A DNA stretch of 39,890 nt, taken from an uncultured Alphaproteobacteria bacterium. Lineage in GTDB: Bacteria; Pseudomonadota; Alphaproteobacteria; Sphingomonadales; SMXR01. Location of the stretch: NCBI GenBank assembly GCA_937126915.1, contig CAKZLM010000112.1, forward strand, positions 1 through 39,890, in the 5' to 3' direction. Made by a program: the position numbers and the translations under genes. Shown piece after piece: positions 1 through 39,890 of the stretch (position 1 is its first letter; each line of letters begins with the position of its first letter). The notes beneath the pieces are model-generated. The model had not been told where the DNA came from. It searched no databases and was given only the letters and a program-made list of their open reading frames with translations.

Positions 1-38
1 AAAAAATGCCGCGCTAAAGATAATATCTCCAGCGCGGC
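1..38 (-). terminator. Rho-independent terminator after the beta-barrel gene
   Basis: Arms GCCGCGCT (8-15) and AGCGCGGC (31-38) form an 8-bp GC-rich stem. Read on the minus strand it is followed by a run of Ts (positions 6 to 1, continuing past the edge). It lies about 30 bases past the -1-frame stop of the beta-barrel gene, which is the right place to end that transcript. Confidence 0.75.
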
Positions 39-81
39 CCTTAACATGTTGGTTTTGGGTGACAGATTTAGAAGTTATAAA

Positions 82-729
82 TCATTGCCAAATTAATGCT
101 GTTGGCGGTTTTTTGCCCTTATAGCTTAAGGCCCCATTAAACAGCTCTTCTTTAACGCTGGCGCCACCAAATTTCACATTGGCACGCAGGCCAAGGCCAC
201 GCCAAATATAGGCTTCACCACCGATACCTGCGGTAAAAGCTAATTTTGAATAACTATCAAAGGCGGTGTCAGCCACTTCAAGCTTCATGCTTTGCACACC
301 AAGTGTGGCAAACACCAAAAAGTTTTCATCGGGCCCAAGAACATAACCACCCATCAGATCAAAACCCAAACTGCCTTTGTTTTGGGTTGCTGATGCATAG
401 GAAAGGTCATCAAGAATAATCTGACCTGCACTTATGTTTTTATTAGACCCTGCCAAATAATAAGAAACTTCGGCACCAACCATAACATTCATATAGGGGG
501 TTTCTTGGCGATAGCCGCCTAGGAAGTAAACCCCATCGGTGTTCTTATCATTGCGGTCAGTTACGCTGGTGGCGTCATTAACAGTGGTAATTTTTATTTT
601 GCCTGAACCATATCCAACGCCAGCATAAGCACCTTCAAAAAAGTTTGATCCCGTTGATTGGGCAAAACTGGTGCCCGTAAAAGAAACAGCGACCAAACCT
701 GTTGCCATAAGTGATAAGATTTTTTTCAT
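82..729 (-). CDS. Outer-membrane beta-barrel protein, C-terminus frame-split
   Basis: A small outer-membrane beta-barrel (Omp25/OmpW-like porin-family) protein of about 215 residues. I start it at the ATG at 729 rather than the ATG at 777, because GGGGAA lies just upstream and the protein then begins with a clean signal peptide (MKKILSLMATGLVAVS...SFAQ). The mature part opens with FEGAYAGVGYG, typical of the first strand of 8-stranded barrels, and shows alternating glycine/aromatic strands. The annotated frame ends in TALIWQ, which is not a barrel ending. Read one base back after a run of six A/T (109-114), the sequence continues to a stop at 68-70 and ends INLAMIYNF. That has a terminal Phe with hydrophobics at -2, -4, -6 and -8, a textbook BAM beta-signal. 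This could be a mutation, a sequence error or programmed slippage. Ligand and exact family are unknown. Confidence 0.75.
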   Translation of the reverse strand: MKKILSLMATGLVAVSFTGTSFAQSTGSNFFEGAYAGVGYGSGKIKITTVNDATSVTDRNDKNTDGVYFLGGYRQETPYMNVMVGAEVSYYLAGSNKNISAGQIILDDLSYASATQNKGSLGFDLMGGYVLGPDENFLVFATLGVQSMKLEVADTAFDSYSKLAFTAGIGGEAYIWRGLGLRANVKFGGASVKEELFNGALSYKGKKPPTALIWQ

Positions 730-811
730 AAAAATTCCCCAAAAGAATGCCCGAAATATGAATGAGTATAGGGGCAAAGTTTATCTTAAACAATAGCGGA
801 ATAGGGCTGGT

Positions 812-1900
812 TTATTTTTGCGTAAAACGCATTTCAATGCGGCGGTTGCGGCGGTTGGCTTCATCGGTTTGGCCCGGAACCAAAGGCTGAAACTCACCAA
901 AGCCAGTGGCCGCCAAACGATTGGCAGGAATACCATTTTGGATGAGGTTTTGCACAACGGTGAGCGCACGGCTGGTTGATAATTCCCAGTTTGAGCGGAA
1001 CTCATTATTAAATATAGGAACCGGGTCGGTATGGCCATCAACCCGCAATATCCAATCAATTTCATCAGGAATTGTGGCAGCAATTTCCAACAAGGTTTCG
1101 GCAAATTTAGCCAGTTCTTCCTGTCCTGCTTCACCCAGTTCAGCACTGCCGCTTGCAAATAATAATTCTGATTGGAAAATAAAGCGGTCACCTTCAATAC
1201 GAATGTCGCTGCGGTTGTTTAGTACTTGACGTAGGCGACCATAAAACTCTGAGCGATATTGCGCTAATTCTTCAACCTTGGCGGCCAAGGCAACGTTAAG
1301 GCGGCGACCCAAATCAGCGATAACCGCTTGTTGCTCTTTATCGCGCTGTTCTGATGCTTCTAGGGCGGCGTTTAAACGGGCTAATTGTTCTCGCAGGGCA
1401 TTTAACGCATTGCTTAAACGGGTTACCTCTTGCTGGGCGCTGATTGTTAGTTGGCGTTGTTCTTCCAGTTCTTCTTGCGAGGTGGCATAGCGCGCTTCTA
1501 ATTCATCCAAATCAGCGGCAGTGGTGGCCCCACTTTGACGGGCTTCATCAAGGCGACGATTGGCGTCAGCCAAGCTTTGTTGCAGATTATTAACCTGTGC
1601 CAAAGCATCATCACGGTCAAGGCGGGCTGCTTGTAGGCTGGAGGTTAACTGCCCCAAATCAAAGCGCAATTGGGCATTGGCATCTTGTTCCAATTTTAAC
1701 ATATCAGACAGTTCAGCGACCTTGCCCTTCAGCTCTTCAAGGGCAGCATCTTTACCTGATAAAATTTGCCCTAAGAAAAACTGCGCCAAAACAAACATCG
1801 ATAAAAGAAAAATTATCACGAGTAACAGCGATGACAGGGCATCAACAAAGCCCGGCCAAGTGTTATCAGGTTCTAATCTGCGCTGTGATCGCCCTAACAT
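812..1900 (-). CDS. OmpA/MotB-like peptidoglycan-binding stator protein
   Basis: A 362-residue inner-membrane protein with one TM segment (about 20-45), a long coiled coil (about 50-210) and a C-terminal OmpA-like peptidoglycan-binding domain (about 235-360). That domain shows DGHTDPVPI, an SxxRA helix and the NRRNRRIEMRF end motif. Asp20, in PGFVDALSS at the start of the TM, matches the proton-carrying Asp of MotB, ExbD and TolR. It sits 9 bases downstream of the MotA/ExbB-like gene, so the two form an operon and probably one proton-driven complex anchored to peptidoglycan. No flagellar genes are nearby, and the long coiled coil is unlike classical MotB. Similar MotA/MotB-like pairs occur in many alphaproteobacteria without a firm function. 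Architecture is certain, role is inferred. Confidence 0.85.
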   Translation of the reverse strand: MLGRSQRRLEPDNTWPGFVDALSSLLLVIIFLLSMFVLAQFFLGQILSGKDAALEELKGKVAELSDMLKLEQDANAQLRFDLGQLTSSLQAARLDRDDALAQVNNLQQSLADANRRLDEARQSGATTAADLDELEARYATSQEELEEQRQLTISAQQEVTRLSNALNALREQLARLNAALEASEQRDKEQQAVIADLGRRLNVALAAKVEELAQYRSEFYGRLRQVLNNRSDIRIEGDRFIFQSELLFASGSAELGEAGQEELAKFAETLLEIAATIPDEIDWILRVDGHTDPVPIFNNEFRSNWELSTSRALTVVQNLIQNGIPANRLAATGFGEFQPLVPGQTDEANRRNRRIEMRFTQK

Positions 1901-1909
1901 GAAGACACC

Positions 1910-3076
1910 TTAATCGCGTTGAGATTTATTTTGTTCAAGAGCGGTGGCAATGGTACGCGCCAGTAACTTAAACTCGCCGCGCAAATCTTCCACCATGCGG
2001 TCATTGTTGTTCTGGTCAACCAAGCGCTTCATATGAACATCCATGTTGCGTAAATGCTCACGACTGGCTTCATCAAGGGTGGTGGTTTTTGTCTTATTGC
2101 CACTGCTGCCTTCAACCAATTGATTAAGCACTTTTTGGGTTTGAATTTGGCTTTCCCCTAGACCCTGCATCAATTGTTGATTCGATTTTAGCTGGTCGCC
2201 AAGGGCGGCTAGATGCTCGGCCAAATTGGTGAGCGCCAAATCGGTTGATTTGCGAGCATCCTCAGAACGGCTCATAATGCGCTGTAACTTTTCTAAGCTA
2301 TCGGCTGATTGCTCTAAAAGGGCAGAGGTATAAGCCGATGCACTGCCACCCCCTTCACCATCAATATTAAGGGCGCTGGCGCTAGATAGTTTTGAAACAG
2401 AGGATAACCATTCCTCTAAATCATTATAAAAATGGTTTTGTGCTTGGCCTGCCTGCAGGTCTAAAAAGCCAAGGATAAGTGAGCCTGCCAAACCAAAAAG
2501 CGAAGATGAAAACGCCGTTGCCATGCCCGATAAAGGCGTTTCAAGGCCGCGTTTTAAATCGTCAAACATGGTGGTGATGTCTTCACCGCCCACGGTTAAA
2601 CTTTTAATGGTGGTGCCAATTGATCCAATAGTATCAAGCAAACCCCAGAAGGTGCCCAATAGACCTAGGAAAACTAGCAAACTGATCATGTAGCGAGATG
2701 TTTCGCGGCCCTCAGAAAGGCGGGAAGCGATGCTGTCAAGCAGTGAGCGCATCGACATGGCCGATAATTTGATGGTTGAGGTTTCCTCACCTAATAAGGA
2801 CGCCATCGGTGATAATAATTTTGGGGGACGTGCAATGGGGGCCGAGGAATTGGATGCACGGCGATAGGTTTCCACCCATTCAATTTCGGGCTTAAGGCCC
2901 AAAACTTGACGGAAGATAAATACACAACCAACCAACAAGACGCCAAGAATGACGCCGTTGATGGCAATGTTTGCCATGAAGGCCTGTTGTATGGCGCCAA
3001 ACAATAGCGCCACAATTGCCAACACAACTGCCATAAAGATCATCATACGCGATAAAAATTTACCGGGTTTGGTCAT
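1910..3076 (-). CDS. MotA/TolQ/ExbB-family proton-channel protein
   Basis: A 388-residue inner-membrane protein. Two TM helices lie near the N-terminus (about 8-30 and 35-57), with another pair around 130-150 and 185-205. The segment GLLGTFWGLLDTIGSIG matches the conserved TM motif of TolQ and ExbB (compare GLFGTVWGIM in the TolQ encoded at 14,376-15,107). A GLETPLSGMATAFSSSLFGL segment supplies the last channel helix. The roughly 180-residue C-terminal cytoplasmic tail is helical and charged, much longer than in TolQ or ExbB. It is the first gene of the pair with the OmpA/MotB-like gene. By family knowledge, five MotA-type subunits surround two MotB-type subunits and use the proton gradient. 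What this complex moves or pulls is not known from sequence. Confidence 0.85.
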   Translation of the reverse strand: MTKPGKFLSRMMIFMAVVLAIVALLFGAIQQAFMANIAINGVILGVLLVGCVFIFRQVLGLKPEIEWVETYRRASNSSAPIARPPKLLSPMASLLGEETSTIKLSAMSMRSLLDSIASRLSEGRETSRYMISLLVFLGLLGTFWGLLDTIGSIGTTIKSLTVGGEDITTMFDDLKRGLETPLSGMATAFSSSLFGLAGSLILGFLDLQAGQAQNHFYNDLEEWLSSVSKLSSASALNIDGEGGGSASAYTSALLEQSADSLEKLQRIMSRSEDARKSTDLALTNLAEHLAALGDQLKSNQQLMQGLGESQIQTQKVLNQLVEGSSGNKTKTTTLDEASREHLRNMDVHMKRLVDQNNNDRMVEDLRGEFKLLARTIATALEQNKSQRD

Positions 3077-3253
3077 AAAATTTCCTCAACTGTCCAAATC
3101 CAAAAACTGCTTTAATTTTAAACACATCTGTCATTAGTGCAAGCCTGAGTTTTATGCTGACAAGGAAAAACGGCAAAAGCATGACGAGCAAAGCCTTGAT
3201 TGTGACAAAGTGGAAGGCTAAATAGAAACAGAATTTGAGGAAAGGACGTTTGA

Positions 3254-3763
3254 ATGAAAAACATTCGGTTGGAAAAGGGTAAAGGCTTAAGTGTGGTTTT
3301 GACCATGGCTTTTATGGGGGCTAGTGTGGCTTTAACAATGCCCACGGCAAATGTTAAAGCACAAGAAAATAAACCTTATGAAACCTACAAAGACTGCACC
3401 CAAATTGACAATGCTGCTATTCGCCTCAAATGCTATGACGCCTTTGCAAACGGTGGTGTTTATACCCCCGAAGCGGCGCAAAAAGATTTGATTGATACCA
3501 TTGGTAAGCCAACAGAAATTGAACAGGCCAAGCAAGACACACCTGATGAAGTGAGTGTTGAAATTGTTCGTATGTGGCATAACCCCTATGGCATGTCGCG
3601 TTTTAGAACCAGCGATGGGCAAGTGTGGCGACAAACCAGCGGCAATAGCATGCGCCTGCGTGATGCGCCCTTTAAAGCGGTGATCAAAAAAGGCTTTGGC
3701 AGCAGTTATTACCTATCGCCAGAGGGCACATCGCGCAGCGTTAATGTGCGCCGCAGTCAATAG
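3254..3763 (+). CDS. Secreted protein with CYD motif, VasI-like N-terminal region
   Basis: 169 residues, start supported by GAGGAAAGG 8 bases upstream. A hydrophobic signal segment (about 11-30) with probable cleavage after VKA (residue 36) predicts export to the periplasm. The mature N-terminus carries CTQIDNAAIRLKCYDAFA, the C-x-x-I-x(6)-RLxCYD pattern seen in VasI/TagO-like proteins and in many small alphaproteobacterial periplasmic proteins; the two Cys probably form a disulfide. The C-terminal half (GQVWRQTSGNSMRLRDAPF...) resembles a small beta domain: W-R, then a basic, Gly/Ser-rich tail. No type VI secretion genes are present, so a T6SS role is not supported. It is transcribed divergently from the MotA-like gene. 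Function unknown. Confidence 0.75.
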   Translation: MKNIRLEKGKGLSVVLTMAFMGASVALTMPTANVKAQENKPYETYKDCTQIDNAAIRLKCYDAFANGGVYTPEAAQKDLIDTIGKPTEIEQAKQDTPDEVSVEIVRMWHNPYGMSRFRTSDGQVWRQTSGNSMRLRDAPFKAVIKKGFGSSYYLSPEGTSRSVNVRRSQ

Positions 3764-3785
3764 AACTGATGAGGTATTTATATAA

Positions 3786-3828
3786 GAAAAAAGGGCTGAC
3801 CTATGACGGTTCAGCCCTTTAATTTTTT
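3786..3828. terminator. Bidirectional terminator
   Basis: AAAGGGCTGA (3790-3799) pairs perfectly with TCAGCCCTTT (3811-3820). An A-run lies on the left and a T-run on the right, so it can end transcripts from both sides. It sits exactly between two convergent genes. Confidence 0.8.
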
Positions 3829-3847
3829 ATAAGATTATTGTTGGTAT

Positions 3848-4312
3848 TTATTCAGGTTTTTTAACCTCAGCGATATAAACCCAATGGCCTTCCTCACTTT
3901 TTGCTTCACTTGGTTTTGGCATGTCATCATCTAAATAAGGTTTGGTTTCAAGGTCAACTTGGTTGATCAAAACACCATAATCCATTAACATGTTACGAAC
4001 TAACATGGCGCGGGTAAAGGACAGCTTTAGCGCCTCTTGACCATCGCTGATATTGTCATCGGCAACGGCGTAAATCATCACACGGTCACGGGTGCCACGC
4101 AGGCGCGCTGCCATATTTTTTAGGTCTTCCAACGCAGGAACAGGTAGGCCTAATTGCTGATCATCGAACTGAATGAAAACTGGTTTCACAGGGGGGGTAA
4201 TACGACGTAAGTCACCCACCTCTGATAAGGGTTGGTTATCTTGTGCTGCTGCAACATTGGCAAAAGCACCAAAAGATAGGGTGAGAGCCAACATCTTAAA
4301 AATCGTTTTCAT
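3848..4312 (-). CDS. Small periplasmic protein with divergent OmpA-like fold
   Basis: 154 residues with a signal peptide (MKTIFKMLALTLSFGAFA, cleavage near AAA-Q at 23). The rest follows the OmpA C-terminal domain pattern: a beta strand VFIQFDD, a helix LEDLKNMAARLRG, a strand RVMIYAVADD, then LSFTRAMLVRNMLMDYGV, which corresponds to the OmpA helix LSxxRAxxVxxxLxxxGV. The peptidoglycan-binding Asp and Arg of true OmpA domains (GHTD, NRR) are not visible, so it may have lost peptidoglycan binding. It lies 59 bases downstream of suhB on the same strand and may be co-transcribed with it. It is close in fold to the partner gene at 812-1900 and to pal. Specific role unknown. Confidence 0.7.
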   Translation of the reverse strand: MKTIFKMLALTLSFGAFANVAAAQDNQPLSEVGDLRRITPPVKPVFIQFDDQQLGLPVPALEDLKNMAARLRGTRDRVMIYAVADDNISDGQEALKLSFTRAMLVRNMLMDYGVLINQVDLETKPYLDDDMPKPSEAKSEEGHWVYIAEVKKPE

Positions 4313-4371
4313 GAAACAGTCCTGTTTTCAAAAGTCTTAAAAATTTTGCACACTATGCGTTTTTGATTGCT

Positions 4372-5178
4372 TTATCGCAAGCTTCTTTTTGCATCGCGCA
4401 GTAATTTTTCCGTGGCACGTTGAATTTCACCATTGGTGGCAAGCACATCGCCGGTTTCCAAGATGTTCGTGCCGCCGCTGGTGGTGGATACGTAACCGCC
4501 TGCCTCACGCACCAGCAATAAACCAGCAGCAATATCCCATGGTTGAAGGCCGTGTTCCCAAAAGCCATCAAAACGGCCCGCTGCAACATAAGCCAAATCA
4601 AGGGATGCCGCGCCAAAACGGCGAACACCTGAACAAGATGGCATAATTTCTTTTAATTCTGCAGTGGTTAAATCACTGTCACCTTTACCAAGGAATGGCA
4701 AACCAGTTGCCAAAAGTGATTCTGGTAATTGACGACGGGCAGAAACACGGATGCGATTATCATTCATCCAAGCGCCTTTGCCTTTTTCAGCCCAAAACAA
4801 TTCTTCTTTAATGGGGTCGTAAACAACGCCCGCTTCGATTTGCCCGTCATGTACAAGGGCGACAGACATGGCAAAATGCGGCAAGCCATGAAGGAAGTTG
4901 GTGGTGCCATCAATGGGGTCTATCAACCAAGTTTGGCGCGGGTTCTCGCCTTTAATCTCACCATGCTCTTCGGTAATGAAACCAAAGTCTGGGCGGGAAT
5001 GACTTAATTCACTGATAAGGATATCTTCGGTACGGCGATCAGCTGATGATACGAAATCGGCAGGGCCTTTTTTTGAAACTTGTAATTGTTCCACTTCAGA
5101 AAAGTCACGGCGCAGTTTTTTAGAAGCCTTGTAAACGGCACTGACCATAACATTGATAAGGGCTGAACGGGTTGACAT
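4372..5178 (-). CDS. suhB: Inositol-1-monophosphatase family protein SuhB
   Basis: 268 residues, the usual length of the family. Mg2+-dependent phosphatase acting on inositol phosphates or related sugar phosphates. Both signature motifs are present: the metal site E70-E71 followed by DPIDGTTNFLHG (Asp87, Asp90, Gly91, Thr92), and WDIAAG at 214-219, whose Asp215 completes metal binding. GGAGAAA lies ahead of the ATG. In enteric bacteria SuhB also works in rRNA transcription antitermination. Whether that holds here cannot be seen. It follows efp on the same strand, a common alphaproteobacterial neighbourhood, with a hairpin in between. Confidence 0.93.
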   Translation of the reverse strand: MSTRSALINVMVSAVYKASKKLRRDFSEVEQLQVSKKGPADFVSSADRRTEDILISELSHSRPDFGFITEEHGEIKGENPRQTWLIDPIDGTTNFLHGLPHFAMSVALVHDGQIEAGVVYDPIKEELFWAEKGKGAWMNDNRIRVSARRQLPESLLATGLPFLGKGDSDLTTAELKEIMPSCSGVRRFGAASLDLAYVAAGRFDGFWEHGLQPWDIAAGLLLVREAGGYVSTTSGGTNILETGDVLATNGEIQRATEKLLRDAKRSLR

Positions 5179-5307
5179 GGGTCATTTCTCCGAATTCGTA
5201 AGTTGATCACAGTGTAAAAGAACGATGGGTGACAGCGTGTGTCCTTTTTCAGGGCTGCGCTATTAGGGGGCTATTTACGCCTTTTTGCAAAAAAAGCAAG
5301 TAGATTG

Positions 5308-5345
5308 TTTAGGCCCAACTTATATCTCATCGGGTTGGGCCTAAA
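5308..5345 (-). terminator. Strong hairpin between efp and suhB
   Basis: TTTAGGCCCAAC (5308-5319) and GTTGGGCCTAAA (5334-5345) form a perfect 12-bp stem with a 14-base loop, 20 bases past the efp stop. The T-run expected directly after the stem on the minus strand is delayed by about 14 bases, so it may be an imperfect terminator or an mRNA-stabilising end. Its core arms recur at 32,873-32,905. Confidence 0.6.
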
Positions 5346-5364
5346 AAATGCTTAGGGGCAGCAA

Positions 5365-5925
5365 CTATTCGCGGGTTGAATAGGTGCGGTCTTCAGTGCG
5401 AATAACAATACGGTCACCTTGAGCGATGAAGGGAGGAACCATAACACGCAGGCCATTATCTAAAACAGCAGGCTTATTTGAGTTAGCGGCGGTTTGGCCT
5501 TTAATAACAGGCTCGGTTTCGACCACTTCTAGGGTTACGGTGTCAGGCAAAGAAACGCCCAGAGGGGTTTCTTCATAAAATTCGATCTCAACCTGCATGC
5601 CATCTTGCAAGAAAACAGAATCATCACCGACGTCTTCAGCGCTGATGCTAATTTGCTCATAAGTTTCACCATCCATGAAAGTGAACATGTCACCATCAGC
5701 AAAAAGGAAAGTATATTGCTTTTGCTCAAGGCGAACTTTTTCAACTTTTTCACTGGAACGGAAACGTTCGTTCAATTTGGTGCCGTCGCGCAAGTTCTTT
5801 AATTCAACTTGTAAGTATGCACCGCCTTTACCCGGTTGGGTGTGTTGAATTTTTACAGCGCGCCAAAGGCCGCCTTTATAGTCAATAACGTTACCGGGAC
5901 GGATAGAGTTACCATCAATTTTCAT
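5365..5925 (-). CDS. efp: Elongation factor P
   Basis: 186 residues, normal for EF-P. It binds ribosomes stalled on polyproline stretches and promotes peptide bond formation. Domain I runs to about residue 65, domain II to about 130 and domain III (OB fold) to the end, with the conserved [15 protein letters not shown] segment. Lys33, in QPGKGGAY, is at the tip that is beta-lysylated by EpmA/EpmB in bacteria of this type; those enzymes are not in the window. AAGGA lies before the ATG. A sigma70-like promoter is visible at 5980-6008. Confidence 0.97.
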
Positions 5926-6247
5926 CGATCAATCCTTAAAGTCTTTAATCAGCCATGCCGAATATCCAAAATTTGCCGTTCTATACCAGTTTGTTGAAAG
6001 GTGGGCAACATAAATGCCTTGCCTTGATTATCACGTCAATCATATGTCTTCGTTTGGCAATGTTTTGCTGACATGGGAAAACACCAAATATTAGTGTAAT
6101 CGATTGTGATGTAATATGAAACTTTTATTGCAGTGACTAGATTTGTATTGAATTTACGTCGAAACAATTTAGCATGTGTTTTTTTAATGTAAGGGTCATG
6201 TAACTCTTTAAAAATGATAATAAAATGCATGGGTTAATGGACTGGTT
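5926..6247. other. Divergent intergenic region between efp and the hybrid kinase
   Basis: 322 bases without a convincing gene. The left part holds the efp promoter. The right part is AT-rich and presumably holds the kinase promoter, for which I see no clear -35/-10 pair. A short open frame antisense at 6036-6230 has no ribosome site and no protein-like character. Confidence 0.5.
5980..6008 (-). promoter_or_regulatory. Probable promoter of efp
   Basis: On the minus strand, TTGCCC (6003-6008) and TATAGA (5980-5985) are separated by 17 bases. This places the start of transcription about 45 bases ahead of the efp ATG. It fits a housekeeping promoter but is unverified. Confidence 0.45.
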
Positions 6248-9136
6248 TTGAAGATAACCTTGTATAAAAATACAGAAACTCGTTTTTTTCTGCTAATTTG
6301 GTTGGCGGCATTAATTGGCGCGTGTGCGATTAACTTTTGGCATGTCCCACTTTTTGCGGGTGCATTAATGGTGTTTGGTAACATCATTGCAGTGGCGATC
6401 ACCTTGATGTTTGGTCTTCTGCCGGGGTTGGCGATATCTGTTCTGTCTAGCCTAGTGCCCTTTTATATTTGGGGTCATGCCTTAATAACCATTCCCTTAG
6501 CGCTTGAAATTTTGGTCATTGCTTGGGCCGTAGACCGACACAAAAGCCCTGTTCACAGTGGCATGCTTTATTGGTTTACCGCAGGCTGGGTTATTGTCGC
6601 AATTTCCTACATGAGTTATGGCAACTTCCTCGTCATCTCCCAAATTGCAATTGTTATTAAATTTATTTTTAATGGCTTGTTGAACGTGATGTTGGGTTAT
6701 TTCCTTGCAAATTTGCATGAGCGCACACGCTTGTCCCTTTATGCTCAAGGGCAAACGTTTGAGCACGCAATTAGAAACAATGTTTTCTTTGCTATCAGCA
6801 TTGCCATCATTGTGATCTCCATTGTGTGGTTACAGGTTTTGCAATCAGATCGGCGGGTAGAGGTGCAATCCTCCTTGCAAAATAGATCGCATAATATTTC
6901 AGTTATGATGGAAAGCTTTATTGAAGAGCATAGAACAGCGTTATTATTGAGCAGGGAGCTATTAGTCGATGACCATTCCCATGAAAATTGGGCAAAGCAT
7001 ATCTTGGCTATTAATGATCGTTATCCCAGTATTTTAACCATGTTGATGGCAGATGACCAAGGTAATATTGTTGCCTCGGCCCCTGAGAATCTGCTTGAAA
7101 TGGCAAAAAGCGAAGGTTTGACAAACGTTGCGGATAGACCCTATTTTTATGAGGCGAAAGAAACAGGACAATCATTTGTGTCTGAAGCCTTTATGGGGCG
7201 TGGCTTTGGTAGCGACCCAATCATTGCATTATCTGTGCCGCTGTTTGAAAACAATGTTTTCGTGGGTATTTTGCAGGCTTCTTTAAATCTAGAAGTGATG
7301 TCAGATAAGGTTAAAGAGCTTATTTTAGAAGAAGAATATCTCGCACTGATTGATAATAATAATCGTATTATTTATGCGTCTCCAGAGTTGGGGTATCAAT
7401 TTCTTGAAGATATCTCTAACCTACCAATCGCGGCCTATATTGAAGCAAATAAGGTTGAAAATGATCAGTTTTTCTTAAACACCGAAAACCGTTTGGCCAT
7501 TGTACCGCGCCTTTCTGTTGATAATTCATTAGGTTGGAAGGTGTTTCTGGCTCTTCCCAGAACCCTTTATGAGGGCGGTATCGCGCAATTTGCATACATG
7601 TCCCTTGTGGTGTTGATTCTATCCTTAGTAATTGGCTTTATTCTAACCCGTGCCTTGGCTGCTAAAATCAGTGCACCTATCAGAGAATTGAATGAAAAAC
7701 TTTCTCGAGATTATGACGATGATGATTTTGGCTTTCTTGATTTTACCAGTGGAGATAAAACGGAAATTATTGAAATTCGAGAAATGCAAGCGCGTCTCAA
7801 TGATTTTGCCATGCGCCTTGGGGATAGCCTTTTTGAAGTAAAGGCGGCCAGTGCCGATAAAGCTAGCCTCAATGATGAATTAGTCATGCTCAATAAAAAC
7901 CTTGAACGCATTGTTGAGGAAAAAACCCATGAATTGCAAACGGCGCTAGAAAAAGAACACCAAGCCAATGAGGCAAAATCTGTTTTTCTTGCTAATATGA
8001 GCCATGAAATTAGAACGCCGATGAACGGTGTTTTAGGCATTTTACATCTGATGGAGTCAGAGGATTTGTCAGAGGGGCAAAAGCGCCTACTAAAATTAGC
8101 AGAAACTAGTGCAAAATCATTATTGGCATTGATCAATGATATACTTGATTTTGCCAAGGTTGAATCGTCTGAATTGGTCCTTGAACGGATAGAGTTTAAT
8201 GTTCGTGATTTGCTTTCTGATATCGTTCAATTAATGAACACTCAGATTGGCGAAAAAGACGTTAAGTTGATTTTGGATGTGGACGGTTTGTCAAGCGATA
8301 TGATTGCTTCTGATCCCAACCGTATTCGTCAAATTTTTAATAACCTTATCAGCAACGCCATCAAATTTACTCCCAAAGGTCATGTTAAAGTGACGGTCTC
8401 TAGCCGTCCCGATCCTGGTGATTCTGACGGTGATCTCGTGCTAGAGGCCGAAGTGAAAGACACAGGCATCGGTATGGAGCAACACTATCTTCCTGATCTT
8501 TTCAAGTCTTTCACACAAGCCGATGCTTCAACCACCAGAAAATTTGGTGGCACTGGTTTAGGCTTAGCAATTTGTCAGCGATTGTGCCAGATCATGGGCG
8601 GCGATATTGCCGTCACCAGCCAAATTGATGTTGGAACAAGCTTTAAATTCCATATTAAAGTCTGGGATGCTGAGGACTTTGACCTTGATGCGGCTGCTAG
8701 GGGAGAAACTTCTATGCGCGCTGTGTCTAGTGCTTCTTTACCTACTGAGGCGAAACTGGGGCATATTATGGTGGTTGAAGACAATGAAATTAACCAACAT
8801 GTTATCTCGATGATGTTGGAGGATATAGGGCACACCGTTGCATTGTGCTCTAATGGTAAAGACGCCATCACTCGTTTATCTGCGGAAGCCGATCAAAAGC
8901 ATTTTGATCTGATCATCATGGATTGTCAGATGCCGATCATGGATGGCTACACAGCAACCCAGTTTATTCGGGCAGGTAAAGCAGGGGATAGCTATAATGA
9001 CGTTCCTATCATTGCGTTAACAGCTAATGCCATGAAGGGCGACCGCGAGAAATGCTTGGCGGTTGGTATGAATGATTATTTGATCAAGCCGATTGATCAA
9101 GAGGCCCTGAAAAACACCTTGAACAATTGGATGTAA
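6248..9136 (+). CDS. Membrane hybrid sensor histidine kinase with C-terminal receiver
   Basis: 962 residues. Order: a MASE1-like block of about five hydrophobic helices (10-160), a further TM (about 180-197), a periplasmic dCache-like sensor (about 200-435, with DRPYFYEAKETGQSFVSEAF typical of this fold), a TM (about 440-462), HAMP, a coiled coil, HisKA with FLANMSHEIRTPMNG (phospho-acceptor His586), HATPase with its N box around 690, G1 DTGIGM (Asp738) and G2 GGTGLGL (from 767), then a receiver domain with VVEDNEIN and Asp892 in IIMDCQMPIMDG. The start codon is TTG; the nearby ATGs are out of frame and the ribosome site is weak, so the start is uncertain. No output regulator, HPt or partner gene is adjacent. 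It must signal through an HPt or regulator encoded elsewhere, and its stimulus is unknown. Confidence 0.9.
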   Translation: MKITLYKNTETRFFLLIWLAALIGACAINFWHVPLFAGALMVFGNIIAVAITLMFGLLPGLAISVLSSLVPFYIWGHALITIPLALEILVIAWAVDRHKSPVHSGMLYWFTAGWVIVAISYMSYGNFLVISQIAIVIKFIFNGLLNVMLGYFLANLHERTRLSLYAQGQTFEHAIRNNVFFAISIAIIVISIVWLQVLQSDRRVEVQSSLQNRSHNISVMMESFIEEHRTALLLSRELLVDDHSHENWAKHILAINDRYPSILTMLMADDQGNIVASAPENLLEMAKSEGLTNVADRPYFYEAKETGQSFVSEAFMGRGFGSDPIIALSVPLFENNVFVGILQASLNLEVMSDKVKELILEEEYLALIDNNNRIIYASPELGYQFLEDISNLPIAAYIEANKVENDQFFLNTENRLAIVPRLSVDNSLGWKVFLALPRTLYEGGIAQFAYMSLVVLILSLVIGFILTRALAAKISAPIRELNEKLSRDYDDDDFGFLDFTSGDKTEIIEIREMQARLNDFAMRLGDSLFEVKAASADKASLNDELVMLNKNLERIVEEKTHELQTALEKEHQANEAKSVFLANMSHEIRTPMNGVLGILHLMESEDLSEGQKRLLKLAETSAKSLLALINDILDFAKVESSELVLERIEFNVRDLLSDIVQLMNTQIGEKDVKLILDVDGLSSDMIASDPNRIRQIFNNLISNAIKFTPKGHVKVTVSSRPDPGDSDGDLVLEAEVKDTGIGMEQHYLPDLFKSFTQADASTTRKFGGTGLGLAICQRLCQIMGGDIAVTSQIDVGTSFKFHIKVWDAEDFDLDAAARGETSMRAVSSASLPTEAKLGHIMVVEDNEINQHVISMMLEDIGHTVALCSNGKDAITRLSAEADQKHFDLIIMDCQMPIMDGYTATQFIRAGKAGDSYNDVPIIALTANAMKGDREKCLAVGMNDYLIKPIDQEALKNTLNNWM

Positions 9137-9264
9137 TCCCCCTTGCTGAGACCGTGAAGGGTGGCGCAATCATTCATCTAATATTGCTGTGCCCTAGTAC
9201 AACGCTTTTTATAGATTATGTATATATTGCTTAAGGGGAAAGTAGGAGGGGAGAAAGTGGGTGT

Positions 9265-9318
9265 TTTCTGTTGCCCGGTAACACCCAAACCGCGGAAAGT
9301 CGTTTCTGTTGCCCGGTA
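9265..9318 (-). repeat. Repeated loop sequence in the tmRNA coding piece
   Basis: The 16-mer TTTCTGTTGCCCGGTA (plus-strand sense) occurs at 9265-9280 and again, identical, at 9303-9318. On the RNA strand each copy forms a 14-base loop. One is closed by a 7-bp stem (9259-9265 with 9280-9286), the other by a short stem (9301-9303 with 9318-9320) extended by GGAA/TTCC pairing. They occupy the place where conventional tmRNAs carry pseudoknots downstream of the tag. Confidence 0.8.
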
Positions 9319-9367
9319 CGTTCCACTACCGCGCTATATTTGCTATATAGTTTCCGTTAGGATCCTA

Positions 9368-9403
9368 TTAAGCAGCAACAGCTAGAGCCTCATTATCGTT
9401 GGC
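9368..9403 (-). other. tmRNA proteolysis-tag reading frame
   Basis: Read on the minus strand, GCC at 9401-9403 is the resume codon. The frame reads Ala-Asn-Asp-Asn-Glu-Ala-Leu-Ala-Val-Ala-Ala and stops at TAA (9368-9370). The AND start and AVAA end are typical alphaproteobacterial tag features. The C-terminal Ala-Val-Ala-Ala is the degron end recognised by ClpXP-type proteases. Confidence 0.93.
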
Positions 9404-9618
9404 ATCTATAAAGTTTGGTCCTAAACGGTGGTACCATACCGAGCGAAAGCTTACGTCTTTGAACACCCGTCGATCCTAAATTCGCCCCCATCAAAAACGC
9501 TTTCCATCATAAAACCTGATGAAAAGTGTTTGTGGTGGAGGCGCCGGGTTCCGCCCCCGGGTCCGCAATGTCTATTCCACGCGCCATTTATCGCTATAGT
9601 CAGCAAGCTGACCCTCGT

Positions 9619-9647
9619 TATATAGGGAATAAATATGGCAATTTGAA
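9619..9647 (-). promoter_or_regulatory. Probable promoter of ssrA
   Basis: Minus strand: TTCAAA (9642-9647), a 17-base spacer, TATATA (9619-9624). Transcription would begin near 9612. The first RNA bases would form the perfect hairpin GTCAGC-TT-GCTGAC (9599-9612). Confidence 0.45.
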
Positions 9648-9768
9648 GAGTTTTTCTCAAAAATGAACAAATTTCTAACATCGTTATTCATGAGCTGTTC
9701 AGATACGCTGATGCAATGTCATGACATCAAAATAAAAAACTAAAAACCTTTTACGACAGAGACAAAAA

Positions 9769-10140
9769 ATGATTAAAAAAATCCTGAGCATGACAGCTTT
9801 ATCTTTTCTAACTGTGGCTTGTGCAAGCCATCCACGCGATATTGAGGCGGCCTATGTATCACCGGGTCAGTTCCAGCAAATGGAATGTGGCGATATTATG
9901 CGCGACATTAATGAAATGGATTATCGCCTTGAAGACCTTTACCGGTCGTTAAAGAAAAAACGCAAGCGTGATAATTGGCAGGCTGGAGTTGGTGTTCTAA
10001 TCTTCTGGCCAACCTTGTTGTTGCTTGAAGGTGGTGATGGGCCTGAGGCCAATGAATATGCCCGCCTTCAGGGTGAGCAACGGGCCTTGCGCGATCTTTA
10101 CTATGAAAAACGCTGTGGGGCGTTTGCCGGCAAAGAGTAG
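9769..10140 (+). CDS. Small conserved lipoprotein
   Basis: 123 residues. The signal peptide MIKKILSMTALSFLTVAC ends in a lipobox-like LTVAC, so Cys18 is probably lipidated. The mature part has a charged helix (EMDYRLEDLYRSLKKKRKR), then a hydrophobic run VGVLIFWPTLLLLEG (about 76-90), then EYARLQGEQRALRDLY. The FWP-hydrophobic-GGDG-EYARL arrangement is that of a small lipoprotein family found in many proteobacteria with no established role. Asp does not follow the Cys (Ala19 does), so by the usual +2 rule it would go to the outer membrane. No functional link to the next gene is evident. Confidence 0.75.
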   Translation: MIKKILSMTALSFLTVACASHPRDIEAAYVSPGQFQQMECGDIMRDINEMDYRLEDLYRSLKKKRKRDNWQAGVGVLIFWPTLLLLEGGDGPEANEYARLQGEQRALRDLYYEKRCGAFAGKE

Positions 10141-10213
10141 CATTTCATGACCTTCTCCTTGCGCCTCACATGGGGTTAGGGTACATCAGTTGTGTGATGA
10201 TGAAAGGATAATC

Positions 10214-10657
10214 ATGAGCACACTTGTTGCCCTAACGCCCGATGAGGCCGCAGCCCTATCCGATGACCAGTTTCAACAGGCTTTTGAGCAGGTTGAAATG
10301 GATGTTAAAGCCTTTAATCATGAACAGCATGTCAGGCTGGCGTGGCTTTATCTGAAGCAGTTTGATCTGCAAGAGGCCTTTCGGCGTTATAAAACGGCCT
10401 TGATCAAATTTGCCACGGCTTGGGGGTATCCGGGACTTTATCATGAAACCATCACATGGTATTATTTGAACCTTATTAACCAAGCCATGCAAAAGCCTGA
10501 TTGCCCTAATGAATGGCCTATCTTTCGTGATCAAAACCCCACCCTTTTGGCAAAGTCTCCGCCTGTCATTTTTAACTATTACAGCAAAGATTTGATTGCC
10601 AGCAAAAAGGCAAGGGCAACCATTGTTGAACCAGATATTAGGCCATTGCAGGGTTAA
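10214..10657 (+). CDS. Conserved soluble protein with HVRLAW and YHETITW motifs
   Basis: About 147 residues. I start at the ATG at 10214 rather than 10190, because AAAGGA lies 7 bases ahead and the earlier start has no ribosome site. The sequence has no signal peptide or TM. It contains FNHEQHVRLAWLYLKQF, then a helix with FATAWG, then YHETITWYYLNLI. The paired His residues around these motifs recur in a widespread uncharacterised bacterial family. They could bind a metal, but this is a guess. The gene stands alone between a lipoprotein gene and yebC, with a weak hairpin after it. Confidence 0.75.
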   Translation: MSTLVALTPDEAAALSDDQFQQAFEQVEMDVKAFNHEQHVRLAWLYLKQFDLQEAFRRYKTALIKFATAWGYPGLYHETITWYYLNLINQAMQKPDCPNEWPIFRDQNPTLLAKSPPVIFNYYSKDLIASKKARATIVEPDIRPLQG

Positions 10658-10788
10658 TCTTAAAAAAAAGCGCTCAAAAGCCCTTTTCAAAACCCTGTTG
10701 TCTGTGTATTAACAAAGACAATTAATGGTGGCTGAGTGTTGGCTCGGCCTAAGGCGTTTAACATGACATTATAAGAAGTGATAGAAAC

Positions 10789-11535
10789 ATGGCAGGCCAT
10801 TCCAAGTTCAAAAATATTATGCACCGCAAGGGCGCGCAGGATAAAAAGCGCTCGAAATTATTTTCAAAATTATCAAAAGAAATTACCGTTGCAGCCAAAT
10901 TGGGTGGCAGCGATTTGGATAGTAACCCGCGTTTGCGTTTGGCGGTTAACAATGCCAAGTCGCAATCAATGCCAAAAGATAATATTGACCGTGCCATTAA
11001 AAAGTCAGAAGCGGGTGATGATGAAAATTATGAAGAGATCCGCTATGAAGGCTTTGGTCCCGGTGGCATTGCCTTAATCGTTGATACCTTAACCGACAAT
11101 CGCAATCGTACAGCGTCAAATGTTCGCGCTATTTTCTCAAAGCGTGGCGGTAATTTGGGTGAGGTTGGCAGTGTGAACTATATGTTCACCCGTGCAGGTC
11201 AAATTATTTACAAGGCCGAGGTAACTGATGCTGACAGCATGTTTGAAGCAGCCCTAGAAGCGGGTGCTGAAAATGTTGAAAGCGATGACGAGACCCATGA
11301 AGTGACCACGGCAATGGAAGATCTGCATGAGGTTAACAAAGGCTTGGAAGATCAATTTGGTGAGGCTGATACAGTTCAGCTTATTTGGTCACCAAACGAG
11401 CCAATTGAAATTGATTTTGATCAGGCTGAAAAAATTATGGGCTTGATTGAAGCCTTGGAAGATGATGACGATGTTCAGGAAGTAACAGGTAACTTTAGCA
11501 TTCCTGAAGATGTTATGGAAAAACTATCCTCATAA
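10789..11535 (+). CDS. yebC: YebC/PmpR/TACO1 family protein
   Basis: 248 residues, full family length. It begins [18 protein letters not shown], the diagnostic N-terminus, followed by the [19 protein letters not shown] and VMFTRAG-like core (here NYMFTRAG). Members were long annotated as transcriptional regulators. More recent work on relatives (TACO1, some YebC proteins) points to relief of ribosome stalling at difficult sequences. It stands directly ahead of ruvC, 12 bases apart, the classic yebC-ruvC order, so it is likely the first gene of the ruv operon. Confidence 0.96.
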
Positions 11536-11547
11536 GGAGAGCGGGTC

Positions 11548-12054
11548 ATGCGTATCATCGGCATTGATCCGGGTTTACAGAAAACGGGCTGGGGTATTGT
11601 TGAGGTCAACGGTCCCCGGCTTTTTCATGTCGCCAATGGCACAGTAAAGTCTGATAATAAAAAAGACTTGGCAGAACGCTTGATCCAATTGTTTGATGGC
11701 TTGGTTGAGGTGGTGCAAACCTATAGTCCCGACTATGCCGCTGTGGAAGAAACCTTTTTAAACACCAACCCGCAATCTACCCTTAAATTGGGCCAGGCCC
11801 GCGGGATTGCCATGTTGGTGCCAGCCCAAGCAGGCATTGCAGTGGCTGAATATTCGCCCAACCACATTAAAAAAGCCGTGGTGGGTAAGGGTAAGGCGCA
11901 AAAAGAACAGGTTCATGCCATGGTGCAATATATCTTGCCGGGTGTGCAAATTAATGGACCTGATGCCTCTGACGCCCTGGCCATTGCCATTTGCCATAGT
12001 CACCATTTGCAAACCACACGAAAAATTTCCAGTGCCATGCTGGATCAAAGATAG
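11548..12054 (+). CDS. ruvC: Holliday junction resolvase RuvC
   Basis: 168 residues with the RNase H-like fold. The acidic catalytic set is visible: Asp7 in IIGIDPGL, Glu67/Glu68 in VEETF, Asp139 and Asp142 in GPDASDALA. It nicks Holliday junctions symmetrically, acting with RuvAB. AAGGAGAGC precedes the ATG. The 102-base gap to ruvA contains two small hairpins: TGTTAT/ATAACA at 12072-12086 and TCTCTC/GAGAGA at 12092-12109. Confidence 0.97.
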
Positions 12055-12162
12055 ACACGAACCCTGTTGCTTGTTATCTAATAACATGTAATCTCTCTTT
12101 GGGGAGAGAGGACAAGTTTGTGTGACCAAAAATAAGATCGGCACATCTGGGAGGAAGTAACA

Positions 12163-12807
12163 GTGATAGCAAGCCTTAAGGGTATTATTGACTATATTGG
12201 TGAAGACTTTGTGATCGTTGATGTTAACGGTGTTGGCTATAAGGTTTTTGCCTCAGCCAGAACATTGGGAAATTTGCCAGGGGTTGAAGAACCCGTTGTT
12301 CTTTTCATTGAAACCCACGTTCGTGAAGATCATATTCATCTTTATGGGTTTTCTAGCCAAGCGGGCATCGATATTTTCCGCATTCTATTGTCGGTTCAAG
12401 GGGTTGGTGCCAAGGTTGCACTTGCCATCCAAGCCATTTTAACCCCTGATGAATTACAAGCTGCCATTGCTTGCCAAGATAAGGCGATGATTGCTCGTGC
12501 CAATGGTGTAGGGCCTAAGCTGGCTGGTCGCATTGTGATGGAATTAAAAGATAAAGTGGCGGCGATGGCGGTTGCTTCTGCGTCTCATGATCCTATGCCG
12601 CATCATACTTCATCAAAAGGCGATACCCTAAACCCTGAAATGCCCGTTAGCACCTATTTTGCCGATGCGGTTTCTGCCCTAGTTAATTTGGGTTATCGCC
12701 CAACAGATGCCCATGCCGCGGTGGCACAGGCCCGTAAAGATGAAGGCGAGGACGCCTCGCTGGACACCCTAATCCGTGTTGGATTGCAAAACCTTAGTCA
12801 GGGATAA
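12163..12807 (+). CDS. ruvA: Holliday junction branch migration protein RuvA
   Basis: 214 residues. Start is GTG, supported by GGGAGGAAG 5 bases ahead. Domain I is an OB fold (1-64, [15 protein letters not shown]). Domain II carries helix-hairpin-helix motifs, seen as [12 protein letters not shown] and [20 protein letters not shown] linker leads to the RuvB-binding domain III (about 160-214, [17 protein letters not shown]). It forms the tetramer that holds the junction flat and recruits RuvB. Only 5 bases separate it from ruvB. Confidence 0.97.
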
Positions 12808-12812
12808 AAGGC

Positions 12813-13889
12813 ATGGATCAGTTTGATGATCAGGGCAATGATCGCTTAATTACCGGTGCCGAATTATCGGGCGATGTAGATAAATCATTGCGACCTCAAA
12901 CGCTGGATGACTTTATCGGCCAAGAACAGGCACGCGATAATTTACGCATTTTTATTGAAGCCGCCCGTAAACGCGGGGATGCCCTTGATCATGTGTTGTT
13001 TTTTGGCCCGCCGGGCTTAGGTAAAACAACGCTAGCGCAAATTATGGCCCGCGAAATGGGGGTGAACTTTCGCGCCACATCAGGCCCTGTGGTGGCAAAA
13101 TCCGGTGATTTGGCAGCGATCCTTACCAACCTGCAAGAGCGTGATGTGTTGTTCATTGATGAAATTCATCGCCTTAACCCTGCTGTGGAAGAAATCCTTT
13201 ATCCTGCCATGGAAGACTTTCAGCTTGATTTGGTTATTGGAGAGGGCCCCGCGGCGCGCTCAGTTCGAATTGATTTGCCGCCTTTTACATTGGTTGGTGC
13301 AACCACTAGGTCAGGCCTTATCACTAACCCTTTACGGGATCGCTTTGGCATTCCTGTTCGGTTAGAATTTTATTCCATTGAAGAATTAATTCGCGTGATC
13401 AGCCGTGGTGCGCGCTTGCTTGATATGCAAATGACCGATGATGGTGCGCGGGAAATTGCGGCGCGATCAAGGGGAACTCCGCGTATTGCAGGGCGTTTGT
13501 TGCGCCGTGTCCGTGATTTTGCCTTGGTGGCTGAAACACACACAGTTGATGCAACAGTGGCCGATGCTGCCTTAAGTCGTTTGGATGTCGATCGCTTGGG
13601 GCTGGATATTATGGATCATAAATATCTCAAAGTTATCGGTGAAACCTTCCTTGGTGGGCCTGTGGGCATTGAAACCATTGCTGCTGCCCTGTCTGAACCG
13701 CGTGATACCTTAGAAGATGTGATTGAACCCTATCTCATTCAAAAAGGCTTGGTACAACGTACCCCACGGGGGCGTGCTTTAACGCCTGCTGCTTATGAGG
13801 CCATTGGTTTGGATATGCCGCGTAATCTCAAAAAGCAACGCGATGCCCAGTTGGGTTTATCGCTTTCAGGGGACGATGATGAGCAATAA
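12813..13889 (+). CDS. ruvB: Holliday junction DNA helicase RuvB
   Basis: 358 residues, AAA+ ATPase that drives branch migration. Walker A GPPGLGKT at 65-72, Walker B with LFIDEIHR (about 113-120), sensor 1 GATTRSG, arginine finger region LRDRFGIP, sensor 2 [15 protein letters not shown]. The C-terminal winged helix ends near [11 protein letters not shown]. Its last codons overlap the start of ybgC by 11 bases, which suggests translational coupling. Confidence 0.97.
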
Positions 13890-14340
13890 ATATGAACCCA
13901 GCAGTGGCTTTTTTGAGGGTAAGACGCACATTTTACCTGTACGAGTATATTTTGAAGATACCGATGCAGGTGGCATGGTTTATCACGCCAATTATATTCG
14001 CTATTTTGAGCGCGGGCGCACAGATTTTCTGCGTGCCACAGGATTACCACATTCAGATATCATGTTTGGCGACGATCCATACATTTGGGTGGTGAAAGAT
14101 TTATCGATTGATTATAAAACATCTGCCAAGTTAGATGATGCTTTGGTGGTTGAGACCAAATTAATCAAATTGGGTGGAGCCAGCATCGCAATGGCGCAAC
14201 GGGTGCTATGTGGTGATGTGGTTAGGGCCCAAGGGGTTGTTCGAGCAGCTGTTGTGTCTGATAAGGGCCGCCCAAGACGTTTTCCAGCCATGGTACACGA
14301 AAAAATGGCTGAATATTTAATAAGGGAAGAAGGCAATTAA
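13879..14340 (+). CDS. ybgC: Tol-Pal system acyl-CoA thioesterase YbgC
   Basis: About 153 residues. I start at the ATG at 13879, which has AGGGGA 5 bases ahead; the ATG at 13876 is too close to it. The start lies inside the end of ruvB. A hotdog-fold 4-hydroxybenzoyl-CoA-type thioesterase: [20 protein letters not shown] carries the active-site Asp and the HxNY signature. It hydrolyses short or medium acyl-CoA. Its gene is regularly the first of the tol cluster, as here, although its link to Tol-Pal function is unclear. Confidence 0.94.
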
Positions 14341-14375
14341 AGCCTTTGATCAGTAAAGTAGGATAAAAAAAGCAA

Positions 14376-15107
14376 ATGATCTTTCAGGAAAATACAACGG
14401 TTGAAGCGGTAGATTTAGGCGGGCATGTTCCCGATTTTTCTATGTGGGGCATGTTTGCCCAAGCAGATTTTGTCGTGCAATCAGTGATGATCTTGTTGAT
14501 TTTAGCAAGCTTTTGGAGCTGGGCTATCATTTATGAAAAAATGCGCCGCATAAAAGATATTAATGGCAGTGCCGATGACTTTGAAAAGGCGTTCTGGTCA
14601 GGTAACAGCCTAGAAGACCTGTATAACCGCGCCAAGGTTAGCGCCGACCATCCAATGGCAATGGTGTTTGTAGCGGCGATGCGTGAATGGCAAAAATCAA
14701 TGTCTGAGGGTGGCACCATTCGTGATCGTCTAAGCCTACAAGACCGATTAGAGCGTGTGATGCGCGTGACCACCAACCGTGAGGTGGAACTGTTGGAGCG
14801 TCATACTGGATTTTTGGCAACGGTTGGTTCGACCGCGCCGTTCGTTGGCTTGTTTGGCACAGTTTGGGGGATTATGAACAGCTTCCAATCGATCGCCATG
14901 ACCAGCAACACCAGCTTGGCCGTTGTGGCCCCTGGTATTGCCGAGGCCTTGTTCGCAACCGCCATTGGTTTGGTAGCCGCGATCCCCGCGGTTATGGCCT
15001 ATAATCGAATTTCTGCTGAGTTGGATCGCTATATTACTCGACTTGAAGGCTTTCAGGATGAATTCACCGCCATTGTGTCACGTGAACTTGACGCGCGGAG
15101 CCATTAA
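14376..15107 (+). CDS. tolQ: Tol-Pal motor subunit TolQ
   Basis: 243 residues, three TM helices: about 30-53, 143-168 (GSTAPFVGLFGTVWGIM, the family signature) and 190-212. Inner-membrane proton channel that with TolR energises TolA. The 35-base gap from ybgC and the 3-base gap to tolR place it in one operon. The spacing of AGGA to the ATG is long (about 13 bases). Confidence 0.96.
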   Translation: MIFQENTTVEAVDLGGHVPDFSMWGMFAQADFVVQSVMILLILASFWSWAIIYEKMRRIKDINGSADDFEKAFWSGNSLEDLYNRAKVSADHPMAMVFVAAMREWQKSMSEGGTIRDRLSLQDRLERVMRVTTNREVELLERHTGFLATVGSTAPFVGLFGTVWGIMNSFQSIAMTSNTSLAVVAPGIAEALFATAIGLVAAIPAVMAYNRISAELDRYITRLEGFQDEFTAIVSRELDARSH

Positions 15108-15110
15108 GCC

Positions 15111-15539
15111 ATGGCGGGTGGAATTCAAAAGAAAACAAGTGGCAGACGAGGTCGGTTTAAGGCCATGTCTGAAATTAACGTTACGCCCTTTGTGGATGTG
15201 ATGTTGGTTCTGCTGATTGTGTTTATGGTAACCGCGCCCTTATTAAATGTGGGCGTACCCGTTGATCTACCAAAATCATCAGCCCGATCGATGGCCGAAG
15301 ATCAAAAACCCATCGAAGTGACGGTTGATCAAAATGGTGCCATATTTTTAGGCGATGTTGAGGTTAAGTTAGCAGAATTAGTGGCGCGATTGGTGGCCAT
15401 TACTGATAACCGCAGCGATGCTAGAATTTATGTGCGTGGTGACAGAAAGCTTGATTATGGACGTGTGATGGAAGTAATTGGTGCCATTAATGGTGCTGGG
15501 TTTACCAAAGTGGCACTGGTTGCAAAACCGCGTAATTAG
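15111..15539 (+). CDS. tolR: Tol-Pal motor subunit TolR
   Basis: 142 residues, ExbD family. One TM (about 27-47) with Asp29 in VTPFVDVMLVLLIVFM, the protonatable residue of the motor. The periplasmic domain (about 60-140) has YVRGDRKLDYGRVMEVIGAI, the conserved dimerisation region. It begins 3 bases after tolQ. The 90 bases before tolA include a 6-bp hairpin (TCTCCT with AGGGGA, about 15574-15591). Confidence 0.96.
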   Translation: MAGGIQKKTSGRRGRFKAMSEINVTPFVDVMLVLLIVFMVTAPLLNVGVPVDLPKSSARSMAEDQKPIEVTVDQNGAIFLGDVEVKLAELVARLVAITDNRSDARIYVRGDRKLDYGRVMEVIGAINGAGFTKVALVAKPRN

Positions 15540-15629
15540 AGACTAATGCAATAAGCAATGACAGGGCTTATGTCTTCTCCTTGGGTGAGGGGATAGCATA
15601 ACCAAAAAAGAAAAGAACAAGAGAACCGA

Positions 15630-16472
15630 ATGACTTTGGGTTTTAATGTTGAAAAATTTAAATCAGGCATGATTTTTTCTGCCAGTTTGCATTTGTCCAT
15701 CGTGGTGGTGGGGCTGGTTGGTATGCCTTATTTCATGTCAGACAGTGACATGGAGCCCACTATTGTTCCTGTTGAAATGGTTGAAATTGACGACGTAGCC
15801 CGCACCACTGAACCGCGCCCTGAAAACAATGCACCATCAGAATATGTGCCGCCAACCACCCGTGACGCCAGTGCGCCGGCCAGTGCGGTTGATAGCCGTG
15901 CTGAAGCAGCAAAGCCTGTGCCGATGCCTAATGTACGGCCAAGGCTGAAACCAAAGCCAAAGCCAGCACCTGTTACCCCGCCTAAAGTAGAGCCACGGGT
16001 GAAGCCAAAACCTCCAAGTCGTCTAGACCGTTCACGTCTTGCGGCACTGATTGATAAATCAAAAAAAGAAGACACCGCCCCCACTAGCAAAACTGAGGTT
16101 GATGAGGAGGCTGAAAAAACCGATAAGCCAACTGAAATGTCGCCACTGGAAGCGCGCCGCGCCACCATGACCATCATTGGTGCCATCCAACGTCAAGTGT
16201 CTGAGTGTTGGTCTTTTCCTGCTGGTGCAAAGGGTGCTGAAAATTTAATCATTCCCATTCGTATTCAACTAACACCCGATGGTAATTTGATGGGCGCGCC
16301 GGATATTCAAAACAAAGATGCGATGTCGTCTAATGGATATTACCGTGTGGCGGCAGAGGCAGCAACGCGTGCTATTCGTCGTTGTGCGCCGTTTGAATTG
16401 CCAAAAGATCGTTATGATATGTGGCGTGATATTATTTTAAACTTTAATCCTAGCGAAATGCTGGGCGGATAA
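15630..16472 (+). CDS. tolA: Tol-Pal energy-transducing protein TolA
   Basis: 280 residues. One N-terminal TM (about 12-33) contains [12 protein letters not shown] with the Ser-His motif that contacts TolQ/TolR. A Pro/Lys-rich periplasmic region (about 60-165, repeated KPKP units) spans the periplasm. The C-terminal TonB-like domain (about 180-280) keeps the Cys pair (ECWSF, RRCAPF) seen in alphaproteobacterial TolA. It links the motor to Pal/TolB at the outer membrane. It is shorter than enterobacterial TolA (about 420), as is usual in this class. Confidence 0.93.
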
Positions 16473-16492
16473 ACAACAGAACAGGGTTTCTC

Positions 16493-17863
16493 ATGGTTTT
16501 AACAACTCACTTTCGTAAGCTATTAGTTTCAGTATCAGTTTTGATGGTGGCTTTTACCAATGCAGCTTTGGCGCAGTTAGAGGTGGACATCACCCGCGGT
16601 AACGTCGAACCAACGCCCATTGCGGTGCCGTCATTGGCCGTTGATGGTGCTGGCAGCACGCCTGCAGGCACGCTGGCTGAGTTGGCGGCGCAAATTTCGC
16701 AAGTGGTGAGTAATGATTTGGTTAAAACAGGGTTGTTCCGCATCATTGACCCCAATGCCTTTATTTCAGTGCCAACGGTGGAAAATATTCGCCCGCGCTT
16801 TGGTAATTGGCGTGCCCTTGATACCCAAGCATTGGTTAGTGGCTTGATCCGCCTTGAAGATGACGGTCAGTTGAAAGTTGAATTTCGCCTGTGGGATGTG
16901 TTTGCGGAACGTCAAATGACAGGGCTTGGTTACACCGCCCCGCCAAGAAACTGGCGTCGTATTGCCCACCTTATTTCAGATACCGTTTATGAGCGTCTAA
17001 CGGGTGAGACGGGATATTTTGATACTCGCATCGTTTATGTGGCAGAAACTGGCCCTAAAACAAACCGCGTTAAACGCTTGGCGATGATGGATCAAGATGG
17101 TGCTAATCATCGCTTTTTAACCAATGGCGAAGACATTGTTTTAACGCCGCGCTTTTCACCAACCCGCCAAGAAATTACTTATATGGCCTATTATAACAAT
17201 ACCCCGCGTGTGTATCTTTATAATATCGAAACTGGTAAGCATGAAGTGTTAGGGGATTTCCCGAATATTACCTTTGCGCCGCGTTTCTCACCAGATGGTA
17301 ATAGTGTGATTTTAAGCCTATTGGATGAGGGTAATAGTGATATTTATGTGATGGATTTGCGCACCCGTCAGGTGCGTCAATTAACTGATCACCCTGCTAT
17401 CGATACGTCACCCTCCTATTCGCCAGATGGCCGCTATATTGTTTTCAACAGTGACCGTGGTGGTAGCCAGCAATTGTATGTGATGAATAATGATGGCACC
17501 AATGTGCGCCGCATTTCGTTTGGTAATGGTCGTTATGGTACGCCAGTTTGGTCGCCGCGTGGTGATTTGATCGCTTTCACAAAAATTGGTGAAGGCAAGT
17601 TTCGCATTGGTGTGATGCGCCCGGATGGCAAAGGTGAGCGTGTTTTAACCGATGCTTACCAAGATGAGGGGCCAACTTGGTCACCTAATGGTCGCGTGTT
17701 GCAATATTTCCGTGTTCAGCAAACCCGTGCAGACGGGTCTGGGGGGCAGGTAAACCTATGGTCAGTAGACCTTACCGGCTATAATGAGCGAATGATTCCA
17801 ACACCAACGGAAGCCTCTGACCCCGCTTGGTCACCTGTTTTAAGGCTGATCCCCGGCGGTTAA
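16493..17863 (+). CDS. tolB: Tol-Pal periplasmic protein TolB
   Basis: 456 residues. Signal peptide to about residue 28 ([10 protein letters not shown]). N-terminal alpha/beta domain (about 30-165, with [19 protein letters not shown]), then a six-bladed beta-propeller (about 170-450). The blades repeat the pattern PRFSPDG / [12 protein letters not shown] / [12 protein letters not shown] / [10 protein letters not shown] / PAWSP. It shuttles between TolA and Pal. A 20-base gap from tolA marks the same operon. No terminator is visible after it. Confidence 0.97.
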
Positions 17864-17943
17864 TGTATAAAATATGTGTAAAATTTTAGTTTAAGTGTAA
17901 GCAAAAAAAGCGCCTTTTCTATCAATTATGGCAAAATGTAGGC

Positions 17944-17972
17944 TTGATAATCATTGTCAAGGGACATATAGT
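17944..17972 (+). promoter_or_regulatory. Strong sigma70-like promoter ahead of pal
   Basis: TTGATA (17944-17949) and TATAGT (17967-17972) are each one base from consensus, with the optimal 17-base spacer. Transcription would start near 17979, giving pal a leader of about 120 bases and its own supply independent of tolB. Confidence 0.65.
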
Positions 17973-17978
17973 GCGATG

Positions 17979-18101
17979 TGAAGTTGCTTCATGTAGGGGG
18001 CCGCTGACTTGTTACAGTCGCGGAAGCAATGACTGGGGACAACTTAAGAATTGAAGTGAGATAAGGTAAGAATTCTATCCTGTTAATGAAGGGAAGTATA
18101 A
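17979..18101 (+). promoter_or_regulatory. Structured 5' leader of pal
   Basis: Two hairpins are visible: ATGTGAAG with CTTCATGT around a TTG loop (about 17976-17994, two G-U pairs), and CCGC-t-GAC with GTC-GCGG (about 18001-18023). The pal ribosome site GAAGGGAAG lies past both. The hairpins do not cover it, so a role in mRNA stability is as likely as a switch. Confidence 0.4.
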
Positions 18102-18662
18102 ATGCAGCTGAATAATATTGGCAAAAAAGTACTAACAGTTGCCGCGTTGACAGCTTTGCTCAGCGCTTGTGCAAGCGATAACGATATGTCTTCAAGCGAT
18201 GATATGAGCAACCGTGGTATGGAGCAAACTGATAGCTCTGTTTCTGGTCCAGGTGCCGTTGGCACTGATCGTGTTGATAGCTCACAGTTGGATGATGCTC
18301 CTGCTGCTGGCACACAAGAAGATTTAATCGCAACTGCTGGTGAGCGCGTTCATTTCGCGTTTGATAGCCATGAACTATCTTTCCAAGCAAAATCAATTTT
18401 GCGTAAGCAAGCTGCTTGGTTGAAGCAACACTCAATGGTTTCTGTAACCATTGAAGGTCATGCGGATGAGCGTGGTACGCGTGAATATAACTTGGCATTG
18501 GGTCAGCGCCGTTCAACGGCTGTTCGTAATTTCCTAATTGCTGAAGGTATTAGCGGAAACCGCATCACGGCGACCACTTATGGTAAAGAGCGTTTACTTG
18601 ACCCAGGTCAAACTGAAGCGGCTCATGCTAAAAACCGTCGTGCTGTTACGGTTGTTCAATAA
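18102..18662 (+). CDS. pal: Peptidoglycan-associated lipoprotein Pal
   Basis: 186 residues. Signal peptide with lipobox LLSAC, lipidated Cys23, then a flexible Ser/Asp-rich linker (24-75). The OmpA-like domain (about 85-186) holds VTIEGHADERGTREYNLALG with the peptidoglycan-binding Asp and, near the end, KNRRAVTVV with the conserved Arg. It anchors the outer membrane to peptidoglycan and is pulled by TolA through TolB. It has its own promoter and terminator, so it is transcribed at least partly as a single gene, as expected for an abundant lipoprotein. Confidence 0.97.
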   Translation: MQLNNIGKKVLTVAALTALLSACASDNDMSSSDDMSNRGMEQTDSSVSGPGAVGTDRVDSSQLDDAPAAGTQEDLIATAGERVHFAFDSHELSFQAKSILRKQAAWLKQHSMVSVTIEGHADERGTREYNLALGQRRSTAVRNFLIAEGISGNRITATTYGKERLLDPGQTEAAHAKNRRAVTVVQ

Positions 18663-18686
18663 GCGATAAGCTTTTTAAGAAAAATA

Positions 18687-18745
18687 GCTCCGCGCCACCT
18701 TTTTGCCGATATTATGTTGTTCGGTTAGGGGCGCGGAGTTTTTTT
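18687..18745 (+). terminator. Rho-independent terminator after pal
   Basis: CTCCGCGCC (18688-18696) pairs with GGCGCGGAG (18730-18738), followed by seven Ts (18739-18745). The loop is long (33 bases) but the 9-bp stem is GC-rich. Confidence 0.8.
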
Positions 18746-18803
18746 ATGGCAAAGCGCCATAGTGTGAATTTGATGAATCAAATGAGGAAATTAGAGGACC
18801 ATC

Positions 18804-19718
18804 ATGAAAAAGATGAAAAATGCAGTGGTGATGAGTGTTGTTTTATTAACCAGCTTTTCTTTTATGGGTGATGTGTTTGCTCAGTCCAGTCGGGACATAC
18901 GCCGAATGGAACAAGCGATTGAGCGTTTGGAAAAACAATTAAACGCGGTACAGCGTCGTGTTTTCAATGGTGAAGTGCCCGCCGTTGAGGGGGATAATAC
19001 ATCTTCACAACAAAATCTGTTGGCAAACATGGATGGTCGCTTGTTGCAAATTGAGCGACAAATGCGTGAACTGACCGGCCGTTTGGAAGTAATTGAATTT
19101 CAAAACAGCACTTTAAAAGACGAGCTTGAACGCTTTAAAGGCGACATGGCTCTTCAATTAGAAGACTTAAAGAAGAATGGTGTCAGCACCAACGGTGAGA
19201 GTTCTGAATCAACTACTACTGCACCAATGTCCATGGCAAACACAGGGGTGGCGCCATCATCAAATGAAAGCGTCGAATCATCGCCTAATGTGACAAGACT
19301 GTCAGAGCCTACTGTGCCCACCTTGCCAACTGGGGCGCCTATGGAGCAATATGAATTTGCTTATGGCTTGTTGACAAAAAGTCAGTATGTGCAGGCTGAG
19401 GCTGCGTTTAAAGCGTTTCTGGAGCAAAATGGCGACCATGAATTAGCTGCCAATGCGCAATATTGGCTGGGTGAAACTTATTATGCGCGACAAATGTGGG
19501 CTGATGCTTTAGGCGCTTTCTTAAGTGGTTATGAAAAATATGGCAAAGGCCCAAAAGGTCCAGATAGCTTGCTGAAAATGGGGCTAACCCTTGCCAGTAT
19601 GGATGAAAAAGAACAGGCATGCCTTGCCTTTAATGAATTGCTGGATGTTTATCCTGATGCCAGCACCAATATTAGACGCCGTTTGGATGCTGAGAAAGGT
19701 CGCTTAGGTTGCTCTTAA
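18804..19718 (+). CDS. cpoB: Cell division coordinator CpoB (YbgF)
   Basis: 304 residues. Signal peptide with cleavage near FAQ-SS (about 27). A coiled coil (about 30-125, RRMEQAIERLEKQLNAV...) is the trimerisation and TolA-binding part. A Ser/Thr/Pro-rich linker (125-180) leads to TPR repeats (about 185-300): YEFAYGLLTKSQYVQAEAAF, ANAQYWLGETYYARQ, DSLLKMGLTLASM. In E. coli CpoB coordinates peptidoglycan synthesis and outer-membrane constriction with Tol. GAGGA precedes the ATG. Last gene of the tol cluster; tilS follows after 29 bases. Confidence 0.94.
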   Translation: MKKMKNAVVMSVVLLTSFSFMGDVFAQSSRDIRRMEQAIERLEKQLNAVQRRVFNGEVPAVEGDNTSSQQNLLANMDGRLLQIERQMRELTGRLEVIEFQNSTLKDELERFKGDMALQLEDLKKNGVSTNGESSESTTTAPMSMANTGVAPSSNESVESSPNVTRLSEPTVPTLPTGAPMEQYEFAYGLLTKSQYVQAEAAFKAFLEQNGDHELAANAQYWLGETYYARQMWADALGAFLSGYEKYGKGPKGPDSLLKMGLTLASMDEKEQACLAFNELLDVYPDASTNIRRRLDAEKGRLGCS

Positions 19719-19747
19719 GGGCCTAGGCGAGAAATTAGTGAGCTAGC

Positions 19748-21115
19748 ATGAGCCAACCCGCAGATATCACCCTTCGCTTTGCAGCCTTAATGCAAGAACT
19801 AGGTGTGGCCGCTGACGAACCTGTTGTAGTGGCCGTGTCTGGGGGGGCTGATAGCATGGCGCTTGCCCTGTTGGTGACAAATTGGTCGCAATGTCCAGAT
19901 AAAAACCATTATGTCACGGTTGATCATGGGATTCGCGGTAAACAGTCAGCGCAGGAGGCTCAAATGGTGGCGCAATGGTTAGCCAGTCGTGGCCTTAACC
20001 ATCAAATAATCACCCTGCACGAGACAGCGCCTAAGTCGGACCTGCAGGCATGGGCCAGGGACCAACGCTATCAAGTAATGGAACAGTTTTGCCAACAGCA
20101 AAAGGTTCCTTACTTATTGTTGGCCCATCATCGTGATGATCAGGCTGAAACGGTTTTGATGCGCCTTATGCGCGGGTCAGGTGTGGATGGTTTATCGGCC
20201 ATGACAAAACGCCAAGAAGTTGGTGAGCGTGTATTGTCTGATGGGGTTACAAAAGTGTTGCGTTTAAGGCCTATGTTATCGTGTCACAAAGAAGAGTTGG
20301 TCGCGTATTTGAAGGACCTGAACCAGCCATGGGTAGACGACCCTAGTAACCAAAATGATCATTATAACCGAGTAGCAGTGCGTCAGTTTTTATGTGAACA
20401 AAGCGAATCGGCTGATATTTCAAAGCGCCTTTTTGAAACAGCAGAACGATTTCAACGGGTCAAGAAACTGCTTGATCGGTTGGTGGATGACTTTTTCATC
20501 CATCACAGCATACTTCATCCAGAAGGGTGGGTTGAGTTTGATTTGGATGAGTTTAAGAAACTTGATGAAGAGTTGGCCTTGCGGGTCTTGACGCGCTTAT
20601 GTCGTTCTGTGGGTGGGCAAGTGTATCCACCCCGTTTAAATAAAAGCACCTTTCTTTGGCGGCAAATGATCGCAGCTGATTTTCAGGGCTCAACGCTTTC
20701 TGGTGCAAAATTCCAACTTGCTAAACCAAGGTTTAACGCTGGGGCATTAGAAGGACAAAACCTATGTGTTCAAGTGGTGCGCGAAGTGGGCCGCTTAGAT
20801 GCGCAACGCTCCCTAGATGACGATAATGGTGCGATGCCATTTATGTGGGATAATCGCTTTTTATGTGTTCTTAAACAGGGTTTGAGCGATGATCTGCGAA
20901 TTGCTGCCTTGGGGCAAAAGGGTAGGATTTTGCTAAAAGATCGCTTTGATGAGAAGGATGATGTTTGGTCTTTACCCCATAATGTTTTAGAGGCATTGCC
21001 AGCAGTCTGGCAGGGCGAGGCTTTATTAGAAGTGGGGCTTGTTGAGCGTGGTGTAATTTTAGAATCAGTAAAGTTTGCGCCCCTTAACTTGCTTATCAAA
21101 GGGTCTAATCGATAA
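19748..21115 (+). CDS. tilS: tRNA(Ile) lysidine synthetase TilS
   Basis: 455 residues. N-type PP-loop ATPase with SGGADS at 31-36 (VVVAVSGGADSMALALL). Family motifs follow: VDHGIRG, AHHRDDQAETVLMRLMRGSGVDGLSAM, and RPML with VDDPSNQND. It converts the wobble cytidine of the AUA-reading tRNA-Ile to lysidine, essential in bacteria. The C-terminal region (about 350-455) is divergent but keeps a KFAPLN-type ending. No separate promoter is seen. The cpoB-tilS-ftsH order is common in alphaproteobacteria. Confidence 0.95.
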   Translation: MSQPADITLRFAALMQELGVAADEPVVVAVSGGADSMALALLVTNWSQCPDKNHYVTVDHGIRGKQSAQEAQMVAQWLASRGLNHQIITLHETAPKSDLQAWARDQRYQVMEQFCQQQKVPYLLLAHHRDDQAETVLMRLMRGSGVDGLSAMTKRQEVGERVLSDGVTKVLRLRPMLSCHKEELVAYLKDLNQPWVDDPSNQNDHYNRVAVRQFLCEQSESADISKRLFETAERFQRVKKLLDRLVDDFFIHHSILHPEGWVEFDLDEFKKLDEELALRVLTRLCRSVGGQVYPPRLNKSTFLWRQMIAADFQGSTLSGAKFQLAKPRFNAGALEGQNLCVQVVREVGRLDAQRSLDDDNGAMPFMWDNRFLCVLKQGLSDDLRIAALGQKGRILLKDRFDEKDDVWSLPHNVLEALPAVWQGEALLEVGLVERGVILESVKFAPLNLLIKGSNR

Positions 21116-21117
21116 GT

Positions 21118-21279
21118 TTGATCAATCTAATCGCTTTTTTTGGCCTTATTGTCCTTGTATCTGCAAGAAAGAGGCTTATTTTTAAAGGTAAGTTTGTCAA
21201 AGCGCTGAAAACAATGTATGAGCATTCCTTGGTGTTAAATCCTCCTAAGGAATTGCGTCGTATAAAACCACAGCGTTAA
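21118..21279 (+). CDS. Possible 53-residue single-pass membrane peptide
   Basis: An open frame in the 235-base tilS-ftsH gap, beginning with TTG three bases after the tilS stop and ending TAA at 21277-21279. It reads as one hydrophobic helix (LINLIAFFGLIVLVSA, about 2-17) followed by a strongly basic tail (RKRLIFKGKF ... ELRRIKPQR), the inside-positive pattern of small membrane proteins. Against it: the ribosome site (AAAGGG inside tilS) is about 14 bases away, the start is TTG, and I know no family. In favour: two other genes here (ftsH and the kinase) also use TTG, and close coupling to tilS would help initiation. A 9-bp hairpin, ATTCCTTGG with CCTAAGGAAT (21224-21253), lies within it. Confidence 0.25.
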   Translation: MINLIAFFGLIVLVSARKRLIFKGKFVKALKTMYEHSLVLNPPKELRRIKPQR

Positions 21280-21350
21280 GAGATAGCAATGTCTAATGAA
21301 GGATGGTTTTGAGCCCAAGCTCGTTACTAATAGAATAAAAGGAAATACCC

Positions 21351-23276
21351 TTGAAATCGACAGGTCGTAATATGTTCGTTTGGTTGCTGATCATCATGTT
21401 GATGGTGGCAATCTTTAATATGTTTAAAGAATCTGGAACCGCTGGCAAAAGCGAGGTTTCTTATTCTAATTTCTTAGCGGCGGTTGAGCGCGGCGAGGTT
21501 GCCTCTGTTACCATTCAAGGGCGTGACTTAATTGGTAAATACCGTACGGGCAGTGAGTTTGCGACCTATTTGCCAAACGACCCTGATATGATTCCAAACC
21601 TTACCGATAAGGGGGTTGAGGTTATTGCCAAGCCAGAAGAAAGTGGCTTGCTTTCTGCTATTTTCATTGGTTGGTTCCCAATGCTGTTGTTGGTGGCCGT
21701 GTGGATTTATTTCATGCGACAGGCCCAAGGTGGCGGCGGCCGTGGCGCGATGAGCTTTGGTAAATCTAAAGCCCGCCTTTTGACTGAACATCAAGGTCGT
21801 AAAACCTTTGAAGATGTCGCTGGTGTTGAAGAAGCTAAAGAAGAGTTAGAAGAAATTGTTGAGTTCTTGCGTGACCCGCAAAAATTCCAGCGCTTAGGTG
21901 GTAAAATTCCAAAAGGCGCACTGCTTGTTGGTCCTCCTGGTACAGGTAAAACTTTACTCGCCCGCGCTATTGCTGGTGAGGCAAATGTACCGTTCTTTAC
22001 CATTTCCGGTTCTGACTTTGTTGAAATGTTCGTTGGTGTGGGCGCTAGCCGTGTCCGTGATATGTTTGAGCAAGCCAAGAAAAACGCCCCTTGCATTATC
22101 TTCATTGATGAAATTGATGCCGTAGGTCGTCATCGTGGTGCTGGCCTTGGCGGCGGCAATGATGAACGTGAACAAACCCTAAACCAGCTTTTGGTTGAAA
22201 TGGATGGCTTTGAAGCCAATGAAGGCATTATCTTGTTGGCTGCGACCAACCGTCCAGATGTTTTGGACCCTGCATTATTGCGTCCAGGCCGTTTTGACCG
22301 TCAGGTCGTGGTGCCATTGCCTGATATTATTGGCCGTGAAAAAATTCTTGAAGTTCACATGCGTCAAGTGCCGTTGGCGCCAGATGTTAACCCGCGCGTT
22401 ATTGCTCGGGGTACTCCGGGCTTCTCTGGCGCTGATTTAGCAAACTTGGTGAATGAAGCAGCGCTTTTAGCGGCGCGCAAAAACAAACGCCTTGTGGGCA
22501 GTGTTGATTTTGATGAAGCCAAAGATAAGGTCATGATGGGTGCTGAGCGCCGTTCCATGGTAATGTCTGAGGAAGAAAAGAAAAATACTGCTTATCATGA
22601 AGGTGGTCATGCCTTAGTTGCCTTGCATTGTCCAACCTCTGACCCTATTCATAAGGCTACCATCATTCCACGGGGTCGTGCCTTGGGGATGGTGATGCGC
22701 TTACCTGAGCGTGATGTCTATTCTCAAAGCCGCCAGAAAATGCACGATAATTTGGCCGTTGCCATGGGTGGACGTGTGGCGGAAGAAATTATCTTTGGTC
22801 ATGATGCGGTGACATCTGGTGCCTCTGGAGATATTAAATATGCCACTGATTTGGCACGTAAAATGGTCACAGAATGGGGTTTGTCAGACAAGCTTGGTCC
22901 GTTGCTATATTCAGCTAATAACGAAGAGGTTTTCCTTGGTCACTCGGTTTCTAAGCAAGAAAACGTCTCGCAAGAAACAGCAATGATGATCGACAAAGAA
23001 ATTCGCCATTTTGTTGATGCGGCTTATGAGCGTGCTACCAAAATTTTGACAGAGCACAAAGAAGATCTGCACAAAATTGCTAAGGCCTTGTTAGATTATG
23101 AGACCCTAACTGGCGACGAGATCAAAGATCTGCTTGATGGTAAAGACATTGATCGTGATCCACCATCAGCAGATGAAGAAAAGAAAAAGACCAAGCCAAA
23201 ACCAGGTTCGTCGGTTCCCAATGCAGGGCCAGCAAAACCAAGTGGCAATGGTGAACCACAGCCTGAGTCGTCATAA
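21351..23276 (+). CDS. ftsH: ATP-dependent membrane zinc metalloprotease FtsH
   Basis: 641 residues. The start is TTG at 21351: AAAGGAA sits about 7 bases ahead, and [13 protein letters not shown] matches the usual N-terminus better than a start at the ATG eight codons in. TM1 about 8-24, a periplasmic domain, TM2 about 100-120, then AAA+ with Walker A GPPGTGKT at 194-201, [17 protein letters not shown], the SRH, and the zinc site HEGGH at 416-420. It degrades misassembled membrane proteins and regulators such as RpoH, whose gene is at 32,929. The Lys/Pro-rich C-terminus is typical of alphaproteobacteria. Confidence 0.97.
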
Positions 23277-23307
23277 GGTTTTCTTTTTTAACATTAAAAT
23301 TAACAAG

Positions 23308-23338
23308 CAGGGCGCCTTACAAGGGCGCCCTGTTTTTT
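23308..23338 (+). terminator. Rho-independent terminator after ftsH
   Basis: CAGGGCGCC (23308-23316) pairs with GGCGCCCTG (23324-23332), 9 bp, followed by six Ts (23333-23338). A classic strong terminator. Confidence 0.92.
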
Positions 23339-23538
23339 ATGCCTTAATTTGCCCTATTTTATCTGGCAGATTAAAGATCATCAAATATGCGATTGGACGG
23401 AAACCTTAATCAATCTGTGGCCTATGTACCAAAAAAAGCCTGAATCAACAGTTGTTTTAGGCGTATAAATAGACTAATAGTTGGTAGAGACATGAGTTAA
23501 TGTTGGCACCATAAGCCACATCAAAAGAAAGACAGTTC

Positions 23539-24882
23539 ATGACGAGGAAGTATTTTGGTACTGATGGTATCAGGGGAAAAGTAAACGCCGAAAAAATGAC
23601 AGCGGATATGGCTATGCGTGTCGGCATGGCTGCTGGCCATTATTTCAGACATGCGCATTCAACCCACCGTGTGGTTATCGGTAAAGACACTCGACTTTCT
23701 GGCTATATGCTAGAACCTGCTTTGGCGGCTGGTTTTGTGGCTTCTGGCATGGAAGTTATTACAACGGGCCCATTGCCAACCCCTGCGGTTGCCATGTTAA
23801 CCCGTTCTATGCGCGCTGATTTGGGGGTGATGATTTCAGCCTCTCACAATCCTTATTTTGATAATGGCATTAAATTATTTGGTCCGGATGCCTATAAGCT
23901 GTCTGACGAGGCTGAGTTGGAAATTGAATCGCTGATGGAAGCGGATCTTTCTGTTCACCTTTGTGATGCCGCTAACACGGGCCGCGCGCGTCGTCTTGAT
24001 GACGTTATTGGCCGTTACACTGAATTTGCCAAATCAACTGTACCGGGTCACTTATCTTTACAGGGGCTTAAGGTCGTGGTCGATTGTGCCAATGGTGCCG
24101 CATATAAAGTGGCCCCTCCTGTGTTATGGGAGTTGGGCGCTGAAATTATCGAAATGGGTGTGTCACCCAACGGTAAAAACATTAACCATGAATGTGGCTC
24201 AACGTATCCTGACGCAGTTGCCAAGCGCGTTGTTGAAGAAGGGGCTGACATTGGTATTGCCCTTGATGGTGATGCTGATCGTTTGATCGTGGTCGACGAA
24301 AAAGGCCAGATCATTGATGGTGACCAGTTGATGGCCGTGATCGCCCGATCATGGAAAAATGCTGGTCTTTTGAAAGGCGGCGGTATCGCTGCGACCATTA
24401 TGTCAAACCTTGGTTTGGAAAAATATTTACAATCTGAAGGCATGATTTTGGATCGCACCAAGGTTGGTGATCGTTATGTGGTAGAATGCATGCGTAACAA
24501 GGGCTATAATCTTGGTGGTGAGCAGTCTGGCCATATTGTGATGAGTGATTATGGCACCACCGGTGATGGCCTTATTGCCGCGTTGCAAATTCTGCGCGTG
24601 CTGCAAAAACATGGCCGTCCAGCGTCAGAAGTGTTGAATGTGTTTGAGCCGTTCCCACAAGTACTGGTTAATGCTAAATTAAATGGTCATAATCCTTTGG
24701 AAAATCCTGCGGTGAAAGAAGCCATTTGTGATGCTGAAAACCAATTAAATGGCTCTGGTCGTTTGGTTATACGTCCATCGGGGACCGAGCCGGTTGTACG
24801 CATTATGGCAGAAGGTGAAGACACCATTATGATCAAGAAATTGGTTGATGATCTGGCTGTTCAGGTTGAAAGCGTTGCTTAA
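23539..24882 (+). CDS. glmM: Phosphoglucosamine mutase GlmM
   Basis: 447 residues. Converts glucosamine-6-phosphate to glucosamine-1-phosphate for UDP-GlcNAc, feeding peptidoglycan and LPS. It starts [16 protein letters not shown], has the phosphoserine loop [12 protein letters not shown] with Ser102 at the exact usual position, the metal loop DGDADR, the sugar loop GEQSGH and the phosphate loop [10 protein letters not shown]. ftsH then glmM is a frequent order. Its own terminator follows. The 200 bases upstream after the ftsH terminator must hold its promoter, but none is clear. Confidence 0.97.
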
Positions 24883-24908
24883 ATTTAACATATGATATTT
24901 ATAATATT

Positions 24909-24932
24909 GGGGGCTTTTTAGTCCCCTTTTTT
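24909..24932 (+). terminator. Rho-independent terminator after glmM
   Basis: GGGGGC (24909-24914) with GTCCCC (24921-24926), one G-U pair, then six Ts (24927-24932). It ends 21 bases before thiD. Confidence 0.7.
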
Positions 24933-24953
24933 ATATTGGCTTAGGGGAGTGGT

Positions 24954-25751
24954 ATGCATCTTAACGGCAGAGTGTTAATCATAGCAGGGTCTGATTCAGG
25001 TGGTGGTGCGGGCATTCAAGCGGATATCAAGGCCGTTTCCGCCATGGGGGGATATGCTGCAACCGCAATCACAGCCGTCACAGCGCAAAACACCACAGGT
25101 GTACAATCCGTTTACCCTTTGCCAGAAGACTTAATCCAGCAACAAATATCCTCTGTTTTAGATGATATTGGTGCCGATGCGCTTAAAATTGGCATGTTAG
25201 GCACCGACACTATTATCCAAGCAGTTTCAGATAGCTTGGGTCAAAAACAGGGGGATATCCCCCTTATTTTAGACCCTGTGATGGTGGCTAAAGGGGGGGC
25301 GTCATTGCTACGGGATGATGCCGTAACAGCTATGAAAAGCTTGATGCTACCCAAGGCTTTTTTGATCACTCCTAATATTCCAGAAGCTGAAATTTTGGCG
25401 GCAGGCAGCATCAAATGCCGCAACGATATGGTCGAAGCAGCAAGAGCAATACAGGCGCAAGGACCGGAGAATGTTTTGTTAAAAGGCGGCCATATGGATG
25501 GTGATGAAATGGTTGATATTTTGTTGCTGGAAGATGGCACCATCAAACAGTTTCATACAACCCGACTTGAGACCAAGCATACCCATGGAACGGGTTGTAG
25601 CATGGCAAGTGCCTTATCAGCCAAAATTGCCCAAGGGGTGGATTTGCCAACAGCAGTTGCTGAGGTGCAAACATATATTCATGCTGCTATTAAAAATGCC
25701 CCGCAATTGGGGGCAGGGCACGGACCTTTGAATCACTTTTGGGCTTTATGA
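24954..25751 (+). CDS. thiD: Hydroxymethylpyrimidine (phosphate) kinase ThiD
   Basis: 265 residues, ribokinase fold. Phosphorylates HMP and HMP-P in thiamine biosynthesis. Signatures: IIAGSDSGGGAGIQADIKA near the N-terminus, ITAVTAQNT, LDPVMVAKGG, and the anion-hole/active-site loop THGTGCSMASAL with its Cys. No TPP riboswitch fits in the 71 bases upstream. It is a single thi gene without partners here. Confidence 0.95.
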   Translation: MHLNGRVLIIAGSDSGGGAGIQADIKAVSAMGGYAATAITAVTAQNTTGVQSVYPLPEDLIQQQISSVLDDIGADALKIGMLGTDTIIQAVSDSLGQKQGDIPLILDPVMVAKGGASLLRDDAVTAMKSLMLPKAFLITPNIPEAEILAAGSIKCRNDMVEAARAIQAQGPENVLLKGGHMDGDEMVDILLLEDGTIKQFHTTRLETKHTHGTGCSMASALSAKIAQGVDLPTAVAEVQTYIHAAIKNAPQLGAGHGPLNHFWAL

Positions 25752-25843
25752 TATTTTAAGTATCATTCGTAATAATATTACATCAGGTTTCTTAGGGCTT
25801 TTCAAAAATAACTCATTGATGTTGTTAGAAGAAAAATATTTTT

Positions 25844-25865
25844 AAAAAAGATATTGATCTTTTTT
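25844..25865. repeat. AT-rich inverted repeat ahead of serC
   Basis: AAAAAAGAT (25844-25852) and ATCTTTTTT (25857-25865) form a perfect 9-bp stem with a 4-base loop. It has only one G-C pair, so it is weak as a terminator. It lies between thiD and the serC leader motif and may end thiD transcripts or mark a promoter region. Confidence 0.4.
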
Positions 25866-25880
25866 CTCAATAATGAGATT

Positions 25881-25927
25881 ACGGCTGTGGGTCACACCCC
25901 CCCAACGGGGTGCAACTATCTGAGAGG
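25881..25927 (+). promoter_or_regulatory. serC leader RNA motif
   Basis: Just upstream of serC lies a C/G-rich element in AT-rich surroundings. TGTG (25886-25889) can pair with CACA (25893-25896), and CACCCC (25895-25900) with GGGGTG (25907-25912) around the loop CCCAAC. The two helices share two bases. The ribosome site GAGAGG (25922-25927) follows after ten bases. A structured 'serC' RNA motif has been described in the 5' leader of alphaproteobacterial serC-serA; position and shape fit it. I assign it from memory of that family, not by alignment. Its ligand, if any, is unknown. Confidence 0.6.
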
Positions 25928-25937
25928 TTAGTCTATT

Positions 25938-27092
25938 ATGAAACCTACGGCTTTGCCGGGTAACCCACGTTTTTCGTCGGGCCCCTGCACAAAGCGCCCT
26001 AATTGGTCGCTTGATGTATTAAACAATGCGGTTCTTGGCCGCTCTCATCGTTCTTCTTTAGGTAAAAATCGCCTGAAAGAAGCCATTCAAAAAACAACTG
26101 AAATTCTTGGCGTTCCTGATGGTTATCGCGTTGGTATTGTGCCTGCGTCTGATACAGGTGCGGTTGAAATGGCACTGTGGTCTTTACTTGGTCCACGAGG
26201 TGTTGATGTGCTGGCTTGGGAAAGTTTTGGTGCTGGCTGGGCCGGCGATATTCAAAACCAGCTAAAGCTAGACGACGTGCGTCTGTTGGATGCTGATTAT
26301 GGTCTCCTGCCTGATTTGTCAGCAGTTGATTGGCAGCGTGATGTGGTCTTTACATGGAATGGAACCACCTCAGGTGTACGGGTACCCAATGGTAACTGGA
26401 TTGCCGATGATCGCGAAGGTCTTAGCATTTGTGATGCCACATCAGCGGCCTTTGCGATGGATTTACCATGGCAAAAATTAGATGTTGTTACCTTCAGCTG
26501 GCAGAAGGTTTTGGGCGGCGAGGGTGCGCATGGTGTATTGATCTTAAGCCCGCGTGCGGTTGAGCGTTTGGAAAGTTACACCCCGCCTTGGCCAATGCCG
26601 AAAATTTTTCGCCTCACTAAAAAGGGTAAGTTAATCGACGCTATCTTTGAGGGGGCCACCATCAACACGCCATCTATGCTGTGTGTTGAAGATTATATTG
26701 ATGCCCTTAATTGGGCAAAAAGTGTGGGTGGTTTAAAAGGTCTAATTGACCGCACCACGGCCAATGCTTCTGCAATTGATCTTTGGGTGCAAAACACATC
26801 ATGGATTGAAAATTTAGCTGTAGATCACGCAACCCAATCAACAACGTCTGTGTGTTTGAAAATTGTTGATGAAAAGGTGACAAGTCTTTCCAACGACGCG
26901 CAACAAGCCTTCGTTAAAGAGATCACCAAATTACTGGAAAATGAACAAGCTGCTTATGACATTGGCGGTTATCGTGATGCCCCTCCTGGTATCAGGCTAT
27001 GGGCCGGCGCAACCGTAGAAACCGCTGATATTGCTGCCCTTCTTCCATGGCTGAACTGGGCCTTTGAAGAAGCCAAAGCAAGCTTGCAATAA
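25938..27092 (+). CDS. serC: Phosphoserine aminotransferase SerC
   Basis: 384 residues, the longer alphaproteobacterial type. Converts 3-phosphohydroxypyruvate to phosphoserine with glutamate. It starts with the [15 protein letters not shown] motif, has [10 protein letters not shown], and the PLP-binding Lys190 in [14 protein letters not shown]. It precedes serA (next enzyme upstream in the pathway) by 78 bases that contain a hairpin. The leader motif suggests control of both genes at RNA level. Confidence 0.96.
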
Positions 27093-27099
27093 AATTAAG

Positions 27100-27126
27100 G
27101 GCACCATCCATCATGGTGATGGTGCC
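27100..27126 (+). terminator. Hairpin between serC and serA
   Basis: GGCACCATC (27100-27108) pairs perfectly with GATGGTGCC (27118-27126). Only AATTTT follows, so it is at best a weak terminator. It could tune serA expression or protect the serC mRNA end. Confidence 0.5.
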
Positions 27127-27170
27127 AATTTTCCAAATTGAAAACACAGAAAAGTTAAAAGAGAAATCTC

Positions 27171-28748
27171 ATGGTTAAAGTATTAATTTCAGACAAAATG
27201 AGCCCGGTTGCAGAACAAGTATTTCGCGATCGCGGCATCGACGTAGACGTAAAAACCGGCTTAAGCAAAGAAGAGTTGGCAGAGATTATTGGTCAATATG
27301 ATGGCCTTGCCATTCGCTCATCTAGTAAGGTGACCGAAAAGGTGTTGCGCGATTGTGGCAACTTAAAAGTGATTGGCCGTGCTGGCATTGGTGTTGATAA
27401 TATTGATGTGGCAGAGGCCACTAAGCAGGGTGTTGTTGTCATGAATACGCCCTTTGGTAACTCAATCACCACCGCAGAACATGCTATTGCCATGATGATG
27501 GCTGCGGCGCGTCAAATCCCTGCCGCTAATAGTTCTACCCAAGAAGGCAAATGGGAAAAGTCAAAGTTTATGGGGGTTGAGCTGTTTGGCAAAACCCTTG
27601 GTATCATTGGCTGTGGTAACATTGGTGCGATTGTGGCAGATCGTGCGCAGGGCCTTAAAATGCGGGTGATGGGTTTTGATCCTTTCTTATCAGAAGAACG
27701 GGCAAAGAAACTAGGCATTCAAAAAGTTGAATTGGATGAACTTTTCCAGCGGGCAGACTTTATCAGCCTGCACACACCGCTTACGGACAGCACCCGCAAC
27801 ATCATTGATGCCAAAGCCTTGGATATGATGAAAGACGGTGTACGTATTGTGAACTGTGCCCGAGGCGGGTTGATTGATGAAGAGGCGCTGAAAGCGGCTA
27901 TGGAAGCGGGGCGTGTTGCTGCGGCTGCGATTGATGTGTTCTCGGTTGAACCGGCCACAGAAAACCCATTGTTTGGTTTGCCAAACTTGGTCGCAACACC
28001 CCACCTTGGTGCTTCAACATCTGAAGCACAAGTGAACGTGGCGCAACAAGTGGCTGATCAAATGGCAGACTTTTTATTGTCAGGTGCGGTTAGTAATGCC
28101 CTTAATATGGCATCTGTAACGGCTGAGGAAGCGCCGCTTTTAGCCCCTTATATGGAATTGGCAGAGCAGGTGGGAGCCATGGCGGGTCAGTTGCTTGGAG
28201 GTGCCCCAACTACGGTTACGGTAGAATATGAAGGCCATGTGGCCGAGCTGAACACCAAGCCTTTAACAGGTGTGGTGCTTGAAGGTTTGCTGCGTCCATC
28301 AATGGATACGGTCAATATGGTCAATGCGCCCATCGTTGCCCGTGAACGCAACATCAATATTACCGAAACCCACCATGACCGCGAAGGTGATTATCATACC
28401 TTGATCCGATTAACGGTGGAATATGATGGTAAAAAGCATTCTGTTGCGGGGACATTATTCTCAAACAAACGTCCGCGAATCGTCTCTGTTATGGATATTG
28501 ATGTAGAAGCAGAGCTTAGTCAGAACATGCTTTATGTGCGTAACAATGATAAGCCCGGCTTCATTGGTGCCTTGGGTATGTTGATGGGTAATGAGGGCGT
28601 AAACATTGGTACCTTTAGCCTTGGTCGTGATTTGGACGCAGGCGTTGCCATTGCTTTGGTCAGTGTCGATTCAGAAATTACGACTGAAATTGAAGAAAAG
28701 GTTGCATCTTTGCCTCATGTGCGGCAAGTGAAGGCGTTAAGTTTTTAG
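27171..28748 (+). CDS. serA: D-3-phosphoglycerate dehydrogenase SerA
   Basis: 525 residues, long form: catalytic and NAD domains (1-315), intervening domain (about 320-445), ACT domain (about 450-525). The NAD motif is GIIGCGNIGAIVADRA. The catalytic Arg/Glu/His set is in NCARGGLIDEEAL, the DVFSVEPA region and TPHLGAST. First step of serine synthesis. The ACT domain (MLYVRNNDKPGFIGALG) is the usual serine-feedback module. purA follows after 59 bases. Confidence 0.97.
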   Translation: MVKVLISDKMSPVAEQVFRDRGIDVDVKTGLSKEELAEIIGQYDGLAIRSSSKVTEKVLRDCGNLKVIGRAGIGVDNIDVAEATKQGVVVMNTPFGNSITTAEHAIAMMMAAARQIPAANSSTQEGKWEKSKFMGVELFGKTLGIIGCGNIGAIVADRAQGLKMRVMGFDPFLSEERAKKLGIQKVELDELFQRADFISLHTPLTDSTRNIIDAKALDMMKDGVRIVNCARGGLIDEEALKAAMEAGRVAAAAIDVFSVEPATENPLFGLPNLVATPHLGASTSEAQVNVAQQVADQMADFLLSGAVSNALNMASVTAEEAPLLAPYMELAEQVGAMAGQLLGGAPTTVTVEYEGHVAELNTKPLTGVVLEGLLRPSMDTVNMVNAPIVARERNINITETHHDREGDYHTLIRLTVEYDGKKHSVAGTLFSNKRPRIVSVMDIDVEAELSQNMLYVRNNDKPGFIGALGMLMGNEGVNIGTFSLGRDLDAGVAIALVSVDSEITTEIEEKVASLPHVRQVKALSF

Positions 28749-28798
28749 ACGTTTGCCGTCAGGCTTAACACTGTCAATCGAATGGATTTAACGGATAG

Positions 28799-30109
<1,311 letters not shown>

Positions 30110-30133
30110 GAGGTTATTTTCAAAAACTATTTT

Positions 30134-30159
30134 AAAGGCGGCTTTTGCCGCCTTTTTTT
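30134..30159 (+). terminator. Rho-independent terminator after purA
   Basis: AAAGGCGGC (30134-30142), TTTT loop, GCCGCCTTT (30147-30155), continuing in Ts to 30159. Perfect 9-bp stem. Confidence 0.93.
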
Positions 30160-30214
30160 ATTTGTGATAGTTTTTTTGTGGAAACTTATGCAATTGTGTA
30201 AGATATTCAGTCAG

Positions 30215-30242
30215 TTGGTATAAAATTTGTATTGCTTATAAC
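30215..30242 (+). promoter_or_regulatory. Probable promoter of the pseudokinase module
   Basis: TTGGTA (30215-30220), 16-base spacer, TATAAC (30237-30242). It would give a leader of about 90 bases. It follows the purA terminator, so the module likely has independent transcription. Confidence 0.4.
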
Positions 30243-30340
30243 CAAGTTCGTTGCTTAATATTTTAAGAAAATAGATTTATACGTGTTCATGAAGTGTAAT
30301 ATGACGTAGGCTGTTTTAAAGGATCGAGAAGGGGACGGCT

Positions 30341-32332
30341 GTGGCGCAGTTACTGCCGCAAAGATATAAAATTGATTTTCAGCAAAAGCTACCTGAACTA
30401 AACACAGTTGCAGGTGATGCTTATGCTGTACGTGGTGACAGCCCCACTGGCGCAAAAGTTTATGCGGTGGTTCATTCAAAAGCCTTTCCAGGCCGTCCTG
30501 AAATCATCGCTCATCAGCGTAAAAACCCCATGCCTAATTTGGCGAATGTCATTGACCGTGGGGTTATAGATTTTTCTACCGGACATGATGAAACCGTTGA
30601 GCGCATGGTTAGTATCATTGAAAAACCAGCTGGCAAGCCGCTGGCTAGTGGTACAACCTGTGTGCGGATGAGTGAAAAAGAACTAAAAGAAAATTTTTTA
30701 AAACCTGCGTTGGTTTTATTAGCTAATATGCATGGCAGGGACTTAATTCATCGGGCAATTTCACCTTATTGGATTTTTACCGCCGACAAAGATAATGAAA
30801 GTATTACTTTTGGGGAATGTGCCACCGCCTCGCCGGGGGCTGATCAGCCTGACCTTTTTGAACCCATTGAACGCTTGCTTATACCTTTTTTTGCCCGTGG
30901 ACGTGCCAGCGCTGCAGCTGATATTTATGCCTTAGGCATGACCGCCTTTTGCCTTTATATTGGCGAGGTGCCTGACCTTGGTGAGGACCCCGATAAATCT
31001 TTCCATGAACGCATTTCAAGAGGCACCTATTGGCTGATTAGTTCTGGTCGTAACACGCCCACCTCGATGGAAACCTTTTTCAAAGGGGTTTTAACCGATG
31101 ATGCTGAGGAACGCTGGACGCTAAATGATATTGCACAATGGCTTGATGGTAGCAGCAATATTAAGCGTGCGCGAAAATTAAATGTATTGTTTGCAAGACC
31201 GGTGAAATATCAAGGCTCTAATTATACCGACCGTCGTCTATTGGTTAAAAAATTTGCTGAAAACCCAGAAAAAGCGGCGGCTTATTTACGTTCATCCGAG
31301 TTTTCATTGTGGGTTGCTCAGTTTTTATCAAACGAAGCTTTTTCCGACCGGATGGAATCGCTGTTGAATGTTCAAATGTCTGATGGCTTTGATGGGGACC
31401 CAATTGTTGATCAGGCAATGGTCACGCGGGTAAGCGCGTTTTTAGATCCCTATGGACCCCTTCATTACCGTGGATTAACGCTTTCTTATGATGCCATTCC
31501 TGAGTTTTTAGCGGTTTGCTATCAAGAAAATGATTTAGAAGGCATCTCAAAAGTTGAAGATTTATTGGGGTCTGGTCTTTACGATGTTTTAATCGAGATT
31601 GTTGGCACGTCAAACTATACCGCTCATAAATCTGCTGGCATGATATCCCGTAAAATTGGTGCCGTTAAAAACAATAAAGTTGGACAAGGGCTGGAACGTT
31701 TTCTTTATGAAATTAGGCCAGATTTACCTTGTTTATCGGGGCATTTCAAAGGTGTTTGGGTTAGTGATTTGACCTCAATCATTTTGGCGATGGAAAATAT
31801 TCTACAAGACAAAAAACGAGCGAGAACCATTCTTGATCCCCATGTTGCCGCCTATTTAGCCGTTAAGATGGACATGTTTAATCGTCTGTTCTTAACGCAT
31901 TCAGGCATGGGCTTTCCGGATGGGCAAAAAGCCGCGAATTTTGTGGAGATTTTTGGCGCTTTGCAGTTAGAGCTTAATTTGGGACCATTGCCAAACTTGG
32001 CTAAGGCCTTTGCTGAAAGTTTGAAAACAATGGTGCGAAGCTTAAAGTTGGAAGAGCGACGTGATAAGGTTGCCAAGCAGTTGATGGAAATTGCCGACAG
32101 TGGTGAAATTGGGCGGCTTTTAACCGAACTGCAAATTGGTCAGTTGAAAAAATTAGATGACCGTGAATTTGCCGCAGCTAAAATGCGTTATACGGCCCTA
32201 GAAGCAGAAAAGAAAAGATTATCACTGGGTGTTAAGGCATCAGATCCAAGGGCCTTGTTAGAGGGGTATCGGTGGATATCCTATGTGGCGTTTATTATTT
32301 TGGGCCTTGCTGGCTTTGCTGTTTTCTCGTAA
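30341..32332 (+). CDS. Tail-anchored protein-kinase-like pseudokinase
   Basis: 663 residues; GTG start with GAGAAGGGGA ahead. Residues about 25-270 follow the Ser/Thr kinase fold: a hinge-like IIEKPAGKPL, LIHRAISPYWIF in the place of the HRDxKPxN loop, ITFGEC where DFG is expected, and an intact subdomain IX motif ADIYALGM (Asp194). The key catalytic residues are gone: no VAIK lysine (YAVV), HRD is HRA (137-139), the loop Asn is Trp, and the DFG Asp is absent. A long helical region (about 270-640) ends in a single TM (about 644-662), so the protein is tail-anchored facing the cytoplasm. It is probably a scaffold rather than an enzyme. It is followed after 9 bases by a small membrane protein gene. 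I recall similar proteins in Rhodospirillales-type genomes but no function. Confidence 0.8.
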   Translation: MAQLLPQRYKIDFQQKLPELNTVAGDAYAVRGDSPTGAKVYAVVHSKAFPGRPEIIAHQRKNPMPNLANVIDRGVIDFSTGHDETVERMVSIIEKPAGKPLASGTTCVRMSEKELKENFLKPALVLLANMHGRDLIHRAISPYWIFTADKDNESITFGECATASPGADQPDLFEPIERLLIPFFARGRASAAADIYALGMTAFCLYIGEVPDLGEDPDKSFHERISRGTYWLISSGRNTPTSMETFFKGVLTDDAEERWTLNDIAQWLDGSSNIKRARKLNVLFARPVKYQGSNYTDRRLLVKKFAENPEKAAAYLRSSEFSLWVAQFLSNEAFSDRMESLLNVQMSDGFDGDPIVDQAMVTRVSAFLDPYGPLHYRGLTLSYDAIPEFLAVCYQENDLEGISKVEDLLGSGLYDVLIEIVGTSNYTAHKSAGMISRKIGAVKNNKVGQGLERFLYEIRPDLPCLSGHFKGVWVSDLTSIILAMENILQDKKRARTILDPHVAAYLAVKMDMFNRLFLTHSGMGFPDGQKAANFVEIFGALQLELNLGPLPNLAKAFAESLKTMVRSLKLEERRDKVAKQLMEIADSGEIGRLLTELQIGQLKKLDDREFAAAKMRYTALEAEKKRLSLGVKASDPRALLEGYRWISYVAFIILGLAGFAVFS

Positions 32333-32341
32333 GGATAAATG

Positions 32342-32851
32342 ATGGCACAAAAACAAGCACCCCCTCCACAACAAGGTAAGCAGGAAGAGAAGAAAAGCTC
32401 GGCTGTTATGGCATTGATGTTGACGGGCTTTATCGGTGCGGCATTTGTGTATCGGCCAGCGTTGGTTATGGTGATGATGGCGGGTTTAATCCCAACCTTT
32501 GCAGCTTGGCTAACAGATGCCCATAAATTGCGTGATCTTCGGGTTCGTATTATTTTTGCCTTTAATGTTGCGGGTATTTTGCCTTATGCCGATGAGGTCG
32601 GCAGCGGTGACAGTGGCTTTAACCAAGCTATTGAATTGGTCACAAATCTAGAAACATATATGGTGATTTATAGTTTTGCCGCGATGGGTTCATTCGTGGT
32701 GTTCATAGCACCCTTTGTGGCGGCTTTTTTCCTGCAAATTATGGCGAACAGCCGTATAGCCGTGATTAACTCCCAGCAAAATAGCTTGCTTGATAAATGG
32801 GGAAACCAGCTAAAGGGTGAAGGCAAAGATGATGGCGACAAAAAGAAATAG
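32342..32851 (+). CDS. Small polytopic membrane protein, pseudokinase partner
   Basis: About 169 residues. I choose the ATG at 32342 over 32339, because AAGGA (32331-32335) then sits 6 bases ahead. A hydrophilic Gln/Pro/Lys-rich N-terminus (1-20) is followed by two close TM helices (about 23-60, with FVYRPALVMVMMAGLIP), a soluble loop containing LRDLRVRIIFAFNVAG (possibly a re-entrant or third helix) and ADEVGSGDSGF, and a long TM (about 115-140, SFAAMGSFVVFIAPFVAAFF). The tail is Lys/Asp-rich. No known domain is recognised. Its 9-base spacing from the tail-anchored pseudokinase suggests one membrane complex. Confidence 0.7.
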   Translation: MAQKQAPPPQQGKQEEKKSSAVMALMLTGFIGAAFVYRPALVMVMMAGLIPTFAAWLTDAHKLRDLRVRIIFAFNVAGILPYADEVGSGDSGFNQAIELVTNLETYMVIYSFAAMGSFVVFIAPFVAAFFLQIMANSRIAVINSQQNSLLDKWGNQLKGEGKDDGDKKK

Positions 32852-32872
32852 TCTCTTTAAACCTTAAAAAAC

Positions 32873-32906
32873 AAAAGGCCCAACAACTTAATTGTTGGGC
32901 CTTTTT
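32873..32906. terminator. Bidirectional terminator between membrane gene and rpoH
   Basis: AAAAGGCCCAAC (32873-32884) pairs with GTTGGGCCTTTT (32894-32905), extended by two inner A-T pairs to 14 bp with a 5-base loop. A-run on the left, T-run on the right. It serves both convergent genes. Confidence 0.92.
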
Positions 32907-32928
32907 CTTTATCTGGTTTTGATCAATA

Positions 32929-33822
32929 TTAGCTTGCTTGGGCGTTGATCAATTGTTCTTTGGCGGCGTTTTTGATGGCCTTTTGCAGCTTTTCAAAGGC
33001 GCGCACTTCAATTTGGCGAATACGCTCGCGGCTAACATTATATTGACCGCTCAAGTCTTCCAATGTGGTTGGGCTTTCTTGCAAACGGCGCTGGCGAATA
33101 ATATCTTGTTCACGCTCGTTTAAATCTTTCATGGCGTCTTCCATCAAAGCGATACGGGCTTTATATTCTTCACTTTCTGACAGCAAGGTTTCTTGGTCAG
33201 GGGTGGCATCCTCTAACCAGTCCATCCATTCGCCTTCACCATCACTAACCAGTGGGGCATTCAATGATTGATCGCCACCAGACATGCGTCGGTTCATTGA
33301 GATCACTTCTTCTTCGCTAACGTCCAACTGGGTGGCAATGTGTTTGGCGTTTTCAGGGTTAAGGTCGCCTTCTTCAATAGCGTTAATTTGGCCCTTAATA
33401 CGGCGTAGGTTAAAGAATAATTTTTTCTGTGCAGCGGTGGTACCAATTTTTACCAAGGACCAACTGCGCAAGATATATTCTTGGATGCTAGCTTTAATCC
33501 ACCACATGGCATACGTAGCAAGTCGAAAGCCTTTTTCGGGGTCAAAGCGTTTAACCGCCTGCATCATGCCAACATTGCCTTCAGAAATTAGTTCACCCAC
33601 AGGCAGGCCATAACCACGATACCCCATGGCAATCTTGGCAACCAAACGTAAATGAGATGTTACCAATTTTTGGGCAGCGTCACGATCACCGTGTTCAACC
33701 CATGCTTTGGCATGCATGTATTCCTCATCCTTGCTAAGCATAGGAAAGGTGCGAATTTCTTGTAAATATCGAGTTAAACTGCCGTCAGGTGTAATTGACG
33801 GTACATTTTTAATGTTACTCAT
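32929..33822 (-). CDS. rpoH: RNA polymerase heat-shock sigma factor RpoH
   Basis: 297 residues. Region 2 includes LVTSHLRLVAKIAMGYRG and GNVGMMQAVKRFDP with YAMWWIKASIQEYILRSWS. The RpoH box AQKKLFFNLRR (about 131-141), which separates RpoH from other group members, is intact. Region 4 ends with the helix-turn-helix NVSRERIRQIEVRAFEKL. It directs RNA polymerase to heat-shock genes. It lies downstream of rluD on the same strand with a 129-base gap. A perfect TTGACA (minus strand, 33882-33887) sits upstream, but no fitting -10 follows at normal spacing, so the promoter remains open. Confidence 0.97.
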   Translation of the reverse strand: MSNIKNVPSITPDGSLTRYLQEIRTFPMLSKDEEYMHAKAWVEHGDRDAAQKLVTSHLRLVAKIAMGYRGYGLPVGELISEGNVGMMQAVKRFDPEKGFRLATYAMWWIKASIQEYILRSWSLVKIGTTAAQKKLFFNLRRIKGQINAIEEGDLNPENAKHIATQLDVSEEEVISMNRRMSGGDQSLNAPLVSDGEGEWMDWLEDATPDQETLLSESEEYKARIALMEDAMKDLNEREQDIIRQRRLQESPTTLEDLSGQYNVSRERIRQIEVRAFEKLQKAIKNAAKEQLINAQAS

Positions 33823-33951
33823 TTTTATCTCCCAAACGCCTTAATATTAAGCACGTCTTTCCAACATTGTACGATCATTTATGTCAAAAGGATGACCTGA
33901 TCTTTTTATATGGTGTGCAGCCCATTATGGCACCGCAGCGTGGAGTGCTTG

Positions 33952-34962
33952 TTAATTGCCCCTCAGGGCTTCAACAAGCGCTTTCATATCATTTGGGAAT
34001 TCGGCAACAAAATTCAAGGATTTTTTTGAAACAGGATGGATAATTCCTAATTCTCTTGCATGCAGGGCTTGACGTTTAAAAGCCTTAATCGCATCTTGCT
34101 TGGGCTTTGGTAGTTTTTGTGGCAAATGGGTTTTTCGACCATAAACCGGATCACCAATCAGCGGATGCCCTAAATGGTCCATATGCACCCGCACTTGATG
34201 GGTGCGGCCTGTCTCAAGGCGGCATTCCACAAGGGCGGCATAAGGGCTGCCAGCAAGGTCAAACATCTCTAGCGTTTTATAATGAGTTGCGGCCCACTTT
34301 CCTTGATGGTCAGACACCAGTGCCATTTTCTTGCGGTCAACAGGGTGGCGACCAATGTTGCCCTCAATGCGTCCTGATGATGTTCGTGGGCAACCCCTGA
34401 CAACTGCACGATAAGCCCTTTCAATTGAATGCTCGCTAAACTGTTCGGTTAGGTGATGATGGGCCTTGTCATTTTTAGCGGCAATCATCACGCCGCTGGT
34501 ATCCTTATCCAGCCTATGCACAATGCCGGGGCGTTTAACGCCGCCAATGCCAGAAAGGCTATCCCCACAATGATAAAGCAAGGCATTAACAAGGGTGCCT
34601 GAATAATTTCCAGGGGCGGGATGAACCACCATGCCTGCGGCTTTGTTGATGACGATGATATGGTCATCTTCAAACAAAATATCCAAGGGAATATCTTCAG
34701 GTTGGGGAAGGGGGTCATCGGCTTCAGGAATGGTGATGCAAAAGGTCATCTTAGGTTTGACGGCAAATGACGGGTCCGTTACAGTTTGGGCAGATGATTC
34801 TACATTTGAAACAGTGATATGCCCTTGTTGGATTAAGCTTTTTATGCGGCTGCGGGTTAGGTCTGTGTTCTCGGATAAAAATTTATCCAAGCGCACTTTG
34901 CCCTTAACGTCACTGGCTTCAAGTGTGTATGTTTTTTGCTCCAAAAGGAACCCTTTCGCCAT
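33952..34962 (-). CDS. rluD: 23S rRNA pseudouridine synthase RluD family
   Basis: 336 residues. N-terminal S4 RNA-binding domain (about 20-85, GKVRLDKFLSENTDLTRSRI) and the RluA-family catalytic domain with GIVHRLDKDTSG (148-157; catalytic Asp152), then LETGRTHQVRVHM and HPLIGDPVYG. In other bacteria RluD modifies helix 69 of 23S rRNA. The ATG is at 34960-34962 and overlaps, base for base, the ATG of the divergent gene. There is no clear ribosome site for it, so the true start could be an internal codon. rluD-rpoH order is common in alphaproteobacteria. Confidence 0.93.
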   Translation of the reverse strand: MAKGFLLEQKTYTLEASDVKGKVRLDKFLSENTDLTRSRIKSLIQQGHITVSNVESSAQTVTDPSFAVKPKMTFCITIPEADDPLPQPEDIPLDILFEDDHIIVINKAAGMVVHPAPGNYSGTLVNALLYHCGDSLSGIGGVKRPGIVHRLDKDTSGVMIAAKNDKAHHHLTEQFSEHSIERAYRAVVRGCPRTSSGRIEGNIGRHPVDRKKMALVSDHQGKWAATHYKTLEMFDLAGSPYAALVECRLETGRTHQVRVHMDHLGHPLIGDPVYGRKTHLPQKLPKPKQDAIKAFKRQALHARELGIIHPVSKKSLNFVAEFPNDMKALVEALRGN

Positions 34963-35371
34963 GTCCGATCAATCTCAAAAAGCCCCTGCTAATGACGAGC
35001 CTGTGATTGACAGCTATACACCGCCGCTTGCCAAACATAAAGGACTTTTGGCATTGGTTATTACCATGGGTTTGATGATCATTTTTGGTCTAGTGGCCTT
35101 GGGATTAACCATCATGTTTATGGGGGTTAGCTCATCCGAGAATGGTGCTTCCTCTACAATCAGTGAAGGTGCGCCAGCATTATCAAGCCCAGTAGCGCTA
35201 GAGGGTGTTGAAGTAAAAAACATTGATCTACCCGCGGGTGCTATGGTTCAAAGCACCAGTGTGGATGGGCGACGATTATATGTACATTACACTCTTGGGG
35301 GTGAGAATTTTATTCTCCAATATGATTTAGAATTAGAAAAAACAACTAACATTTATCAAATAAAGCAATAG
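34961..35371 (+). CDS. Single-TM protein divergent from rluD (DUF6476-like)
   Basis: 136 residues, ATG at 34961 with AAAAGGAA upstream (inside rluD, antisense). The frame is open further upstream, but that part is antisense to rluD and not protein-like. A hydrophilic N-terminus (1-27) leads to one TM (about 28-50, LLALVITMGLMIIFGLVALG). The rest is a small periplasmic domain with DLPAGAMVQSTSVDGRRLYV and LGGENFILQYDLE, which looks like a beta-strand repeat of one propeller-type blade. Small single-TM proteins next to rluD are common in alphaproteobacteria; I believe this is the DUF6476 group but cannot align it. Function unknown. Confidence 0.75.
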   Translation: MSDQSQKAPANDEPVIDSYTPPLAKHKGLLALVITMGLMIIFGLVALGLTIMFMGVSSSENGASSTISEGAPALSSPVALEGVEVKNIDLPAGAMVQSTSVDGRRLYVHYTLGGENFILQYDLELEKTTNIYQIKQ

Positions 35372-35445
35372 ATTTTTCTACATAATTGCCAGATAATAGC
35401 ATGGTGTTTAAAGCCAATGCTTGCTGACTGAAAAAGGAGTGCTGT

Positions 35446-35667
35446 ATGGCGCTAGGTGAAGTGAAATGGTTTAACACAGAAAAGGGATATGGGTTCATCG
35501 CGCCGGATGAGGGCGGCAAAGATGTGTTTGTTCATATCTCTGAGGTTGGAAAGTCAGGACTTAAAATGTTGACCGAAGGTCAGCGGGTTGAGTTTGAACT
35601 GGTGCAACGCGGCGATGGTCGCACCTCTGCTGTTGGGCTTCATCTTGTGAATGAAAGCGGCGATTAG
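35446..35667 (+). CDS. Cold-shock domain protein
   Basis: 73 residues, a single cold-shock domain. RNA-binding motifs RNP1 (KGYGFIAP) and RNP2 (DVFVHISEV) are both intact, starting with [13 protein letters not shown]. It binds single-stranded RNA/DNA and melts RNA structure. AAAAAGGAG sits 6 bases ahead of the ATG, an unusually strong site. The 74-base gap upstream is too short for a long CspA-type thermosensing leader unless it begins inside the previous gene. Cold induction is not shown. Confidence 0.94.
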
Positions 35668-35752
35668 CAAGGATCACATTCAGTTTCATCCTGACCAAGC
35701 AAACCTTGATAACGTATTATCGTGATGTTTTATGGGTAAGGGTGATTTGACA

Positions 35753-37486
35753 ATGTCGCAAACTGTTGATCTGAATTTTTTACGTGAACAAACCATTGGT
35801 ATTGATAGCTGGTTCGATACGCCTTATGGCCGTCGTTTGTTAACCTATGCTGATTACACCGCTTCTGGTCGGGGGCTTCACTTTGTTGAAGAACATATTA
35901 AAAACCATATGGTTCTTTACGCCAATACCCACACTGAAGATGATATCACGGGCCGCCAAATGTCGGCGATTATGCATGATGCAGAAAAAGTCATTAAGTC
36001 ATGTGTTAATGCCAATGAAGATAATTGCATCATCTCAATCGGTTCGGGCGCCACGGGTGCTATTTATCGTTTGCAGCAAATTTTGGGGATCGCCTTACCT
36101 GCGCAAAGCTATGAAAATATTTACCGTGTTTTAGAAGAAAAATTTGATAAACAAGGCGTTGAAGCCTTTGAGCAGGGTGTTAGTGAAACCAGCCCTGTTG
36201 TGTTCATTGGTCCTTATGAGCATCACTCAAACGAAGTTTCATGGCGTTCTGGCATGGCAACGGTTGTAACCGTTCGTTTGACAGAAAATGGGGAAATTGA
36301 TTTAGCCCATTTAGAAGAATTATTAAAAGCGCCTCAGTATAAAAACCGCCTACGTATTGGGTCGTTTTCTGCAGCGTCTAATGTGACGGGCATGCGTTCT
36401 GACGTTAAAGGCATTACCAAGTTACTGCATAAATATGATGCCTTGGCGTGTTTTGATTATGCCGCGTCTGGGCCTTATGATCCCATCGACATGAACCCCG
36501 GTGCTGAAGATGGCATTGATCTTTCGTTGGATGCTGTTTTTGTTTCACCGCATAAATTTATTGGCGGGCCTGGTTCAGCTGGTACACTGATTTTTAATAA
36601 ACGCCTTTATAAAACACATCTGTGCCCTGCAATTGCAGGCGGTGGCACGGTTTCTTACGTCAACGAAGAAGACCAAGACTTTTTTGATGACATTGAAGAG
36701 CGTGAAAATGCTGGCACACCTGGTATTTTGCAGGTTTTAAGAACTGCTGCAGCCTTTGCCATTAAGCGCGACGTTGGCGAACAAAATATCCATGACATTG
36801 AAGAGCGTTATATCCGCCAAGCTTTTGATCAATGGTCAAAAAATGACAATATTGAAATTTTGGGTAACCCTAACCCTGAAAAGCGTGTAGCGATTATTTC
36901 TTTCAACGTGAAATCGCCAGATGGCAAATATCTGCACCCTAAATTTGTGACCGCCTTTATCAATGATATGTTTGGCATTCAAACCCGTGCGGGTTGTGCC
37001 TGTGCAGGGCCATATGGTCACCGTTTATTGGGTATTGGTATGGACCAATCACATCAATATCGCGATGCCATCGCAAAGGGTTGGTCTGGTGTGAAACCGG
37101 GGTGGTGCCGTCTTGGTTTTCATTTCACGATGGAACCAGAAGAAGTGCAATATATGATCGACGTTGTGGATTTTGTTGCCAACCATGGTCATTTGTTCAT
37201 GACAGATTATCACTTTGACCTTAAGTCAGGATTGTGGAGCCATAAGCAAGCAAAATCTCTAGACGCTGATTTTCTGACGGGCCTTTATGAAGGGGAAAAA
37301 GAAGCGGAACCTGCGGCGACAGTTTTACAGCGCACAGCCTATTATGAAAACAGCCTGCGTCAGGCCTATGAGCGCGCCTATGCCCTATCACGTAAAAGCT
37401 TGGGTGAATGTTGTGATTTGGGGTCAGACCTTGAAAAGCTACGTTTCTTTAGCTTGTTTGCTGTCAGTGTCGGTGATCATGCTTAA
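35753..37486 (+). CDS. Cysteine-desulfurase-like class V aminotransferase with C-terminal extension
   Basis: About 577 residues from the ATG at 35753, which I prefer; the ATG at 35732 adds seven codons and has no ribosome site. Fold type I PLP enzyme. Residues about 20-460 follow the NifS/SufS pattern: SIGSGATGAIYRL, GPYEHHSNEVSWR, FDYAASGPYDPID, and the PLP lysine Lys268 in FVSPHKFIGGPGSAG. Near the C-end of the core is TRAGCACAGPYGHRLLG, with Cys415 and Cys417 where SufS enzymes carry their catalytic Cys loop. A further 110 residues (about 465-577), rich in charge and aromatic residues, are not part of the normal SufS fold. No suf or isc genes are near. It may be a desulfurase, a lyase or an aminotransferase; substrate unknown. 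Confidence 0.8.
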   Translation: MSQTVDLNFLREQTIGIDSWFDTPYGRRLLTYADYTASGRGLHFVEEHIKNHMVLYANTHTEDDITGRQMSAIMHDAEKVIKSCVNANEDNCIISIGSGATGAIYRLQQILGIALPAQSYENIYRVLEEKFDKQGVEAFEQGVSETSPVVFIGPYEHHSNEVSWRSGMATVVTVRLTENGEIDLAHLEELLKAPQYKNRLRIGSFSAASNVTGMRSDVKGITKLLHKYDALACFDYAASGPYDPIDMNPGAEDGIDLSLDAVFVSPHKFIGGPGSAGTLIFNKRLYKTHLCPAIAGGGTVSYVNEEDQDFFDDIEERENAGTPGILQVLRTAAAFAIKRDVGEQNIHDIEERYIRQAFDQWSKNDNIEILGNPNPEKRVAIISFNVKSPDGKYLHPKFVTAFINDMFGIQTRAGCACAGPYGHRLLGIGMDQSHQYRDAIAKGWSGVKPGWCRLGFHFTMEPEEVQYMIDVVDFVANHGHLFMTDYHFDLKSGLWSHKQAKSLDADFLTGLYEGEKEAEPAATVLQRTAYYENSLRQAYERAYALSRKSLGECCDLGSDLEKLRFFSLFAVSVGDHA

Positions 37487-37515
37487 GCGATTTGGTTAAG
37501 AGACAAAAAATTGAA

Positions 37516-37549
37516 AGAGGGGCGATCAACATGATGGCCCCTCTTTTTT
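37516..37549 (+). terminator. Rho-independent terminator after the class V aminotransferase
   Basis: AGAGGGGC (37516-37523) pairs with GCCCCTCT (37537-37544) and is followed by Ts to 37549. An A-run on the left may let it also stop the opposing eipA transcript. Confidence 0.88.
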
Positions 37550-37579
37550 GTGTTGCTGATAAAAAGTGTCTAAGGATAC

Positions 37580-37595
37580 CCCATTTTAAAATGGG
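37580..37595. repeat. Perfect 16-base palindrome across the eipA stop codon
   Basis: CCCATTTTAAAATGGG is its own reverse complement and spans the last codons and stop of the eipA gene (stop at 37586-37588). It has no loop, so it would cruciform or be a protein site rather than a good hairpin. It may be chance. Confidence 0.5.
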
Positions 37596-38209
37596 TTATA
37601 GGTGCGGTCTTTGCTGAATTTGATATAATTCACATTGGCACCAAGGCGTAAGCCAACCCCCAGTCTGATGGGCACCACAACAATGTCGTCGCGTTGGTGA
37701 TAAGATAGCGATAAACCGCCAATCACATAGGCATTGCCCTCAACAGCAGGGAAGCGTTCGAATAATTCTTCGGTATCATACAGGTTATAAACCAGCGCAA
37801 AAACGCGGCTGAAATTACCGCCTGTTTCAAGGCCAATAGATGGGCCAATCCAATGCACTTCACGGCTGCCTTCAATGGCGTGTACAAGGGTGCCGTCACC
37901 GGCTTTTAAACCAACGATAAAACTGCCTGATCCTTCTTGCCCAACGATATAGCCGTTGGGTTTTCCAAGGTCAGAAAACACCTTTTCAATGGCGGTTGCG
38001 ACACCCTCAGCACCCTTGCCAAAATGCTTTTCCGCTTCACCAATGATGGTGCTTTGGTCATATTGGCTGTCAATGGACCCTTTGACACGGCTGTTTTGTG
38101 ACAGGGTGGGTGTTTGCTCAATTTCCTTAAACTTTTCGCTGGTGCTGCTACAGGCTGCGACGAAAAAACATAAAACCACAATGGTCAGTCTCGACATTGA
38201 TAATGTCAT
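37586..38209 (-). CDS. eipA: EipA/DUF1134 envelope-integrity lipoprotein
   Basis: 207 residues. Signal peptide with lipobox FVAAC, so Cys20 is probably lipidated. The mature region has a Ser/Glu-rich linker (21-60), then the DUF1134 domain (about 65-207). The family signature is clear: EGSREVHWIGPSIGLETGG, VYNLYDTEELFERFPAVEG, IRLGVGLRLGANVNYI, and a terminal YNPF. In Brucella the DUF1134 protein EipA is periplasmic and needed for envelope-stress resistance. The lipobox here suggests membrane anchoring. GGGGAA precedes the ATG. It stands alone. Confidence 0.9.
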   Translation of the reverse strand: MTLSMSRLTIVVLCFFVAACSSTSEKFKEIEQTPTLSQNSRVKGSIDSQYDQSTIIGEAEKHFGKGAEGVATAIEKVFSDLGKPNGYIVGQEGSGSFIVGLKAGDGTLVHAIEGSREVHWIGPSIGLETGGNFSRVFALVYNLYDTEELFERFPAVEGNAYVIGGLSLSYHQRDDIVVVPIRLGVGLRLGANVNYIKFSKDRTYNPF

Positions 38210-38278
38210 GGATTGTTCCCCTTTTTATCTATTACGAGAAATAAGCAAACAATGTGGAAAAAACAAGGCGATAAATTA

Positions 38279-38307
38279 TTGAAAATATTTTCCAAAAAGC
38301 CTGTACT
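38279..38307 (+). promoter_or_regulatory. Possible promoter of the acyl-CoA ligase gene
   Basis: TTGAAA (38279-38284), 17-base spacer, TGTACT (38302-38307). The -35 is good, the -10 only fair. It would give a leader of about 80 bases. Confidence 0.3.
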
Positions 38308-38392
38308 TTTAGGGCGTGATACGGAAATATGTGAACCAATCAATCAAGAATCACCTATAGGGAAACGATAATAAATTCTAGGGAGGAAATTT

Positions 38393-39890
38393 ATGTTAGG
38401 TCTTATGCAAGATTGGCCGATGGTTGTAACGCGCTTTTTGGATCATGCCGCTGAGCAACACAGTGACACTGAAATTGTAACCGCAACAGTCGAAGGCGGT
38501 ATGCACCGCTACACTTACAAAGACTGTCATGTGCGGTCAAAAAAATTGGCGCAAGCCCTGCAGAAATTTGGAATCAAAATTGGGGATCGCGTTGCCACGT
38601 TAGCATGGAATACTTACCGCCATGTTGAGGCATGGTACGGCATCGCTGGTATTGGTGCAGTAGCCCACACCATTAACCCACGCTTATTCGCTGAACAAAT
38701 TATTTATATCGCTAATCATGCGGAAGACCGCTTGCTATTGGTTGATTTGACATTTGTGCCTTTAGTTGAGGCCTTGCAAGACAAGCTTACCAGTATCGAA
38801 GCCTATGTTATTTTGACCGATAAAGAGCATATGCCAGAAACCAGTCTTAAAAATGTTATCTGTTATGAAGATTTTGTTGAGGCAGAAGACGGTGATTTCA
38901 AATGGCCAGAGTTTGATGAAAACACCGCTGCTGGTCTTTGCTATACATCTGGCACTACTGGAAACCCTAAAGGGGTTCTTTACAGCCATCGCTCAAACGT
39001 GCTGCACACTTTTGCCGCCATTTCGACTGATACCTTAGGTCTATCTGCCCGCGACACCATTTTACCCGTGGTACCAATGTTCCATGCTAATGCGTGGGGC
39101 ATTCCATACGCCACGGCTGCAACAGGGGCAAAGTTGGTTCTGAACGGCCCTGTGTTTGATGGCGAAAATATGTATAAACTGCTACAAGCTGAAAAAGTAA
39201 CCCGCACCGCTGCGGTTCCAACGGTATGGTTGATGCTGCTTGATTACATGCAGAAAAATAATCTTACCTTGGATGATATGAAATCTGTGACCATTGGTGG
39301 ATCTGCGGCACCGCGCAGCATGATTGAAGCCTTCCAAGAAAATTATGGTATCGAGGTAACCCACGCGTGGGGTATGACTGAAACCAGCCCAATTGGCACC
39401 GTTGGCACCTTAAATCAGCACACCAAAGATGTGTCCGGTAAAGAAAAGGTTGATTTACAATGCAAGCAAGGCCGCGCGCCATTTGGTGTTGAGCTAAAAA
39501 TTACTGATGGTGATGGTAAAGAACTTCCGCATGATGGTAAGGCTTTTGGTCATCTATTGGTTCGTGGGCCATGGATTGTGAAAGAATATTTCAAGTCTGA
39601 AGGCGGTGTCATTGTTGATGAAGATGGTTGGTTTGATACTGGTGATGTGGCCACCATTGATCCAGCTGGTTATATGCAAATCACCGATCGTTCGAAAGAT
39701 GGTGTGAAATCCGGCGGTGAGTGGATTTCATCTATCGAATTGGAAAACGCTGCCGTTGGTCACCCCGCTGTGGCTGAGGCCGCTGTCATCGGCGTGTACC
39801 ACCCTAAATGGGATGAGCGTCCGTTAGTGATCTGTATTTTAAAGGAGGGTGCTAGCTTAACCCGTGAAGAAATGCACGACTATTTATCTG
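38393..39890 (+). CDS. Acyl-CoA synthetase (fatty-acyl/DmdB-like), cut by window edge
   Basis: The first 499 codons; the gene continues beyond the window. Start ATG with GGGAGGAAA ahead. ANL-superfamily adenylate-forming enzyme: MLGLMQDWPMVVTRFLDHAA at the N-terminus, LAWNTYRHVEAWYGI, the phosphate loop YTSGTTGNPKGV, PMFHANAWG, HAWGMTETSPIGT, the TGDVATID motif, and the hinge-region SKDGVKSGGEWISS. It activates a carboxylic acid with ATP and CoA. This subfamily includes medium/long-chain fatty-acyl ligases and 3-methylmercaptopropionyl-CoA ligase (DmdB) of DMSP breakdown, which sequence alone does not separate here. No dmdA, dmdC or beta-oxidation gene is visible. Confidence 0.93.
   Translation, partial: MLGLMQDWPMVVTRFLDHAAEQHSDTEIVTATVEGGMHRYTYKDCHVRSKKLAQALQKFGIKIGDRVATLAWNTYRHVEAWYGIAGIGAVAHTINPRLFAEQIIYIANHAEDRLLLVDLTFVPLVEALQDKLTSIEAYVILTDKEHMPETSLKNVICYEDFVEAEDGDFKWPEFDENTAAGLCYTSGTTGNPKGVLYSHRSNVLHTFAAISTDTLGLSARDTILPVVPMFHANAWGIPYATAATGAKLVLNGPVFDGENMYKLLQAEKVTRTAAVPTVWLMLLDYMQKNNLTLDDMKSVTIGGSAAPRSMIEAFQENYGIEVTHAWGMTETSPIGTVGTLNQHTKDVSGKEKVDLQCKQGRAPFGVELKITDGDGKELPHDGKAFGHLLVRGPWIVKEYFKSEGGVIVDEDGWFDTGDVATIDPAGYMQITDRSKDGVKSGGEWISSIELENAAVGHPAVAEAAVIGVYHPKWDERPLVICILKEGASLTREEMHDYLS

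Follow-up and report, generated by a model that had tools for sequence, protein, structure and literature searches.

Organization of the A-B locus

The analysed window is a 39,890-nt stretch from an uncultured Alphaproteobacteria bacterium (Sphingomonadales; SMXR01), comprising positions 1-39,890 of contig CAKZLM010000112.1 in assembly GCA_937126915.1. Two adjoining genes, designated A and B, are situated between purA and the convergent rpoH (Table 1). Both open reading frames were found at the positions given in an earlier note on this DNA, and B lies directly 3' of A: six bases separate the stop codon of A from the ATG of B, or the reported nine if the stop codon is counted. The Shine-Dalgarno sequence of B overlaps the stop codon of A (TAAGGA), which suggests that the translation of the two genes is coupled.

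Table 1. Coordinates of the features at the A-B locus (positions of the window).
Feature	Position	Strand	Remarks
purA	28808..30109	+	upstream neighbour, kept in 40/61 loci
Intrinsic terminator 3' of purA	30134..30155	+	9-bp stem and T tail; separates purA transcription from the A-B module
Gene A	30341..32332	+	663 aa, putative tail-anchored pseudokinase; GTG start, AAGGGG upstream
Kinase-fold domain of A (~aa 1-269)	30341..31147	+	Pfam Pkinase 110-266, AlphaFold2/Foldseek, homologue column counts (61 and 116)
Post-kinase helical domain of A (about aa 283-634)	31187..32242	+	near-invariant Y456, C464, D499, H501, Q542
C-terminal transmembrane anchor of A (aa 645-663)	32273..32329	+	hydropathy 2.04; model helix 636-662
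Gene B	32339..32851	+	170 aa, polytopic membrane protein; nearly always adjoins A
Bidirectional terminator common to B and rpoH	32873..32905	.	14-15 bp stem
rpoH, then rluD	32929..33822	-	convergent neighbour, kept in 40/61 loci

The module had been described as carrying terminators on both sides and a promoter of its own. The flanking terminators are strong, with folding energies of -16.2 kcal/mol (z -4.2) after purA and -20.8 kcal/mol (z -6.6) between B and rpoH. The promoter can only be inferred, as the plus-strand stretch from the purA terminator to the GTG of A contained no sigma70-like match.

The order serC-serA-hisZ-purA-A-B with the convergent rpoH-rluD is the common slot of the pair, purA and rpoH each being retained in 40 of the 61 loci. 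The annotated order in the chromid of Azospirillum thermophilum is hisZ-purA-'serine/threonine protein kinase'-hypothetical-rpoH, where adenylosuccinate synthase is annotated at the position of purA and RpoH at that of rpoH.

Kinase-fold domain of A

The kinase-like region recognized earlier in A was found by both profile and structure searches. The Pfam Pkinase profile (PF00069) matched A of the window with 19 bits (E=0.001), which is below the gathering score of 31.7. Matches at E<=0.01 were obtained with 48 of 61 A homologues, and some family members exceeded the gathering score (33.1 bits in G439 and 36.4 bits in G281). The AlphaFold2 model of A had a mean pLDDT of 82.9 and a pTM of 0.77. 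Foldseek retrieved 1,848 PDB matches at E<=0.001 with this model, the best being CaMKK, PknA and PknB (E 2e-8 and target TM about 0.6-0.7 against kinases). According to the model, A has a bilobal protein kinase-like fold.

In A of the window, His45 occupies the position of the beta3 (VAIK) Lys, Ala139 that of the HRD Asp, Trp144 that of the catalytic-loop Asn and Glu159 that of the DFG Asp, while the structural D194 and R258 are kept. Among 116 unique full-length homologues, the beta3 Lys was present in none and the HRD Asp in one, so the homologues with intact HRD/DFG named earlier as counter-evidence were not encountered in the family. The single Asp at the HRD position was observed in L044 (G350; HGDIRPTN), where the beta3 Lys is still absent. 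The His and Arg of the HRD motif were conserved in 111/116 and 87/116 homologues, and D194 and R258 in 115/116 each. The claim that all three catalytic anchors are replaced thus holds for the VAIK Lys and the HRD Asp and is too strong for the third. The loop lengths put Glu159 at the DFG Asp, as does the same HRD-to-DFG spacing in an active-looking cousin from G448 (see below), and the substitution is conservative, since 77 homologues have Glu in this column and 28 have Asp (105/116 together). Judged by these motifs, the A family falls within the general definition of a bacterial pseudokinase, i.e. at least one anchor absent family-wide, and the label 'serine/threonine protein kinase' given to A in public records is misleading.

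The columns around the altered site are well conserved: R52 in 112, H137 in 111, G158 in 112 and C160 in 92 of the 116 homologues. The catalytic-loop Asn144, which is Trp in the window, is kept in 99/116. In ordinary kinases, the residues equivalent to Asn144 and the acidic residue 159 are the two that bind metal. The motif counts are consistent with a family that has lost phosphotransfer and retained a conserved pocket, and the preservation of Asn144 and Glu/Asp159 in most members suggests that the role of the pocket may go beyond a structural one. It could, for instance, be a repurposed active site which still works on a nucleotide or another ligand or performs an atypical chemistry of the SelO/SidJ kind, with B as the membrane partner or substrate presenter. 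The conserved pocket residues (R52, H137, Asn144, G158, Glu/Asp159, C160) favour such a site even though the catalytic positions are gone. However, both phosphotransfer residues are missing in practically all members, A of the window is also devoid of the Asn, and no catalytic precedent was found for the motif set of A; we therefore regard a working site as rather unlikely.

Helical domain and membrane anchor

The long helical region reported after the kinase part was recovered at about residues 298-634. This domain of ~350 residues holds the most conserved positions of the whole protein (Y456 and C464 in 116/116, D499 in 115/116 homologues). It is not named in Pfam or NCBIfam, and sequence comparison with the PDB gave no convincing relative. 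A search of 192 genomes yielded no copy of the domain without the kinase part; G162 and similar cases have short frames that lie on split contigs or frames. The C-terminal transmembrane segment proposed earlier was likewise recognized, and a matching hydrophobic segment is present in 60 of 61 homologues.

The loss of phosphotransfer residues, together with the retention of the structural residues of the kinase fold and of the helical domain, points to selection on the fold without phosphotransfer. A evolves fast (mean tree distance 2.86 vs 0.67 of purA), as would be expected if the gene were a kinase relic, decaying or neutral. This is contradicted by the full-length frames in about 130 genomes, the near-invariant residues and the conserved partner and locus, and a relic is hardly credible.

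Protein B

B consists of a polar N-terminal tail, hydrophobic helices (three clear segments and a possible fourth) and a C-terminal helix with a near-invariant WG at its end. No family, fold or sequence match of B was found in the databases searched.

Distribution and pairing of A and B

The presence of strong matches to A and B was determined in 387 alphaproteobacterial genomes. Strong A and strong B occurred in the identical 130 genomes, which span about 60 family labels (~63 counted), and no genome had a strong match to one alone. The Fisher value of this co-occurrence, 1e-106, ignores phylogeny and linkage, and neighbouring genes co-occur in part because they are inherited and lost together. 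In a set of 60 relatives, full A was found in 32 and B in the same 32. Kordiimonas, Eilatimonas, Rhodothalassium and Azospirillum are among the carriers. The only A match outside Alphaproteobacteria among 397 Pseudomonadota genomes was that in G448.

The genes adjoin in 60 of the 61 diverse loci inspected, so the absence of a conserved pair, which had been named as a possible refutation, does not apply. In G244 and G314 the two genes are unlinked, on different contigs, and both are kept. Tandem copies are duplicated as A-B A-B (G172, G288, G354). The complete co-occurrence (130/130), the adjacency, the co-duplication and the loss of catalysis through essentially the whole family strongly support a dedicated pair of a pseudokinase and a membrane protein, as the earlier note had proposed. 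The mirror-tree signal of A-B (partial r 0.40) was no stronger than that of A-purA (0.38) and does not single out a contact.

The pairing is not fully obligatory. Second A copies without an adjoining B were found in L160-L165 and L167, G070 has three extra B genes with no A nearby in unrelated neighbourhoods (L155:8380-8898, L156:8278-8871, L157:8058-8492), and G184 also carries four B genes. Because of these orphan paralogues, the pairing rule holds per genome and not for every copy. In two families, second A copies lie among TPR and glycosyltransferase-41 genes (L159:11644-13539, L160:4985-7000, L160:11020-13164), and those in L161-L164 adjoin a small glyoxalase-family gene. The neighbours of second A copies and of unlinked B genes have mixed functions with no common theme.

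In G172 (L172:3240-12891), the tandem A-B A-B immediately precedes flhA, a MotA/ExbB-family gene and a sigma54 activator, all on one strand with it, which is the only flagellar-operon location seen for the pair. These two pairs, and the FlhA-family gene found in 117/130 genomes with A against 109/257 without it, would fit an accessory role at the flagellar motor or export apparatus. However, the FlhA association is confounded by phylogeny, the usual A-B locus is the purA/rpoH slot, and many flagellated Alphaproteobacteria have no A-B. In addition, 13 genomes with A had no FlhA match, several of them related to members of the same family that do have one (f56, f73, f93, f95, f103); such relatives argue against a flagellar function, which we consider improbable.

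Other kinases in the genomes with A

Pseudokinases commonly act as allosteric partners of active kinases. A could accordingly serve an active Ser/Thr kinase, and 9 of the 25 other A-containing genomes sampled do carry another Pkinase match above the cut-off. None was found in the remaining 16, and apart from A the 99% complete host genome gave no PF00069 match at E<=0.001, which largely refutes such a partnership for the host organism and makes it very improbable in general. A need not regulate an active Hanks kinase, and a stand-alone structural role fits these counts better than allosteric control.

Comparison with known systems

The active-looking Ser/Thr kinase of G448 (L151:6990-9626, 879 aa) aligned with positions 81-436 of the A profile, covering the kinase domain and the beginning of the helical one, with a much weaker score (102 bits, E 6.5e-31). 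Like A, it has hydrophobic stretches near the C-terminus, as read from the sequence. In contrast to A, its VILKF, HRDIKPGN and ADFG motifs are intact, and an extra region, beta-rich by eye, precedes the C-terminal hydrophobic part. No B family match was detected in the 17 kb surrounding the gene. The G448 kinase is a candidate for the ancestral architecture of A.

Hardly any bacterial pseudokinase has been characterised, and for the majority of the families described there is sequence knowledge only (PMC12599244). EssB/YukC of type VIIb secretion is a membrane-anchored degraded kinase fold acting as a non-catalytic scaffold (PMC12599244). Judged by this description, A resembles it in manner, and we count this precedent of a membrane pseudokinase in favour of a scaffold role of A. 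EssB/YukC is described as membrane-straddling, its C-terminal segment being helical and lying past the transmembrane helix (PMC3694306), whereas A ends in its transmembrane helix. EssB/YukC is encoded in a Firmicutes secretion locus, whereas the neighbours of A are serC, serA, hisZ, purA, rpoH and rluD. EssB was absent among the 50 of the 1,848 Foldseek matches that were listed for the A model.

Of the bacterial pseudokinase families reviewed in PMC12599244, GLW, CP1 and DLHK were compared with A by their described features, and A fits none of these three. The review also covers DYD and ActPs1-3, the latter described as mainly actinobacterial. In the GLW pseudokinases of proteobacteria, GLW replaces HRD and the beta3 motif is LLLL/W (PMC12599244), whereas A has HR[A/S], with HRA and AVVH in the window. 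CP1 pseudokinases have no transmembrane segment and are fused to a COG3899 ATPase; A has the C-terminal hydrophobic segment in 60/61 homologues and no second Pfam domain. DLHK pseudokinases retain the HRD Asp and also lack a transmembrane segment, unlike A with its HRD Asp in 1/116 and its C-terminal hydrophobic segment. SelO and SidJ share with A a kinase fold with altered catalytic residues, but both retain the Lys that binds ATP (table in PMC12599244), which A never has.

Weak matches to the kinase region were given by two NCBIfam models, the class IV lanthionine synthetase LanL (51/61 members; 33.8 bits vs a cut-off of 650) and the MADS MAD6 kinase (29/61 members; 32.1 bits vs a cut-off of 460). 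Both identities were rejected, as the scores are far below the equivalog cut-offs and the neighbours are housekeeping genes and not a lantibiotic or defence locus. PADLOC defence models matched A by weak kinase-domain similarity only, and a defence system was also dismissed.

Proposed role of the A-B unit

On balance, we favour, with some reserve, the view that A, catalytically dead and anchored in the membrane, acts as an adaptor or sensor together with B, and that the two genes form an ancient unit of Alphaproteobacteria. This view combines the kinase fold predicted by the model with the observed absence of phosphotransfer residues, the hydrophobic anchor at the C-terminus, the genetic pairing, the conservation and the two terminators; the scaffold or sensor role itself we infer. 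The C-terminal helix of A would fix the protein to the inner membrane on the cytoplasmic side, and its kinase fold and helical domain would form a protein- or ligand-binding platform. B would probably contact the membrane anchor of A directly and either position A or pass on a signal.

A bolder version, which we think has a small chance of being correct, is an Alphaproteobacteria-specific membrane complex in which the repurposed pocket (R52, H137, N144, G158-E/D159-C160) serves a ligand or an atypical chemistry and the outcome is relayed via the helical domain to B. If true, it would be a platform for signalling or assembly of a kind not described before.

No study of A-B was found in the open-licence literature searched, and the function of the pair appears never to have been studied; the earlier label 'undescribed' for the module agrees with the content of the databases and papers searched. 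A is widespread in the whole class, usually single-copy, mostly in one fixed slot and with one membrane partner, and it is often the only kinase-fold protein of its type in the genome. Owing to this combination, the function of A could be approached by simply deleting the gene in a tractable organism, for instance Azospirillum.
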